Below are positions 1 through 64,000 of a stretch of 64,000 bases of DNA, piece after piece (positions within the stretch are counted from its first letter, which is position 1; every line of letters starts with the position of its first letter). The notes beneath the pieces are model-generated. The model did no database searches. It had not been told where the DNA came from and worked only from the letters and a program-made list of their open reading frames with translations. The stretch comes from an uncultured Methanobrevibacter sp. Lineage in GTDB: Archaea > Methanobacteriota > Methanobacteria > Methanobacteriales > Methanobacteriaceae. The DNA is taken from positions 62,001 through 126,000 of the forward strand of contig OMVY01000005.1 of the NCBI GenBank assembly GCA_900314635.1, in the 5' to 3' direction. The translations under genes and the position numbers were made by a program.

Positions 1-1
1 T

Positions 2-604
2 GATGTTGTTTTAACAAATCCTCCATTTGGTAAAGGCAGGGCTTTCAAACCAAAAAATAACACTGAAAAAAAGATAGCTGAATTATATGAACTTTGGAAT
101 GGAGGAACAAGTATTGATGAAGGAATTTTATTTTTAGAAAATGCCGTTAGATTATTGAAAGAAAATGGTAGGTTTGGGATTGTTTTATCAAACAGTATAG
201 CATCAGTTGATAGAGATGTGGAAGCTAGAGAGTGGCTAATGAATAATGTTCGTATTGTTGCATTATTTGAATTGCCTACTAACGTTTTTGCTGATACAAA
301 TGTTAATACAGTTTTAATAGTTGGTTATAAACCTGATTCTGCTGAATTAGAAAGATTAAAAGAAAATGATTATGAAATTTTTGCAAAAACTATAGAAAAT
401 GTGGGTTATGAAGTAAAAACTGTTAATAAAATAAAAACTTTCAAAAAGAAATATAAAATAGATGAAAAAACATTTGAAGTTGTTACTGATGAGAATGGAG
501 AGGCATTTCTTGCTGAGGACTTTAGTATAATTGTTAAAGAATTTAAAGAGTGGGCAATTACTCAGGAAGAAACTTTAAAACAAAAATTTTTAGGTGATTT
601 ATAA
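2..604 (+). CDS. hsdM: Type I restriction-modification DNA methylase subunit HsdM, C-terminal part (start lies outside the window)
   Basis: The reading frame is open from the left edge, so only about the last 200 residues are visible. It begins with DVVLTNPPFGKG, the NPPF catalytic motif of N6-adenine methylases, which binds the flipped-out adenine. The following stretch (ENGRFGIVLSNSI, then LFELPTNVFADTNVNTVLIV) is typical of the HsdM/N6_Mtase family after motif IV. The product should methylate adenine in the sequence chosen by HsdS and is cytoplasmic. The stop codon overlaps the ATG of the next gene in TAATG, so the two are translationally coupled. No hsdR is visible and it may lie upstream. 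The internal ATG at 155 is not the true start because the catalytic motif lies before it. Confidence 0.93.
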   Translation, partial: DVVLTNPPFGKGRAFKPKNNTEKKIAELYELWNGGTSIDEGILFLENAVRLLKENGRFGIVLSNSIASVDRDVEAREWLMNNVRIVALFELPTNVFADTNVNTVLIVGYKPDSAELERLKENDYEIFAKTIENVGYEVKTVNKIKTFKKKYKIDEKTFEVVTDENGEAFLAEDFSIIVKEFKEWAITQEETLKQKFLGDL

Positions 605-2148
605 TGGCTTATACAGTAACTCCTAAAACCATTAAATTTAGCCAAATTGAGAAAGATAAAAAACTCACACCTTCAAATTATGACCTTATTCCGATTAAGA
701 ATGAAAATATTAAATTAATTAAAGAGTTATTAATTGATTATACAATAGGTAAAGATGTAGGCTCTGATCATTATCTGTCATTTGATTCTGGATTTAAGTT
801 TATTAAAACAAAAGCAGCTCAAAGCTATTCTTATATACCAAATATTTACAATTATACTGAAGCGCAACCTATTTTTCCATCAACCTTTGAAAATTATGTA
901 GAAGATTATGAGAAGAGAGATGTTACTTTTGAACTAAATAAAGGAGACATATTAATTGTTAAAGATTCAAATGTAGGTGAAGTAGTTTACATTAATGAAG
1001 ATTTAGATCAACATATTATTTCAGGTGGATTAGTAAAATTAATTTTTGATGAAGAGTTAAAATATTATATTTTTGCAATGATGAAATCAAACTTCTTTAA
1101 AGAACAATTATATTTATTGACTCCAAAAGGTTCTACATTAAAGCATGCAAAAACTTTGTGGCTAGATTTAAAAATTCCATTTCCTAATCAAAATGAAAAT
1201 AAGATCATTGAATATATTTCACTATTAGTAAAAGGAATAATAAATCGTGAGGAAGCAATACGAAACAAATATCATAAAATTATGGACATTATTGAAAATG
1301 AAATATGTAATAATCAAAAGGATAATTCTTTCAGTTATAATTTCCCTAAATTTTCCGAAATTCAAAATAAAAAACGTTTGGATGCATCTATCCATTCCAA
1401 ATACTTAAAAAATGAAGAATTTTTGATAAAAAATTATATTCATGGGTTTAAATATTTTGAAGAGTTAGATTTTGAAATTAGTAGAGGCCAAAATCTTCAA
1501 TTTTCAGCAATTGGACCAAAGCTAGAATCAAATATTAAAAAAGAAGGGTTTTACGAGTGTATAAAACCAAAGAATATTTCGATTTATGGCACTGTTTTAA
1601 CTCGTGAGTATATTGGTAATTTTAATGATTTAAAAACATTAAATAAAGGAGACATAATTTTTGGAGCAGAAGGTTTTGAAAAAGGCAGGTCCTTGATTAT
1701 TTTTGAAGAAGAGGATATTATTACTAATATTCATGGGATAACTTTGACTCATAGAGAAAATGATTTATTGGAATCAATTTTTGTTAAATGTTTCCTGGAT
1801 TATTTGAGAAAGATTGGGCTGATAGATATTTATGCTACAGGAGGAAATGGGGGGAGTATTGCTATTCCTTATTTAAAACAACTTCCATTCCCTATTTTCC
1901 CTACAGTCAAACAAGAAGAAATTAAAGAAATATATTATAATGAATATGAGTATTCAGAGGATTTAGATTTATCTAATTTTGATCATTTAGATGCATTAAT
2001 GATTAAAAATACGGGTATCCACCAATTAGATGTTCAAAAAAATCTTTTAAATGCTGAATTAGATAAATTAAGGGATTTAATAATTCATGATAAAGATTTA
2101 ATTCCAGAAGAAGAATTTTTCATTTTCATGGATTTTTATAAAAATTAA
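604..2148 (+). CDS. hsdS: Type I restriction-modification specificity subunit HsdS
   Basis: 514 residues, about the usual HsdS length or slightly longer. The protein has the two-fold layout of HsdS: two target recognition halves, each ending in a conserved element. The first ends near residues 172-193 (TPKGSTLKHAKTLWLDLKIP), the second near 412-432 (GGNGGSIAIPYLKQLPFPIF). HsdS reads the two half-sites of the bipartite DNA target and docks two HsdM subunits. It starts at the ATG that overlaps the hsdM stop codon. Codon choice is very AT-rich like hsdM and the first part of the following mcrB-like gene, and unlike DNA after about 4340, which suggests that this block arrived by exchange. Confidence 0.92.
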   Translation: MAYTVTPKTIKFSQIEKDKKLTPSNYDLIPIKNENIKLIKELLIDYTIGKDVGSDHYLSFDSGFKFIKTKAAQSYSYIPNIYNYTEAQPIFPSTFENYVEDYEKRDVTFELNKGDILIVKDSNVGEVVYINEDLDQHIISGGLVKLIFDEELKYYIFAMMKSNFFKEQLYLLTPKGSTLKHAKTLWLDLKIPFPNQNENKIIEYISLLVKGIINREEAIRNKYHKIMDIIENEICNNQKDNSFSYNFPKFSEIQNKKRLDASIHSKYLKNEEFLIKNYIHGFKYFEELDFEISRGQNLQFSAIGPKLESNIKKEGFYECIKPKNISIYGTVLTREYIGNFNDLKTLNKGDIIFGAEGFEKGRSLIIFEEEDIITNIHGITLTHRENDLLESIFVKCFLDYLRKIGLIDIYATGGNGGSIAIPYLKQLPFPIFPTVKQEEIKEIYYNEYEYSEDLDLSNFDHLDALMIKNTGIHQLDVQKNLLNAELDKLRDLIIHDKDLIPEEEFFIFMDFYKN

Positions 2149-2170
2149 ATTTTTCCTTTTAAAAAATTTT

Positions 2171-2235
2171 ATATGTTTATAAATAGTAAACTATATATTA
2201 ACTGTTAGTATTAAAACAAATTTTTATAAACATAT
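2171..2235. promoter_or_regulatory. 13-bp perfect inverted repeat with TATA-like cores before the mcrB-like gene
   Basis: ATATGTTTATAAA at 2171-2183 is repeated exactly in inverted orientation at 2223-2235 (TTTATAAACATAT), separated by 39 bp. Each arm contains a TTTATAAA core that resembles an archaeal TATA box. The right arm is followed by GGGG at 2238-2241, a likely ribosome binding site. The repeat could be a promoter with a symmetric operator or a bidirectional promoter. The repeat is seen directly; the role is inferred. Confidence 0.5.
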
Positions 2236-2249
2236 AAGGGGACTTTCTT

Positions 2250-3686
2250 ATTTTAAAACAAGACTTAGAAAAGATTTTAAACGAATATTTAATCGCTAGA
2301 GAAACTGTTGGAGATATCTCCCATCCAATCGCTCGTTTTATCAAAGAAGATTTTGCACAAGACCTTAAAACTTATTTTGATAGTTCAGATTTATATATTG
2401 TAGCATCCCCTGGTCAAGGTGCATTAGCCAGAGTTCCTTGGGCAGCCATTACAGCAAATCGATATGAAAATGAAAGATTAGGAATAGATATAGCTTATTT
2501 GTTTAAACCAGACATGACAGGAGTGTATTTATCATTAAGAGTTTATTTTTATCAAGGACTTCACCATAAATATGGAAAATATTTGTCAACTTATATAAAA
2601 AATAAATCATGGCATATTAGAGATTTTTTAGCAGAATCTAATAAGATTAGGGACGATTTATTAATTGAAATTGATTTAGGTGATGAAGGTCAATTAGCTA
2701 AAGTTCATAGTTTAGGAACTATAGTTGCAAAGTATTATGATGCATCAAATCTTCCATCTACTGAGGATTTAGTTAGGGATATAAACTATTTTTTAGATAT
2801 TTATAATTTTATTTTAGAAAATTATAATGAAAAGACAGATATTTCAGTAGATGAATGGATTGAAGTTTTATCAAATAAAGATATAATTGATAGCAAAATG
2901 TACTCTATTTTACAAATTATGAATACTTTTGAAAATAAATCTGCATTATCTTCTCAAATTGCAGAAAAAAGAAAAGAATTAGGATTTGATGATGAAAAAT
3001 CATATAATCCAACTATAGTTCATAATTCAAGAAGAGTAAAAGAATATTTAAATAAAAAAGCTATTATTGGCGAAGATGGAAAAGAAATTTTTTGGATGAG
3101 ATTTTTCTATGGTAAAGACAAAAAAGATGGTTTTGAATTTAAATTAAAAAAAGAATTAATTGAGGCTTTGGAAACTGTTGATAGAGATATAACTGAAGAG
3201 GGTGAAGATTGTATGAAGAATGAAAATTATGATTCTTTTTATGATTATCTTGTAGAAAAGGAATATTTATTTGATAAGGAAACAATTGAAAATTATCTAC
3301 TTTCTTTGAAAGTAAAACCATTTGCTATTTTGACTGGTAATTCTGGAACAGGAAAAACTAAATTATCTCAGCTATTTGCCCAATACCTTAATGATTCAGA
3401 ACAGACTATTGAAAATGAAATTAATTCTATTAGTACAAAAGTACTTGTAGGCAGGTCTTTTAAAAGCGGTGGATGGGCTTTGAATAAAAATGATTTAAGA
3501 GATTTAATTCCAATTGATGAGTTTGAAAATAATTATTCTATTCTTGTAGATGGTTTTCCTGCAAAAGGAAATCTACAAGTGAATCCTCGTTTATTTTATA
3601 AAGGAGATGAATTAAAGCAACATCTTAAGGAATTGGCAGAAGAAGATGAAAGACAGAAAGTTCCTTTAGAAATTTTACTTGATTAA
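2250..3686 (+). CDS. Fragment 1 of the McrB-like protein: DUF3578 N-terminal domain, Walker A and first insert module
   Basis: If translated from ATT at 2250 this piece is 478 residues. It holds the MrcB N-terminal DNA-recognition-like domain (about residues 1-160), a helical linker, Walker A (GNSGTGKTKLSQLF) and one roughly 85-residue module containing GGWALNKNDLRDLIP and ILVDGF. A gene finder restricted to ATG/GTG/TTG would begin at the TTG at 2499, which cuts the conserved domain and has no ribosome binding site. It ends at the TAA at 3684, exactly between two of the repeated modules. Confidence 0.6.
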   Translation: MLKQDLEKILNEYLIARETVGDISHPIARFIKEDFAQDLKTYFDSSDLYIVASPGQGALARVPWAAITANRYENERLGIDIAYLFKPDMTGVYLSLRVYFYQGLHHKYGKYLSTYIKNKSWHIRDFLAESNKIRDDLLIEIDLGDEGQLAKVHSLGTIVAKYYDASNLPSTEDLVRDINYFLDIYNFILENYNEKTDISVDEWIEVLSNKDIIDSKMYSILQIMNTFENKSALSSQIAEKRKELGFDDEKSYNPTIVHNSRRVKEYLNKKAIIGEDGKEIFWMRFFYGKDKKDGFEFKLKKELIEALETVDRDITEEGEDCMKNENYDSFYDYLVEKEYLFDKETIENYLLSLKVKPFAILTGNSGTGKTKLSQLFAQYLNDSEQTIENEINSISTKVLVGRSFKSGGWALNKNDLRDLIPIDEFENNYSILVDGFPAKGNLQVNPRLFYKGDELKQHLKELAEEDERQKVPLEILLD

Positions 3687-4301
3687 AGCATTAAAAAAGC
3701 TTCGGATGAGGACACTTATATAACTTTACAAACAGATAATGTTCATTTAAATAATGGTGGGTTTGGTTTAGGAAAGAAAACCGTATGTTCATTATTAGGT
3801 CTGGACAAATATGAAGGAATTGTGGATGCCTATTTTGATGATATAAAATCAAGTGAAGATATTTATATAAGCACAAGGGCTGGAACTCGTGATGAAAAAT
3901 TAATTAATCATTTAAATTCATTAGAAAATTTATCAGGCATTGAAATAAAAATTAATAAGAAAGACATAATTGATACTTTCTTAGATGAGGAATCTAAAGG
4001 AAATGAAAAGATTTTAAGCTTTAAAAGAAAATTAGGCAAGTATAATAATTGGGTAATACCTAAAAATGATTTACATAACATTTTACCTGTAAAAAATAAA
4101 TATTCTTGGAAGGCTATAGTGGATGGTATTGAAACTACTATCGATTTTTGGATACATGATGTTCTTATTTTGGCCTCTTCTTCTGAAAATGAAGAATTAA
4201 ATGAATATTTAAATAGTAAAAATTCTGAGGATATTTTAAATATTAAACTAGATTTGTCCACTTTTAAATATAATGAAGAAAAATATGATTTAGATATTTA
4301 A
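3687..4301 (+). CDS. Fragment 2 of the McrB-like protein: two further insert modules between the stop codons
   Basis: The frame stays open between the two TAA codons and continues the same protein. It encodes two more modules related to the one in fragment 1: GGFGLGKKTVCSLLGL followed by GIVDAYF, and NNWVIPKNDLHNILPV followed by KAIVDGI. A GTG at 3822 is the first conventional start but has no ribosome binding site and lies inside a module. I do not recognise the module family. A role as a modified-DNA reader inserted into the AAA+ core is a guess. Confidence 0.45.
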   Translation, partial: SIKKASDEDTYITLQTDNVHLNNGGFGLGKKTVCSLLGLDKYEGIVDAYFDDIKSSEDIYISTRAGTRDEKLINHLNSLENLSGIEIKINKKDIIDTFLDEESKGNEKILSFKRKLGKYNNWVIPKNDLHNILPVKNKYSWKAIVDGIETTIDFWIHDVLILASSSENEELNEYLNSKNSEDILNIKLDLSTFKYNEEKYDLDI

Positions 4302-4499
4302 ATTGATAATGTTTTAAAAAATGATTTAAATGAAAGTTCAAATTACAAAATAATCCCAGTAGGTGCCAATTGGACTGAAAACAGACACATAGTAGGTTAC
4401 TACAACGTAATCACAAACGAGTACCAATCCACACCTGCTTATGACTTAATACATGCAGCAAACAACTCTACAGAACCACATTTCCTCATACTGGACGAA

Positions 4500-5228
4500 A
4501 TGAACCTCTCCCATGTAGAACGCTACTTTGCTGACTTCCTATCAGCTATTGAAAGTGGAGAGAAAATACCACTATACGGAGAGGAGGAACTTACACTACC
4601 ACAAAACCTATTCATTATAGGAACAGTAAATGTAGATGAAACCACATACATGTTCTCTCCAAAAGTTCTTGATCGTGCCAATGTCATAGAATTCGAAACC
4701 TATTCTGCTTCTGATTATATGAATAGTAAAATCAATCTAAACTCTCCAGAAGGAGATATCGCATATTTGGAAAATCCATTGGTGGGAAATGAAATCCGTG
4801 ATTATGGAATAGATGAATTAAGAGACTTTTTCGAAGATGTTACTGTAGATGGAGAACCATTCTGGAATATTTTAACAGAAGAAATATCCACTTTCCAAGA
4901 AATATTAAAGGAATCTGGATTTGATTTTGGATTCCGTGTAATAAATGAAATAGTTCGTTTCATGGCTGTAGCCTGGGAATATGAAGGTAAACCTCCTGAA
5001 TTCAAAAACTGGAAACGCTACTTTGATGCCTGCATAAAACAAAAGCTATTGCCAAAACTACACGGCTCTGAAAAGATTATCGGAGAAACATTAGACAAAC
5101 TATACAAAAAGTGTGTAGACAATTCATTTGACACTAAAGAAACATCAAAATATCCGGAATCTACAAGAAAATTAAAGGAAATGAGAGAAGTTTTAAGAAA
5201 ACAACGTTACGTATCATTCATTAATTAG
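4500..5228 (+). CDS. Fragment 3 of the McrB-like protein: Walker B, sensor 1 and AAA+ lid
   Basis: The open frame runs from after the TAA at 4299 to 5228. The first ATG, at 4500, falls inside the Walker B motif (LILDE-MNLSHVERYF), so it cannot be the native start. The piece carries the sensor 1 segment NLFIIGTVNVDETTYMFSPK, then LDRANVIEF and the helical lid. Codon use changes sharply near 4340 to the more C-rich style of the neighbouring 3' genes. Without Walker A the fragment cannot bind nucleotide normally. Confidence 0.6.
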   Translation: MNLSHVERYFADFLSAIESGEKIPLYGEEELTLPQNLFIIGTVNVDETTYMFSPKVLDRANVIEFETYSASDYMNSKINLNSPEGDIAYLENPLVGNEIRDYGIDELRDFFEDVTVDGEPFWNILTEEISTFQEILKESGFDFGFRVINEIVRFMAVAWEYEGKPPEFKNWKRYFDACIKQKLLPKLHGSEKIIGETLDKLYKKCVDNSFDTKETSKYPESTRKLKEMREVLRKQRYVSFIN

Positions 5229-5288
5229 TTTTTTGAAATGAAACATATCAAAGTCAAGCTTAATATATTCATCAATTAGGTTTTTACT

Positions 5289-5798
5289 ATGGAACAATAT
5301 ATCAAAATAAAGGCTAGAAACGATGAAGGAGACTTCTTAGGAACTTTCAAGCTATCAATAGATATCGAGTATCCTACACGCTCAATTTATTCTATTGTAG
5401 AAAAGAACAAGGAAATAGAACTTGACAGTTCAATATACAATATGCCTTCCAACACTTCAATTATTTTATATAATGTTCCAATAGTATACGAATATGATAA
5501 CATAACTCCAATTCAATTCTATAAAAACAGTGAAAACAATATCAACATAATGCTTTTAGAGGAATTCAGATATGTTCTAACATTCTCTCCCAACAATAAA
5601 AAGCAAAAGGAGTTCTTTGAGGACCTGGACATATTCCACTCTTTGCTTAAATTTGATGAAACCGTCTTGGAGCTATTTCCACATACCTACAACGGTTTTC
5701 TATCCTTCGGTTCCTATGTTGGGAAAAGCTTTATAGACATCTATAAAACAACAAGCCTATTTTTAAGATTCCATTTGAAGTCAGGTCAAGAAAAATAG
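5289..5798 (+). pseudogene. McrC/LlaJI-like nuclease gene, N-terminal part (DUF2357-like), ends at a frameshift
   Basis: 169 residues starting MEQYIKIKARNDEGDF. This is the N-terminal DUF2357-like part of a restriction-endonuclease-like protein that partners with McrB-type ATPases. The frame ends at TAG 5796 immediately after a run of five A (5791-5795). One extra A would join it to the downstream frame as QEK-IDYASEY-AAMIGDLSKY, which matches the expected linker between the DUF2357 domain and the helical part. It is the partner of the mcrB-like gene 60 bp upstream. The gene is either frameshifted, mis-sequenced in the homopolymer, or translated by slippage on the A run. Confidence 0.75.
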
Positions 5799-7087
5799 AT
5801 TACGCCAGCGAATACGCCGCAATGATCGGAGACTTGTCCAAATATTCACAGCAGTTAATCTATGAATCCAAATCTCCCCTTTTCCAATCATTTGAAATCA
5901 ATGACATCGATGACAAGATTGGCTATGAGGAATTCATGCTGCTTGAATACCTCTTCAAGGATGAAAATCTTCCTTCCACAATAGAATATCTCTCACGAAA
6001 CCTATATTCCGCACTGACTGATACTGTGGAAGAGGTTCCAACTTCATTTGCATCCAATCTTAATCCCAACGATCTGATAGATGTGTTCTCAAATTCTGAA
6101 AATTTGGAAAAAACTACAGATACTGGTTCCATATGGTACAAGCAAACCAATGGCTATGTTCCACTTAGAATCAACGAAACCAAATATATCGATGATATCG
6201 ATGTTCCTGAGAATCGTTTCTACAAGAATTTCCTGGAGTCAGTTGAGAGTTTAATCAATCAAATGTTAAAAAAATCCCCACAAGGATACATATCCGACCA
6301 GCTTCTCATCTACAAGGAAACTATCTCTTCGTATCTTGCACAGAGGTACTTTAAAGATATAGGTATGATGGAATATGTGCCTTTAAATTCACAGCTTCTT
6401 CAAAAAAAGGAAGGGTATCGTGACATCCTCCAATACTACCTCATGTTTGAGCTAGGATTTCGCATAAATTGGAATGAAATAACCGATGAGTTCAATGGAA
6501 ATGAGAAGAAGCTCTTTGAACTCTATGAATGCTGGGCCTACTTTGAATTGGTTGAGATTCTAAAGGAGCTATGTGGTTCTGCAATAGATTTTGATGATAT
6601 CTTCAAGGCAAGTGCAGACAAAATGACAATATCCTTGAAGGAAGGGACTGTAAAGAGCTTTGACATTTCTCTAGAGGGAAAGGATATAGCTATTGACCTC
6701 TTGTATAACAAGATATTTGCTAAGAACAAGACAGATTATATGTCTTATTCTGTGGAGCTGAGACCTGATTACAGCTTGAATATCCATATTGGAGAAAAGG
6801 ATTATCTTATTCATTTCGATGCAAAATACAAGCTCAATATTGATGATGAGTCCTTTAAGAATCAGGACATAGTCAAGATGCATGCATACAAGGATGCAAT
6901 AATAGGCACTGTAGGCGCATATGTTCTCTATCCAGGTGAGAAGAATAAGATCTATTATGAAAATCGTGATGAGAAACTGGAATCTGTAGGTGCTTTTCCA
7001 TTAAGACCTGGTGACAATTTGCATAATCGAAAGAAAATAAGCGAATTCATTTATAAAAAGATTGTTGACTTGTCTGATTTGAATTAA
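5796..7087 (+). pseudogene. McrC/LlaJI-like nuclease gene, C-terminal part with PD-(D/E)XK nuclease core
   Basis: The frame continues from the A run; the first ATG is at 5822 (MIGDLSKYSQQLIYESKSP, 421 residues). A helical region containing LFELYECWAYFELVEILKEL is followed by a PD-(D/E)XK nuclease core: ELRPDYSLNI gives the acidic residue and LIHFDAKYKL gives the D-x-K pair. The catalytic residues are all present, so the damage is confined to the frameshift. In McrBC/LlaJI-type systems this subunit cuts DNA after the AAA+ ring translocates. Codon use matches the 3' part of mcrB and differs from hsdM/hsdS. Confidence 0.78.
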
Positions 7088-7211
7088 TTTTAATAGTTTA
7101 AAAATAGTGGCTTATATTATTTTAAATAGCTTAAAATAGTAGCTTATAGAGTTTTAAATAGCTAAAAATAGTAGCTCATAGTGTTTTAAATAGCTTAAAA
7201 ATAGTTTTATT
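7088..7211. repeat. Tandem array of a 32-bp repeat, nearly four copies
   Basis: Copies begin at 7088, 7120, 7152 and 7184, a strict 32-bp period, with the core TTTTAAATAGCTTAAAA-TAG. Copies differ at a few positions and the last one is truncated near 7211. The array lies between the convergent mcrC-like and Ser/Gly-rich genes. There are no unique spacers, so it is not a CRISPR array. Confidence 0.85.
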
Positions 7212-7228
7212 ATAAAAATTAAAAGTTT

Positions 7229-7251
7229 AAGAATATATTAAATATATTCTT
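7229..7251. terminator. Hairpin between convergent genes
   Basis: AAGAATATAT (7229-7238), a TAA loop and ATATATTCTT (7242-7251) form a perfect 10-bp stem. It sits just before the stop codon of the minus-strand gene at 7262 and after the mcrC-like gene, a sensible place for transcription to end. The stem is AT-only in its upper part and therefore weak. Confidence 0.4.
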
Positions 7252-7261
7252 ACTTGAAATT

Positions 7262-7786
7262 TTATACTTTTCCTAAGTTCTCTCCAGTATAACTGATTCC
7301 GATAGCATCAACCACTTCTCCATCAGCATTTGATATATAACAGATGTACATGCTTCCATCATCTTTAACATTGCTGACGTATGCTCCGTCTTCCTCAATG
7401 AATCCACTAGCTATGGATTTTGCTTGAGAGGAGCTAATTTTAGTTGGAGTTTGTGAACCGCCTGAACTTCCAGAACCGCCGGATCCGGATCCGCCACTTG
7501 AACCTGAACCTGAACCGCTTCCACTGCTTCCACTGCTTCCACTTGAACTGCTTCCACTACTGGAAGGAGAACTAACTCCGCTGGAGACACTTGAACCTTG
7601 TCCTTGATTTGAATCATTAGCTACTAAATCTCCAATGCCCTGGCTTCCAGAATCAGAACTGTCCGGTGTGAATCCGGTCAGATCATTGAATACAGGATTA
7701 TTTCCTTCGCTTAATCCATAAGCGGTTACTCCTGCTGCTATACTTAAAACAATTATAATGGATATTATAATATTTGAATTATTCAT
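7262..7786 (-). CDS. Membrane-anchored Ser/Gly-rich surface protein with a small C-terminal domain
   Basis: 174 residues. An N-terminal hydrophobic segment (IIISIIIVLSIAAGVTAYGL, about residues 5-24) should act as signal anchor. Residues about 60-110 are a low-complexity Ser/Gly linker. The C-terminal 60 residues (from KISSSQAKSIASGFI to ISYTGENLGKV) resemble a PepSY-like fold, often found in surface or peptidase-associated proteins. The start is set by GGAGGTG five bases before the ATG. The linker DNA is repetitive (TCCACT/GCTTCCACT units) and may vary in length. Function unknown. Confidence 0.75.
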   Translation of the reverse strand: MNNSNIIISIIIVLSIAAGVTAYGLSEGNNPVFNDLTGFTPDSSDSGSQGIGDLVANDSNQGQGSSVSSGVSSPSSSGSSSSGSSGSSGSGSGSGSSGGSGSGGSGSSGGSQTPTKISSSQAKSIASGFIEEDGAYVSNVKDDGSMYICYISNADGEVVDAIGISYTGENLGKV

Positions 7787-7924
7787 CGTTTCACCTCCTT
7801 TTATTGGAAGATAAAAAATCTCATTGAGATTTACTGATATTTATTATATATTCATTATTTAGATTTATATATCTTTTCTATTGAAGAAAAATTTCAATCA
7901 GTATTTTCAAAATATAACTTTAAA

Positions 7925-8770
7925 TTATGATTGCTGCTTGTAAGTGTATTCAAGCAGTCTTCCGACATGACGAGTTTCAAAGAACATGTCTTTTTTAGCC
8001 ATGACTATAATAATTGCAACCACTGTTATCACTATTGTCTCCAGACACTTTGTTTCAGGAGTCAAAGCTATTTTCTCCTGCATGAAATTGACGAAGAGAT
8101 GGAATATCATGCAAGCCAATATCGAACGGTCGCTTTCAAGATAGACCCATGTAATGACAAATCCCATAGGGATTCCGCTTACAAAAAAGTTTATCACATA
8201 AAGGGGATTAACCATAAGTCCTGCCTGATATGTTCCTGAAATAAAGATTAAAGGAAAATGCCAGAAAGACCATAGCACTCCAAAAATCATTGATTCCCAA
8301 AACCAGTTCATATAGTTACCAATAGAATCCTCACAGTATCCTTTCCATCCCACTTCCTCAATTATTGAAGCAACAGTAATTGTAATGAATGCTCCGGCTA
8401 TTCCAACACCAGTAAAAGAAAAGCTTTCGGTAAAGGAAAACTGGCTAAGTGGCTGTCCAAAGGCTAGAGACAAGAGGATAGAACAGACTATTACTATTGC
8501 AAATACAATCACAGCCCAAACTACATTCAGCCATTTTACTTTGTAAAAACCGATAATCTTATTCTTAAAGTCCTGCTTAAGCAGATCTGAGTCTGACACC
8601 ATAATGAAAACTGTAGACACAATAGCTGGAGCCATAAGGCCTATCAGCATGAGCAATGGGCTGATGCTTTCCGGCAAAAAGATTGCAGGAATCCAAAATA
8701 TCCATGTAAAAACATATGCCAGAGCAAAAAAGAGAACAGGTTTATATTTGTAGTGTTCTGTATTGTTCAT
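7925..8770 (-). CDS. CPBP family intramembrane glutamic metalloprotease (Abi/CAAX-like)
   Basis: 281 residues with about eight hydrophobic segments. The CPBP motifs are present: EEVGWKGY (about residues 134-141; EExxxR-type motif with K in place of the usual R), then FWHFPLIF (about 168-175, catalytic His) and a third membrane motif near HLFVNFMQ. These proteins cleave substrates within the membrane. In bacteria some process prenylated peptides or bacteriocin-like peptides. The ATG overlaps the TGA of the upstream TetR gene (ATGA), so the pair is co-translated and likely autoregulated. Confidence 0.88.
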   Translation of the reverse strand: MNNTEHYKYKPVLFFALAYVFTWIFWIPAIFLPESISPLLMLIGLMAPAIVSTVFIMVSDSDLLKQDFKNKIIGFYKVKWLNVVWAVIVFAIVIVCSILLSLAFGQPLSQFSFTESFSFTGVGIAGAFITITVASIIEEVGWKGYCEDSIGNYMNWFWESMIFGVLWSFWHFPLIFISGTYQAGLMVNPLYVINFFVSGIPMGFVITWVYLESDRSILACMIFHLFVNFMQEKIALTPETKCLETIVITVVAIIIVMAKKDMFFETRHVGRLLEYTYKQQS

Positions 8771-9381
8771 TCTACTGCCTCCATATCACTTTTGTCAATC
8801 AGGTCGTAAATGAAACTCATTGTTCCGTTTTTTGCCCCCAGAAGTTTTTCAGTTATGTCTATAAAGACGTGAATGTCCTGTTCACTAAATGCGCCTTCAT
8901 TAAAGGTGCCATCGCTGAGGATGAGGAGCATCTTAACGCGCTCGGTTATATTGTCGCATTTGAAGATCCCTTCGTCCACTCCCTCTTTTATGACTTCGGA
9001 TAAAAGCGGGGTAAGGGTATCAATCAGTTTATTTCTAACCTTATGGTGCATTAACACATTTTCTCCCTTGAAAAGTGTGTTCTTTATGGGCTGTTCTGCT
9101 TCGGTAGGTTTCATTGATGCAAGTATCCCGATTATTTTTTGAGGTACGGGAATATCAGTTTGGATAATCTGTTTCGCCATTTCGGTCTCACTATCAATCA
9201 TCATGTCTATGACTTCTTCAAGCATCTGTTCTTTGCTTTGGAAATAGTAGTAGTATGTGCCTTTAGCTATTTGTGCTTTTTCTATGATTTCGTCAACACT
9301 GGTGTTCTCATATCCTCGTGTGATAAACATGTCATAACCTATCTTCAACAGCATTTTTTTCCTTTTTTCACCTTTTTTCAT
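8767..9381 (-). CDS. TetR/AcrR family transcriptional regulator
   Basis: 204 residues. The N-terminal helix-turn-helix is clear: FITRGYENTSVDEIIEKAQI, then AKGTYYYYFQSKEQMLEEV (about residues 18-57), a textbook TetR DNA-binding domain. The C-terminal ligand-binding half is divergent as usual. Start chosen because GGAGGC lies five bases before the ATG. It is the first gene of an operon with the CPBP protease. A perfect palindrome about 60 bp upstream is a probable operator, implying autorepression. Confidence 0.92.
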   Translation of the reverse strand: MKKGEKRKKMLLKIGYDMFITRGYENTSVDEIIEKAQIAKGTYYYYFQSKEQMLEEVIDMMIDSETEMAKQIIQTDIPVPQKIIGILASMKPTEAEQPIKNTLFKGENVLMHHKVRNKLIDTLTPLLSEVIKEGVDEGIFKCDNITERVKMLLILSDGTFNEGAFSEQDIHVFIDITEKLLGAKNGTMSFIYDLIDKSDMEAVE

Positions 9382-9402
9382 ATTTTGCCTCCAATAGACT
9401 AG

Positions 9403-9818
9403 AGTTTATAATTAACTTAATATTCTTGTCAATAATTTTTCGACTATTAGTCGGTTTTTGTTTTCAATACTACTATAAACCTCATAGTATATAAACCTAT
9501 TCACTAAGATTATGGCGAATAAAGATGGTTTATAAGATATTTTCATTTAATCAAATAATTGCTTAAAATCCTTGTTTAACTTTTTTTGATAATGATTGCT
9601 GCAATATTATTTTTTTAGAAAAAATTCATAAGATTTATTAAAAACCTTAACTAAAATATGATTATAAACATATTGGGGTGAGCTGTTTTTATTAATAAGA
9701 AAATTTTTGAATATATTTGCTATTTTTGATTCTGAATTTTCTATAAGTTATCCGGGCTATTTTTCGACTCCATATGTCATTATTAAAAATCAACATATTA
9801 ATTTAAAGAGGTTAAATC
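9403..9818. other. Divergent intergenic region with promoters for the TetR operon and the helicase operon
   Basis: About 415 bp without a convincing gene. It holds the TetR palindrome on the left. At 9662-9678 it has TTATAAACATAT-TT-GGGG, whose 12-bp core also occurs before the mcrB-like gene (2224-2235), and AGAGGTT five bases before the ATG of the helicase gene at 9819. A frame without stops from about 9686 into the helicase leader has no start codon, and I do not call it. Confidence 0.5.
9441..9453. promoter_or_regulatory. Palindrome CGACTATTAGTCG, probable TetR operator
   Basis: CGACTA-T-TAGTCG is a perfect 13-bp palindrome about 60 bp upstream of the TetR start. Its GACTA/TAGTC arms have the size and symmetry of TetR-family sites, and a TATA-like TTATAAAC on the minus strand lies between it and the gene. 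Confidence 0.55.
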
Positions 9819-12800
9819 ATGGCAATCGAATCAGATCATGAAGGGATTAACTTGAATGATGAGCAAAAGTTCGTTGTTGAATATGAAGGCGACAAATATT
9901 TAAGCGTTCAGGCAGGACCAGGTTCTGGAAAAACACGTGTGCTTGTTGAGAAAGTAAAATATATGGTAAAGGAGAAGGAGAATCCGGAAGACCCAAATTC
10001 CTTCTTAATAATCACTTTCACTGAAAAGGCAGCTGAAGAGTTAAGGGACAGATTGATTGATGGGGATATTGATGCAAGTGATGTTCAGAAGATGCACATA
10101 TCCACAATACATTCCTTCTGTCTAAAGCTCCTTGAAGCAACTGGAACTGTCGGATTGGATGTTATTGCTGAAGGGGACAAATTCAACCTGTTCATTAAGA
10201 AACATTTAAAGGACCTTGGATTTGGAGATGACTTGAATATCCGCAACAATGACATCAATAATATAATTGACAAATACAATGAATATTCCACTTTTAATGT
10301 TGACACTAAGGGATTAGTGAAATACCTTGAGGAAAATTTCCCTGTTAATCCTGAAGTATTTGATTTCATACATAAATATATGGAAGAGAATGACGGAGAA
10401 TTCCCAGTAGATGAAATAAAAGATAATGAAGTATACAAAGAATCCCTTAAGAATGCAAAATACATACAAATTGCCAGATCATATGAATTGTACTTGGATT
10501 TATTGAAAAGAGAAAATGCAGTTGATTTCAATCAAATGCAGTTCAAGGCTTTGGAAAAGATGAATGAAGGGTACATGCCTGTATACACAAATATATTGAT
10601 TGATGAGTTCCAGGACACAGACCCTGTTCAAATGGAAATATTCAAGAAATTCATAGAAAACCCAAAGACTAATTCTTTGACTGTTGTAGGGGACATAAAT
10701 CAAAGTATTTATGGATTCAGAGGTTCTAACAAAGATTATTTCAAGGAACTGATTGAATTATATCCTGATAAATTCATAGAAAGAGAATTATCAACAAATT
10801 ACCGTTCAACTGAAGAGATAATCGATTTGACTCACGACTTTATTTTGCCTCATTATGATTCTCCAAATCCCAAGGATTCTTCAAAAAATTTAAAACCTGA
10901 ATGCGGAAGCAAAAAGCATAATGACGTTTACTATATGGTCAGTGAAAACGGCAAGTCTGAAGCGGAAAACATTCTGGAAATCATCAAATACATTCAGGCT
11001 GATGAAAGGATGAACTTATCAGACATCGGAATATTGTCACGTTCAGTCAGACCAAATGCATCCTCATGTTTCAAGGAATTACTGGAGTTATTGGAAAAGA
11101 ATGACATTAACTACCAAATAATCGGAATTGGAGATTTGGAGGATAATGAAGAACTGAAATACGTATTGACCTTGATGTATCATTTAATCCAGGATGATGA
11201 TCCTTATTACACTTTTGTTCCAAGTGAAACTGATGATTGGCTTAATTTAAGAACTTTGACTGGTGCAAATGAGAATAAAGTGCTCTTTGAACTTTCAGAT
11301 GAAACAAAAGAAAAGTTAAATAAAGTATGGGCTGACTTTGAAGAGGCTGTAATTGAGGCAGATGGTGAAGTATGTAATGAAAGTCCAAGAAGTTGGGGAC
11401 AAATTGATGAATATGGAAAAATATTTAAAAACAAGCCTCAAGAACGCCAGAAAGGCGTATTCAGTCGTGTCGAAAAGCCAATCCTTTCAGATGAAAACCT
11501 GATTGATTATGGCGTTACAGATGAAAGGGACTTGGAGTTCTTCCATGCCTTGAATGATTTGAAAAGAAGGGTCAATGCCGAAAAATACTTTGACAGACCA
11601 CTCATTTCACAGGTCTACTATGAGCTATTGTGTGACATCACAGGCTACTTGACTGAAGACTTGGTAAACAATGAAGAGGAAATCGTAAACAACTTGGCAG
11701 CTATCATACCTTCAATGTCTGTTTATGGTGAAGTGATGTCTGAAAGAAGTCTCAGAGGGGCATTCTGGTTTATCAAGCGTTCCCTTGGAAATCTTGATGC
11801 ATATAAGCCAGACGAGGATGCAGTGCAAATAATGACTGTTCACAAATCAAAAGGAAAAGAATTCCCTGTTGTCATTCTTGCATCATTAAGGGACCCAGTT
11901 CATAGCAGGGATAAGGGATTCCCTTCAGTATTTAGACAGGAAGATGAAACTGTAGTTGATTATACTCCTGATGAATTTTTAGAGTATCCGAGATATGAAG
12001 GAGATGCTGTCGAATCCCATATTCAGGAAGAGGAAAGAGTCATTTATGTTGGAAAAACAAGAGCGGAAGATGAGCTTATCATTTCTAGCATTGTAAAAGA
12101 AAGTGCAGCCGCCCTTGCAAATGCCGTAAATAATCCAACCACTGAAAACATCTTGGCTCTTAACAAGGGTCCGGAACGTATCAATGATGTTATTGAGGAT
12201 AATTTGGACTTCTCTGAAAATTATCATACTAAATTAATCAATCCGGAAAACATTGATATCAACTTGCTTGAACCGGAACACAAGCCTCCAAAAGAGGAAC
12301 TTGTACAGTTAAGCTTCACTGCACTTGAAAACTATAACGAGTGCCCATTCAAGTATAAGTTGCTTGATAAGTTAGGATTCAGCTTCTCAACTAAAAAGGA
12401 AATCGATGACGGTATTTTCATACATTCAGCATTGGAAAGAATCAACAAGAGGATCAAGGCAAAATATCTTGATGAAGACCTCAGCACTGCTGAAATATAT
12501 GATAAGTACATTGGTGATGAGGGAGTGGCTAAAGAGGTTGAAACCTTGTTTGAAAAGGCCAATATAAGGTTCAAGGAAGAAGATCCAGAAAAATATGACA
12601 ATAAACTCCAGACAATCACAAAGGATGTAATCAGATATTACAAGGAAGTCGGTAATCATCTTACCATTATCAACAGCGAATATCCATTCTACATCAGAGG
12701 CAGCAACTATGCATTTTCAGGTGTTGTTGACTTAATCTATGAAAAGGATGGAAAATTAGGAATCCTTGATTATAAGAACACTTCCCTTGTTGGAGAGGAG

Positions 12801-13085
12801 TATTTGAGAAAATACAGAAAGCAGCTTCACTTCTACTTGATGGCATTGCGTGATGAAAACAAGGAATTTGAAGGTCACAATATTGAAGAGATTCAAATTT
12901 ATGCTCTCAAAATCAAGGACAAGAAAAAGATCAATCCATTGATTTCATTCAACATTGATGAGGATTATATTGAAGAATTGAAAAAAGAATTGGAAGAAAC
13001 CGCTCGTAAAATCAAGAATAATGAGTTTGAAGCAAGTTGTGAAGATTGCGAATATTGTCAATTCAAAAAGATTTGTAAAAAGTGA
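9819..13085 (+). CDS. AddAB-like fusion of UvrD/PcrA-type helicase and PD-(D/E)XK nuclease with an iron-sulfur staple
   Basis: 1088 residues. Helicase motifs run in order: Walker A AGPGSGKT (about 32-39), Walker B LIDEFQDTDP (about 259-268), GDINQSIYGFRG (about 291), TVHKSKGKEFPVVIL (about 667) and VIYVGKTRAEDEL (about 740), all typical of superfamily 1A. The C-terminal 260 residues are a RecB/AddB-type nuclease: FSGVVDLIY and GILDYKNTS give the catalytic D and D-x-K. The cysteine in ENYNECPFKYKLL (about 838) plus CEDCEYCQFKKIC near the C-terminus matches the C...CxxCx5C pattern of AddB 4Fe-4S nucleases. It likely processes DNA ends in repair or anti-phage defence. It leads an operon with the next two genes. 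Confidence 0.93.
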   Translation: MAIESDHEGINLNDEQKFVVEYEGDKYLSVQAGPGSGKTRVLVEKVKYMVKEKENPEDPNSFLIITFTEKAAEELRDRLIDGDIDASDVQKMHISTIHSFCLKLLEATGTVGLDVIAEGDKFNLFIKKHLKDLGFGDDLNIRNNDINNIIDKYNEYSTFNVDTKGLVKYLEENFPVNPEVFDFIHKYMEENDGEFPVDEIKDNEVYKESLKNAKYIQIARSYELYLDLLKRENAVDFNQMQFKALEKMNEGYMPVYTNILIDEFQDTDPVQMEIFKKFIENPKTNSLTVVGDINQSIYGFRGSNKDYFKELIELYPDKFIERELSTNYRSTEEIIDLTHDFILPHYDSPNPKDSSKNLKPECGSKKHNDVYYMVSENGKSEAENILEIIKYIQADERMNLSDIGILSRSVRPNASSCFKELLELLEKNDINYQIIGIGDLEDNEELKYVLTLMYHLIQDDDPYYTFVPSETDDWLNLRTLTGANENKVLFELSDETKEKLNKVWADFEEAVIEADGEVCNESPRSWGQIDEYGKIFKNKPQERQKGVFSRVEKPILSDENLIDYGVTDERDLEFFHALNDLKRRVNAEKYFDRPLISQVYYELLCDITGYLTEDLVNNEEEIVNNLAAIIPSMSVYGEVMSERSLRGAFWFIKRSLGNLDAYKPDEDAVQIMTVHKSKGKEFPVVILASLRDPVHSRDKGFPSVFRQEDETVVDYTPDEFLEYPRYEGDAVESHIQEEERVIYVGKTRAEDELIISSIVKESAAALANAVNNPTTENILALNKGPERINDVIEDNLDFSENYHTKLINPENIDINLLEPEHKPPKEELVQLSFTALENYNECPFKYKLLDKLGFSFSTKKEIDDGIFIHSALERINKRIKAKYLDEDLSTAEIYDKYIGDEGVAKEVETLFEKANIRFKEEDPEKYDNKLQTITKDVIRYYKEVGNHLTIINSEYPFYIRGSNYAFSGVVDLIYEKDGKLGILDYKNTSLVGEEYLRKYRKQLHFYLMALRDENKEFEGHNIEEIQIYALKIKDKKKINPLISFNIDEDYIEELKKELEETARKIKNNEFEASCEDCEYCQFKKICKK

Positions 13086-13108
13086 TTTTATAATCACTTT
13101 TTTATTTT
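13077..13108 (+). terminator. Hairpin plus T run at the end of the helicase-nuclease gene
   Basis: AAAAGTGATT, loop, AATCACTTTT forms a stem of about 11 bp that overlaps the stop codon, followed by TTTTATTTT. The next gene starts only 35 bp further on with its own ribosome binding site, so this may attenuate rather than end transcription. Confidence 0.55.
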
Positions 13109-13119
13109 AAGGTGATTTT

Positions 13120-13935
13120 ATGAAAATTATTAGTTGGAATTGTGCAGGTAAATTTAGAGAAGATTATGAGGAAATTTTTAAACAAGATGCAGACATTTAT
13201 GTAATTCCTGAATGTGAAGACCCTGATGCGAAATATGCAAAATACAAAGAATACAAAGAATTTGTATATGATTTTGCAGGAGAAAACGTTTTTTGGGATG
13301 GAGATTTTCATTATAAAGGTTTGGGAGTATTTGTAAATAAAGATCTTACTGTAGAAGAAATAGATACCAAAGGCCCATATAAACACTTCATGGCCTTTAA
13401 AATAGAAAATTCCTTTTATTTATTAGCTGTTTGGGCAATGAATAAAGACAAGGAACTAGGTTTGCCTCCATATGTGGAAATGATTCATGACTTTTTAGAT
13501 GAGAATAAGGATGAAGAGTTATTTGATGGAACTCCAATAATCATGTGTGGAGATTTCAATAGCAGCGCTGTATTCAATTCTAAACATACTTATAAACGCA
13601 CACATAGGGATATTTACGGAAATCCTAAAAATCATGATTATCTTGATTGTAAATTAAATGACATGGGATTATTTAGTGTATATCATGAATTAACTGGTGA
13701 AGAAAGTGGAAATGAAAAACAAATGACTTTTTTCCAAGCTAGGCATATAGACGATCCTTACCATCTTGATTATGTGTATACCAATAAAGAAATAATTGAT
13801 AAGACAACTCTCATAAGCAATGGAAATAAAGTTAAAGATTTGCCTAATGAATTTGAAATATTGCCTAGAGATGATTGGATTAGCATTAGTGACCATTTGC
13901 CACTTGTCTTTAAATTTGATGAAAAATCACTATAA
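13120..13935 (+). CDS. Endonuclease/exonuclease/phosphatase (EEP) family protein
   Basis: 271 residues. EEP landmarks are clear: the N-terminal ISWNCAGKF (Asn of the metal site), IPECEDPD (the metal-binding Glu at about 36), IMCGDFNSS (about 145-153, catalytic D and N), HLDYVYTN, and the C-terminal SDHLPLVF (D-H pair). EEP enzymes hydrolyse phosphodiesters in DNA, RNA or small molecules. The substrate here is unknown. AAGGTG lies five bases before the ATG. The location directly after a helicase-nuclease and before a HAD-like protein suggests a nucleic-acid role. Confidence 0.88.
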   Translation: MKIISWNCAGKFREDYEEIFKQDADIYVIPECEDPDAKYAKYKEYKEFVYDFAGENVFWDGDFHYKGLGVFVNKDLTVEEIDTKGPYKHFMAFKIENSFYLLAVWAMNKDKELGLPPYVEMIHDFLDENKDEELFDGTPIIMCGDFNSSAVFNSKHTYKRTHRDIYGNPKNHDYLDCKLNDMGLFSVYHELTGEESGNEKQMTFFQARHIDDPYHLDYVYTNKEIIDKTTLISNGNKVKDLPNEFEILPRDDWISISDHLPLVFKFDEKSL

Positions 13936-13947
13936 GGAGATAATTAA

Positions 13948-14484
13948 TTGAAAAAGAAATGTCCGGGATGTGGCAATGTAGTTGAAACCGAAGATGATTA
14001 TTGTAAAAAATGTGGAACACAATTAATTGAAACAAAAGACTTTCAATGTGATGACCTGGAAGAAAAATTAACCATTGAAAAAGACAAAATCATTCTTCTA
14101 GACTTGAATTACACATTAATATCCAATTCAAAAGAATCATTTGGTCCATATCCAAGTAGAATTTACAGACAGGAATATGAAACAGAGCTCATTGATTTAA
14201 TTAAGGATAATTATGTCATTTTAATCACTGCAAGACCTTATAAGTATTCTTATAGAACTTTAGCCCATTTAAAAGAAAAAACAGGTTTTGTTCCCGATGA
14301 AAGCTATTGGAATTTTGATGATCATTATCCTCAGGATCTTAAGGAATACTGGATGAAAGAGGAGATTATTCCAAAGCATGGAAACGACATGACTAAATAT
14401 CTAGCTATTGAATCCAATGATAAAACTCGTAGGATGTATAGGAAACTAGGAGTAAAAGCAAGAAGAAAACAATGCTTTATTTAA
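13948..14484 (+). CDS. Zinc-ribbon protein fused to a HAD-like domain
   Basis: 178 residues from a TTG start with GGAG five to nine bases upstream. Residues 5-24 are a zinc ribbon (CPGC...CKKC). The rest resembles a small HAD-superfamily phosphatase or 5'-nucleotidase-like domain: IILLDLNYTLIS for motif I (D-x-N instead of the usual D-x-D) and VILITARPY for motif II. The second Asp of motif I is replaced by Asn, so activity is uncertain. It lies 12 bp after the EEP gene and so shares its operon. A polynucleotide 3'-phosphatase-like role is possible but unproven. Confidence 0.72.
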   Translation: MKKKCPGCGNVVETEDDYCKKCGTQLIETKDFQCDDLEEKLTIEKDKIILLDLNYTLISNSKESFGPYPSRIYRQEYETELIDLIKDNYVILITARPYKYSYRTLAHLKEKTGFVPDESYWNFDDHYPQDLKEYWMKEEIIPKHGNDMTKYLAIESNDKTRRMYRKLGVKARRKQCFI

Positions 14485-14646
14485 GAGATAATTCTTTAGA
14501 AAGCATGAATAAGATATAGGAAATGGTTTTTATTTATGTAAGCTTGACATTTATGCCCCGGTAAAGATTTTGGAGAAATTCAAGGAAGTTACAAGTTAAA
14601 AATCCATTTCCAATTCAATTATTTTGACTTTTATAAATCTAAAAGA

Positions 14647-15420
14647 CTATAACATAGAGAGAAATATTAAAACCAATATTAAAATGATTATTACTCCAAT
14701 TATATATGGCAATATATGTTCTCTTTTAATTTGGTCTTCTGCTCTAATAATCACATTTTCAATATCCTGTGTAGGGTAATTAAGTGCAATATAATTTAAT
14801 TTTTCAGGATCCTGTTTGATATCAGAAACATCAAATTTATCATACAAAACCCTTATAACTTCAGTACTGCACCCTCCTAACAAATCGAGGCTCTTGTCGA
14901 CATATATTCCTTTTTCTTCTCTTTCAAGTCTCTCTCTTTCAAGCCTTTCTCTTTCAAGTCTCTCTCTTTCAAGTCTCTCTCTTTCAAGTCTCTCTCTTTC
15001 AAGCCTTTTCTCTTTTAATTTGTTCCTCTGCCCTAATATCGCATTTTCAATATCTTTTGTAGGATAATTAAGTGCAATAAAATTTAATTTTTCAGACGTA
15101 TATTTAATATTAAAAACAAGAGGAAATTCATCATATATAATCCTTAAAACTCCAGCACTGCACCCTCTTAACAAATCGAGGCTCTTTTCAACATATATTC
15201 CTTTTTCTTCTCTTTTACGTATTTCTATTACACGTCTTTCTCTTACAGGCCTTCCTCTTACAGGTCTTTCTCTTACAGGCCTTCCTCTTACAGGTCTTTC
15301 TCTTCCAATTCTTTCTCTTACAGGTCTTTCTCTTACAGGCCTTCCTCTTACAGGTCTTTCTCTTCCAATTCTTTCTCCATTATATACCCTGTTGGCTAAT
15401 CTCCTTAATTCATCACCCAA
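14647..15420 (-). CDS. Internally duplicated membrane protein with two kinds of charged 5-residue repeats
   Basis: 257 residues with a regular plan. Residues 18-63 are Arg/Pro-rich repeats (VRERP, VRGRP, IGRER). Residues 71-130 are module 1 (EEKGIYVEKSLDLLRGCSAG to LNYPTKDIENAIL). Residues 136-168 are Leu/Glu/Arg repeats (LERER). Residues 168-227 are module 2, about 60% identical to module 1 by eye. Residues 236-256 are a C-terminal membrane helix. Both repeat zones are built of 15-bp DNA units and can change length without frameshift. The charged repeats should be cytoplasmic with a tail anchor. I do not recognise the module. Confidence 0.75.
   Translation of the reverse strand: MGDELRRLANRVYNGERIGRERPVRGRPVRERPVRERIGRERPVRGRPVRERPVRGRPVRERRVIEIRKREEKGIYVEKSLDLLRGCSAGVLRIIYDEFPLVFNIKYTSEKLNFIALNYPTKDIENAILGQRNKLKEKRLERERLERERLERERLERERLERERLEREEKGIYVDKSLDLLGGCSTEVIRVLYDKFDVSDIKQDPEKLNYIALNYPTQDIENVIIRAEDQIKREHILPYIIGVIIILILVLIFLSML
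14926..15005. repeat. 15-bp coding repeat array (LERER)
   Basis: Units of the form CTTTCAAGTCTCTCT repeat about five times in tandem inside the minus-strand gene at 14647-15420, with single-base variants (AGTC/AGCC). Confidence 0.85.
15230..15380. repeat. 15-bp coding repeat array (VRERP/VRGRP/IGRER)
   Basis: Units CTTACAGGTCTTTCT, CTTACAGGCCTTCCT and CTTCCAATTCTTTCT alternate about ten times in the N-terminal coding part of the same gene. A larger block of six units is itself partly repeated. Confidence 0.85.
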
Positions 15421-15492
15421 AATTACAACCCCCTATAATAAACCTTATAGAACAACATTACATAATTTTATACATGCAATTCCTGCAATAGA

Positions 15493-15615
15493 TTAAGTTC
15501 TTATCAAAATATCCCTGGTTAAATTTTCATTTGCTGTACCGCATATCCATTTAATATTATGCACTCCATATTCTGAAACGCGTGTACTATAACATCTAGG
15601 ACATCTGACTACCAT
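15493..15615 (-). CDS. 40-residue CxxC microprotein
   Basis: ATG at 15615 with GGGGTTA three bases upstream; stop at 15493. The peptide reads MVVRCPRCYSTRVSEYGVHN and then continues KWICG to a basic tail. It has one CPRC knuckle and a third Cys; a fourth is missing, so it may be a degraded zinc ribbon or may bind metal as a dimer. It lies between the duplicated membrane protein and the giant helicase. Supported by the start signal and composition only. Confidence 0.45.
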   Translation of the reverse strand: MVVRCPRCYSTRVSEYGVHNIKWICGTANENLTRDILIRT

Positions 15616-16015
15616 TTTTAACCCCTACTACTAAACAATCAGGAAAAAGTAAATTTAATATATTTTAGTAAAACTAGCATTTAATAAACATTTGAAAATA
15701 TTAATATCTTTTTCCAATTTTTATTATTTAATGCTTTATTGTTCAAATTATAAAAGGTTTTTCAGTTGATTTTCAATTTCTAACTTTCCATTATGTTAGT
15801 TGAAGACTGACAAGTTTGTTCACCAAATTAGCTATTTTGTGGAGTGTTTTAGCATTCTAGAAGTTGTTACAAAATCAAAAGACTTTTTGTTTTCATGAGT
15901 CTTGTTTTTAAAAACTGATATAAATAACTTAAATCATAATAATATTATAAAAGGGGATATGTTTAAAATAATTTTTCTATTTTTTATATCATCGTCTTTT
16001 TTAGGGGTTTTTAAT
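15616..16015. other. 400-bp AT-rich leader of the giant helicase gene
   Basis: No gene seen. AAAGGGGATATG at about 15950 could begin a 19-residue hydrophobic extension in frame with the helicase, but there the ATG directly abuts the ribosome binding site. AGGGG eight bases before the ATG at 16016 is better placed. Confidence 0.4.
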
Positions 16016-19000
16016 ATGTCTAAAATTTGTCCTAATTGTAGAAAAGAGAATGATAATAATTCAATCAACTGTGTCAAATGTCAAAATCCATTGGACATAA
16101 CTGATTTTATAAAAACAAAGAAATTTAAAAAAGATTCCTTTTCAAATATGGCCAACATAATCGGTAATGATAAGGAAAACGAAATAAATCAGGAAATAAT
16201 CGATTTCATCTACTTATATCAGGAATTTGCTGACTACGATAAAGAACTGAAATCACTGAAATCTTCCAAAATTGATTTAAGCAAATCCAAACAGTTTAAG
16301 GACAAATATGAAAAACCAATTAACCGTTTAAACCAATTTAAATACATCAACATCATTAAAGGAGATTCCGATTTAAAGAGGATGTTTTTGGAACTGAGCT
16401 CAATCAAACATTCCTTTAATGACTATGACAAGAAAATAGATGGCTTTAATAAGAGACTTGACGCTACATTGGAAAAAATAAGCGAAATAGACAAATTTGA
16501 AGAAGATCTTGAAACACTTCTTGGTGAAGATGAATATATAGATACTGAAAGAAAAGATCAAATCATCTACAACCATAAATTGACATATGATTATTTCGAC
16601 AGAAGGGAAATTTTAGAATTGCCTCTTGGAGACAAACAATCCAAAGTAGATTATTTGCTGAATAACTATAAAAATCTCAATTCTCTTGTAGAAAAGCACA
16701 ACAAGGAATTTGAGAAAAAGGAATTCCTCAAATCATTAAGCAGATATGAAATCACAATAGACAAGTTTAATGAGGAATTGGAGGAATTGAAGAAATCTGA
16801 CGAGTATATCGACGGAAGTAAGAAAAATCAAATACAATCAAAATATAAGGTTTCATATGATTATTTGGACAAGAATATTTACTCCGTATCCCTTGATTAT
16901 AAATTAAACAACAAAATAAATGATTTCTTAAATAAATATGACAATCTGGACAACTTTATCAGGAACATCAACAATAGCATTACATTGAAGAGAAAGGAAG
17001 AGGAAATCAATAGGAATTTAAATCAAGTAAAAGAGTTTAATAAGGATTTGGAGGAACTGTTAAGTTCTCCATTCTATGTAACTTGGAAGGATAAGAAAGA
17101 CTTGAAAGCAAAATATGAAAAAATATACAACATCATTCACCAAGGCAAAACTCAAGACAAGATTTCTTTAAAGCCTGAATTAAATAAGTTTTTAGATGAT
17201 TATAATCTCTTGGACTTCATCGTTGAAGATAGGAACAATAAGTTTGTAGAAAATGAACTTCTTGAGCATAAAGACTTGTTTGATGATATTGAGAACTTCA
17301 ATTTAACTGAAAAGGAATTAAAGGACCCTGAAAGGAAGATTAAGTCCTTGGATGAAAAGCAGAGAAGGGCAGTTGTTACTAATGAACTAAGCAATCAGAT
17401 AGTTGCAGGAGCAGGATGCGGAAAAACATTGACTGTTCTTGGAAAGGTGAGATATCTTATTGAAAGGAAGGGAATAAATCCTAATGAAATCCTTTGCCTG
17501 TCCTATTCAAACAAGTCTGTAAACGATTTGAAAGATAAGCTGCCCGATGGAATTTACACCTACACATTCCATGGACTGGGAAGATCCATCCTTTTGGCAA
17601 ATGACAGACCTGCAAGACCTGATGAGCATGCCTTGACTAACTTCATAAGAATTTACTTCAAGGAGAATGTCATCGAGAATGAGAAGCTATGTGAAAAAAT
17701 ACTTGAATTCTATGCATACTACCTATACAATCTAATTGATGAGGATGAGGTTTCATCTCTTGGAGAATTGTATGACATGGAGGAAGGAAGGGATTTCACC
17801 ACACTTAGAGAGCTTTATGGCAAAGACAAGGAAAAGGTTACATTGGACAACAGGACAGTTAAAAGCCTAGAAGAACTGGTCATTGCCAACTATTACTTTA
17901 TGCATCAAATAAATTATGAATACGAGCCTGCCTATAAGGTTGTCAATAAGAATTACAACTCACAAAAACAGTACATAAGCAATCTGATCTATAATGTTCC
18001 ATCAATCAATGAAATCCTGATAGAGGACCTATTGCTCAAGTCTGACGAAGAGCTTGAAGATTTGCTCGATGAAAACCCAGTATTAAGTGAATTATATGAT
18101 AACAATGATGACTTTATAGAATTGATTAGTTTAAAAGGTTTATTATACGATAATGAAGTGACAGAATCTGCAGGTTCCTCAGATGATGAGGAAGATGAAG
18201 TGACAGGATCTGCAGATTCATTAGATAATGAAGAAGATGAAGTGACAAAATCTCCAGATTCCTCAGATGATGAGGAAGATGAAGTGCCACTCACATATAT
18301 GCTGAAGGAATTCATAGAAAACTATGATGAGCTAATTCAGGGATTGGTATTTAACTTTAACTATGAGAAAATTCATGAAAAGGAAATTAAAAAATTCATG
18401 GATCAAATAGGAATAAAGGAAACTGAAATCAATAGGGAATATACTCCTGACTTCTATTTGCCTGATTATGACATTTACCATGAGCACTTTGGCGTGAACA
18501 GGAATTGTGAAGCCAAGTTTCTGGAAGGAGAGGAATCCAAAAAATATACTGAAGGCATAAAATGGAAAAGAAGTTTGCATAATGAAAAGGGAACAGAACT
18601 TCTTGAAACCTACTCCTATTATATGAAGGAAAACAGGCTGCTTCAAAGACTGGAGGAAAAGCTGAAAGATGAAGGAGTGGAAATAAAGGATGTTGACTTC
18701 AGATATCTGGTTTCTAAAATAGCTGAACGTGACGAAGTGAATAAATACAAGGACTTTATGAAACTAATCACCGGTTTCATAGAACTGTTTAAGGGAAACA
18801 ATTATACTGTGGATAAGTTTGATGAGTTCAGGGCCCATAACAACACAGAAGAAAACCAGTTCACTAAAAAGAGAAATGAACTGTTCCTGGACATTACAGA
18901 AGATGTGTTCATTTCCTATGAAAACTACCTTAAAGCCAATGAGAAAATCGACTTCAATGATATGATCAACCATGCCACAGCATTAGTGGAAGCAGGTAAG

Positions 19001-21553
19001 CTCAACAACAGGTACAAATACATCATTGTGGATGAATACCAAGACACATCATATACCCGGTATGACTTATTGAAGGCCATACAAAATGCTGTCTCTGCAA
19101 AGGTTTGTGTAGTGGGTGATGACTGGCAATCAATTTACAGATTCAGCGGATGTGATGTGAGCTTGTTTAAGGACTTTGAAAAGTTCTTCGAAAATCCTGA
19201 GATAATGACTATTGACACCACTTACAGGAATAGCCAGGAATTAATTGATATCAGTGGGGAATTCGTTAAAAAGAACCCTCAGCAAATACAGAAATCATTA
19301 AACTCAAAGAAAGACAATGGGGATGAGACAAAACCTGTCAAGATTGCTTACTACAATAAGAAAAGCACTGAAGAGAAGATAAAAGTCTTGGAATATGTTG
19401 TAAACAGGATTGCCAAGGATTCAAAGCAGATTTTGATTTTAGGCAGGAACAACTTCGATATAGATTCCTATTTAAGAGACAAGGACAGGGTTTCTCCATT
19501 CAGAGCAAAAGGAAATACTCATGACCAGATCATATATGAAGGAAATGAGGATTTGGAAATCAGATACATCACAGTCCATGGATCCAAAGGTTTGGAGGAG
19601 GATAATGTAATCCTAATCAATTTGGAAAACAAAGTGTCAGGATTCCCTAATCAAAAGGTGGATGACCCTATTTTGGATTTTGTCATTAGCGACAGCGACC
19701 AGTTTGAATATGGAGAAGAGCGCAGATTGTTCTATGTGGCATTAACAAGAACTAAAAACAATGTATATCTTCTTGCTCCCGAATCAGAAACTGACAAATC
19801 AGTATTTGTCAAGGAATTGGAAGAGGATATGGATAAATTGGACATAATCACCAAGGAGGAAATTTTTGGAGATGAAGAGGAAGCAATAAGCGAGAACCCT
19901 GATGAATTCATGAAGGACAAGAAGGTCTATTCAATTAAAACCAAATTGAAATGCCCTGTCTGTAAAAACGGAGAGATAAGTTTAGTTATTCTCAATAGAG
20001 GAAACAATAAAACATTATTGAAATTCTTTGAATGCTCTCATGACAGGTGCGAATGGGAAGGAGGATTCTACAATTCAGACATTGAATTTTTAGATGAGAT
20101 TGAGATTTGTCCTGACTGCGGAGCCATATTGCAACCCTTTGATGGAAAGTTCGGACCTTATTTGAGATGCAATAACAGGGAATGCGGCCATTCTGAAAAT
20201 ATGAGCGGAGAGAAATTGGAGAGATTCAATGAAATACTTAGAAAAATCGATGAGAACACCCCTAAGGAAATAGTCAAAACAGAACTGAAATGTCCGAAAT
20301 GTGGAGAAGGACATGTCCAATTGGAGATCAATAAGGAAGACGAGAAAAAGAGACATTTCAAATGCTCAAATGATTCATGTAACTGGAACGGAGGCAAGAC
20401 CTTCATTAAAAAAGAGGATTTGGATAAGGTTGAACCGTGTCCAAAGTGTGACGGATTGCTTGTTCCAAGAAAGGCAAAAAGTGGAAATTGCTTCATGGGC
20501 TGTTCAAACTACCCTAACTGTAAGGAAACCAAACCTATGGATGATGACAGTTCAGACAATTCTAATGAGAGGATTGCAACAAAACTGATCTGCCCAAGCT
20601 GTGGCAAGGGCAATGTCGTTGTTGAAATAAACAAGAAATCCAATTCAAAACACTTCAAGTGTTCAGAGGATAGCTGCAACTGGACTGGAGGAAGATTCAA
20701 TCAGGAAATTAAATACCTGGATTTCATTGAAGGATGTCCGAGCTGTGATGGAATCCTATACCCTAGAAAAGGGAAAAGAGGGTTGTTTTTAGGCTGTTCC
20801 AATTTCCCAAAGTGCAGGCAAACAAAGCAATTCAATGAAAATGAGGTTAAAAGTCAAATCAATCCACCTAAAACATCCCAAAGCACTGCTTCAAAACAGC
20901 ACGCTAAAGATGAAAGCGATTTTGAGGAGATAAAAACCAAGTTAATTTGTCCGGAATGCAACAGCGGAACTGTAATTCTTAAAAGGAATAAAAGAACAGG
21001 AAGGGGAAAGTTCGTCTGTTCACAATGCAAATATGATGGAGGAGACTTTAATCAGGATATTGATAAATTAAGCACTCTGGAATACTGCACTTCCCCAGGT
21101 TGTAATGGGTTGACATATATGGCAGCAGGGAAATTTGGAGAATTTAGGACATGCAGCAATTATTTTAAAACTAAGTGTGATGCAAATAGGAGTAAACAAA
21201 AACAAAGTAATTCAAACAACCCTAAATCTAATTATTCAAACACTTCAAGCAAAAGGAAAAATGTTGGTAAATATGATGCCATAGAAACTAAATTGGATTG
21301 TCCGATATGTGGAAATGGAAAGGTGACTTTATTGAAGAACAAGGAAACTGGAAAGGGATTCTTCAAATGTTCCAATGATAGCTGCAGCTATGAAGGAGGT
21401 CCATTCAATCAGGACACAATCTTATTGAAGTCATTGGATTACTGTCCAGTTCCAGGTTGCAATGGTCTCACATATGTTAAAAATGGGAAATATGGCCCAT
21501 TCAAGGTTTGCACCTATTATGTAAAGACAAAATGCAATGCAGGACGAAAATAA
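16016..21553 (+). CDS. Giant superfamily 1 helicase with PD-(D/E)XK-like insert and about ten C-terminal topoisomerase-type zinc fingers
   Basis: 1845 residues from the ATG at 16016, which follows AGGGG. Residues 1-30 are a zinc ribbon (CPNC...CVKC). Residues 60-450 are predicted coiled coils built of related repeats. The helicase begins with VAGAGCGKT (about 463-471). An acidic three-unit repeat lies at about 714-755. A segment with YTPDFYLPDYDIYHEHFG (about 808-828) looks like the nuclease-like insert of helicase IV-type enzymes. Then IIVDEYQDTS (about 1003), GDDWQSIYRFSG (about 1036), TVHGSKGLEEDNVI (about 1186) and FYVALTRTKNN (about 1238). From about 1310 to the end, five double zinc-finger units (CPxC...CxxxxC) resemble the C-terminal fingers of topoisomerase I. 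It probably binds and unwinds damaged or foreign DNA. Confidence 0.88.
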   Translation: MSKICPNCRKENDNNSINCVKCQNPLDITDFIKTKKFKKDSFSNMANIIGNDKENEINQEIIDFIYLYQEFADYDKELKSLKSSKIDLSKSKQFKDKYEKPINRLNQFKYINIIKGDSDLKRMFLELSSIKHSFNDYDKKIDGFNKRLDATLEKISEIDKFEEDLETLLGEDEYIDTERKDQIIYNHKLTYDYFDRREILELPLGDKQSKVDYLLNNYKNLNSLVEKHNKEFEKKEFLKSLSRYEITIDKFNEELEELKKSDEYIDGSKKNQIQSKYKVSYDYLDKNIYSVSLDYKLNNKINDFLNKYDNLDNFIRNINNSITLKRKEEEINRNLNQVKEFNKDLEELLSSPFYVTWKDKKDLKAKYEKIYNIIHQGKTQDKISLKPELNKFLDDYNLLDFIVEDRNNKFVENELLEHKDLFDDIENFNLTEKELKDPERKIKSLDEKQRRAVVTNELSNQIVAGAGCGKTLTVLGKVRYLIERKGINPNEILCLSYSNKSVNDLKDKLPDGIYTYTFHGLGRSILLANDRPARPDEHALTNFIRIYFKENVIENEKLCEKILEFYAYYLYNLIDEDEVSSLGELYDMEEGRDFTTLRELYGKDKEKVTLDNRTVKSLEELVIANYYFMHQINYEYEPAYKVVNKNYNSQKQYISNLIYNVPSINEILIEDLLLKSDEELEDLLDENPVLSELYDNNDDFIELISLKGLLYDNEVTESAGSSDDEEDEVTGSADSLDNEEDEVTKSPDSSDDEEDEVPLTYMLKEFIENYDELIQGLVFNFNYEKIHEKEIKKFMDQIGIKETEINREYTPDFYLPDYDIYHEHFGVNRNCEAKFLEGEESKKYTEGIKWKRSLHNEKGTELLETYSYYMKENRLLQRLEEKLKDEGVEIKDVDFRYLVSKIAERDEVNKYKDFMKLITGFIELFKGNNYTVDKFDEFRAHNNTEENQFTKKRNELFLDITEDVFISYENYLKANEKIDFNDMINHATALVEAGKLNNRYKYIIVDEYQDTSYTRYDLLKAIQNAVSAKVCVVGDDWQSIYRFSGCDVSLFKDFEKFFENPEIMTIDTTYRNSQELIDISGEFVKKNPQQIQKSLNSKKDNGDETKPVKIAYYNKKSTEEKIKVLEYVVNRIAKDSKQILILGRNNFDIDSYLRDKDRVSPFRAKGNTHDQIIYEGNEDLEIRYITVHGSKGLEEDNVILINLENKVSGFPNQKVDDPILDFVISDSDQFEYGEERRLFYVALTRTKNNVYLLAPESETDKSVFVKELEEDMDKLDIITKEEIFGDEEEAISENPDEFMKDKKVYSIKTKLKCPVCKNGEISLVILNRGNNKTLLKFFECSHDRCEWEGGFYNSDIEFLDEIEICPDCGAILQPFDGKFGPYLRCNNRECGHSENMSGEKLERFNEILRKIDENTPKEIVKTELKCPKCGEGHVQLEINKEDEKKRHFKCSNDSCNWNGGKTFIKKEDLDKVEPCPKCDGLLVPRKAKSGNCFMGCSNYPNCKETKPMDDDSSDNSNERIATKLICPSCGKGNVVVEINKKSNSKHFKCSEDSCNWTGGRFNQEIKYLDFIEGCPSCDGILYPRKGKRGLFLGCSNFPKCRQTKQFNENEVKSQINPPKTSQSTASKQHAKDESDFEEIKTKLICPECNSGTVILKRNKRTGRGKFVCSQCKYDGGDFNQDIDKLSTLEYCTSPGCNGLTYMAAGKFGEFRTCSNYFKTKCDANRSKQKQSNSNNPKSNYSNTSSKRKNVGKYDAIETKLDCPICGNGKVTLLKNKETGKGFFKCSNDSCSYEGGPFNQDTILLKSLDYCPVPGCNGLTYVKNGKYGPFKVCTYYVKTKCNAGRK
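18155..18280. repeat. 42-bp coding repeat, three copies
   Basis: Copies start at 18155, 18197 and 18239 and encode EVTxSxxSxDxEED. They add an acidic, flexible loop inside the helicase and keep the frame. Confidence 0.9.
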
Positions 21554-21993
21554 GCAAAGATATTGGGAATGATTTTTTTAATGGTTTCTGGGAGGATATT
21601 AGGAAAAAGTTTATTCTAGAATTCCTTATGTCACTCCTATAGAAATATTGGAAAGCAAGTAATTAATAAGGGCCATATTACAGCCCAATTAATATCTTCA
21701 GTTTTTTCAATTTTTCCATTATCTATTTTTTATTTTTAGGACTTTTCACCCTACAAGTTTAAAATTACTTCGTTATTTATTAAAAAACAAAGATAGCTGC
21801 GGCCATTATTGCCACTCATTAACAACTGGAGGATTTAAAACCAGGTATTTGCATTTGCAATAGGCATTGTAATTCTTTATTTTAGGGTAATTTTTAAAAT
21901 ACGGTAAGTGTTTTAAAATAAGATATAATTTAAATGGTTAATTTAAAAAGTAAAAAAGGCATTATTAAAAAAATTTAAGATTCCATTAGAACT
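21554..21993. other. 440-bp gap with possible gene remnants
   Basis: No intact gene. A short frame near 21622-21663 reads PYVTPIEILESK and stops, and near 21845 a short hydrophobic frame reads FAFAIGIVILYF. They look like the ends of decayed genes but are too short to identify. Confidence 0.35.
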
Positions 21994-22119
21994 CTAGTAA
22001 AATTCATCATCTTCGTCAAATCCACCTAGATCTGGGCTGTCTGAAAGGTCAGAACCACAGTTTTCACAAACTACTGCATCTAAGGGATTCAAATGTCCGC
22101 ATACATTACAAGTAATCAT
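21994..22119 (-). CDS. 41-residue zinc-ribbon microprotein with acidic tail
   Basis: ATG at 22119 preceded by GAGGTG at five bases, stop TAG at 21994. The sequence MITCNVCGHLNPLDAVVCEN continues CGSDLS and an acidic tail ending DEDDEFY. Two CxxC knuckles (CNVC and CENC) form a complete zinc ribbon of the type that opens many larger proteins in this window. The strong start signal makes it likely to be expressed. Partner unknown. Confidence 0.7.
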   Translation of the reverse strand: MITCNVCGHLNPLDAVVCENCGSDLSDSPDLGGFDEDDEFY

Positions 22120-22236
22120 TATTTCACCTCTAAATAATTTAATTATTAAGGATTGCTTTTATATAAATCTATTGAATTGATTGAAATAGCTTTTCCTATT
22201 ATCCTTTTTGTCTATGAATTGATATTCCGAACATGA

Positions 22237-22252
22237 GTAATTTTAAAATTAC
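22237..22252. promoter_or_regulatory. Palindrome GTAATTTTAAAATTAC, possible HxlR operator
   Basis: A perfect 16-bp palindrome 38 bp before the ATG of the decayed NTF2-like gene. The same element with one change lies before the HxlR-like gene at 23047-23062, which suggests a common regulator. Confidence 0.5.
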
Positions 22253-22289
22253 ATATTATTTTTAACTAATGATTTAAAAATTACTTATT

Positions 22290-22648
22290 ATGAGATTTGA
22301 AATTAGCGAATATGAATCTGTCCATAAAGCAGCTAAAAAATTCCTAAAAAGTGTAGAGAGAAAAGCAAATATGCTGGAGAGTTATTCGTTGAAACAACTT
22401 ATTCGGATACCTGGATGGAACTCTGGAACATGGCTCCATTGAACAGTTCTATGACAATGCAGACAGTTTGCCGCAAGTAATGAATTCAATGCAAGAATTG
22501 AGGTATTGCTTTTAGAAGAAACATTGGCTTTGTAAGAGTAATTGAGGAAAGCCGGGGCGGAAATAGATTTCACAGATGTTCACTCATGCTGAAGATGGAT
22601 GGTGAATGGAAAGCGGTTGCAAAGGCATATAATCAAAATTCAAACACC
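22290..22648 (+). pseudogene. Decayed NTF2-like (lumazine-binding-like) gene
   Basis: The first frame reads MRFEISEYESVHKAAKKFLK and soon shifts. Pieces in other frames read GSIEQFYDNADSLP, then NARIEVLLLEETL and FTDVHSCLKMDGEW-like segments and KAVAKAYNQNSNT, in the order expected of a SnoaL/lumazine-binding-like (PF12893-type) protein. Several frameshifts and stops separate them, so it is non-functional. Confidence 0.55.
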
Positions 22649-22958
22649 ATTCAATAATGAAAATGGCTACATTGTGGTTTTAGCATCGCCGTGGTATTAC
22701 CGGCATATTTCAGGATTCCTCAAAAACGCATTTGACCCCTTGTTCGCCGTTGCAGAATGTGACAACTACAAAAATCCAGTAAAAGACAGAATCCTCATAA
22801 TGATGGCGAAGGTGCTTGATTTGAAGAAAGCGAAATCTGGCATGACAATCTGGAAAAGCATTGGAAAAATATTTTGCAGCCATGTGACACAACCAGAATA
22901 TACCGAAGGCAAAGGGGAATTAAAACAAGCCTATGAACTTGGAAAATCAATTAAATAA
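22649..22958 (+). pseudogene. Flavodoxin/NADPH-dependent FMN reductase-like fragment
   Basis: A frame open to 22958 contains YIVVLASPWYYRHISGFLKN and AFDPLFAVAE, similar to the part of flavodoxin-like reductases that contacts FMN (SPxYY...K.F.D). It is joined in frame to the end of the NTF2-like remnant and lacks the N-terminal FMN phosphate loop, so it is a truncated fragment. Confidence 0.45.
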
Positions 22959-23046
22959 AAAAAATAGTTATCTATGTTTTTTAATCTTTTTTTATAATTT
23001 GAATACTGGAATCTATCACCAGTTAACATTTCACCATCAGAATTCT

Positions 23047-23062
23047 GTAATTCTAAAATTAC
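23047..23062. promoter_or_regulatory. Near-palindrome GTAATTCTAAAATTAC before the HxlR-like gene
   Basis: Differs at one base from the palindrome at 22237-22252 and lies 38 bp before the HxlR-like start, a fitting place for autoregulation. Confidence 0.5.
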
Positions 23063-23100
23063 CTATAAATTAATAATCTCAAAAAAACATATAATTATAT

Positions 23101-23480
23101 ATGGATATTGATGATATTTGTCCGGTTAGCGAGGCATTGGATTTCTTTCAAAGAAAATGGGTTTTATGCCTAATTTCAGATATGTTCAATGGATGCAAGC
23201 ATTTCACTGATTTTCAAAAGGCAAATCCTAACATTAGCAATTCTGTACTCTCCCAAACCCTAAAATACATGGAAGAGATGGAACTTGTTGAAAAACATCA
23301 AATAGATGCTAAAACATGTAACAAAAAGAATATAAATTAACTGAGAAAGGATTGAAAGTGAATAGGATTCTTTATGAATTAACAATTTTCTCATAGACCG
23401 AACTGGATTGTTCAAAGCTTAACAGTCAAACCAAACAGGCAAATTTAGACAAATACAATAAGATATTGGACATTGATTAG
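23101..23480 (+). pseudogene. HxlR family winged-helix regulator, frameshifted
   Basis: The first 70 residues are clear HxlR: CPVSEALDFFQRKWVLCLIS, then FTDFQKANPNISNSVLSQTL and KYMEEMELVEK. The frame ends at 23340. A different frame continues the family (EYKLTEKGLKVNRILYEL), then stops at TAG 23395 and continues again as TELDCSKLNSQ to 23480. At least one frameshift and one nonsense codon make it a pseudogene. It probably regulated the decayed genes upstream, and HxlR proteins often sense thiol-reactive or aldehyde stress. Confidence 0.75.
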
Positions 23481-24025
23481 AAAAATTATAGTAATCAAGT
23501 AGAATACTTAACATAATGCTTTTCAACTCTTTTTATTTCAGTTATAAGACATTGCCTCTCATTTATATACAGATTCACTTAAAAAACAGATTCGGATTCA
23601 CTTAAACAATCAGATATATTGCACAGATGTGTTTTATATGTTCTATCCACTATCATATTCAATAAATGTGATAGAAATATGACCATACTTTTTTTAAATA
23701 TTTTCCCTTTAGTTCAAGCTTGCTTTATATTTAAAGCAGGCATCATTATTCGTTATATTAATTATGACAAATTAATTTACATATATCTTGAATTAAGTAA
23801 ATCGATTAAGTATGTTAAAATAATTATAACTTATTTTATTATGTGTATGATAAGATTATTATAACTTATAAAATTCATTTTTTATATCGTATTTGAAAAA
23901 AGACTTTAATTAAAAAAATTTAATTTTTAACATATCCAAGTATACCTGATTAACAAAAATCTATAAAATTAGGTATAACCTTATCCGAATATGATCGAAT
24001 TGACAAAAATATGGAAAAATTAGCA
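23481..24025. other. 545-bp AT-rich gap
   Basis: No gene that I can support. An 81-codon frame at 23619-23864 has no ribosome binding site and no recognisable protein character. Confidence 0.4.
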
Positions 24026-24181
24026 TTAAAATTGAATTATGCCAACTAGAATCAAAATAAAGATTATAGTTCCAATAACAATTAGAAAAGTGGTTAAAAT
24101 CATAACTCCATTAATAAATAAAAATAGCTTTGCCTTATTTTCCGGATCTTTAATAAACTGGTCCCAAGGATTTCTTTGCAT
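24026..24181 (-). CDS. Small single-pass membrane protein
   Basis: 51 residues from the ATG at 24181, which follows AAGGTGT four bases upstream. The N-terminal 25 residues are polar (MQRNPWDQFIKDPENKAKLF), followed by a long hydrophobic stretch to the C-terminus. An ATG at 24217 would add 12 residues but lacks a ribosome binding site. Function unknown. Confidence 0.6.
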   Translation of the reverse strand: MQRNPWDQFIKDPENKAKLFLFINGVMILTTFLIVIGTIIFILILVGIIQF

Positions 24182-24305
24182 CTTCACACCTTTTAAATCA
24201 CGCTTTAAATAAAGCATTATTTTATCATTAATTAATTTATGATTTATTAAGTTGTCTATTTGTTGATAAATTGATAAAAAAAGACAAAAATAGTTAAAAA
24301 TTGAG

Positions 24306-24377
24306 TAGTCCCGAGCGGAGTCGAACCGCCGTCTCCGGGTCCAAAGCCTAGAAGGATTACCACTACCCCACGGGACT
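24306..24377 (-). tRNA. tRNA-Gln (anticodon TTG)
   Basis: On the minus strand the sequence begins AGTCCCG and ends CGGGACT plus discriminator A, forming a perfect 7-bp acceptor stem. The anticodon loop CTTTGGA gives TTG, decoding CAA (Gln). The T arm is GGCGG-TTCGACT-CCGCT. CCA is not encoded. No intron is seen. Confidence 0.93.
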
Positions 24378-24735
24378 ATACAACATACTTTATTTTGTTA
24401 AACATTATATATAAACTTAACTAATTTTTAGATATCAATGAACTGATTAAAAGCTTTAATTTATTCATATGAGATGTTTAAAAAAAGAAAAGATAAAAAA
24501 ATTACAAAGAATCTCAAAAGTTCATATGTGTAGACTCAAAAATAAAAAAATTTCATAATATTAAAAACACGTTAGACCCAAAAATAGAAAAAATTACAAT
24601 AGATCATAACAATTATAAGTCTTAAAAATAGTAAAAAATCGAATAAAATCAATTACAAAAATAAAAACTTGTAAAAAAAAATAAAAAAAGTAAAAAAATT
24701 TAGATTGCAAAAATGCATTCTAAATTTAATTTAAT
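24378..24735. other. 358-bp A-rich gap between the ATP synthase operon and tRNA-Gln
   Basis: Extremely A-rich and without open frames of note. It should contain the end of the ATP synthase transcript and the tRNA promoter. I see no clear hairpin. Confidence 0.4.
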
Positions 24736-25410
24736 TTATTCTGCTTGAGCTTTTTCCTTAGCTTTCGCTTCGTTTTTCTCAATAGTAGATCTAATCATCT
24801 TCATTCTTACGAAGTTTTCCCTTTCCATCTCCTGCAGTCTCATGTCAATGGACTTTACAGTAGCCTGGAGTCTTGGAATCATAATGTGCTCAAGAGAGTT
24901 TACTCTACGCTTGGTAGCTTCAATCTCATCAGCTAAAAGATAGATTGTCTTTTCAATCTCACCAAGTTCAATGATGTGGCCTAAAGCTACTTCAAATAAT
25001 TTAGCAGCTTCGTCCAATTGAACAGAGGTGTTAGCCAAATCATATCCTCTTTCAACCAGATTTCTTGATTCCATTTCCATATTGGTTATAGGTACGGAAA
25101 CTCCCATAATACTTCTTGAAGAAATATCTACTTTAACAGATTCCTTAACAGATAACGCTGCCTTTTGAACAGCTAAATCACCCATTGTAATCTGAGCTTC
25201 GGTAAGTGCTTCATATGCATTGAAAAGGTTTTTCTCTGCATTTTCCCTTGCACCTTCCACTCTATCCAAGATATCGAAGAACTCTTTAATCAAAGCATCA
25301 CGCTTCTGCTTGAGCAGACCGTGACCCTTTACAGCAAGAGCTTCCCTCTTTTTAAGAGCAAGCAACTCCATACGTGTAGGGTTAATTCCATCTAGTATTT
25401 CTTCAGCCAT
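24736..25410 (-). CDS. atpD: A1AO ATP synthase subunit D (central stalk)
   Basis: 224 residues from the ATG at 25410 ([20 protein letters not shown]), preceded by GGAGGAT. The conserved [14 protein letters not shown] and the C-terminal coiled-coil stretch [16 protein letters not shown]-like (here [19 protein letters not shown]) identify the family. Subunit D is the long antiparallel coiled coil that rotates inside the A3B3 head and couples it to the membrane ring. It is the last gene of the operon, about 110 bp after atpB. Confidence 0.96.
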
Positions 25411-25523
25411 ACTATCCTCCATAAGATAATACAAACCAACTTAAAATAGAATAAATAGCTTATAAATGATTTTTGATTAAAATAAATTTAATCCCTAGTT
25501 CCATTTAATAAGCGCTTATAAAT

Positions 25524-26909
25524 TTATTCAGGGTAGTATTTTTCAATAAATTCGTCTTTAACCCTTTTAAGTTCGGTTTTTGGTAATACAGTTAATAATT
25601 TCCAACCTAAATCCAAGGTTTCCTGGATTGTTCTGTCTTCGTCTTTTGCCTGACGGATGAATTGATCTTCGAAATTATCAGCGAATTTCAAGAAACTCTG
25701 GTCTCTTTCTGTAAGTGCTTCTTCACCTACTACAGCTACCAGGTCTCTTAAGTTACGTCCTTCTGCATATGCAGAATAGAGCTGGTCTGATACACCACTG
25801 TGGTCGTCACGAGTCTTGTCATCACCAATACCACCACTCATCAGACGGGAAAGGGAAGGAAGTACGTCTACAGGTGGGTAGATACCTTTACGGTGAATAT
25901 CCCTACTGAGTACGATTTGTCCTTCTGTAATATATCCGGTCAAGTCAGGAATTGGGTGAGTAATATCGTCTTGAGGCATAACGAGGATAGGCATCTGAGT
26001 AATGGATCCTTCTTTGCCTGCAATACGTCCTGCACGTTCGTAAATACCTGCGAGGTCAGTGTACATGTATCCAGGGTAACCTCTTCTACCAGGTACTTCG
26101 TCCCTTGCTGCGGAAACTTCTCTTAAAGCTTCACAGTAGTTGGATAAATCAGTCAAGATAACAAGCACGTGCATGTTTTTCTCGAATGCGAAGTATTCAG
26201 CAGTGGTTAATGCCATTTTAGGAGTTAAGATTCTCTCAATAGCAGGGTCGTCAGCCAGGTTCATGAAAACAGTTACTCTTTCAAGAGCTCCTGTTCTTTC
26301 GAAATCCTTCATGAAGAAGTTAGCTTCTTCGTGAGTAATACCCATAGCAGCGAAAATTACTGCGAAATCATCATCAGTACCTACTACTTTAGCTTGTCTT
26401 GCAATTTGAGCAGCTAAATCGTTGTGAGGCAGACCAGATCCTGAAAAGATAGGAAGTTTCTGTCCTCTTACAAGGGTGTTCATTCCATCAATGGTGGAAA
26501 TACCAGTTTGAATGAATTCTGCTGGGAACTCTCTTGAAGCAGGGTTCATTGGGTTTCCGTTAATATCTAATTCCTTATCAGGAATAATTTCAGGACCGCC
26601 GTCGATAGGTTGACCAGTACCGTTGAAGATACGGCCCATCATGTCATCACTTACACCGATCTTAGCGGTTTCACCAGTGAATCTTGATTTAGTGTTAAGA
26701 GTGTTTAAATCATCAGTACCTTCGAAAACTTGAACAACAGCTAAGTCTTCGTTGACTTCCAATACTTGTCCTTTTCTGTTTTCACCAGTAGGAGTTTCAA
26801 TTTCCACAATCTCGTTGTATCCTACGCCTTCAACACCTTCAACAATCATCAAAGGACCAGAAACTTCAGAAACTGTTGTATATTCTCTTGTTTTAATATC
26901 AGCATTCAT
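25524..26909 (-). CDS. atpB: A1AO ATP synthase subunit B (regulatory, non-catalytic)
   Basis: 461 residues, normal for the family. It has the B-type nucleotide region without a true P-loop ([19 protein letters not shown]), then [19 protein letters not shown] and the conserved [15 protein letters not shown] and [17 protein letters not shown]. It alternates with subunit A in the head. It follows atpA after only 2 bp. Confidence 0.97.
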
Positions 26910-26911
26910 TT

Positions 26912-28666
26912 TTATACCTCACTACATTGTGTTACAACTTGTTCTTGCATTTCCTTGTTTTTAGCTTCGAATTCTTCTTCAGGAATGTATTTCATTCTTG
27001 CGATTTCCTCTTTAACAGGTAAAGCCGCAATATCCTTTACATCCGCACCACGTGCTACAGCTGCTGAAGCATTTTCGTGGAATGTGAGGATGGTTTTAAG
27101 CATTCCTGCCTGTTTGGTTGGAGAACAGTAGGTATCGACTTCGTCGTATGCATTCTGCTGGAGGAAATCCTCTCTTAACATACGGGTGGTTTCCAGAATG
27201 ACTTGTTGTGAGTCAGGAAGTGCATCAGGACCTACTAATTGCACAATCTCTTCAAGCTCGGATTCCTGTTGGAGTAAAACCATAGCTTGGTCTCTGTTAG
27301 CTCTCCATTCATCGGAAGCGTTTTCCTGCCACCAGGAGGTAATGTTGTCAACATATAATGAATAACTTTGCAGCCAGTCGATTGAAGGGAAGTGACGTTT
27401 ATCTGCAAGAGATGCATCCAATGCCCAAAATACTTTACAAATACGTAAGGTGTTCTGGGTAACAGGTTCGGACATGTCCCCACCAGGAGGTGATACAGCA
27501 CCTACTACAGTAACAGAAGCCTGTTTAGGATCCTGACCGAGGGTGGTTACTCTTCCTGCTCTTTCGTAGAACTGAGCAAGTCTGGATGCGAGGTAAGCAG
27601 GGTAACCTTCTTCACCAGGCATCTCTTCGAGCCTACCGGAAATTTCTCTCATAGCTTCCGCCCATCTTGAGGTGGAGTCTGCCATGAGCGCTACATCGTA
27701 ACCTTGGTCACGGAAGTATTCTGCAATTGTAATACCGGTGTATACACATGCTTCACGAGCTGCTACCGGCATGTTGGATGTGTTTGCAATAAGAACAGTT
27801 CTGTCCATGATAGGGTTTCCTGTTCTAGGGTCTTCGAGGAATGGGAACTCTGTAAGTACCTCAGTCATCTCGTTTCCACGTTCTCCGCATCCGATATATA
27901 CCACAATATCTGCGTCTGCCCATTTAGCTAATTGCTGCTGGGTAACAGTCTTACCTGAACCGAAAGGACCAGGAATAGCTGCTGCTCCTCCTTTAGCTAA
28001 ACAGAAGAAAGTATCCTGTGCTCTTTGACCGGTAATAAGTGGAATGTCAGGGTCAAGCTTTTCAGCATATGGACGTCCTTTACGGACAGGCCATTTCTGA
28101 AGCATAGCTACTTCCTTGTCGCCGTCATCGGTTTCGATAACTGCAATGGTTTCCTCTACAGTAAACTGGTCCTTGCCTACGATTGATTTGATGTGTCCTT
28201 CAATCATTGGAGGAACCATGATTTTCTGAACTACAGCGGAAGTTTCCTGTACTTGTCCAAGAATGTCTCCACCAGTAACCTTGTCACCGACTTTAGCTAT
28301 TGGTTCAAAAGTCCATTTTTTCTCTTTATCGATAGAAGGTACATCTACACCTCTAGCGATATAGTCTCCAGTTAATTCCTTAATAACTTCAAGAGGTCTT
28401 TGAATTCCGTCGAAAATAGAACCCATTACACCAGGACCGAGTTCTACGGATAAAGGACCTCCAGTTCTTTCAATTTTCTCGCCAGGTTTTAATCCGGCAG
28501 TTTCTTCATAAACTTGAATGGTAGCAGTATCTCCTTCAAGCTCGATGATCTCTCCAATGAGCTTGTCATCACCTACTCTTACCATTTCGTGCATTTGCGC
28601 CCCTCTCATACCATCTGCGACGATAACAGGACCTGCAATTTTAATAATATTTCCTTCTTCCATCAT
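26912..28666 (-). CDS. atpA: A1AO ATP synthase subunit A (catalytic)
   Basis: 584 residues. The catalytic P-loop GPFGSGKT is at about 233-240, followed by [15 protein letters not shown], the family-specific bulge region before it, and [19 protein letters not shown]. Subunit A binds and synthesises ATP at the A-B interfaces. The start overlaps the stop of atpF (ATGA-type overlap of 4 bp). No intein is present, unlike some archaeal atpA genes. Confidence 0.97.
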
Positions 28667-28980
28667 TTAACCATCTCTACTCCGATAACTCTCTTAATAA
28701 GAGCTGCCATTTGATCATTACCGCCTTCAGATGAACCGGTCTTATCCGGTATCTCAATAACCATAGGTAATACATCAGATCCAAGACGTTTGTTAATATA
28801 GCCTCTTATGTTATCAGCTATCTTTTCAGTAATTATAATAATTGAAATTCCACCATCTAATAACTCATCAAGAGCATTTTCAGCATCTTCATCAGTTTTA
28901 ACAATGTAACCTTTTTTAACTCCAGCGAGTTTGAAACCTGTTACAGTATCGATATCTCCTATTATAGCGACATCACTCAT
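28663..28980 (-). CDS. atpF: A1AO ATP synthase subunit F
   Basis: 105 residues. [20 protein letters not shown] is the typical Rossmann-like start of subunit F, with [11 protein letters not shown] following. It binds the central stalk with subunit D and helps regulate coupling. It overlaps atpC upstream and atpA downstream by 4 bp each. Confidence 0.95.
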
Positions 28981-30131
28981 ACTAACATCTCCCTAAGTCT
29001 GGATACTGGGAAGTCTGCTTCTCTTTTAGCCCTAGCAATAACTTTCAAGTTTCTGATTTCAACTTCTTTTTGAGACAAGTAACCAATTATAGGACCGATT
29101 CCTATAGGTTTTTTCATGGAAGCTGATTTTGCAGAATCAACTAAAAATTTGTCTAAAGCCTTTTCAAATATTGCCACAGAACCAGTTTCATTATATTCCG
29201 GAAGAAGTTCTGTTAAAACATCTGCGTATTTGGTTCCTTCAAGTGATGAAATAACTCCTGTAACATCTTGAGATTCCATAAGATCCTTGAGTTTCCATTC
29301 TCTTAATTGATAACCGTTGCTAATCATGTAAGGACTGATAGCGTCATAATCAAGACCGTCAGCCTTTGCTCTTAAGATAAGTTTGATATTGGCAACATCA
29401 ACTTGGTTTCCAATATAAGAGTAAAGAATCTGGGTGTTTTCATCAGCTGGAGATTCAGTGGATTTGAGTAATTTCTCCAAGTAGTATTTGTTCAATGCTG
29501 ATTCGAATGGGAGAACCATTCCAGTATTTTCATATTGTGGAATGACTTCCTCGAGAACAGGAGCATATTCTGTTCCATCAAGTCCTGCAACAACATCAGT
29601 TACAGTTTCAGCATCGGATAAACGGGAAATATCCTCATATAAAGAACCTGCAGGAATTAAAAGTTCTTCTGTAGCTTCCTTATCGAGTCCAGCTTCCTTA
29701 GCAATCAACAAGCTTTTAATGTTATCGATATCGGATTGTTTTGCTAATACTTTGAATGAGGATTGAACACTGCTAGGTGCAAGTCTTGCAACCATGTCAT
29801 ATGTCTCACCAAGTTGAACATCCAAAGCCTTCTCAAGAGGATACTCATCCAAATGTTCTGCATAATCTGGAGAACCTCTAAGATAGTTTGTTACATCATC
29901 AACATTGTTAGCATCAACAAGTTCAGAAATTTGCTTTTCATCAAATAATCTTCCTTTTCTTGCTCTTACTCTAGCATTAGGTTGGAGGTATGGATAAATG
30001 TCTAAAATTGGTCTACTTGCAACAATTACAATAATTGCTCCTATAACAACAAATGCTAAAAGTACAATTGCTAAAAACGCCTCGTTGCTGAGGCCTAATG
30101 AACTTATAATTGTAGCAATTTCATCAGCCAT
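28977..30131 (-). CDS. atpC: A1AO ATP synthase subunit C (stalk-ring connector)
   Basis: 384 residues, typical. An N-terminal hydrophobic stretch (VVIGAIIVIVASRPILDIYP) precedes the ARVRARKGRLFDEKQI motif. The all-helical body contains repeated units (DAETVTDVVAGLDGTEYAPV; DVTGVISSLEGTKYADV). It caps the proteolipid ring and carries the central stalk. GGAGAGA lies before the ATG. Confidence 0.94.
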   Translation of the reverse strand: MADEIATIISSLGLSNEAFLAIVLLAFVVIGAIIVIVASRPILDIYPYLQPNARVRARKGRLFDEKQISELVDANNVDDVTNYLRGSPDYAEHLDEYPLEKALDVQLGETYDMVARLAPSSVQSSFKVLAKQSDIDNIKSLLIAKEAGLDKEATEELLIPAGSLYEDISRLSDAETVTDVVAGLDGTEYAPVLEEVIPQYENTGMVLPFESALNKYYLEKLLKSTESPADENTQILYSYIGNQVDVANIKLILRAKADGLDYDAISPYMISNGYQLREWKLKDLMESQDVTGVISSLEGTKYADVLTELLPEYNETGSVAIFEKALDKFLVDSAKSASMKKPIGIGPIIGYLSQKEVEIRNLKVIARAKREADFPVSRLREMLV

Positions 30132-30143
30132 AATTCATCTCTC

Positions 30144-30827
30144 CTAATTAAATAATGTTTTTGCAACTTCTGAACGTAATGATTTTTTAAATCTTAACAT
30201 TCTAGCTTCAATAGTGTTGTTTACTTGAATGTCACCATTTCTAGTTCTTAAAATAGCTCCACCGATGGTTTCAATAGGCTCGCCTATTTCCAAGGTAGTT
30301 TCAATGCCTGTTTCGGATGAGACAGCATCACCTATTTTGTTTAAGTTAGCTGGTTTCTTCCTATCAATTGTAGCTGATTTTATCTTATCAGTGATAGAAT
30401 CTAATTTACCTTTAACTTTGGATATGTCCTCTTCCTTCAATAGAACGATTAAGTCTCCGCCACCAATTTCAGTAGCTGCTTCGGTAATCATTCCAATTAA
30501 AGCGTCGACATATTCCTCATCGTTAGTAGCTGCTTTTTGTGTTAAATCTTCAGTAGCTTTACTGAAAGCTTCTTCGATTACTTCTTCTTTTGCCTCTAAT
30601 TCTGCCCTACGAGCATTCATTTTAGCTTCAGATATAATTTGTTGATATCTCATGTCAGCCTGTTTGGCCGCATTTTCGGAAATGCTTACTTTTTCGGCTG
30701 CTGCGGTTTTTTCACCCTCTGCAAGAATTGCATCGACTTGAACTTGAGCCTCAGCCTTTTTAGCATCCACTACAGCTTGAGCTTCAGACATTATGTTAGA
30801 GACAATATTATCTGCCCCAGAGCTCAT
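30144..30827 (-). CDS. atpE: A1AO ATP synthase subunit E (peripheral stalk)
   Basis: 227 residues. A long N-terminal Ala/Glu/Lys-rich coiled coil (KKAEAQVQVDAILAEGEKTA) is followed by a globular C-terminal domain with NNTIEARMLRFKKSLRSEVA. It pairs with subunit H as the stator. Twelve bp separate it from atpC and eleven from atpK. Confidence 0.95.
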   Translation of the reverse strand: MSSGADNIVSNIMSEAQAVVDAKKAEAQVQVDAILAEGEKTAAAEKVSISENAAKQADMRYQQIISEAKMNARRAELEAKEEVIEEAFSKATEDLTQKAATNDEEYVDALIGMITEAATEIGGGDLIVLLKEEDISKVKGKLDSITDKIKSATIDRKKPANLNKIGDAVSSETGIETTLEIGEPIETIGGAILRTRNGDIQVNNTIEARMLRFKKSLRSEVAKTLFN

Positions 30828-30838
30828 TTATAGACCTC

Positions 30839-31324
30839 CTAAGCTAATATTCCACCGAATACCATAAGTAAGATAGCAATCAAGAATCCGTAAATAGCCT
30901 GAGTTTCTGGTAATGCTGAGAAGATAATACCTCTTGCGAACATGTCGGTATCTTCAACGATAGCACCAACGGAGGATGCTGCAGCGATACCTTGACCCAT
31001 ACCTGAACCTAAACCTGCAAATCCAATGGATGCACCTACACCAATAGCTACAATACCTGCAGTGGTTGAGAGACCTGAGCCTCCACCTAATAATCCTGAA
31101 AATACGAGTAACAGGATAGCAATCAAGAATCCGTAAATAGCCTGAGTTTCTGGTAATGCAGAGAAAATAATACCTCTTGCAAACATATCGTTATCTTCTG
31201 CTACAGCACCGACAGATCCAGCTGCTGCCATACCTTGACCTAAACCGGAACCTAAACCAGCAAAACCAATTGCAACACCAGCACCGATAGCTGCTAAAGC
31301 AGTTCCTAAAGCAATTTCTACCAT
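30839..31324 (-). CDS. atpK: A1AO ATP synthase proteolipid subunit K (two hairpins)
   Basis: 161 residues, four membrane helices, formed by two near-identical halves of about 80 residues. Each half has a glycine-rich helix (GFAGLGSGLGQGMAAAGSVG / GFAGLGSGMGQGIAAASSVG) and an ion-binding helix with ALPETQAIYGFLIAILL. The Glu in each LPETQ is the ion carrier, so each hairpin keeps its site. The TQ and Y next to it resemble the ligand set of sodium-binding rings, so sodium coupling is plausible (inferred; sodium coupling is known for Methanobrevibacter ruminantium). The duplication is also visible in the DNA. Confidence 0.96.
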   Translation of the reverse strand: MVEIALGTALAAIGAGVAIGFAGLGSGLGQGMAAAGSVGAVAEDNDMFARGIIFSALPETQAIYGFLIAILLLVFSGLLGGGSGLSTTAGIVAIGVGASIGFAGLGSGMGQGIAAASSVGAIVEDTDMFARGIIFSALPETQAIYGFLIAILLMVFGGILA

Positions 31325-31442
31325 ATAATATATCTCCTAAATTTTGTAATATTAATTGTAAAGTTAGATATTTAATTTTTTAAATATCCAAAGAATTGAA
31401 CATTCGTCCATAAATCATAAAAATTAAACTGTAAATTTTATT

Positions 31443-33443
31443 TTATTTTTTTGTAAAGAATCTTTTAGCTTTAAAAGGTTCGAATGAATGTTTTCCTCCC
31501 ATATAGAATTGAGAGAAGAACTCTACGTAGTTAAGACGCAATGCATTTACAAATGCACCTAATACTTGGAATGCAAAGTTGAATATGTGTCCGCCGATAA
31601 AGACGATTACTGCAAGCACGACTCCGATAACAGGAATCATGTCGTTACACATATTAGTCAGGATGTTTACAGTCATAGCAATACCGCCTGTAGCCAGACA
31701 AAGAGCTAAAAGACGAGCGTATGATAAAACATCACCCATAAAACCAAATACGTCCATAAGACCATATGCACCATTCGCCCATACAAGCAATCCAAGGGAA
31801 GCAATAATTAAAACAGCACCTAAAGCGATTCCAATCATGCCTACTGCAGGCATCATGAATCCGATTACAAGCAAGATAATACCTGCTTCAAACAGGAACC
31901 AGTTAACAGAGGAACCGAGAGCCTCTTTCTTATTGCCGTATTTGAAATTGTTGAGAGCACCTAAAAGGAAACCGATGTTTACATAGATAAGACCAACAAT
32001 AATAGCGATTACCAGAATTGTTGCCGGTTTTCCAAATGCATTCAATGAGCTTATAACTGTAGGAAGCTCAGGACCCCATCCCAGAATCCTTGTATAGAAG
32101 TCTCCTAAAAGACCGTTTGTTACAAGACCTAGAATAATAGCCCATAAACCAGATGCAAGGACAATAAGTCCGAAGTCGTGCATGGTTTTATTGATTTTGC
32201 CCATTCCTTTGTATAATATGACACCCAGAATAGCTACTAATAATCCATAGAAGGCATCTGTTAAACAGAAACCAAAGAAGAATGGGAAAGTAATAGCTAC
32301 AAATATTGTAGGGTCGATCTCATTATATTTCAAAGGAGAGTACATTTCAACAAGTACTTCATAAGGTTTTGCATATGCATTGTTTTCCTGTAAAACTGGA
32401 ACGTCTTCATCATCATCAGGAGCGTCTTCAGCTTCTATGATAACATTGCCTTCGGTTGCACTTGCAATTAAGGATACTGCTTTCTTTTCATATTTAGCAG
32501 GCACCCATGCTTCCAAGACAGTTGTTTTACTGGTTTCAGCAAATGTGGCAAAAACCTCATTCTTTTCTTTTTCGTTTTCCAATTGTTCTTTTAAAGCAAG
32601 AACTTCATCATCCCATTTCTCAGCCACAACTTTAAGTTCAGCCTTTGCCTGGGAACGTTCACTTTCGATAGTTTGGAGTCTAGATTCAGCAGAGGAAATG
32701 ATCTCATCCGGTTTTCCCTCTAAACCTGCGGTTTCAAACTTCTCGAAATCACCTTTTCTAAGCAAGTTATGAATTTCATCCTTGAATTCATTAGCTACAA
32801 CTGTGATAATGATCTTGTAATCTTTATCTTCGTCTGCAACGAATTCATAAAAGATTTCATCCGTAATCTCACTAGATTTACTTCCAAATTCCGCAGCTGA
32901 TACAGCATCAATCCTGCCGACAATTGTAGAAGTATGTTGTGAATCACTTAACAAGCCCAAATCCATATCTAAATTTTTCAATTTATTGGCTAAAGCCTTG
33001 TTTGATTCAAGAACAGCTTCTTCACTGTCAAGTGCGGCAAGTTTTTCTTCAATACCTTTTGTTTCTCCTTCCACTTGGTCCAAAGTTGATTCGGCATAGG
33101 CTATCAACGCCTCCGTATCAACATCACCAACTTCCTTTGGAACTGGAATTTCGGGACTTATAAAGCCCATCAGAGTATCTTTAAGACCCCTACCCTCAGA
33201 TAGGGCATCTCCAAGTAATTCTGAAATACCAGTAGTTTTCATAAGAAGAGAGGATACCTTTCCAGTATAAGGAGAAGCTTTTGAAGGTGTCAAGAGTTCT
33301 GCCAGTTCAGGATCTTGCTGAATGCTTTCGGAAATATCACTTATCTGGACAATTCCCGCATCGTGCAGTGCTGTGACTGTAGGATTTGCGAATTTATCCA
33401 AAGTAATAATATTGAGTTTACGCATTCTCGCAGTTCTAAACAT
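31443..33443 (-). CDS. atpI: A1AO ATP synthase subunit I (membrane stator, a-like)
   Basis: 666 residues. The N-terminal cytoplasmic half carries coiled coils; the C-terminal half has about eight membrane helices. Conserved elements include FPFFFGFCLTDAFYGLLVA, DVLSYARLLALCLATGGIAM (with the essential Arg facing the ring) and the C-terminal ALRLNYVEFFSQFYMGGKHS. It forms the ion half-channels. It sits between atpH and atpK. Confidence 0.96.
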   Translation of the reverse strand: MFRTARMRKLNIITLDKFANPTVTALHDAGIVQISDISESIQQDPELAELLTPSKASPYTGKVSSLLMKTTGISELLGDALSEGRGLKDTLMGFISPEIPVPKEVGDVDTEALIAYAESTLDQVEGETKGIEEKLAALDSEEAVLESNKALANKLKNLDMDLGLLSDSQHTSTIVGRIDAVSAAEFGSKSSEITDEIFYEFVADEDKDYKIIITVVANEFKDEIHNLLRKGDFEKFETAGLEGKPDEIISSAESRLQTIESERSQAKAELKVVAEKWDDEVLALKEQLENEKEKNEVFATFAETSKTTVLEAWVPAKYEKKAVSLIASATEGNVIIEAEDAPDDDEDVPVLQENNAYAKPYEVLVEMYSPLKYNEIDPTIFVAITFPFFFGFCLTDAFYGLLVAILGVILYKGMGKINKTMHDFGLIVLASGLWAIILGLVTNGLLGDFYTRILGWGPELPTVISSLNAFGKPATILVIAIIVGLIYVNIGFLLGALNNFKYGNKKEALGSSVNWFLFEAGIILLVIGFMMPAVGMIGIALGAVLIIASLGLLVWANGAYGLMDVFGFMGDVLSYARLLALCLATGGIAMTVNILTNMCNDMIPVIGVVLAVIVFIGGHIFNFAFQVLGAFVNALRLNYVEFFSQFYMGGKHSFEPFKAKRFFTKK

Positions 33444-33452
33444 TATCTCACA

Positions 33453-33767
33453 CTATAATATATTTTTGACAATAATTGAAGCAGCCTCATCAATATTCTT
33501 TCTTGCGCTTGATTTAATGACATCAATGTCATTTTCAGCTTTTGAGGATATAGATTTAGCTTCTTCTTTTGCTTTTTCTTCTGCATTAAAAACAGTAGAT
33601 TTAGCCTCTTCGTTAGCTTCATTCCTAGCAGCAGCAATCAATTCATTTGATTGTGCGTTAGCATCATCAATCATTGCTTGAGCATCAATTGCTGATTGCT
33701 CCACCAAGGTTTCAGCATCAGATTCAGCTTTTTTTATTTGGGTAATAGCTTCTGATATCCCTGCCAT
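33453..33767 (-). CDS. atpH: A1AO ATP synthase subunit H (peripheral stalk)
   Basis: 104 residues, almost wholly Ala/Glu/Lys coiled coil (MAGISEAITQIKKAESDAET, then ANEEAKSTVFNAEEKAKEEA). It pairs with subunit E in the right-handed stator coil. First gene of the operon. GGTGAT lies five bases before the ATG. Confidence 0.93.
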   Translation of the reverse strand: MAGISEAITQIKKAESDAETLVEQSAIDAQAMIDDANAQSNELIAAARNEANEEAKSTVFNAEEKAKEEAKSISSKAENDIDVIKSSARKNIDEAASIIVKNIL

Positions 33768-33789
33768 AATAAATCACCATGGTATATAA

Positions 33790-33832
33790 AAATTTATTTT
33801 TGTTAATATATATATTTTATTATATAATTATG
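33790..33832 (-). promoter_or_regulatory. Probable promoter of the ATP synthase operon
   Basis: On the minus strand an AT-only stretch with TTATATAATAAAATATATAT lies 30-65 bp upstream of the atpH start, followed by the ribosome binding site GGTGAT. A TATA box in this stretch would fit a short 5' leader. Exact position cannot be fixed by eye. Confidence 0.4.
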
Positions 33833-34301
33833 GGAATTAGAAATAGTTAAACATGTGAAAAACTAAATGAAAAAAGAAAATGGATAAAAATTAAGCGATT
33901 TTCAAATTTAGAAAAAATTCAAGATTTTTTAAAAACTAGAAAATTTTAAAATGAATGATTTCATTAAAAAAAACAGGGAATTTTAAATAAAAAAAATTAT
34001 AAAAAAATATGAAAAAAAATTAAAAGGAAAGTGATTACCCTATTTCCTAAAATAAGTACATAAGTAAAGGGGGTGATATGTATTTTAATAATATGAAAAG
34101 GGTAGGGTAATCAATTTACTATTAGTCACATCTCATATAAAAACTTTTAGCAAAAATAATTAAACAGAATAAGGAAAAAAAAATCTATAAAAATGAAGAA
34201 TTGATATTACTATCTAAAAAAATTAAAAAATGTATATGGATTGAGAGTGCGAAAAATGATTATCAGATATAATTAAGAATTTAAGAAGGATTATATCCCT
34301 A
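33833..34301. other. 470-bp gap with a long-range inverted repeat
   Basis: GATTACCCTA (34033-34042) and TAGGGTAATC (34103-34112) are perfect inverted arms around a 60-nt loop. The loop contains AAGGGGGTGAT-ATG and a 10-codon frame (MYFNNMKRVG) that ends inside the right arm. It may be a structured RNA, a leader peptide or a terminator. The rest is featureless A-rich DNA. Confidence 0.35.
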
Positions 34302-35078
34302 TTAAGAATTTAAGAAGGCATTATATTCATCGATATCCCAATAACCATCATGGTTTGTGTCAAATCTATCAAAGATATCCGCCAATATTTCAGCATCATC
34401 GCTTGTATATCCTAAATCAACCGCCATTGCAGCATATTCTTCAAGGGACAGCTTGTTGTCACCGTCATTATCGAAAACGATATTATCATAATCATAAGTG
34501 TGATCTGAAGAAGAGTCTGAAGAATATGAGGAATCGTCATCATAGGAGCTGCTTGAATTGTAAGAACTGCCCAAATCATCACTTAGATTAGAACTATAAT
34601 CATCAAAGTAATTGGAATTATAATCTGAATAATCGGATGTATTGGTGTCTGGAGACAAGACGCCCCCTATAAAAGACAGGATTAATAATCCGATACAGCA
34701 GCAAGCAATCCCCGTAGCCCACTGGTGCTCTTTTAATACATTTGGATTTATACGGATTCCTGAAGAAGACCTTCTGGAATTTGAGCGACCATTAAAAGTA
34801 GAGCCCTGTCTATTGGAATTGGAACCGCCATTAAAATTAGAATCAGAAGATCCGAATCCTCCTTTAATAGAATCTGAGACCCTTTCTACCTTTTCAACAT
34901 GATCAACATGCTCATTGGAATCTTCCTTCAGCTTATATCCGCAATTTGGACAATAAACACCTACATTATTATACTTTTCACCGCATTGAGGACAAGTTAT
35001 TACATGAGCGCTGGTTCCGCAATTTGGACAGAAATTAAGGCTGTCATCAAATTCACTGCCGCAATTACTACATTTCAT
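34302..35078 (-). CDS. Zinc-ribbon membrane protein with a C-terminal pair of EF hands
   Basis: 258 residues from the second of two adjacent ATGs (GGGTG then five bases). Residues 1-45 carry two zinc ribbons (CSNC...CPNC, CPQC...CPNC). A Ser/Asn/Gly-rich linker leads to one membrane helix (GIACCCIGLLILSFIGGVL, about 125-143). The outer part is Ser/Asp/Tyr-rich and ends with two calcium-binding EF loops, DNDGDNKLSLEEY and DTNHDGYWDIDEY. The plan suggests a cytoplasmic zinc module linked to an extracellular calcium sensor or dockerin-like element. Similar plan to the gene at 51268 without the EF hands. Confidence 0.82.
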   Translation of the reverse strand: MKCSNCGSEFDDSLNFCPNCGTSAHVITCPQCGEKYNNVGVYCPNCGYKLKEDSNEHVDHVEKVERVSDSIKGGFGSSDSNFNGGSNSNRQGSTFNGRSNSRRSSSGIRINPNVLKEHQWATGIACCCIGLLILSFIGGVLSPDTNTSDYSDYNSNYFDDYSSNLSDDLGSSYNSSSSYDDDSSYSSDSSSDHTYDYDNIVFDNDGDNKLSLEEYAAMAVDLGYTSDDAEILADIFDRFDTNHDGYWDIDEYNAFLNS

Positions 35079-35284
35079 CATATCACCCTTAGGAATAGTT
35101 AAAATTAGTATATTGAATCTGGTTAATAAAAATAGCTGTTTTGTATTTGAAAAAATAAAAAAATAGAAGCTAGAAACAGTACAAAAATAAAAAAAATAAA
35201 ATTTAAAAATAGTGAAAATAATGAAAAAATAAAAAATAGACTAATTTAAAAAAAATCATAATATTACATATAATTGATAATGGA

Positions 35285-38200
35285 TTAGTAAACCTTCAAT
35301 TTAGCACTATATGTCTTGGCATAGTTTCCATTATCGCCTTTGAACTTAACTTTATACTTGTATGTCTTCTTGGTCCTAGGCAATTTTATTTTAAATGCAG
35401 CGATTCCTTTGGAATTGGTTTTAACCTTGTATGTCTTTTTATTGATTGTCAGATAAACATATTTTGATTTTAAAACCTTGTTGTTGGAAGTCTTTAAAGT
35501 TATCTTGAAAGTTCGTTTGGACTTGGATTTTTTAACCTTCTTAGTAGCTCCTGTGAATTTCACGCTATTCTTATATACCTTGATTGTCTTGCTGATTGAA
35601 GATGCTTTGTAATGCTCATCTCCCAGGAAATTGACCTGCATTGCATAATTTCCATATTTGCTTACTGAGATTTTTATCTTAACTACTCCATTGGCATCTG
35701 TTTTGACAGTAGCAACCTTTCCATTATTGAATTTATACTGAACCTGCTTGTTTAGAAGAGCATTGCCAGTTACAGAATCCATTAGGGTAATAATGAAGTA
35801 TTCGGAATTTGGATAAGCATAGATATTTGCATATGAATATGATATTCCAGAAGGTCTTTGACCTACAACAAAACTGGCTGAAGTAGAGTTATGAGCATAA
35901 TCTTCATTTCCATTGAATCTCACATGAACATCATAGATTCCAACATCCAAATCACTTAGGATTAAAGAATCTGAAGAATTGAATACTCCTTCATATCCAT
36001 TAGATCCATTGATGACATAAGTCAGATCAACTCCATTAATGTTCAGAATGCTGGTGATATTTTCCATCTCACCATAAATAATATCGTTCAAGTTTAATGA
36101 AATGCTAGTGAGATTTCTAACCTTGAATGAGCCATTTAAGTAAGCATTTAGATAATTATCATTAGCTGATGTGAACTTAAATAAGATCCTGTAAACACCA
36201 GGATCCAGATAGCAATCAAAAGACAAGTCATTCATATTTAAAGTATGATTAAGAACGCTATCTCCATTGGAATCCAGGATTTCAAAGGAAACCACACCAT
36301 CAGGAACTGTATTTCCATTGCCATCAGTTATGCAGACATTCAAATGAGTATCATAGTTTTCAAGAAGGCTGTCTTCAAAACGAATATTAGTTTGCATAGG
36401 GTTCACAACAAAACTGCCTGAAGTAGAGTTATGAGCATAATCCTCATTTCCATTGAATCTCACATGAACATCATAGATTCCAACATCCAAATCGCTTAAG
36501 TTTAAAGAATCTGAAGAATTAAATACTTCGCTGTATCCATTGGAACCATTTACAGTAAAGGTGAGATTAACATCACCGATATCTAAAACACAAGTGATAT
36601 TCTCCATTTCACCATAAGTAATATTCTTTAAACTTAAAGACAAGCTTGTGAGATTTTTAACTCTAAATTTGCCATTTAATGAAGCATTATGATAATCTTC
36701 ATCAGTAGATGTGAACTTGAATAAGATTCTGTAAACTCCAGGTTCTAGATAGCAATCAAAAGTGAAATCATTTCTATTAGAAGTATGATTAAGCATGCTA
36801 ACCCCATTAGAATCCAAGATTTCAAAGTAAACAACACCATCAGGAACTGGATTGCCATAGCAATCAATTACACTGACATTAAACTGAGTGCTATAATTTT
36901 CAAGAAGGTTGTCTTCAAAAGAAAATGAAGTTGGGAAAGCAACAACATTTAATTTTCCAATTTCAATAGTTTTATCAAAATCATAATCACTGATTAAATC
37001 ATTAAATTTAGTGTAAAAAATCCTATAAGTTCCTTTTTCATTAAAAGCAATTGTAAGATTAGTGTTTGCATCAATTAAATACTCCCTATCGCCATTTGTA
37101 ATATTGAATAATCCATAATTCACCAAATCTCCAAATTCATCTAAAATAATGGCTCTGAAATCAATAGGAGTTTGAACGGTTAGATTTACAACAGCTTTGG
37201 AAATTGTAAATGCTTTTAAACATGCCACCTTAGTTAAATTATACCAATGAGTTCTATTGCCGTTTTCATAATATTCACCAGAATAATTATATAAATCCTC
37301 CCAGCTTTCACCATCAAAGCTGAAGAATGAGACTCCTTCCAAAGCATAGTCTCTCTTGGAAGAAGAGGACTCTGAAATAGGAATGATTGAAATATCATCT
37401 GAGCGAACATTCAAGACTATTTCAAACTTGTCTCCCTTTTTAAGGAAAATGTATTTGCTCAGTTTTATTGTGCAATATCCATTGTGAGCGGATCCTTCTT
37501 GAACATTCACCAATTCACCATTCACATAAACATAAGCAGTGTAGTTGGTTTTTTCATTGAAATAAGTTGAAAATGCTGCTAAAACCTCATCATCTGTGGA
37601 ATTAAAGACATTTTTATACCATATGCCATTGGAAGCACTTTCATTATACAACCAGTCACTCATGCCTACAATATCATATTGATAGGTTTTCCTGTATTTT
37701 ACAGAATTATTCAAGACAAAACAGAAGCATTCCTGATGACCTATTGCAAAACGTGTGTCATAATAAGACACATAGTAATAACCATCTTTACCAGAGCCAG
37801 TTCCCCAGCTGTTTTTAACAATCCATGCACCATCTCCAGGAGGTGTTGTTTTAAAATTGCTTGCAGAATAAGTATCATTCCATCCAACAATGGTTACAGC
37901 ATGGTTTCGGCCTTCACTGCCATAATAGTAATGATTTGCACCATTACGATAATAACTATCAAAATTACAAGAAACAGAAACAGCCCCATAATTTAATAGA
38001 GCAAATTTTATTCCATCATTATCCAGATAATCATTTCTGTCAATCCATAATATATTTTGTATATGGGTTAACGGATTAAAGATAGCGGATAAATAATCTT
38101 TAGGAACATAATTATCCAGGCTTTCAAGAACAGGACCTAACCCTGCAGCCAGATAGGCATTTGACAAGCGGTCATTTCCTCCTGTATTAGTTTCATAAGT

Positions 38201-39511
38201 AGTGCCGAATGGAGAGAAGCAAGCCATGAGGTTTTTCATGTTCTCTTCTGACAAGTCAAGAGAAACCGCACCATTTGTGGCTTTTAAAATAGCTGATTCC
38301 AAAGCAGCCATTGCTGAAAATGACCAACAGTTACCACCATTGCCTTGATTTTTAACATTAGTGACAAAACTTACGTTGCTGACATTTCTTAAATCATAAC
38401 TTTCAGGAAATTCATTCAGGATAGTTCCATCATTATAAAACAATTCATAGTCATTATCATAAAAGATGTACAAATCATATTTTGCTTGATTGTAAACATC
38501 ATATCCTGTATAACCTGAAGCATCGGCAACTAAATTCTCGCCATAATAATTCAAGACATGTGCATCTCCATTATCATCAACATAGCTTTTATTATCATAT
38601 GCCTCAGTATTTGAATCGAATGTACAGTCTTCAATTATCATATTTTCATTTTCATTTGAGAAAATAGCACCGCCTAAAAGAGATGCGTTGTTTTCATAAA
38701 ATCCAGTGTTTGAAATATTTACACTATCTAGATCATCTGCAAATATTCCTGCTCCGTCAATGGCGCTGCAATTTGCAAAAGATGATGAAGAAGCATTTAA
38801 ATTGCCATACATCTGATAGACTGCTCCTCCATAATATTTGGATGAGCAATTGGAAAATGAAACATTATTAAGTGTCAGATTAGTATCAAGGGCACAGATG
38901 GCTCCTCCAAAGTTGGCATTGAATGAATCAAAACTGCAGTTTTCAATGACCAAATTGGAATTCCGTGCAAAAATAGCTCCTCCTTCAATGTCAAGTGAAG
39001 AATAACCTGCATCAGCACCTTGAGAAGAAATGAATACTATGTTATTTAATATAAGAGTTGTTCCATTAATATTAAAAATTCTTGATAATCCCTGAGAATC
39101 TATATAATGGCCATTACCATTGATAGTAAAATCTTTGTCAATTGTTATTCCACTTGTGCTTGAAGAAGTGAAGTTATAATCTTTTTCAAGAGTAAAATTA
39201 GATTCAGAATTACGAATGGAAGTTCTTAACTCATAAAAAGTTCCAATATCTGAAGTGTTGTCCTCGCCATCATCAGATATGCTAATTTCATCATTAGCTG
39301 CACTAATAATGTCCGGACCATCTACAGCATCCAGACTGTTATCATCAGCCGCCAATGAGTCGATATCTCCAATATCTTCAGTTTCCTCATCAACATCAAT
39401 CATAATGCCTGTTGAATCATCATCAATGGCTTGAGCGCTTATAGCACCAAGGCTTAATGATAAAGCAAAAATGATTAAAATTGATAAAATAATTGTTCTG
39501 GAACTTTTCAA
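35285..39511 (-). CDS. Secreted adhesin-like protein with a papain-like (C1) cysteine peptidase domain
   Basis: About 1408 residues. Start chosen at TTG 39511, five bases after TTTGGTG; it gives a normal signal peptide (TIILSILIIFALSLSLGAIS). Residues about 95-300 are parallel beta-helix repeats with GGAIF/GGAIC/GGAVY motifs. A C1 peptidase follows: Gln and Cys in NQGNGGNCWSFSA (about 386-398), His in GRNHAVTIVGW (about 538), Asn in VKNSWGTGSGKDGYYYVSYY (about 562). A lectin-like domain comes next, then two tandem copies of a 180-residue Ig-like block (VPDGVVxFEILDSNG... DLDVGIYDVHVRFNGNEDYA) and a basic C-terminal Ig-like domain likely to bind pseudomurein. It probably acts on host or microbial surface proteins. 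Confidence 0.9.
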   Translation of the reverse strand: MKSSRTIILSILIIFALSLSLGAISAQAIDDDSTGIMIDVDEETEDIGDIDSLAADDNSLDAVDGPDIISAANDEISISDDGEDNTSDIGTFYELRTSIRNSESNFTLEKDYNFTSSSTSGITIDKDFTINGNGHYIDSQGLSRIFNINGTTLILNNIVFISSQGADAGYSSLDIEGGAIFARNSNLVIENCSFDSFNANFGGAICALDTNLTLNNVSFSNCSSKYYGGAVYQMYGNLNASSSSFANCSAIDGAGIFADDLDSVNISNTGFYENNASLLGGAIFSNENENMIIEDCTFDSNTEAYDNKSYVDDNGDAHVLNYYGENLVADASGYTGYDVYNQAKYDLYIFYDNDYELFYNDGTILNEFPESYDLRNVSNVSFVTNVKNQGNGGNCWSFSAMAALESAILKATNGAVSLDLSEENMKNLMACFSPFGTTYETNTGGNDRLSNAYLAAGLGPVLESLDNYVPKDYLSAIFNPLTHIQNILWIDRNDYLDNDGIKFALLNYGAVSVSCNFDSYYRNGANHYYYGSEGRNHAVTIVGWNDTYSASNFKTTPPGDGAWIVKNSWGTGSGKDGYYYVSYYDTRFAIGHQECFCFVLNNSVKYRKTYQYDIVGMSDWLYNESASNGIWYKNVFNSTDDEVLAAFSTYFNEKTNYTAYVYVNGELVNVQEGSAHNGYCTIKLSKYIFLKKGDKFEIVLNVRSDDISIIPISESSSSKRDYALEGVSFFSFDGESWEDLYNYSGEYYENGNRTHWYNLTKVACLKAFTISKAVVNLTVQTPIDFRAIILDEFGDLVNYGLFNITNGDREYLIDANTNLTIAFNEKGTYRIFYTKFNDLISDYDFDKTIEIGKLNVVAFPTSFSFEDNLLENYSTQFNVSVIDCYGNPVPDGVVYFEILDSNGVSMLNHTSNRNDFTFDCYLEPGVYRILFKFTSTDEDYHNASLNGKFRVKNLTSLSLSLKNITYGEMENITCVLDIGDVNLTFTVNGSNGYSEVFNSSDSLNLSDLDVGIYDVHVRFNGNEDYAHNSTSGSFVVNPMQTNIRFEDSLLENYDTHLNVCITDGNGNTVPDGVVSFEILDSNGDSVLNHTLNMNDLSFDCYLDPGVYRILFKFTSANDNYLNAYLNGSFKVRNLTSISLNLNDIIYGEMENITSILNINGVDLTYVINGSNGYEGVFNSSDSLILSDLDVGIYDVHVRFNGNEDYAHNSTSASFVVGQRPSGISYSYANIYAYPNSEYFIITLMDSVTGNALLNKQVQYKFNNGKVATVKTDANGVVKIKISVSKYGNYAMQVNFLGDEHYKASSISKTIKVYKNSVKFTGATKKVKKSKSKRTFKITLKTSNNKVLKSKYVYLTINKKTYKVKTNSKGIAAFKIKLPRTKKTYKYKVKFKGDNGNYAKTYSAKLKVY

Positions 39512-39773
39512 AATAACACCAAATTTTACATTTTTAAATACTAATAATATAATTCTATAATTCAAGTATTATATAAGTTTCTAAAAAATAAAAAAATAAT
39601 TAGAAAAAGTCAAAACCACTTTATAAATTATTTTTTAATTAAAATCGAATATTTGAATTCAAAAGAGGATGAACTCTAAAAAACAGGCAAATAAACGATA
39701 AACAAGTTACGAGTGCTAAATAAAAAATATAAAAAAATATGGATTCTAAAAGGAAATAAAAAAAAGAAATAAA

Positions 39774-40088
39774 TTAGTCATCAAAGGGTCCTTTCATGAT
39801 ATCAGAACTTCGAGAATCCCCTTCAAAAGGTCCCTGAATTCCTTTTTCACTTCGAGAATCCCCTTTAAACGGCCCTTCAGTTCCGCCTTCGCCATTATCG
39901 ATCTTGCCATTTGAATAATCAATAGTATTCGCATAATTCAAGCTTTTTCCACATGCTCGGCAATACTTGGACTTTTTATTGTTTTTAGCTCCGCAAGATG
40001 GACAATTCAAGGAATCCAATTCCATTCCACAGCTTGGACAAAAATTCAAATCATCAGCAATTGCTTCACCACAGTTGGGGCAAATCAT
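39774..40088 (-). CDS. Zinc-ribbon protein with C-terminal GPF-GDSRS repeats
   Basis: 104 residues from the second of two ATGs (AGGTG then five bases). Two zinc ribbons (CPNC...CPSC; CPSC...CRAC) occupy residues 3-50. The tail repeats (E/Q)GPF(K/E)GDSRS and ends MKGPFDD, encoded by imperfect direct repeats in the DNA. No membrane segment. The role is unknown; a zinc-ribbon adaptor with a short linear motif repeated is a reasonable reading. Confidence 0.75.
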   Translation of the reverse strand: MICPNCGEAIADDLNFCPSCGMELDSLNCPSCGAKNNKKSKYCRACGKSLNYANTIDYSNGKIDNGEGGTEGPFKGDSRSEKGIQGPFEGDSRSSDIMKGPFDD

Positions 40089-40188
40089 CATATCACCTGT
40101 TTGAAAAGATACCATTCCATATTATAAAGTACCGGAAAACCATCCCTATAATAAAGTAACAAAAAACATCACGTTATAAACTGCCAGT

Positions 40189-40788
40189 TTATGCATTTCT
40201 TTGCTTGTAATACTCTCCGCTCATATGTGATCCCCCGGCGTAATAATCATAATGGCCAGGACCATAATAGGTATAAGTATCACCGTCAGGCTTGGTAACA
40301 GTAACAGGATTGTCAGGAGTCGCATCCTGATGGTCATCATCCCAGCCGTCCTCATAATAAGGATCGCTTGATATTGAACTGGATGATGTGCTTGTGGTTT
40401 GGACTGCCTTTTTATAAACACTTATCTTGATGTCGTTGAATTCGCAGGATTTATATCCGTCTCCACCTTCAAACCGTGCAGAAATCGTATAGTTTCCTTC
40501 ATCCAACTTATCAGAGATGGAAACAATTCCCTTTTCATCACTTGAAATCGTGTAGTTTTTAGATTCACCGTCAGAACTTACAAGTTCTGCATAAACCCTT
40601 TGCCCTGCAACTGATTCATTATTAGAATCCACTAGGCGGAAATCAAGATAATCATCAGTAGAAATGCTGGTTCCATCGATTATGAAGTGGGTATCAATAT
40701 TCTGGCTGTCAATTACAAAATATGCTGAAACTCCCCCTATAATCAAAATTACAAAAATGCAAATAAAAGCAAGACTGCTTGTCTTAAT
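40189..40788 (-). CDS. Membrane-anchored Ig-like surface protein, probable ATT start
   Basis: About 199 residues if started at ATT 40788, which lies exactly five bases after GAGGTG and restores a full signal anchor (TSSLAFICIFVILIIGGVSA). The TTG at 40746 would cut through that helix and has no ribosome binding site. An Ig-like (Big-type) domain follows (FRLVDSNNESVAGQRVYAEL to KISVYKK), then a Ser/Thr linker and a Tyr/Gly/Asp-rich C-terminus (YYGPGHYDYYAGGSHMSGEY). Neighbour of zinc-ribbon and adhesin genes. Function unknown. Confidence 0.7.
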   Translation of the reverse strand: MKTSSLAFICIFVILIIGGVSAYFVIDSQNIDTHFIIDGTSISTDDYLDFRLVDSNNESVAGQRVYAELVSSDGESKNYTISSDEKGIVSISDKLDEGNYTISARFEGGDGYKSCEFNDIKISVYKKAVQTTSTSSSSISSDPYYEDGWDDDHQDATPDNPVTVTKPDGDTYTYYGPGHYDYYAGGSHMSGEYYKQRNA

Positions 40789-40816
40789 ACTACCACCTCT
40801 TAATTATTTAATAGAA

Positions 40817-43246
40817 TTATTTATCATTTGATTTATAATAAGCCAGCTCCTTGTTCAATGCACGGATTCTGTTCTTGAAATCCATATTATCATCAATCAG
40901 CTTTTCAAAACGAACGCTCATCCAGTCAAGCTTGTCCTTGGTTTGCTTGTACTCCCTTTCAAGGGTATTAAGGAGCAAATTCAATTCCTCATTTTTCCTG
41001 GACAGTTCAGCATTCGCTTCAAGGAGCTTTTCACTATCAGAACTCATATTCTTGAGTTCCATGCTCAATTTAGCATTATCTCCACTGAATGATTCCTTTT
41101 CACCGCTTAAAGATTTTATTTGATCTGTTAAAGCCTGCTTGTCATTAGTTAGCTTCTTGATTTCAACATCCAATGACTCCTTCTCATCAAGGAGTTTCTT
41201 GCTGTCTGTTGCCAGGGATTTAAGTTCCTCTTCCCGTTTGAGATTGAGAGCAGCTAATTCATCACATTTTGTTTTTAGATTTCCAATTTCATTGCTTAAT
41301 GAAAGATTGCTTGCATCAGCCGCTTCCTTGTCAGAAAGCAATTTCTTGCTGTCTTCCATCAAGGTTTTAAGTTCCATATTCAATTTCTGATTATCTCCAA
41401 CCAATCGCTCCCTCTCGCCGGTTAAAGTTTTAATCTCACTGCTTAATGCTTCCTTGTCTTTAAGCAATTGATCGCCGCTTGCAATCAAATCTTTAAGTTC
41501 TGAAGTCAGTTTGGCATTTTCCGCCTTTAAAGACTCATTTTCACTTAGCAGTTTCTCATTATTGCTGGAGAGCTTCTCGCTTTCACCTACAAGCTTGGTG
41601 CTGTCAGTTAACAATTGATTGCTTTCTGCAGATAATTTATCATTGGCTTCATTCAATTCAATATTCTTCTCAGCCAGTTTTACATTGTCATTAGTCAGAG
41701 ACTCGTTTTTATCAGACAATTCAATATTTTCCTTAGCCAGCTTAAGATTCTCGCTGGCAAGGTCCTCGCTTTGCTTGGTTAATAATTTGATTTCTTCATT
41801 CAACCTGGCATTATCTTCATTCAGTGATTTGTTTTGGCTGCTTAAGATTTCATTTTCATCGCTCAGGGAGTTGTTTTTGGATGAAACCAATTCATATTTG
41901 CTCTTTAAAGCATCATTTAAGAAGTCGCGGGCGAATCTACGGGTTTCTTCCCTGTCTTCATCTTCAGGAAGCTCATAATCATCCAGCGCATTAGAGTTGA
42001 ATTTTTTCATGAACTTGTCCACTTCCTGATTCAAGTCTTCGCTTTCATCTTCCCTGAATCTTGAGCGCAACCTGTTGGAGATGGAACTGTTTCCGCCTTC
42101 ACTTGAAATATGGAGCTTTTTGTTTTCATCCTCTAAGATAACAATCCTCTCTTTAAGCTGTCTGATATGCTCCTGATAGAATGAATTCAACAAGTCATAG
42201 TTTTCCTTGACTTCCACATTGATTCCCTTCTCAAGAACAGACTCAAGGTGATTGATAGTCTTCTCATAAGAAGCTTTTGAATCTTCAAATTTCAAATTCA
42301 AATCATCGATTACCTTATCTCGAGAGCTAAGGATTTCCTCATATTCCAATTTGACTGCCTCAACGGCCTTTTCCTTCTCAATATCAGACTCGTCCAGTTT
42401 TTCATTGAGCTCCTTGATTGAATTGTCCTTGGAGCTTATGGTTTCAGCCAGCTGATTGTTTAAATCTTCAATAGTGCCTTCAAGTTTTGAATTTTCATCA
42501 GTGAAAATGGAAATTGCATTGTTTTTCTCATCCAAATCAAAATTCAATACTTTGATTGCCATGTCCTTCTCTTCAATAGTGGAATTGGCCTCGGCCAGTT
42601 TGGAATTCAAATCTTCAATGGATTCTTCCTTTTCATTTATGAGCTTGAATGCATCATCCAGATTATTATTCAATTCATGAATATCATTGTCTTTCTCAAG
42701 GAGAGTTGTGCCTGCATGTTCAAGATCATAAGTTAAATCACCGATATTTTTGTCTTTAGCTGAAATATCCTCTTTCAATTTGTTGTTTTCCTGAATCAGA
42801 GCATCTATTTCAGTTTTTAATGACTTGACCTCTGGATTGTCATTTCTTAGAACCTGGTTTTCCAAACTTAAAACTTCATACTTCTGCTTGATATCAATAT
42901 TCTCATGATAAACAGCATTAAAACGAGTTCTAAGGTCTTCAACTTCCTCTCTTAAAGACTTGTTCTCATCGCGGTATGCATAATAGGATCTTTTAAGCTT
43001 GCTGTCTGAGGATAATAAATGGTTGTATTGAGATACAATATCATCATAGGAACTTTTAAGATGCCTGTACTCATCGGCAAACTTCAAGACTTTAGAGCGG
43101 ATTTCTTCAAGTTTAGCTTTAAGTTCGCGGTTTTCATTTCTCAAGCATTCCACGCAGGTGTGATTATGATTGCCATTTTCATCCTTGAAGAAATAGCTCT
43201 CATCAAGACTCCTGCCGCATGTATCACAAATAATTTCATAAGCCAT
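40817..43246 (-). CDS. 809-residue coiled-coil protein with N-terminal zinc finger
   Basis: Residues 1-36 hold a C4-type zinc site (CDTC...CVEC) in MAYEIICDTCGRSLDESYFF and HTCVECLRN. Residues 40-800 are an almost unbroken coiled coil rich in Leu/Glu/Lys/Ser with repeated elements such as LSSENxxLxxEN and LTxxxERLVGDNQKL. No membrane segment or ATPase motif, so it is not a classical SMC protein. Probably a cytoplasmic scaffold. The gene stands divergently from the ferredoxin gene across a 430-bp gap. Confidence 0.82.
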   Translation of the reverse strand: MAYEIICDTCGRSLDESYFFKDENGNHNHTCVECLRNENRELKAKLEEIRSKVLKFADEYRHLKSSYDDIVSQYNHLLSSDSKLKRSYYAYRDENKSLREEVEDLRTRFNAVYHENIDIKQKYEVLSLENQVLRNDNPEVKSLKTEIDALIQENNKLKEDISAKDKNIGDLTYDLEHAGTTLLEKDNDIHELNNNLDDAFKLINEKEESIEDLNSKLAEANSTIEEKDMAIKVLNFDLDEKNNAISIFTDENSKLEGTIEDLNNQLAETISSKDNSIKELNEKLDESDIEKEKAVEAVKLEYEEILSSRDKVIDDLNLKFEDSKASYEKTINHLESVLEKGINVEVKENYDLLNSFYQEHIRQLKERIVILEDENKKLHISSEGGNSSISNRLRSRFREDESEDLNQEVDKFMKKFNSNALDDYELPEDEDREETRRFARDFLNDALKSKYELVSSKNNSLSDENEILSSQNKSLNEDNARLNEEIKLLTKQSEDLASENLKLAKENIELSDKNESLTNDNVKLAEKNIELNEANDKLSAESNQLLTDSTKLVGESEKLSSNNEKLLSENESLKAENAKLTSELKDLIASGDQLLKDKEALSSEIKTLTGERERLVGDNQKLNMELKTLMEDSKKLLSDKEAADASNLSLSNEIGNLKTKCDELAALNLKREEELKSLATDSKKLLDEKESLDVEIKKLTNDKQALTDQIKSLSGEKESFSGDNAKLSMELKNMSSDSEKLLEANAELSRKNEELNLLLNTLEREYKQTKDKLDWMSVRFEKLIDDNMDFKNRIRALNKELAYYKSNDK

Positions 43247-43673
43247 TTTAATCTCTCAATTTAAAAAGTAAAATCAGTTGAAATTTCAGAGTAAAAAAAC
43301 TGGAGCATTATAAAAAAGTCCAAAAAAGTTTACTAAAATTTCAGTAATAATTAATTTGTAACAAATATTTAATAAAGTTTATTTTTTTAGACAAAAACTT
43401 ATTTTTTTAAAAATTTAAAACAGCTTAATTATTATTTGATTCTGAAATAAAACACTTAATATTGAGCAGTAGTGAATTAATTTAAAAATTATAATTATTT
43501 TGGGAAAAAACTGGATTAAAAAATATTAAAATCTCAAATAGTGTAATACAATCAAAAACATCTTATGGAATATGAATCATTTAAATAATATTTTTAGTTA
43601 TGCCTAAATTTATAACAGATAAAAAACAAACCTACTAATGGCAGAATAATTAAATTTCAAAGAAGGTTAAAAT
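43247..43673. other. 427-bp divergent promoter region
   Basis: AT-rich and without open frames. It must hold the promoters of the coiled-coil gene (minus) and the ferredoxin gene (plus), but I see no unique motif beyond multiple TATA-like stretches such as TTTATAAC at 43609. Confidence 0.35.
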
Positions 43674-43940
43674 ATGAGAGGAAGACATGGATATGGAGCA
43701 GGAGGACTTAGCCTGCTGTCTCTGGCTAGAACACTGACAAAAGTCTCTGTAAAAAGAAGTGGAGTAAAGGCTAACGGAAGGAAATGCAAATTATGTGGAA
43801 AATGCGAAATAATATGTCCTGCAAATGCAATTAGGGTCAGCAGGATAGCAAGAACATGGGAGCTGGACAAAAGACAATGCATCGGCTGCTATCGCTGCAT
43901 TCATGCCTGTCCGGTAAATGCTATTAGAATACTTCATTAA
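43674..43940 (+). CDS. 2[4Fe-4S] ferredoxin-like protein
   Basis: 88 residues. Two complete cluster motifs: CKLCGKCEIICPANAI and CIGCYRCIHACPVNAI (CxxCxxCxxxCP twice). An Arg/Gly-rich N-terminal extension (MRGRHGYGAGGLSLLSLART) of about 35 residues precedes them, unlike simple ferredoxins, and recalls the N-terminus of EchF/NuoI-type hydrogenase subunits. It could carry electrons to or from a hydrogenase or dehydrogenase. AGGTT lies five bases before the ATG. Confidence 0.9.
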   Translation: MRGRHGYGAGGLSLLSLARTLTKVSVKRSGVKANGRKCKLCGKCEIICPANAIRVSRIARTWELDKRQCIGCYRCIHACPVNAIRILH

Positions 43941-44095
43941 AAAAGCATATCAACGAAAATCAAAAAAGAAATTGAATTCCATAAATTCATCTAAAAAAAG
44001 AGGACAGTTGATAGAATTTTATCTATAAAACTAAAATTATTTTTATATTAAATACCAAATATAAATATAATAAAAAAAACTTAAGGAGTTATTCT

Positions 44096-45046
44096 ATGAT
44101 AAAAGTAAGTATTATGGGAGCTACAGGAGTAATAGGAAAAAACGTGGCTTTCAAGCTTGCAAGGACTGATGTGATTGATGAAATTGTCCTTTTTTCAAGA
44201 GAAGAAAGCTTCAACAAGGCAAAAGGAGAAACATACGACATGTATGATGCATTAAGTGCTGAAAATGTCGACTGCGATCTGATTCCTTCCAGCAACTATG
44301 AAGATCTTAAAGACTCTCAAGTAGTTTTGATTACAGCAGGAGTGCCTAGAAAAGGAGATATGGACAGATTGGAGCTTGCAGGCACAAATGCCCGTATAGT
44401 CCGGGAATATGCAAGGCAAATCGCAATTCATGCTCCAGACACAATCATTCTGGTTGCAACCAATCCGGTTGATGTGATGACAACAATTGCATACAAGGCA
44501 TCCGGATTTGAAAGAAGCAGAGTAATCGGAGTGGGCAACCATCTGGATTCATTAAGATTGAAAACATATCTCTCCAGACATTTCAAAATCCACTCCTCAG
44601 AAATCCATACAAGAGTAATCGGAGAGCATGGAAACCACATGGTTCCTCTTTTAAGCAGCACAACCATAGGAGGAATTCCACTCAGGTACTTTATTGAAAC
44701 CAGCGACCTGGATGTTAGGGAAATCATACAGAGACTTAGAAATGCTGGAAAAACAATCATAAAGAAAAAGGGAGCCACAGAATTCGGCCCTTCATATGCG
44801 ATTTCAAACCTGATCATGACCATTGTGCGAGACCATCACAAGGTTTTGTCCGTCAGCACATACTTGAACGGCGAAATTGAAGGAGTCAAGGGAGTTTCCC
44901 TGGGAGTTCCAGCCATCATATCCAGACACGGAGTTAAGATGATCATCAAAATCAACATGCACAATATAGAGAAAGCCGAATTCCTGGCAGCTGCAAAAAC
45001 CATCAGGGAAGTAACCAACAAAGTTGAAAAGCAATTGGAAGAATAA
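44096..45046 (+). CDS. mdh: Malate dehydrogenase (L-lactate/malate dehydrogenase family, probably NADP-preferring)
   Basis: 316 residues. The N-terminal GATGVIGKNVAFKLA is the dinucleotide-binding loop. GVPRKGDMDRLELAGTNARI holds the substrate-loop arginines typical of malate rather than lactate. GNHLDSLRLK has the catalytic Asp and Arg; VIGEHGNHMVPL has the catalytic His. The second beta strand ends in SRE rather than an acidic residue, which favours NADP(H), as in the Methanocaldococcus jannaschii enzyme. It interconverts oxaloacetate and malate in the reductive arm of the incomplete citric acid cycle. Followed after 11 bp by a small orphan gene. Confidence 0.92.
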   Translation: MIKVSIMGATGVIGKNVAFKLARTDVIDEIVLFSREESFNKAKGETYDMYDALSAENVDCDLIPSSNYEDLKDSQVVLITAGVPRKGDMDRLELAGTNARIVREYARQIAIHAPDTIILVATNPVDVMTTIAYKASGFERSRVIGVGNHLDSLRLKTYLSRHFKIHSSEIHTRVIGEHGNHMVPLLSSTTIGGIPLRYFIETSDLDVREIIQRLRNAGKTIIKKKGATEFGPSYAISNLIMTIVRDHHKVLSVSTYLNGEIEGVKGVSLGVPAIISRHGVKMIIKINMHNIEKAEFLAAAKTIREVTNKVEKQLEE

Positions 45047-45057
45047 GAGATGATACA

Positions 45058-45351
45058 ATGATCAGCAAAGAGGAAAAAGAGAAAATCAAAGCGGAAATTG
45101 TAAGCAAGGTAAACTCAGTTTTAGAGAAAAACAACGAATCCTACAGAATGGACAAGGTAAACATCTTAAACAGAAAGGAAACCGTGAGGTTCATGGGAAG
45201 CTACAGAGTATATGACAGAAGAAAATACAACTCCGTCTCACGAGAAATAAACAATTTCCTAAAGAAATACGGAGACGTTAACATAACTTCTAAAAAAATC
45301 AAGGACAGCGGCATGAAATTTACAACTGTAAGCTTTAATTTTGAACTGTAA
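45058..45351 (+). CDS. Hypothetical 97-residue basic protein downstream of mdh
   Basis: Starts 11 bp after mdh with GAGATGA before the ATG, so it is co-transcribed. The sequence is Lys/Glu/Asn-rich (MISKEEKEKIKAEIVSKVNS) with an ordered C-terminal half (FMGSYRVYDRRKYNSVSREI). No known domain recognised and no membrane segment. Confidence 0.7.
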   Translation: MISKEEKEKIKAEIVSKVNSVLEKNNESYRMDKVNILNRKETVRFMGSYRVYDRRKYNSVSREINNFLKKYGDVNITSKKIKDSGMKFTTVSFNFEL

Positions 45352-45472
45352 ATTTTCATACGGTTAAAAAAAAATTGCCCCTAAACTTTATTACAATTTA
45401 AAAAAAAATTTAAATTTGGCCCTAAAACTCATACAAGTTTAAAAAAATAGAATACTTTTTCAGGAGCTAAAA

Positions 45473-46153
45473 ATGATTTGTCCAGTTTGTGGAAGCGAAT
45501 TGAGGGAAGATGCGAAATTCTGCAATGTCTGTGGATTTGAAATCGGAATTGAGGACCAGATAAATATAAGGGAAATAAGACAGAAAATAACCAAATTCCG
45601 ACTTCCCAACTTTGTGGAAGAAGTTGAACCTACCTGGAGAGACTGCCCGTTATGTGGGAAACCCATTGTCAAATCCATTGGGGAGTATGGAGAGTTCTGC
45701 GCCTGTGCAACCTATCCAATTTGCAAATTCGCCTGCGATGAAGATGAATTGGATGATTTGACAAATAGTCCGCTTCCGGATTGTCCAATCTGCAAAGATG
45801 GCAAGATACTTCCAAGAAAAGGTAGATACGGCAAGTTTTATGGCTGTTCCAACTATCCTCAATGCAATTTTACAGTTCCTGAAGATGAACTGGACAAGCT
45901 GGACAATATGGAAATTAAAAGATGTCCAAATTGCGGAGGATATCTTCTTCTTAAAACCGGAAAGAACGGAAAATACTATGGCTGCAACAAGTGCAGATTC
46001 ACATGCCCGCAAGAAGACATAGGCGATGTGGAAACAGCCCAATATGACAAATGCCCGGAATGTGGAGGAATACTGGTTAGAAGAGTTAGCCCAAATGGGG
46101 AGTTCATAAGTTGCTCCAATTATCCGAATTGCTATTATTCAAAAAGTTTATAG
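45473..46153 (+). CDS. Zinc-ribbon protein with four topoisomerase-type C4 zinc fingers
   Basis: 226 residues. Residues 3-21 are a zinc ribbon (CPVC...CNVC). Four topoisomerase I-type fingers follow: CPLCGKPIVKSIGEYGEFCA, CPICKDGKILPRKGRYGKFY with GCSNYPQC, CPNCGGYLLLKTGKNGKYYG and CPECGGILVRRVSPNGEF with SCSNYPNC. Such fingers bind single-stranded DNA or RNA polymerase in topoisomerase I, and here they stand without any catalytic domain. The same finger type forms the tail of the giant helicase at 16016. Confidence 0.9.
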   Translation: MICPVCGSELREDAKFCNVCGFEIGIEDQINIREIRQKITKFRLPNFVEEVEPTWRDCPLCGKPIVKSIGEYGEFCACATYPICKFACDEDELDDLTNSPLPDCPICKDGKILPRKGRYGKFYGCSNYPQCNFTVPEDELDKLDNMEIKRCPNCGGYLLLKTGKNGKYYGCNKCRFTCPQEDIGDVETAQYDKCPECGGILVRRVSPNGEFISCSNYPNCYYSKSL

Positions 46154-46180
46154 CAATTTTTTTATTAATTGAAATTTAAT

Positions 46181-46222
46181 GTTCCTAATGATTGATTCAA
46201 TAGGAACCGCAAACTTTTTTTA
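46181..46222. terminator. Hairpin between convergent genes
   Basis: GTTCCTA (46181-46187) and TAGGAAC (46201-46207) form a 7-bp stem with a 13-nt loop, followed on the plus strand by CGCAAAC and a run of seven T. Confidence 0.55.
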
Positions 46223-46227
46223 TTTAA

Positions 46228-46670
46228 TTAAAATTTAATATTTATATTGGCTAATTCCGCTGCTTTTTTAATATCCCAGGAAGACAAGTGTGATACTTTC
46301 AATATATCATTGATGGAATACCCTTCTTTCAACATTTCAATAACCATCTCAAGCTTACCTTCAAGCCCGCCTTTTTTCATTCCTTTTTCCATACCTTTCT
46401 CAATACCTTTCTCTTCATAATCCAAAAAGATTGATGGAACATATTCAGACATTTTCAAAACCTCCTTAATCCTTTTCTTTCTTTTATCATCTTTCACCGT
46501 TTCATCTAAAAACCAAGCTTGACATTCTCTAACCAATTTTAAATCATCCTCATCGGCTATGACTTCATCAGTCATCATGCAAGTTTTTTCAAAATAAACT
46601 TCACAGCATTCGTCAAGGACCATGAGATGCAATAGAATCAGATCAAATATATCATCACTTGAAAGTCTCT
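46228..46670 (-). pseudogene. Truncated tandem copy of the Rpn-type nuclease gene
   Basis: It matches the last half of the next gene almost base for base (FEKTCMMTDEVIADEDDLKL to SINDILKVSHLSSWDI). It lacks the nuclease core and a ribosome binding site. Its C-terminus (ELANINIKF) is probably the original end of the full gene. It has two fewer copies of the 12-bp EKGI unit than the full copy. Confidence 0.85.
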
Positions 46671-47554
46671 ATATTAGCTAACTCTGCTGCATTTCGAATA
46701 TCCCAGGAAGACAAGTGTGATACTTTCAATATATCATTGATGGAATACCCTTCTTTCAACATTTCAATAACCATCTCAAGCTTACCTTCAAGCCTGCCTT
46801 TTTTCATTCCTTTTTCCATACCTTTCTCAATACCTTTCTCAATACCTTTCTCAATACCTTTCTCTTCATAATCCAAAAAGATTGACGGAACATATTCAGA
46901 CATTTTCAAAACCTCCTTAATCCTTTTCTTTCTTTTCTCATCTTTCACCGTTTCATCTAAAAACCAAGCTTGACATTCTCTAACCAATTTTAAATCATCC
47001 TCATCAGCTATTACTTCATCAGTCATCATGCAAGTTTTTTCAAAATAAACTTCGCAGCATTCATCTGGAACCATAAGATGCAATAAAATCAAATCAAATA
47101 TATCATCACTTGAAAGTCTCTCTTTATTGCTATTTTTTTCTGTTATATCATTTAAATGTTTATTTCCGTCCATATCCTTAAACCATATGATTTGCGGAGT
47201 AAACCTTAAATTATCAAGCAGTTCTCCATATTTAAAGTCTTTTTCATGCCCAGATAATGCCAGAATCACTGTTTTCACACTCATCCCAAACTCAATGGTG
47301 GCTAATGAATTATACCTGTGAAAAGTCGATATCGCCTCCTTATCAATTCTTGAGCTATGTGGTTCAAAGTCAATAGCTCGATTTTTCTTAACTTCCATAA
47401 GGATATCCATTATTTTTTTATGGCCATTTTCATCAATAAATTCAGTTCGAAGAAATCTAACGAATACCTCCATTATTTTAAAATAGTCAAGAAATCTTTG
47501 AGGATGACGCCAGAACAGAATTTTGAATACTTTATCTTTAGATTGAAATACCAC
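46655..47554 (-). CDS. Rpn family recombination-promoting nuclease/putative transposase (PD-(D/E)XK)
   Basis: 299 residues from GTG 47554, five bases after GGAGAAA. The N-terminal half is the PD-(D/E)XK-type Rpn/PDDEXK_2 domain (TEFIDENGHKKIMDILMEVK with the E-x-K motif, then RIDKEAISTFHRYNS). The C-terminal half has EKGIEKGIEKGMEKGMKKG repeats and a small helix-turn-helix-like end (GYSINDILKVSHLSSWDI). The last four residues, ETFK, and the stop codon come from the duplication junction and replace the native end. Rpn proteins promote RecA-independent recombination in bacteria; the role here is inferred. Confidence 0.82.
   Translation of the reverse strand: MVFQSKDKVFKILFWRHPQRFLDYFKIMEVFVRFLRTEFIDENGHKKIMDILMEVKKNRAIDFEPHSSRIDKEAISTFHRYNSLATIEFGMSVKTVILALSGHEKDFKYGELLDNLRFTPQIIWFKDMDGNKHLNDITEKNSNKERLSSDDIFDLILLHLMVPDECCEVYFEKTCMMTDEVIADEDDLKLVRECQAWFLDETVKDEKRKKRIKEVLKMSEYVPSIFLDYEEKGIEKGIEKGIEKGMEKGMKKGRLEGKLEMVIEMLKEGYSINDILKVSHLSSWDIRNAAELANIETFK
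46804..46863. repeat. 12-bp coding repeat (EKGI/EKGM)
   Basis: CAATACCTTTCT units occur three times in the full Rpn gene (after related CCATACCTTT units) but once in the truncated copy at 46390-46412, a 24-bp difference. Confidence 0.85.
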
Positions 47555-47916
47555 AAAAATTTCTCCAAAATTTTTTATAAACTAGAATCTTTAAAAAAAT
47601 TCCACAATAATACTAGTATTTTATGATATTTAAATCTTGTTAAAAATGCTTTATTTTTAAAATAAAAACTTAAAAACTTGTTTTAAACTTAAAAAAGTAT
47701 TATAAACATAAAATTAAATTATTAAATGATAAAAAATTTTCAGATTAAAAATTAAAAGACAAAATAGAAAAAAATTTTTACTTGAAAATAAAAATCCAAC
47801 CTGATAAAAAATTCTTACTTGAAAATAAAAATCCGACCTGGGAAAAAATTCCAGATTTAAAATTCTTCCACCAGTTGAAATCGATTAAAAAAAAAAGTAA
47901 TAAATAGAAATAGCTG
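47555..47916. other. 362-bp AT-rich gap with a 37-bp direct repeat
   Basis: CTTGAAAATAAAAATCC(A/G)ACCTG occurs at about 47781 and 47818, a 37-bp period. No gene seen. It should hold the promoter of the Rpn gene and the 3' end of the hydrolase transcript. Confidence 0.45.
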
Positions 47917-48642
47917 TTAAGCTTGTGTGAATTCCAAGATCTTTTGAATTGCAATATCCTGTTGAACTTCAGGAGTGATGCTTGCATTATTGTCTCCATC
48001 CTGATGGCCGTAATATGCAAATCCTGCATGATTTGCCCCTCCAATCACCAATTCCTCGGATTCTTCAGGCCAGTTGCTCCTGCCTTCATCATAGGATTTC
48101 ATATTAAGCACGCCATCATCATTTCCATAAATGGAGAGCAATTTTAAGTTGTCATCCATTTTGCTGCTCGGATAGGCCGCAAAAAGAACAACTCCTTTTA
48201 CTTTGTTTGCATTTTCATTTGCAAATGATGAAGCTACAACGCCTCCTAGAGAATGGCCTGACAAGTAATAGCTTGAATAATTGTAGTCCTCAATGATTGA
48301 TGAAGCCTTGTCCGCACCAAAAAAGGCCATATTTAAAGGCATTTCAAGCAAAAAGCAGTCACAGCCGTTTTCAGCCAGTTCATACATCATTGGAGCATAA
48401 GCAGTGAATTCCACTTTGGCGCCTGGATAGAAAATCAGGGCAGTTCCATTATTATTTTTGCCTTTAAAGTAATATCCTTCATCAATATGAATTACAGATA
48501 CATTCTCACCGCTTTGAAGATAACTTTCAACTTCACTTCCACTATGATAGTAGTCATTAAAGTAAATAAAAGACCCGGATAATGCAACTAAAAGCAAAAT
48601 CACAATAGCCAGCAATATCTTTTTAGTTCTGCTCAATTCCAT
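47917..48642 (-). CDS. Membrane-anchored alpha/beta hydrolase
   Basis: 241 residues from the ATG at 48642 (MELSRTKKILLAIVILLLVA), which has GGAAGTG five bases upstream; an ATG at 48672 would only add polar residues. A signal anchor is followed by a hydrolase fold: nucleophile elbow SGHSLGGVVA, acid in IYGNDDGVLN and His in GGANHAGFAYYG, a complete Ser-Asp-His triad. It resembles the Abhydrolase_5 group. Probably extracellular, substrate unknown. Confidence 0.87.
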   Translation of the reverse strand: MELSRTKKILLAIVILLLVALSGSFIYFNDYYHSGSEVESYLQSGENVSVIHIDEGYYFKGKNNNGTALIFYPGAKVEFTAYAPMMYELAENGCDCFLLEMPLNMAFFGADKASSIIEDYNYSSYYLSGHSLGGVVASSFANENANKVKGVVLFAAYPSSKMDDNLKLLSIYGNDDGVLNMKSYDEGRSNWPEESEELVIGGANHAGFAYYGHQDGDNNASITPEVQQDIAIQKILEFTQA

Positions 48643-48928
48643 TTCCCCACTTCCATTTTGAAAATATCCCATTCTTGAAAATAGTTAAAAACCAGATAAA
48701 TCTTAGTTAAAAAACTTATCATTAGTGAATACAATTTTATTTTGGAAAATATTTAAAACTTTATAAAATGATTTAAAATTTTCTAAAATCACTAATAAAA
48801 TAAATCTTCAAAAATTTTAAATACTACTAAAAAAATTATAATATTATATTTATAAAATAAGAATTAATATTAGAAAATTAAAATAATTAATTAAATAATT
48901 TTTTATTAAAAAACAAGGGGAGAATAAT

Positions 48929-49402
48929 ATGAATCCTAATAGAAAATGTTCTAACTGCGGAAGGGAAGTCTATCCTGGAGCAAGCAAATGCGCTTATTGC
49001 GGATACCCATACAAGGGAGATTATATCGACGGAAAACCTGTAAATTCACTCGAGAGATGCCCAAATTGTGGAAGACAGTTGCCTCCAGGAGCAAACAAAT
49101 GCAATGACTGCGGATACCATGTTGGAACAAATAGCCTAAACAAGCCAGCAAGCAACATGAGAAAATGCCCAAATTGCGGTAAAATGGTATATGACTACCT
49201 TGCAATCTGTCCGAACTGCGGGTGCAACCTCAGAGGTATTCCAAGACAGTCATTCAACAGCACAGACTTCAATAATCCAAACAGCTTAAATCCTGCAGAC
49301 ATAGAGCAGGCGATGGAGGGAGGAATGCCGAATGACACTGACGCCGGCACCATAGAGCAGATAAACGAAATACTGCACGACAACGGCGATGACATGTGGT
49401 GA
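48929..49402 (+). CDS. Triple zinc-ribbon protein
   Basis: 157 residues. Three zinc ribbons in series: CSNC...CAYC, CPNC...CNDC and CPNC...CPNC, within the first 100 residues. Units one and two share YPGASKCAYCGYPY / PPGANKCNDCGYHV. The C-terminal 55 residues are acidic with an EQ-rich helix (ADIEQAMEGGMPND). GGGGAGA lies five bases before the ATG. No membrane segment. Function unknown. Confidence 0.85.
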   Translation: MNPNRKCSNCGREVYPGASKCAYCGYPYKGDYIDGKPVNSLERCPNCGRQLPPGANKCNDCGYHVGTNSLNKPASNMRKCPNCGKMVYDYLAICPNCGCNLRGIPRQSFNSTDFNNPNSLNPADIEQAMEGGMPNDTDAGTIEQINEILHDNGDDMW

Positions 49403-49502
49403 GTTTTTTAATCTTTAAAAAGGAAAAAACTTTTAAAAAAGAGCTAAAAAACGGTTAAATGAATCATAAGCCCTAGATAAAAATATTTCTGGAGATATTC
49501 AA

Positions 49503-51044
49503 ATGGAAACTGTGGAATTTTATGGAGGAGTGGATGAAATAGGTGGAAACAAGATAAAAGTCAATGCTGACTCCACCTCATTAATGCTTGATTTTGGCAT
49601 GAGCTTTTCCAAAAACGGAATGTACTTCGACAATTTTGTCAATCCTAGAAAATCAAACGGAATTGGAGACTACCTCGAACTTGGACTGATTCCGAAAATC
49701 CAAGGAATCTACAGGGAGGACTATCTCAGGCACATGGGGATGAATTTTGAAGAAAAACCTGCAATTGACGGCCTTCTGCTATCCCATGCCCATGCGGATC
49801 ATGCAGATTACATGACTCTTTTAAGAAATGACATCCCATTTTACATGAGCTTGAACTCAAAAGTCATCCTTGAAGTGCTGGATACAACAGGAACCAAGGA
49901 GCTGTACAGATACAAGGAGCAATTCAAATTCGTTCCGAAAAAAAGAGGAGAAGGTTTTAAACAGGCCATAGGAGATGAAATAACTTCTATTCGCGACATC
50001 AGAGTATTGAATCCATATGAAAAGGAGGCAATAGGAAATCTTAATGTTCAGCTTGCACCTGTAGACCACTCACTGCCTGGAGCATCCGCCTTTTTAATTG
50101 AAGGCAGTCAGGAAAGAATCGTATACACAGGAGATTTAAGATTCCATGGAAGAAACAGGGACGCAACTTTTGAATTCGTTGAAAAAGCCAAAAAATTCCA
50201 ACCTAATATAATGATCTGCGAAGGCACACGAATCAATAGCGGATTGCATAAGAAATCCCATGATGAAAATGGCGAGGAAATAAAATATCTGGAACTGGAA
50301 GAGGAAATCGAAGACAAGGCCTATGACTTGATTTCTCAAAACAATGGCCTTGTTGTTGTCAACTTCCCACTTAGAGACCTTGACAGGCTTGTAACATTCT
50401 ACAACCTTGCAAAGAACACTGATAGAAAACTGGCAATCAGCCTGAAGCAGGCATATATGCTAAAAAGAATCGAAGAGGAAAACAGTGAGAAGACAATCTA
50501 TCCGAGCATCCATGACGAGGCAATAAGCATTTATCTTCCAAGAAGAGGTTCCGGATTATACATGAAGGACAATTACGTGAATTATGATGGATATTGGCAA
50601 GCAGCTGATGAAACCGACAGAATTAAAGATTACAGCAAGGATAAGTGGGTCTTAGAGTTTTTAGAATATGATAATGCAATAACCTACAAGGACATTCAGG
50701 AAAACGAATCAGATTATATATTCAGATGCGATAATTTCTCATTTGTCGATTTGATTGATGTGAAGCCTGAAAATGCGATTTACATACATTCCACAACCGA
50801 GCCATTTAATGAAGAAATGGAGATGAGCTATGAAATTACTGAAAACTGGTTGAAACATTTTGAAATTCCAATCTACAATCATTTCCATGTATCCGGCCAT
50901 GCCAGAGGAGAGGAGCTTCTTGAAATGATTCGGGAAATACAGCCTGACGTCTTATACCCTGTCCACACAGAACATGCTGAAATGTATGACATATTGAAAG
51001 AAGATGGAATTAAGGTTATTCGCCCTTCACTTAAAGGATGCTAA
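49503..51044 (+). CDS. RNase J-like metallo-beta-lactamase/beta-CASP protein
   Basis: 513 residues. Metal motif HAHADHADY (about 95-103), HSLPGASAF (about 186), TGDLRFHG (about 207) and the C-terminal VSGHARGEELLEMI and YPVHTEHAEMY (beta-CASP motifs). The fold matches RNase J and CPSF-type nucleases, which trim or cut RNA. It is longer than minimal MBL hydrolases because of the CASP insert (about 215-440), and the sequence is divergent, so a hydrolase with another substrate cannot be excluded. GGAGATA lies five bases before the ATG. Confidence 0.83.
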   Translation: METVEFYGGVDEIGGNKIKVNADSTSLMLDFGMSFSKNGMYFDNFVNPRKSNGIGDYLELGLIPKIQGIYREDYLRHMGMNFEEKPAIDGLLLSHAHADHADYMTLLRNDIPFYMSLNSKVILEVLDTTGTKELYRYKEQFKFVPKKRGEGFKQAIGDEITSIRDIRVLNPYEKEAIGNLNVQLAPVDHSLPGASAFLIEGSQERIVYTGDLRFHGRNRDATFEFVEKAKKFQPNIMICEGTRINSGLHKKSHDENGEEIKYLELEEEIEDKAYDLISQNNGLVVVNFPLRDLDRLVTFYNLAKNTDRKLAISLKQAYMLKRIEEENSEKTIYPSIHDEAISIYLPRRGSGLYMKDNYVNYDGYWQAADETDRIKDYSKDKWVLEFLEYDNAITYKDIQENESDYIFRCDNFSFVDLIDVKPENAIYIHSTTEPFNEEMEMSYEITENWLKHFEIPIYNHFHVSGHARGEELLEMIREIQPDVLYPVHTEHAEMYDILKEDGIKVIRPSLKGC

Positions 51045-51267
51045 AAAATTCAAAAAAACTTTTTCTATTTCTTAATTTTTTAAATAAGGGCGATTATTCT
51101 AAATATTTCTAAAAAAGACTTAAAAAAAAGAATATTTAAAAAAGAATCTAAAAAATTACTAAAAAAAGAATATCTAAAAAATCTGAAAAAATTTCTAAAA
51201 AAAAGAATAAAAAAGAACTTAAAAAAATAAAAAACAGTTCTTGATAAAAGATATGATTCAAAATTAT

Positions 51268-52101
51268 TTAATCAGCCAAAGATACAACACCGTACTCTGA
51301 AGTTGTAGAAGCATCTTTTACAACTTTGCCCTCTTTAATAATTTCTACTTTGAGTTTTCCGTTTCCAGAATCCTGTTTTTGAACAGCAGCTGCCACAATA
51401 TCTGAAGAATCACCATCCAAATTGATAAGTTTATCACCGAAACCTGAGTAGGATGCCTGACTGGATCCAACACCTACGCTTCCATGCCAGTAACCATCGC
51501 AGGTAATTCGAATTTGAATATCTGAATCTCCTATTCCATCATCTAAAGTAGAACTGCCTGATGATAATATGTCATCGCTATAATCATAAGAATCATCATA
51601 GATATCTGAAGTATTTGAATCTGGAAATATAAGGCCTCCAATAGCACCAAAAATTGCAAGACCTACGCAACAGCATAAAAGCACTGCCAGGATCTTCTTA
51701 CCTGTGCTTGCATTTTTAAAATCTTCAGGAATGTCGCTTAAGCTTTTCTTTTGATTTTTTGCACCAGTATTTTGTGAAGAACTGAATTTTGAATTCTCCT
51801 CTTGCGAAGAATTACCTTCTGAAGCGGGACTTGCTAAAACAATAGTTTCCACTTCCTCATTTTGGGAATCTCCGGCTTCCTGAACATCAGGCTTTGCGCC
51901 TTCGCCGGAAGCCTTTAAATTACAGCCACAATTTGGACAAAAAGTAACGGCATCACCTATTTCATGACCACAGTCAGGACATTTCGGATTTTCCAGATTC
52001 TCACCGCTGTCAGTACCTCTCATTTTTTCCAGATTCTCACCGCAGTTCGGACAGAATTTGATTCCATCACTAATCTCTTCACCGCAATTGCTACATTTCA
52101 T
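51268..52101 (-). CDS. Double zinc-ribbon membrane protein
   Basis: 277 residues from the ATG at 52101 (MKCSNCGEEISDGIKFCPNC), preceded by GGGGG. Two zinc ribbons at residues 3-65 are followed by a polar linker, one membrane helix (KILAVLLCCCVGLAIFGAIG, about 135-155) and an Asp/Ser-rich outer part. The C-terminal 80 residues form a beta-rich domain (IQIRITCDGYWHGSVGVGSS) that may fold like a small Ig or C2 domain. The plan parallels the gene at 34302. Confidence 0.82.
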   Translation of the reverse strand: MKCSNCGEEISDGIKFCPNCGENLEKMRGTDSGENLENPKCPDCGHEIGDAVTFCPNCGCNLKASGEGAKPDVQEAGDSQNEEVETIVLASPASEGNSSQEENSKFSSSQNTGAKNQKKSLSDIPEDFKNASTGKKILAVLLCCCVGLAIFGAIGGLIFPDSNTSDIYDDSYDYSDDILSSGSSTLDDGIGDSDIQIRITCDGYWHGSVGVGSSQASYSGFGDKLINLDGDSSDIVAAAVQKQDSGNGKLKVEIIKEGKVVKDASTTSEYGVVSLAD

Positions 52102-52388
52102 AAATTTTCCCCCATATTTAATAATGAAATATGCCATGTGAAACTTTTTTTTAATAAAATTCTCATAAAAATTTGAAATTAACTAAAATTCAAAATTCTT
52201 AAAAAAAAGTTTACACTTGAATAAGATTTTATAAAAATAGGGTAATAAAATTTTTGATTATGATGTAAAACTGAATAAAAATAGATTAGACAAATATAAA
52301 AATAGAATTTTAAAAATTAAAAAAAATAAATTTGTAGAAAAAAGTTAAATAAGTAAAACTTTTCAGTTTTACTCAAAAAACAAAACAT

Positions 52389-52589
52389 CTATTCGCAAAT
52401 GAATTTGATGTCTTCTTCGGTAACAGTTTTTCTACCTGCGTGTGCTGCTGCTTTAATAGCTTTTTTAGCAAGTACTTCAGCAGAAGCTTCTACTGCGTCA
52501 GCGAAAGCTTTTTTAGCATCATCACTAATTCTTTCTGCACCTGCAGCTTTTAAGATACGTACAACTGGTGCAACTGGTATTTCACTCAC
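52389..52589 (-). CDS. Archaeal histone (HMf family)
   Basis: 66 residues from GTG 52589, five bases after GGAGGTG; an ATG one base out of frame next to it gives no protein. MSEIPVAPVVRILKAAGAER then AGRKTVTEEDIKFICE is a full histone fold without tails. Compared with the second histone, a Val replaces the Gly after PV, and the C-terminal end is acidic (TEEDIKF) rather than basic. It wraps DNA and forms dimers and multimers. Confidence 0.95.
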   Translation of the reverse strand: MSEIPVAPVVRILKAAGAERISDDAKKAFADAVEASAEVLAKKAIKAAAHAGRKTVTEEDIKFICE

Positions 52590-52981
52590 ATTTTCACCTC
52601 CATACTTCCATTTGATATAATATTATTCAATCCCACTATATAAAAGTATTGGTTTAAATCGCTATTCTATTACCAAAATTTGATAAAAAGCCGATTTTAA
52701 TCAACATAATGAAAAATATTTAGGAAAAAACTAGAAAAAATTTAAGGATATTGAATTTTTTCAAAAGAAATTTTTAAAAAAGATTGAATCAAAAACCTAA
52801 AAAAAATAAAATCCATAAAAATTATCAAAAAACAAAAAGATCATAAAACATCAAAAAAAATATAATTAAAATATATTAAAAAATAAGCAGAAAAAATATC
52901 TTAAAAAAAAAGCACACAAAATCACAATAATAAAAATAAAAATAAAAATTTTTAAAAAAATTTATACAATAGCTAGAAACT
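52590..52981. other. 390-bp A-rich gap between the two histone genes
   Basis: No gene. It is mostly A tracts, which may bend DNA. TTATATAGTG-type TATA-like sequence lies on the minus strand near 52635-52645, a likely promoter for the first histone gene. Confidence 0.4.
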
Positions 52982-53182
52982 CTATTTTAAAGCTAATTTT
53001 ACATCAGATGCTTTAACAGTTTTTCTTCCAGCGTGTCTTGCAAAACCAACAGCTTTTTGTGCGATTTCGTTACCGCATTCTTCTAAAGCTTCTGCTAATG
53101 CAACTTTAGCATCGTCTGCTACTCTTGGAGCTCCTGCGTTTTTTAATATACGACCTACAGGTGCAATTGGTAATTCACTCAT
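52982..53182 (-). CDS. Archaeal histone (HMf family)
   Basis: 66 residues from ATG 53182, five bases after [27 protein letters not shown] then [19 protein letters not shown] is close to HMfA/HMfB of Methanothermus. It keeps the glycines of the N-terminal helix-loop. It can homo- or heterodimerise with the neighbouring paralogue. Confidence 0.96.
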
Positions 53183-53452
53183 ATTTTCACCTCCGTATGT
53201 TATAAAATTAATTTTATTTTATGTTTTATATAAAATTATCCCTTTTTTATCCTTAAAATTTAAAAAAAATATCAAAATATATTTATTAAAATTAAAACAA
53301 CTAAAATTAAAAAAGATTAAAAGAATTGAATTAAAAAACATAATTTTTAAAAAAAAATTCTATCTTTAATATTAAAAAAAAGAATTAAGAAATAAAAAAA
53401 ATTATTTTGCAATAAAAAAAATTTCTAAAAATTATAAAATAAAAAAGATATT

Positions 53453-53851
53453 TCATATAAATTCTTCTTTGAGAAGATTCTCATCTTCATCATAATAATT
53501 AATTTTAAGATAATATTTCTTAAACACAGGATACTTTTTAATAAAATCAATGCACATCTGAGTTAAAGCATCCTCATATTCATCCAAATCTTCTTCATCA
53601 GATAGATTTGACAGATATTTTTCCTTCATAAGGGACGCTCTTTTTTCTATTTTTAAACAGACATCCGGATTTTCACTTAAAAAAATCTCCCTTTCTTCTT
53701 CAAAACCGGGACAAAAATCTGCAAAAAGATTTTCAATATCATTTGGAATATAATCATCACCGAAAGTTGCTAATTCCAAAATATCCTCTTCAGTCATATT
53801 GTCTATTGCAGAATCATCAGATATTAAAAATCTAATCACATCACCCATCAT
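53453..53851 (-). CDS. Hypothetical acidic protein
   Basis: 132 residues starting MMGDVIRFLISDDSAIDNMT after GGGGGAT. Very acidic with many Asp/Glu (DEEDLDEYEDALTQM) and predicted helices, no membrane segment, no motif that I recognise. It stands alone between the histone and the ATPase-nuclease pair. Confidence 0.65.
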   Translation of the reverse strand: MMGDVIRFLISDDSAIDNMTEEDILELATFGDDYIPNDIENLFADFCPGFEEEREIFLSENPDVCLKIEKRASLMKEKYLSNLSDEEDLDEYEDALTQMCIDFIKKYPVFKKYYLKINYYDEDENLLKEEFI

Positions 53852-54180
53852 TTCATCCCCCTGTCTTAAAAAAAAGTTGAATGCTTAAATAATTATCTTA
53901 AATTTCAAATAGAAAATGTTTCATTATCCAAATTGAAATTTTACATGAAAATAATACATATACCCTTCTTTTAAAAAATATATAATCATATTCTTTTATT
54001 CATCATATTTAAACCTATAAATATTTTTAAATCAGAATAGATAAATTCATATTTTAAAAAAAGGAAATGAAAAAACTAAAAAAAATCCAAATAAAAAAAA
54101 ATGAAAAAAAAAACTAAAAAAATCCAAATAAAGAAAATGAAAAAATAAAAAAAGAAAGCGATTTAATCCCATGTGAAATA
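53852..54180. other. 329-bp A-rich gap
   Basis: No gene seen. A-tract rich with a short direct repeat (AACTAAAAAAATCCAAATAAA twice, near 54076 and 54113). Confidence 0.4.
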
Positions 54181-54918
54181 TTAAGATCCGATTTCTCTTA
54201 AGACTTCATTGACAAAATCGCTGTCATTTACACTTATGGCTGTATCAAACGGGTATGGCTTTAGCTTTTCCAAAAAGTAGAAATACTCCCGTGTCTCTTC
54301 ATGGGTATTGGACATGTTTTCAGAGAAGCTGTCAAATTCATAAACGACAATGTAATGATATTTCACCTTGGAAAACTCTTCCAAAGTAGCAGAATCCTCG
54401 CTATAATCATGGGTATAAATCTGCCAAAAATTATAATCCCCCGTTCCTTCCTTCTGCCAGGCCCGATATTGGGCATAGAGTTTATGAATTAATCTGATGG
54501 TGTCATTCGGCTTTATCTCCAGTGAAACCTGGACCTTGTCAGCCAGATACTTTTCACATTTGTCATATGCGTCAAAGAAGCAGTTGGAATTTCTTCCACA
54601 GACTTCCCTTGCATTCTTTAAATGGTATAGCGAAATATCCACACTGTTTAAATCATCAAACTTCATCTTTTTGAATTCTACCAAGTAAAAATGGACAAAC
54701 CCATCTTTCTCTTTGAAATACAACCCATCTGCTGTGGATAATCTTTTGCCTGGAAATTTGCATGAGATGAAATCCATGTCAATCATTTTAAAATCGCTTT
54801 CGATGAATTTATGGCCTCCCTTGCTTTCACAATTGCGGTTGTGGCCTCCGGTTTGAGACAATTCCGTAACAGTGAAAGAATAATTGTCCCATAAGTACTG
54901 CATCAAGTCGGATAACAT
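54181..54918 (-). CDS. Predicted PD-(D/E)XK nuclease, partner of the upstream ATPase
   Basis: 245 residues from ATG 54918 with TGGAGG seven bases upstream. A PD-(D/E)XK core can be read: Glu40 in HKFIESDFKM, Asp64 in STADGLYFKE and the pair Glu81-x-Lys83 in FYLVEFKKMK. The rest is a helical domain with DTIRLIHKLYAQYRAWQKEG and a C-terminal domain. I do not recognise the exact family. It follows the ATPase gene closely in one operon and probably is its effector. Function as a defence nuclease is inferred from the layout. Confidence 0.65.
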   Translation of the reverse strand: MLSDLMQYLWDNYSFTVTELSQTGGHNRNCESKGGHKFIESDFKMIDMDFISCKFPGKRLSTADGLYFKEKDGFVHFYLVEFKKMKFDDLNSVDISLYHLKNAREVCGRNSNCFFDAYDKCEKYLADKVQVSLEIKPNDTIRLIHKLYAQYRAWQKEGTGDYNFWQIYTHDYSEDSATLEEFSKVKYHYIVVYEFDSFSENMSNTHEETREYFYFLEKLKPYPFDTAISVNDSDFVNEVLREIGS

Positions 54919-54940
54919 AATAAACCTCCAAAAATAAATA

Positions 54941-55034
54941 TCTTCCTCACAATCCTTTCAAATCGTTCTCCAAACGTATTTTATTAATCTTCCTCACAAT
55001 CCTTTCAAATCGTTCTCCAAACGTATTTTATTAA
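54941..55034. repeat. Exact 47-bp tandem duplication at the 3' end of the ATPase gene
   Basis: TCTTCCTCACAATCC... starts at 54941 and again at 54988. Each copy includes the last codons of the ATPase gene (KIRLENDLKGL), its stop codon and the following GGAAGATT, so the second copy in transcription order is an untranslated echo of the C-terminus. Confidence 0.93.
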
Positions 55035-56106
55035 TCTCATTATAAGGATTCCCAAGATTGCGATACAATTCCCGAAGATTTGAATAATCCAATTCAACAA
55101 AGTCATACTTATTGAATTCTTCTACAAAACTGGTCATGTAGAATCTGGTTTCATCCCTTAATCCATATTTTACAGATAATACTTCAATTGCTTCAATAAA
55201 GTGAGGACTATGGGAATTGACATAGACGGTTACATTTAAATCATGCACAAGAAGAACCAATAGCTCTGCAAGCCTTACCTGCCATTCAGGGTGCAAATTG
55301 ACCTCAGGCTCGTCAATGATGAGGAAATCATTTCGAGCGAGCTGATTATTATTTATAAGCATTTGTATGGATCCTATCTGCTTAAGGCCTGAAGATGAGG
55401 TTTTCATGGAAAATGAAACATTATCCCTTTCAAATTTGAAGCCTTCCCCATTACAATCCAAGTCATCCTCCATATACTCAAACCTGCCATGAATCAAATC
55501 TGTGATTTTAGAGGAGAATCTTGAATTGAGGTCCTCATCAACATCACGCTCTGATTTATAACGGAATTTATCAAACAAGGCTTTGAAATGATGAGGCATT
55601 TTCATATTATCCTCCAGACGCATCACTTCTAAAGGAGAGATGGAATCCATATACACAACATTTCCTAAAAAGAGAGGATCATCAAGCTTTTGTATTAGTT
55701 CGGTGCCTGATTCATCATGCCCAACATACAAAGTCCAGTCAAAGTCATTGTTGTTTTCATCAGCTTCTCCTTTAAATGAAGCTGTTCCTACACCGTATTC
55801 ATTATCTACAGGACTGTAGTCAAATTCGCTCTGAAATATTTCAAGCATAACCTCCATATACTTTTCATTTTGATTCATTTGAGAACTGCTGGAATCGCCT
55901 ATTTTTGATTTATTAGCAACCTCCATTGCATCATAGTAGTTTTTTCCCTCATTTGATGCTGAAAACAAAAAGCAATAGAGAAGACGGCTTGATGTGGATT
56001 TACCAGTTGAATTGGCGCCACCTATTATATTCAGCTTGCCTAAATCAATGTTCGCTTCATGAATCGGCCCGATGTTTTTAATTTCCAATTGTATATTTTC
56101 AGACAT
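54994..56106 (-). CDS. AAA/ABC-type ATPase of putative defence operon
   Basis: 370 residues from ATG 56106 (MSENIQLEIKNIGPIHEANI), after GAGGGGA. Walker A is GANSTGKS (30-37), a signature-like segment is SSSGLKQIGSIQML, Walker B is FLIIDEPEVNLHPEWQ, and the switch His is in VYVNSHSPHFIEAI. This is the AAA_15/AAA_21 group related to RecF/OLD ATPases, without a TOPRIM or nuclease domain of its own. Many anti-phage systems pair such an ATPase with a separate nuclease, as seen here with the next gene. Confidence 0.85.
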   Translation of the reverse strand: MSENIQLEIKNIGPIHEANIDLGKLNIIGGANSTGKSTSSRLLYCFLFSASNEGKNYYDAMEVANKSKIGDSSSSQMNQNEKYMEVMLEIFQSEFDYSPVDNEYGVGTASFKGEADENNNDFDWTLYVGHDESGTELIQKLDDPLFLGNVVYMDSISPLEVMRLEDNMKMPHHFKALFDKFRYKSERDVDEDLNSRFSSKITDLIHGRFEYMEDDLDCNGEGFKFERDNVSFSMKTSSSGLKQIGSIQMLINNNQLARNDFLIIDEPEVNLHPEWQVRLAELLVLLVHDLNVTVYVNSHSPHFIEAIEVLSVKYGLRDETRFYMTSFVEEFNKYDFVELDYSNLRELYRNLGNPYNEINKIRLENDLKGL

Positions 56107-56339
56107 GTTTCCCCTCATAAGATGATTAAATTTTTTAGATTTTATTATCATTTTATTTTATGTTGAAAAAAATTAATAAGAATTTCTAAATAATTTTAAA
56201 AAATAAAAGGGAATATGAGAATAAAAATAAACTGGAGATATGAATAAAAAAATAAAACTTAATTTTAAAAAATAAAATAGAGTGTATGAATAAAAATAAA
56301 ACTTAATTTTAAATAAATTAAAAAATAGAATAATGATGA

Positions 56340-56346
56340 GGAGGTG
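56340..56346 (+). promoter_or_regulatory. Ribosome binding site that decides an ATC start
   Basis: GGAGGTG at 56340-56346 ends on the first base of the in-frame GTG (56346-56348), so that GTG cannot be used efficiently. Five bases downstream stands ATC (56352), in the spacing used by other genes here. Confidence 0.55.
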
Positions 56347-56351
56347 TGGAT

Positions 56352-58013
56352 ATCTCTAGAAAATTTACTATTTTTTTATTATTAATCATTTTAACAATCA
56401 ATATGGCTGCCATATCCGCAGCCAGCGATAATGGAGAATCAACCATTGAGGATATTGCTCCAGAATCAGACACTAATTTGAATATTGAATTGCAAGAAAG
56501 TGATTATGACAACGAATTGCAAGAAACAAGCAATTCAAACACAAAATCACAAGAAAATAACCCACACAACGAATTGCAAGAAAGTGATTTAAACAACGAA
56601 TTGCAAGAAACAAGCAATTCAAACATAAAATCAGAAACAGATGCTGATGATTCTGCAGAAGAAGAGATTCAAAAGAATGACACCATAATTACTTCAAATT
56701 CAAATAAGTTCTATTATGGTGCTTACTTCAAGGTGACACTTAAAGACAACTCTTCCAACCCAATAAAAGACAGCCCCCTAGTTTTTAAAGTAAATGGTGA
56801 AAATCATACAAGTATCAGCGATGAAAATGGAACAGCGAACTTGAATATTAAATTAAGTCCTGGAACATACAGCATTGAAGTTAACTACGATGGAAACGAA
56901 AGCTTGAATCCATATAACAAAACATTCACAATAACTGTTTTAAAAAATGTTCCTAAGATCACAACAAGCACAAATTGTGTGTTCAGAGGAAAATATTTCC
57001 ATGTTTATTTGAAAAATGCAACAGGATCCGCATTGAAAAACCACACGGTTTACTTCAAACTCAATGGAAAAACATATAAAAGATATACTGATGATAACGG
57101 CAGAGCCAGTTTGAAAATCACAACCAAGACCTACAAAAACAACTTAACAATTAGTTTCAAAGGAAAAGGAGACTACGCTGCAGTTTCTAAAACCATAACC
57201 ATGAGGGTCAAGATAAACCCTTCAAACAAGAATTCAATATGGGTTTGGACAAGGGACATGAAAAAAGTTCCTTTTTCAACTTTAAAGAAAAATGGAATAA
57301 AAAATATATTCATACACGAAAATACCGTTTATGTCAGTGGATTTAAATCCTGGCTTAAAAAAGCAAATAAAAAAGGTTTTAAAGTCCATATTTGGATGCA
57401 GTGCTTCTATAATGGCAAAACATGGCCTAAGCCATGCTCCAAATCTGGAAAGATAAATACTGCATTGCAAAAGAAGCTGATTAAAAAAGCAAAGACATTT
57501 GCAGGCATTAAAGGTGTTTCAGGCATCAATCTCGATTATATCCGTTTTGGAGCAACAGCCCCAAAATATAAGAATGCAGAATATGCCATCACCCTTACTG
57601 TGAAAAAATTAACACAAACCATCAAATCCAAAAATAAAAACTGCATAGTTTCCAGCTCTGTTATGGCAGATGGTGTGGAAAGCAATGTTTATTATTATGG
57701 ACAAAACCTGACCAAAATGTCTGAATATGTAGATGTGATTGTTCCAATGGCTTATAAAGGCAATTATAAAAAAGACCGTCATTGGATTAAGAATACAAGC
57801 TCAAGCTTTAAAAAAGCAATTGGTGGAAAAGCCCAGCTTTGGGTCGGCCTTCAAGCATACCGCAGCGACAATGATATTCGAAAATGGTCCAAATCAGCAC
57901 TCACAAAGGATATAAAATATGCATTTAAAGGCGGTGCAGACGGAATCGTATTATTCAGATATGGATTGACCCGATTTGTAAACATTCCAAAAATTAAAAA
58001 AAGCATTAAATAA
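56352..58013 (+). CDS. Secreted glycosidase-like protein with N-terminal Ig-like domains
   Basis: About 553 residues from ATC 56352. The signal peptide is KFTIFLLLIILTINMAAISA. A low-complexity Asn/Glu/Ser region with repeated NELQETSNSN follows, then two Ig-like domains (about 110-290). The C-terminal 260 residues resemble a TIM-barrel putative glycoside hydrolase of the DUF4015/GH-like type: VSGINLDYIRFGATAP (the D-Y-I-R motif with an acidic residue), VDVIVPMAYKGNY, and GADGIVLFRYG. It is probably exported to the cell surface and may act on pseudomurein or extracellular polysaccharide. Confidence 0.75.
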   Translation: MSRKFTIFLLLIILTINMAAISAASDNGESTIEDIAPESDTNLNIELQESDYDNELQETSNSNTKSQENNPHNELQESDLNNELQETSNSNIKSETDADDSAEEEIQKNDTIITSNSNKFYYGAYFKVTLKDNSSNPIKDSPLVFKVNGENHTSISDENGTANLNIKLSPGTYSIEVNYDGNESLNPYNKTFTITVLKNVPKITTSTNCVFRGKYFHVYLKNATGSALKNHTVYFKLNGKTYKRYTDDNGRASLKITTKTYKNNLTISFKGKGDYAAVSKTITMRVKINPSNKNSIWVWTRDMKKVPFSTLKKNGIKNIFIHENTVYVSGFKSWLKKANKKGFKVHIWMQCFYNGKTWPKPCSKSGKINTALQKKLIKKAKTFAGIKGVSGINLDYIRFGATAPKYKNAEYAITLTVKKLTQTIKSKNKNCIVSSSVMADGVESNVYYYGQNLTKMSEYVDVIVPMAYKGNYKKDRHWIKNTSSSFKKAIGGKAQLWVGLQAYRSDNDIRKWSKSALTKDIKYAFKGGADGIVLFRYGLTRFVNIPKIKKSIK

Positions 58014-58242
58014 GCATTTAAAAAAAAATTGTGGCTAATAGCTACTTTATTTTTTCTAGAAATCAAATTAAATAAAAAAAATCAATAAATCAAACAAACT
58101 AAAAAAACGTTTTATCAATAATAATTTAAAAAAATTAAAATCATCATGGAATTTTACACAAGATATTTATAGTTTTAATTATAAAATTAATTACAATATG
58201 ATTTAACATACTGAAATATTATCAAAATTTATGGGTTATACT

Positions 58243-58959
58243 ATGAAAAGGATAAAGAAACTTATTATAGCAAATCTTGTTGTAATACTTTTAGCAATCA
58301 TAATATTTACAGCCAGCATGTACTTTGGAGGTCCTGTTTTAGAACAAGGATCCCGTGATATACTGGTTTTAGCAGGAGAACAGGACGAGCAACAGGGAGG
58401 ATCTGTCGATATGGCATATATGGTTCACTTGGAAAATGGTTCTCTAGCTAACTTCACACCAATATATCCTGGTGGAATGGCCCACCCAACTGAGCCGTCA
58501 CGTGTAGGATCTGGAAATATGCTCATGCACGATTGTCTCTGGGACGGTCCGGACCAAGGTGCAGTATATGCACAGGAAATAGTAGAATATAATACAGGAA
58601 TGCACTCCGATGCTGTATTGATTATATATGCAGATGCTGCTGATGCAGTTATTGATACAATCAGGCCAATTAAGATTGACGGCGAGGTTACCAACTTAAG
58701 CGCTGTGGATATCATACGTTCAAATGATGCATACTTCGGTTATGGAAGTCGTGCTGGAGTAACCGGAACTATGGATAGGAACGGTGCTGTTATGGTGCTT
58801 GTTAAAGCTGTATCCAAAGCCATGAAAGACCCTGATAAAAGACAAAAAATGATGCAGGAAGCTATGAATCAGTACAATCAGGGAAATATTATCATGAAAC
58901 CTGAAGGATCATTCATGAGATTGCTTTCCACCAAAGGATTAGAAAATGTTGGAAATTAA
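58243..58959 (+). CDS. DUF4012-like membrane-anchored protein
   Basis: 238 residues from ATG 58243 (MKRIKKLIIANLVVILLAII), five bases after GGGTT; the ATG at 58231 lies inside that site. A signal anchor (residues 6-28) precedes a globular extracellular domain beginning DILVLAGEQDEQQGGSVDMA, which resembles DUF4012 (QNxxExRxTGG-type start). SDAVLIIYADAADAVIDTI and the C-terminal helix EAMNQYNQGNIIMKPEGSF fit. Function in envelope polymer metabolism is likely but unproven. Confidence 0.65.
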   Translation: MKRIKKLIIANLVVILLAIIIFTASMYFGGPVLEQGSRDILVLAGEQDEQQGGSVDMAYMVHLENGSLANFTPIYPGGMAHPTEPSRVGSGNMLMHDCLWDGPDQGAVYAQEIVEYNTGMHSDAVLIIYADAADAVIDTIRPIKIDGEVTNLSAVDIIRSNDAYFGYGSRAGVTGTMDRNGAVMVLVKAVSKAMKDPDKRQKMMQEAMNQYNQGNIIMKPEGSFMRLLSTKGLENVGN

Positions 58960-58960
58960 A

Positions 58961-58992
58961 GGATTTAAATTATTTTAAATCCCTTTTTTTTA
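58961..58992 (+). terminator. Strong hairpin plus T run
   Basis: GGATTTAAA, loop TTAT, TTTAAATCC forms a perfect 9-bp stem directly after the DUF4012-like gene and is followed by eight T. Confidence 0.75.
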
Positions 58993-59357
58993 TTTTTTTA
59001 TTTACGATTTTTCGAGTAAACTATTTTTACTTTATATGTTTACACTGCTTTTTTTTATCAATGCTTAATTTTTCAAATCTGAATTTTTTCCCAATTTTTT
59101 AAATTAAATTTTTATAATACTAAATCTTTTCAGATTTAAGGTTTAATCCAATTTTTTAAATTAAATTTTTATAATACTTAATCTTTTTAGATTTAAGGTT
59201 TAATCCATTTTTTAAATTTAAATTTTTACTATAATTTTTTTCAAATTTGAATTTTTAAGCCTAATCTGACTTTTACATTGCATTTAAAAAAACAGATAAC
59301 TAAAAAAATAATAAAAGATTTAAAAAGAATAAATTTCACATAAATAGCTCTAAAAAA
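58993..59357. other. 365-bp gap with a degenerate 57-bp tandem repeat
   Basis: No gene. Copies of CCAATTTTTTAAATT...AGATTTAAGGTTTAAT begin at 59091, 59148 and 59205, so the period is 57 bp, with about 2.6 copies. Confidence 0.6.
59091..59240. repeat. Degenerate 57-bp tandem repeat
   Basis: Copies at 59091, 59148 and 59205 differ at a few bases; the internal TAATCTTTT-AGATTTAAG can form small hairpins. Confidence 0.7.
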
Positions 59358-59630
59358 TTATAAATAATTTTGAATCTCCTTAAAGAAGTCTGCATATGGC
59401 TGCAAGCCTTTATCAGCCCAGAGCTTCCAAATATTCAATTCATTTGAAACTACGCCCGCCCTAGCACAAGCTTCTTCAAGTGTTTTTCCTTCTTTTAAAT
59501 ACTGCAAGACATTTCGTGATAAAATCATGAATCTAGGCAGCTCGTCTCTGTAAAAATCTAATGGATTTCCATTGAAAACTGTAAAACCCCCTAAAATAAA
59601 GTTAATTGTAATAAATAATATATTTTCCAT
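59358..59630 (-). CDS. Small helix-turn-helix-like protein
   Basis: 90 residues or fewer; the start is uncertain. From ATG 59630 the first 22 residues are hydrophobic and probably not native, because GGGGG lies inside them and the conserved-looking part begins near NGNPLDFYRDELPRFMILSR. The body (YLKEGKTLEEACARAGVVSN, then WKLWADKGLQPYADF) looks like a helix-turn-helix of the terminase-small-subunit or Rpn C-terminal kind. Function unknown. Confidence 0.5.
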   Translation of the reverse strand: MENILFITINFILGGFTVFNGNPLDFYRDELPRFMILSRNVLQYLKEGKTLEEACARAGVVSNELNIWKLWADKGLQPYADFFKEIQNYL

Positions 59631-59713
59631 TCATATAAAACTACCCCTCAAAAAATCTCATAATAGTAAACATTAAAAATTCAAGAATATAATATAAAAC
59701 CATAGGTGATTGA

Positions 59714-60355
59714 ATGATAGATTTAAGGACTGTTGGAATACATGAAGGCATTAAATATGAAGGAATATACACTACCATGAACAAAGAAGGGGTTAAAAAC
59801 GCAGCTCCGATAGGCATTCAATGCAAGGGCCTGGACAAATTAGGATGCCGGCTGTTTGTAGGCACACATACTCTTGCAAATGTCATGGAAACTAAAAGAT
59901 ATGTTATAAACATCACAGAAAATTCCCTGAACTTTGTAAACTCAACAGTAGGCAATCTTGATGCTGATAAATTCACAGACGATGAAGACATTGCAATTTT
60001 AAAAGATGCAGATGCATATGTAGTCTGTGAGGTTACTAATATTGAAAAACAGGACAAGATTAAAGATCATGTAACCAGCCATGGCGAAGCATACCTTGTA
60101 GATGCAGATGCAACAGAAATAGTAATCAATCATCCGGGAGCACGTGCTATGAACCGTGGAATCCACTGCTTAATCGAATCACTTTCCAATTTCACCCGCA
60201 TCCAGCTGGTTCCACCAGAGCAGCAGGAATATTATGTCGGCAGATTTAATGAAAACAAACGCATTATTGACAGAGTCGCAGACGATGATACCAAAAAGGC
60301 GATGCAGATACTTGGAGAGAATATGAAAAAAATAGGATATGAAGTTGACCAATAA
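59714..60355 (+). CDS. DUF447 family protein (split-barrel flavin-binding-like)
   Basis: 213 residues, typical for DUF447, a family found mostly in methanogenic archaea. Characteristic segments: GIKYEGIYTTMNKEGVKNAA, PIGIQCKG, and NPGARAMNRGIHCLIESLSN-like (here HPGARAMNRGIHCLIES). The fold is an FMN-binding split barrel, and the exact reaction is not known to me. GGTGATTGAATG precedes the start. It is followed by an amidohydrolase 116 bp away and may share a pathway with it. Confidence 0.85.
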   Translation: MIDLRTVGIHEGIKYEGIYTTMNKEGVKNAAPIGIQCKGLDKLGCRLFVGTHTLANVMETKRYVINITENSLNFVNSTVGNLDADKFTDDEDIAILKDADAYVVCEVTNIEKQDKIKDHVTSHGEAYLVDADATEIVINHPGARAMNRGIHCLIESLSNFTRIQLVPPEQQEYYVGRFNENKRIIDRVADDDTKKAMQILGENMKKIGYEVDQ

Positions 60356-60471
60356 TTAAACAAAACCAATAATTTCTCCAAAATAAATTAAATCAATGCA
60401 TATATATGCAAATAAATTTAAATCATATTGAACGAAATATAAATAGAAATAAAACAAGAAGTGAAATAAAC

Positions 60472-61272
60472 ATGCAAAAAGTAATCAACTCCCATTGTCA
60501 CATATATCCGAATAAAATTGCAGCAAGAGCTGTTGAAGGAATTGGCGATTTCTACGACCTCCACATGTCATTGAATGGACAGATAGATGATTTGATAAAA
60601 GACGGCAACAAAGTGGGAGTCGTTCACTATCTAATCCACTCAGTAGCTACAGTGCCGAAGCAGGTAAAATCCATAAATGAATTCATAGCTTCTGAAGTCA
60701 ATGCCCATCCTGATTTGTTTACTGGTTTTGGAACATTGCATCCAGATAGTGAAAATGTGGAAAAAGACCTGGACTACCTGGTTGAACTCGGCCTTAAAGG
60801 AATTAAAATTCATCCGGATTTCCAGCAATTTGCTTTAAATGAAGACAAGACATTTGAAATGGTCCGGCAGATAAGTGAAAGGGAACTGCCCATGCTTATC
60901 CACACTGGAGACTTCAGATACAATTACTCAAATCCGGAGCAGTTCAAGCCGCTTCTTGAAGCATTTCCAGACACCTTGTTTATTGGAGCTCACTTCGGCG
61001 GATGGAGCATATGGGAAGAGGCTACAAAAGAACTCAAAGATTATGAAAACATCATGGTCGACACATGTTCAAGCTTTTATTCACTTAGTCCTCAGACAGC
61101 TGAAGATTTAATCCATGCCTATGGAACAGACAAGGTGATGTGGGCAACTGATTTTCCAATGTGGGAGTCTGAAAGTGAGATGGAAATGTTTGACAAGATA
61201 GACCTCAGCAAATCCGAGAGAAACCAAATACTGTATGAAAATGCTAAAAGATTATTGAATGTGAAAGTTTAA
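60472..61272 (+). CDS. Amidohydrolase (PF04909 family)
   Basis: 266 residues from ATG 60472 (MQKVINSHCHIYPNKIAARA); an upstream in-frame ATG at 60406 only adds polar residues without a ribosome binding site. Metal ligands: HCH at the N-terminus, IKIHPDFQQF, MLIHTGD, GAHFGGW and WATDFPMWE at the C-terminus, the complete set of the decarboxylase/hydrolase group of amidohydrolases. It is a cytoplasmic metalloenzyme of unknown substrate. Confidence 0.9.
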   Translation: MQKVINSHCHIYPNKIAARAVEGIGDFYDLHMSLNGQIDDLIKDGNKVGVVHYLIHSVATVPKQVKSINEFIASEVNAHPDLFTGFGTLHPDSENVEKDLDYLVELGLKGIKIHPDFQQFALNEDKTFEMVRQISERELPMLIHTGDFRYNYSNPEQFKPLLEAFPDTLFIGAHFGGWSIWEEATKELKDYENIMVDTCSSFYSLSPQTAEDLIHAYGTDKVMWATDFPMWESESEMEMFDKIDLSKSERNQILYENAKRLLNVKV

Positions 61273-61549
61273 AAAAATAAAAACACACCATACTTTATAA
61301 ACACCCATACAAATCCTCTTTAAAAGCAGATAACTAATTTTCCAGAATAATTCACTCTGTAGTTCCATTGAAAATTAAGCCAAAAACACACCAATGATAG
61401 CCCCAAATAAAATAATTAAACCAAAACCACCCCACTTAAAAAAATAAATTAAACCAAACACACTCGAACGAAATTAAAAAATATTCAATTTATTTATAAA
61501 ATTATAAATATTCTATATAACAAAAATTTAAATAGTTGAGGGTGTTAAA

Positions 61550-63067
61550 GTGTCTTTGGAAAATGATAGAAAAAAATGTCCACAATGTGGAAAACTGAAT
61601 GATGCTAAAAATAAGTTTTGTTCCCATTGTTTTAGCTTGATAGATGAGAATTTTGACAGCGACAGCATAACCATCGAACTTAAAAAACCTGAAAAGGTTT
61701 CAAATGGAACTGCTGATGAGGAAAAGGGTGCAAAAACAGAAGAAGAGATTAAAACCGAAGAAAAAGAAACTGATGAAACAGATCCTAAAGAAACTGAAGA
61801 TGAAATAACAGAGACTGAAAAAAGCGAATCTGAAGATGAAAAACCAAAAGTAAACAAAAAGAAAGTCTTTGCCGAATTCTTCAAGCAATATAAAAAGACC
61901 CAATCCCCTGAAGAGTCTTTAGAATTCATCAGCGAAGAGATGAATCTGGAATTATCCACCTTAAATAAGTGGTACGCCAATGACCAATGGCTGAAAAAAG
62001 CAGACGGATTGATAAAGCTCAAGGAAAAAAAGGATAATGTTCTAGATGAATTGCTTCAATTGGACTGGTACACAACATCAAAAGATGAAGCTTTCGAACT
62101 AGTTTCTAAAAAATTAAGAATAAGCACATCCAAAATAGAAAAATGGTATGAAAAACACAATTGGGAAGCCGAAATACAGTCTAAACAAGAGAGATTAGAT
62201 AAAATCAAAGAAGAAAAACGCTTGAAAATCCAAGCTGAAAAAGAGAAAAAACAAAGAAAAAAACAACTTCTGGAAGAAAAATATCTCGAAGCCAAGGAAA
62301 AAGAAAACAGGAAATTGGACTTGTTTGAAGAGAAAATCAAGGAATACCTCAATGTTGAGGATGATGAAGTTCATTTAAGAAATGAAAACAAACTGGCCTG
62401 CCTGATTAATAAGGTTTCAGATGAGAAACGATTATACACATTTGGAATTAAAGAATCCGAATTCATTCAAAAACTGACCCTCAGATATCAGATAAACAAA
62501 GACATTCACGGAAAACTAAGCAAGAGAAACTCCAACTTCAGACTTGAAGACGGCAAGGTTTCATTAAAGCTCAATATCAAATATATTGAAGAAGACACCC
62601 ATTTCAACCCTCAGGAGAGCCATAAATTCCAATTCCTCTCAAGCGAATTCGACATTGAAGAAAGCTTGAACAGAAAAGCTCATGAAAAATTCTACTATGA
62701 CCTTGAACTTGGAGACTGCAATGAAGAAAAATTCTTTGAAAACATCCTGAAGCTTTTTGATATTGTCCAATTCAGTCCAAAAACAATTAAAAATCCTGAA
62801 AAATTCTCCCATATTGAAAACATCATTCTTTCTGATGAGTTCAGTGAAAAAGTGGAACAGGAAAAATTAAGTGAAATGGAGTCTAAAAAAGAGGAAGTCT
62901 ACGAATACCTTGCGGATTTAAAATCAAGCTATGAAGATGACGGAAAGGAAATAACATCCGATTATGCCATAACTTCAGCTTACCGCAAATACAACATACC
63001 GAAAAAGATCATTATGAATTGGTATGAAACAGAATGGATTGACAGTTTAGAATTTGATAATTCATAA
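61550..63067 (+). CDS. Zinc-ribbon protein with three terminase-small-subunit-like helix-turn-helix modules
   Basis: 505 residues from GTG 61550, five bases after GAGGGTG. Residues 8-28 are a zinc ribbon (CPQC...CSHC). An acidic Glu/Thr/Lys linker (45-100) follows. Two related modules ending in KWYANDQW (about 103-150) and KWYEKHNW (about 163-210), and a third at the C-terminus ending NWYETEW (about 447-500), resemble the helix-turn-helix of phage terminase small subunits. Between them lies a coiled coil and a mixed domain (about 215-440). It probably binds DNA or RNA. It is not next to phage genes. Confidence 0.75.
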   Translation: MSLENDRKKCPQCGKLNDAKNKFCSHCFSLIDENFDSDSITIELKKPEKVSNGTADEEKGAKTEEEIKTEEKETDETDPKETEDEITETEKSESEDEKPKVNKKKVFAEFFKQYKKTQSPEESLEFISEEMNLELSTLNKWYANDQWLKKADGLIKLKEKKDNVLDELLQLDWYTTSKDEAFELVSKKLRISTSKIEKWYEKHNWEAEIQSKQERLDKIKEEKRLKIQAEKEKKQRKKQLLEEKYLEAKEKENRKLDLFEEKIKEYLNVEDDEVHLRNENKLACLINKVSDEKRLYTFGIKESEFIQKLTLRYQINKDIHGKLSKRNSNFRLEDGKVSLKLNIKYIEEDTHFNPQESHKFQFLSSEFDIEESLNRKAHEKFYYDLELGDCNEEKFFENILKLFDIVQFSPKTIKNPEKFSHIENIILSDEFSEKVEQEKLSEMESKKEEVYEYLADLKSSYEDDGKEITSDYAITSAYRKYNIPKKIIMNWYETEWIDSLEFDNS

Positions 63068-63154
63068 TCCAGTAACTTACACTTTGGATTAATAGAAAAG
63101 TTAATAAAATAAATTAAATAAAATCTTAATAAATAAAGTTAGAGAGGCTTAAAT

Positions 63155-63535
63155 ATGACTAAAACAATGGAAGTAGAATTTACAGATGAACAGTTCGAAA
63201 AAGTAAAAGCAATGGAATCTAAAGGAATCAGTGTTGGAGAAGCTATTGACATGCTTTTCAGGATTCAGAAGGGAGTAATCGAGGAAAATTCAAACCAGCT
63301 GGAACAGAAACGTGCAGAAATCAATGAGAAAAAAGCGGCAATTGAAGCAGAAGAAGCTGAATTAAACCGCGAACTTGAAAATTTCAACAAATTAATGGAC
63401 ACCGGCCTTGATGTTGAAGAAAAAGAGAAGATCATTGCAATTCAGTACGATCCTTCTGATGAAGAAGATTATGAAGACAAGATTATCCAATCCAAACAAA
63501 AAGTCCATTGGATGAAAGACATATTCAAATTATAA
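63155..63535 (+). CDS. Hypothetical coiled-coil protein
   Basis: 126 residues, ATG after AGAGAGG. MTKTMEVEFTDEQFEKVKAM begins like a small ribbon-helix-helix or CopG-like segment (EFTDEQFEKVKAMESKGISV, then GEAIDMLFRI), followed by a Glu/Lys-rich coiled coil and an acidic C-terminus. It could be an antitoxin-like DNA-binding protein, but no toxin is next to it. Followed after 10 bp by a small gene. Confidence 0.65.
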   Translation: MTKTMEVEFTDEQFEKVKAMESKGISVGEAIDMLFRIQKGVIEENSNQLEQKRAEINEKKAAIEAEEAELNRELENFNKLMDTGLDVEEKEKIIAIQYDPSDEEDYEDKIIQSKQKVHWMKDIFKL

Positions 63536-63545
63536 CACCTATCAT

Positions 63546-63782
63546 TTGGAAGTGGATTTCATTAGCGATAAAGATTTGAGAAAAATTGAAGAGCACAACC
63601 AGAAATCTCTTGAAGAAATGGTTAATGCCTTCAGAGAAGTTTTTGTTTATCTCTCAGACGGCAGAGTAATAGCTGTCAGTAAAAACCATAAATTTGAATT
63701 CAAAGACTCCAAATTCCATATCTATGACAAGGATATTGAAGTGAGCATGTTTAATATCGAATTTATTGAAGTCGCTGATTAA
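63546..63782 (+). CDS. Hypothetical 78-residue protein
   Basis: The frame starts at TTG 63546 (MEVDFISDKDLRKIEEHNQK) 10 bp after the coiled-coil gene. No clear ribosome binding site precedes the TTG, so the true start is uncertain. The C-terminal half is beta-rich (VFVYLSDGRVIAVSKNHKFE). Likely co-transcribed with the upstream gene. No family recognised. Confidence 0.5.
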   Translation: MEVDFISDKDLRKIEEHNQKSLEEMVNAFREVFVYLSDGRVIAVSKNHKFEFKDSKFHIYDKDIEVSMFNIEFIEVAD

Positions 63783-64000
63783 ATCCAAGCCCCCCACATT
63801 GCCACAATAGATTTATAATCTAAAAACAAGGAATAATAAAAAATCATAAAAAATGAAAAATAAATATTTAAATCTAAAAAATAAAATCAGATACTTATAA
63901 TCTAAAAAAAATAAATCAGATATTTATTTCTAAAAAAATAAATTCAAGGATTAAAAACTAAAATCAAAAAATAGTCAAAAATATGTAAAATAGTAAGGGG

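Follow-up and report, generated by a model that had tools for sequence, protein, structure and literature searches.

Does Methanobrevibacter begin some of its proteins at AUU or AUC? The question was raised by a stretch of 64,000 nucleotides (the window; C17:62001-126000 of the source genome G000, a Methanobrevibacter draft of 2.29 Mb in 36 contigs), in which the first-pass annotation had pointed to three such codons placed where a Shine–Dalgarno (SD) site would set the start. AUU, AUC and AUA are written AUH below (ATH in DNA). The sequences it gave were exact, namely GAGGTG-GTAGT-ATT at 40799..40786 (minus strand), GGAGGTG-TGGAT-ATC at 56340-56354 (plus strand) and GGGGACT-TTCTT-ATT at 2238-2252 (plus strand). 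The conventional genes set beside them, said to start about five bases after a GGAGGTG-like site, are all real starts; the description of the site fits those at 7786, 22119, 52589 and 53182, which have GGAGGTG or GAGGTG, and not those at 47554, 49503 and 61550, where only GGAG or GGGTG is present. Two neighbouring minus-strand frames of the window, 46228-46668 and 46655-47581, both contain a near-identical stretch (IFDLILLHLMV.DEC), suggesting partial duplication.

The proposed ATT start at 40786..40788 (minus strand) would head a membrane-anchored or secreted protein of 199 residues (IKTSSLAFICIFVILIIGGVSA...; 40189..40788), for which no Pfam family was found. Its SD site, GAGGTG at 40794..40799, is a 6-mer match to AGGAGGTGATC and stands at the aligned spacing of 5. 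The five codons between the in-frame stop and the ATT are TTA AGA GGT GGT AGT, and because none of them is ATG, GTG or TTG, a conventional start upstream is impossible. The conventional call, TTG 40746, is in frame, has no SD and lies within the hydrophobic segment, half of which would be lost by starting there; from the ATT, an intact signal or anchor peptide is restored. Homologues have ATG, their Met-1, at the residue aligned with the ATT (MNTKDIIYIC.. versus IKTSSLAFIC.., aligned by eye). The conventional codon of the relatives is thus found at the same residue and not elsewhere, which argues against refutation of the ATT by orthologous starts. With the spacing that the SD dictates, no workable conventional start and a position kept in homologues, the ATT at 40788 holds up as a predicted start codon.

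The ATC at 56352..56354 (plus strand) follows GGAGGTG at 56340..56346, also at aligned spacing 5, and would begin a secreted Ig-like or putative glycosyl-hydrolase-domain surface protein of 553 residues (ISRKFTIFLLLIILTINMAAISAASD...; 56352..58013). The only other start, GTG 56346, is in frame and shares its first base with the final G of GGAGGTG, and because of this overlap it cannot be placed by the SD. Two paralogues in G000 (C10:69712 and C10:72459) have ATT at the equivalent residue, so that the position is kept here as well, and with the near-cognate start the signal or anchor peptide is again intact, as had been claimed for both genes. Judged on these features, the putative ATC start also holds up. 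No close orthologue of either gene with the same near-cognate codon was found, and the support comes from paralogues and homologues.

Chance was dropped as an explanation on a spacing test covering 780 kb of G000. Frames of at least 100 codons were scored if the SD was a 7-base match to AGGAGGTGATC and the frame stayed open upstream for no more than 30 codons, short or out-of-range frames having been filtered out before the counts. At spacing 5 the codon was ATG, GTG or TTG in 25 cases, ATH in six and anything else in none, against an ATH background (taken from spacings 10-40) of 0.45 per spacing (Poisson P 8e-6; binomial P 2.9e-5), more than chance would give. The ATH peak occurs at aligned spacing 5 only; at spacing 0, ATH was found in 3/3 as well, the ATC at that place being part of the motif. 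The ATC at 56352 is among the six, and without it the non-canonical codons at spacing 5 are still 5/5 ATH. With its 6-mer SD, the ATT at 40788 falls outside the 7-mer set and within the 6-mer set, in which the 16 non-canonical codons at spacing 5 comprise six ATH and ten others, so that this larger set also holds codons that are not starts.

The effect is not uniform, since the comparison samples differ. An 800-kb sample of G003, a congeneric relative whose complete, isolate-like genome is a single contig of 2,937,203 bases, gave 13 canonical codons, 2 ATH and 4 others (P 0.04). The corresponding counts were 6, 4 and 2 in G042, from another genus (P 9e-5), and 9, 0 and 1 in G063, from a third genus (g5), where 0/10 sites were ATH. 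Some candidates were rejected along the way. The QueE gene of G003, with ATT at spacing 6, has an in-frame GTG inside its SD, and a recurring GGAGGTG-N5-ATT-GAAAA match probably starts at a TTG one base later in another frame (by eye). An enrichment of ATH starts in signal-peptide genes, scored by a crude hydrophobicity rule, was also set aside: in G000, 17 signal-like ORFs had ATH 7, canonical 7 and other 3, versus ATH 11 and canonical 79 in the remaining 164 ORFs (Fisher P 0.0024), and in G003 there was no enrichment (signal-like ORFs, ATH 2 and canonical 13, n=20; others, ATH 12 and canonical 49, n=117).

The alternative that survives best is that translation starts at a nearby conventional codon, either GTG or ATG in or just before the SD or TTG or ATG in the signal peptide, and that the ATH is an isoleucine codon or part of the leader. 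Besides GTG 56346 and TTG 40746, it can draw on a conserved protein of ~190 residues that carries a zinc ribbon (Pfam PF13248) at its C-terminal end, encoded at L131:1425-1994 (minus strand; own-genome copy G000:C17:182933-183502). Relatives of this protein occur in 31/59 Methanobacteriaceae genomes (E ≤0.001), many of the weaker ones matching by the zinc ribbon only, and also in 33 named loci. Start regions from 55 loci were compared, of which 10 were dropped as identical. In the 45 distinct sequences the start codon is ATT (27), ATA (12), ATC (2) or ATG (4), that is, ATN in 45/45 and not ATG in 41. Entropy is zero at bases 1 and 2 and 1.47 bits at base 3 (46 longer distinct fragments); upstream of this codon the sequence varies freely, stops included, and downstream it is conserved as protein. 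An in-frame ATG, GTG or TTG lies at -9, inside the SD, in 21 of the 41 non-ATG sequences, and annotation would pick these triplets. In nine others the upstream canonical codon is farther off (six with TTG at -18, ahead of the SD, and three with more remote codons), and 11 have none back to the previous stop (all by eye). Because L158, L160, L161 and L186 keep ATT or ATC without any in-frame upstream start, the comparison suggests that the -9 triplet is incidental. Moreover, the substitution of ATG for ATH in place in four sequences is expected of a start codon and not of an isoleucine codon. In the structure model of the protein (mean pLDDT 72.5) a strand-strand-strand-helix repeat occurs twice, an arrangement reminiscent of AP2-like DNA-binding domains; a Foldseek search of the model against PDB gave no match at E ≤0.001.

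Two families of surface proteins also speak against a conventional start, their loci having been chosen by likeness to window proteins or to another gene family and not as a random sample. In family A (ISKKI.FTLI...), GGAGGTG-N5-ATA is present in 7/7 distinct sequences, six of which lack an in-frame upstream canonical start and three of which have none within the first 60 codons downstream. Family B has TGAGGTGAANNN-ATT in 10/10 distinct sequences, with ATT at SD+5. The TGA in TGAGGTGAANNN is an in-frame stop overlapping the SD, which leaves the NNN codon as the sole place for a different start; this codon is ATG in two sequences, and the other eight have no ATG between the stop and the ATT. 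Across all 17 frames with the family B motif, the codon at the start place is ATT in 10, TTG in 4, ATG in 2 and GTG in 1. On the side of the conventional start there is also an ATG 12 bases downstream in L004 and L005. Weighing these observations together, we regard this alternative as improbable.

The start position is kept in relatives in the zinc-ribbon family and in families A and B. As far as comparison of sequences can show, AUH sits where the SD would place the start, and its first two bases and its position have been kept in evolution. For a coiled-coil protein (L042:6649-7440, plus strand), the SD points to an ATT within this genus, and homologues from other genera show ATG or GTG there or close by. 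Several members of this family also have ATG in frame 12 bases before the ATT; as an AUH case the family is ambiguous and carries no main weight here. A separate observation concerns a surface-protein frame of 1497 codons on the minus strand of G003 (offset 753645), in which GGAGGTGAAAAA-ACG, with ACG at SD+5, precedes a signal peptide and could represent an ACG start; this ACG is one of the four other codons counted at spacing 5 in that genome.

A second alternative traces the near-cognate codons to sequencing errors or to the decay of starts in genes that are being lost, and it can point to the third case of the first-pass annotation. The ATT at 2250..2252 (plus strand) is a candidate start behind the weak SD-like GGGGACT (2238-2244), a poor anti-SD match. 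The McrB-like gene that it heads (2250..5228, plus strand), with an MrcB_N domain, is open apart from in-frame TAA codons at 3684-3686 and 4299-4301; it does not have the uninterrupted frame of an intact McrB restriction gene and is likely a pseudogene, the remnant of a decayed restriction gene. G003 has the same GGGG..CTT-ATT context, with the frame shifted just downstream. Because both copies look damaged, a start at 2250 is doubtful even though the context is common to them; conservation of the start position in relatives was not found in this case, and the proposal of a near-cognate start here is not confirmed. Although it heads a decayed gene, this ATT may belong to the AUH class. The state of G000, a draft, would also favour errors. 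Against this, frames of 553-1497 codons remain open behind the near-cognate codons, and identical codons turn up again in other species and in a genome assembled as one contig, a cross-species conservation that disfavours both decay and error. Since the complete genome of G003 has the same pattern, this pattern is not only an assembly error of draft bins. We give this alternative very little credence.

It is thus our strongly favoured reading that Methanobrevibacter and its near relatives start some genes at AUU, AUC or AUA about five bases after a strong SD, that 40788 and 56352 are members of this class, and that the ordinary initiator reads these codons. As part of the same explanation, large surface proteins with signal peptides would be prominent in the class, which would also include at least one conserved zinc-ribbon protein. 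What had been offered as a real use of AUU and AUC, to be extended to AUA, has good support in the spacing test, the ATN starts of the zinc-ribbon family and the conserved near-cognate starts of the surface families.

In the mechanism that we propose, a strong SD (GGAGGUG or most of it) would put the AUH ~5 bases downstream and so fix the position of the start. The ordinary initiator Met-tRNA (anticodon CAU) would pair with bases 1 and 2 and tolerate a mismatch at the third, and because this tRNA would read AUH the protein should still begin with methionine. Among 37 matches to tRNA genes, the 30 that were typed are ordinary, and only tRNA-Met(CAT) and one tRNA-Ile(GAT) appeared; no type was called for the intron-bearing locus L068, and some of the seven untyped matches lie inside typed neighbours. 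The tRNA at L067 has base pairs that are, we presume, typical of archaeal initiators. A dedicated second initiator with anticodon GAU or UAU, considered because all three AUH codons are in use, found no support among these typed genes and is hardly credible. With the ordinary initiator, a near-cognate codon would probably lower initiation and make it sensitive to start-codon fidelity, that is, to aIF1. In the account given in parts of PMC6237735, aIF1 sets archaeal fidelity by destabilising complexes on non-AUG codons; because of this destabilisation, a lower or tunable output might be expected.

Near-cognate starts as such are already known. The infC gene, encoding IF3, starts at ATT in Escherichia coli and ATC in Streptomyces, and IF3 represses its own translation (excerpts of PMC5472188). 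In the genes described here, as in infC, an SD is followed by a conserved start that is AUH and not AUG; these genes differ in being many, archaeal and mostly for surface proteins, whereas infC is one bacterial gene under IF3 autocontrol. IF3 is, moreover, a bacterial factor, and the archaeal fidelity factor is aIF1 (excerpts of PMC7531240 and PMC6237735). In Streptomyces sigR, a conserved non-canonical GTC start lowers output and is misplaced by annotation (excerpts of PMC5472188). That case involves GTC, a single regulator gene and repression shown by experiment, in contrast to ATH starts recognised from sequence alone. The archaeal start codons named in extracts of PMC7531240 are AUG, GUG and UUG, and those extracts on archaeal initiation contain no occurrence of AUU or AUA; the SD and the spacing of the AUH starts are the same as in such SD-led AUG, GUG and UUG initiation. 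For prokaryotes, extracts of PMC5622118 give one AUG-to-AUU switch in 61,358 ancestral AUG starts, as opposed to 6/31 strong-SD starts with ATH in the 780 kb of G000. The open-licence PMC literature, with subscription papers lying mostly outside it, yielded no description of AUH starts for Methanobrevibacter or of their clade-wide use in archaea.

Gene finders limited to ATG, GTG and TTG misplace AUH starts, with signal peptides cut off and surface proteins annotated without an export signal. This bears on rumen and gut methanogens, whose surface proteins are discussed as vaccine leads (excerpts of PMC2812497). The AUH genes also form a natural, conserved set for testing start selection in archaea (aIF1, aIF2), whose machinery resembles the eukaryotic one, and they make it feasible to test in Methanobrevibacter whether expression is controlled through the start codon. 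More tentatively, the surface-protein and zinc-ribbon genes on AUH could constitute a start-codon regulon, in which aIF1 activity or the state of the ribosome would set the amount of surface protein. If true, this possible arrangement would be an archaeal counterpart of IF3 control, spanning dozens of genes.
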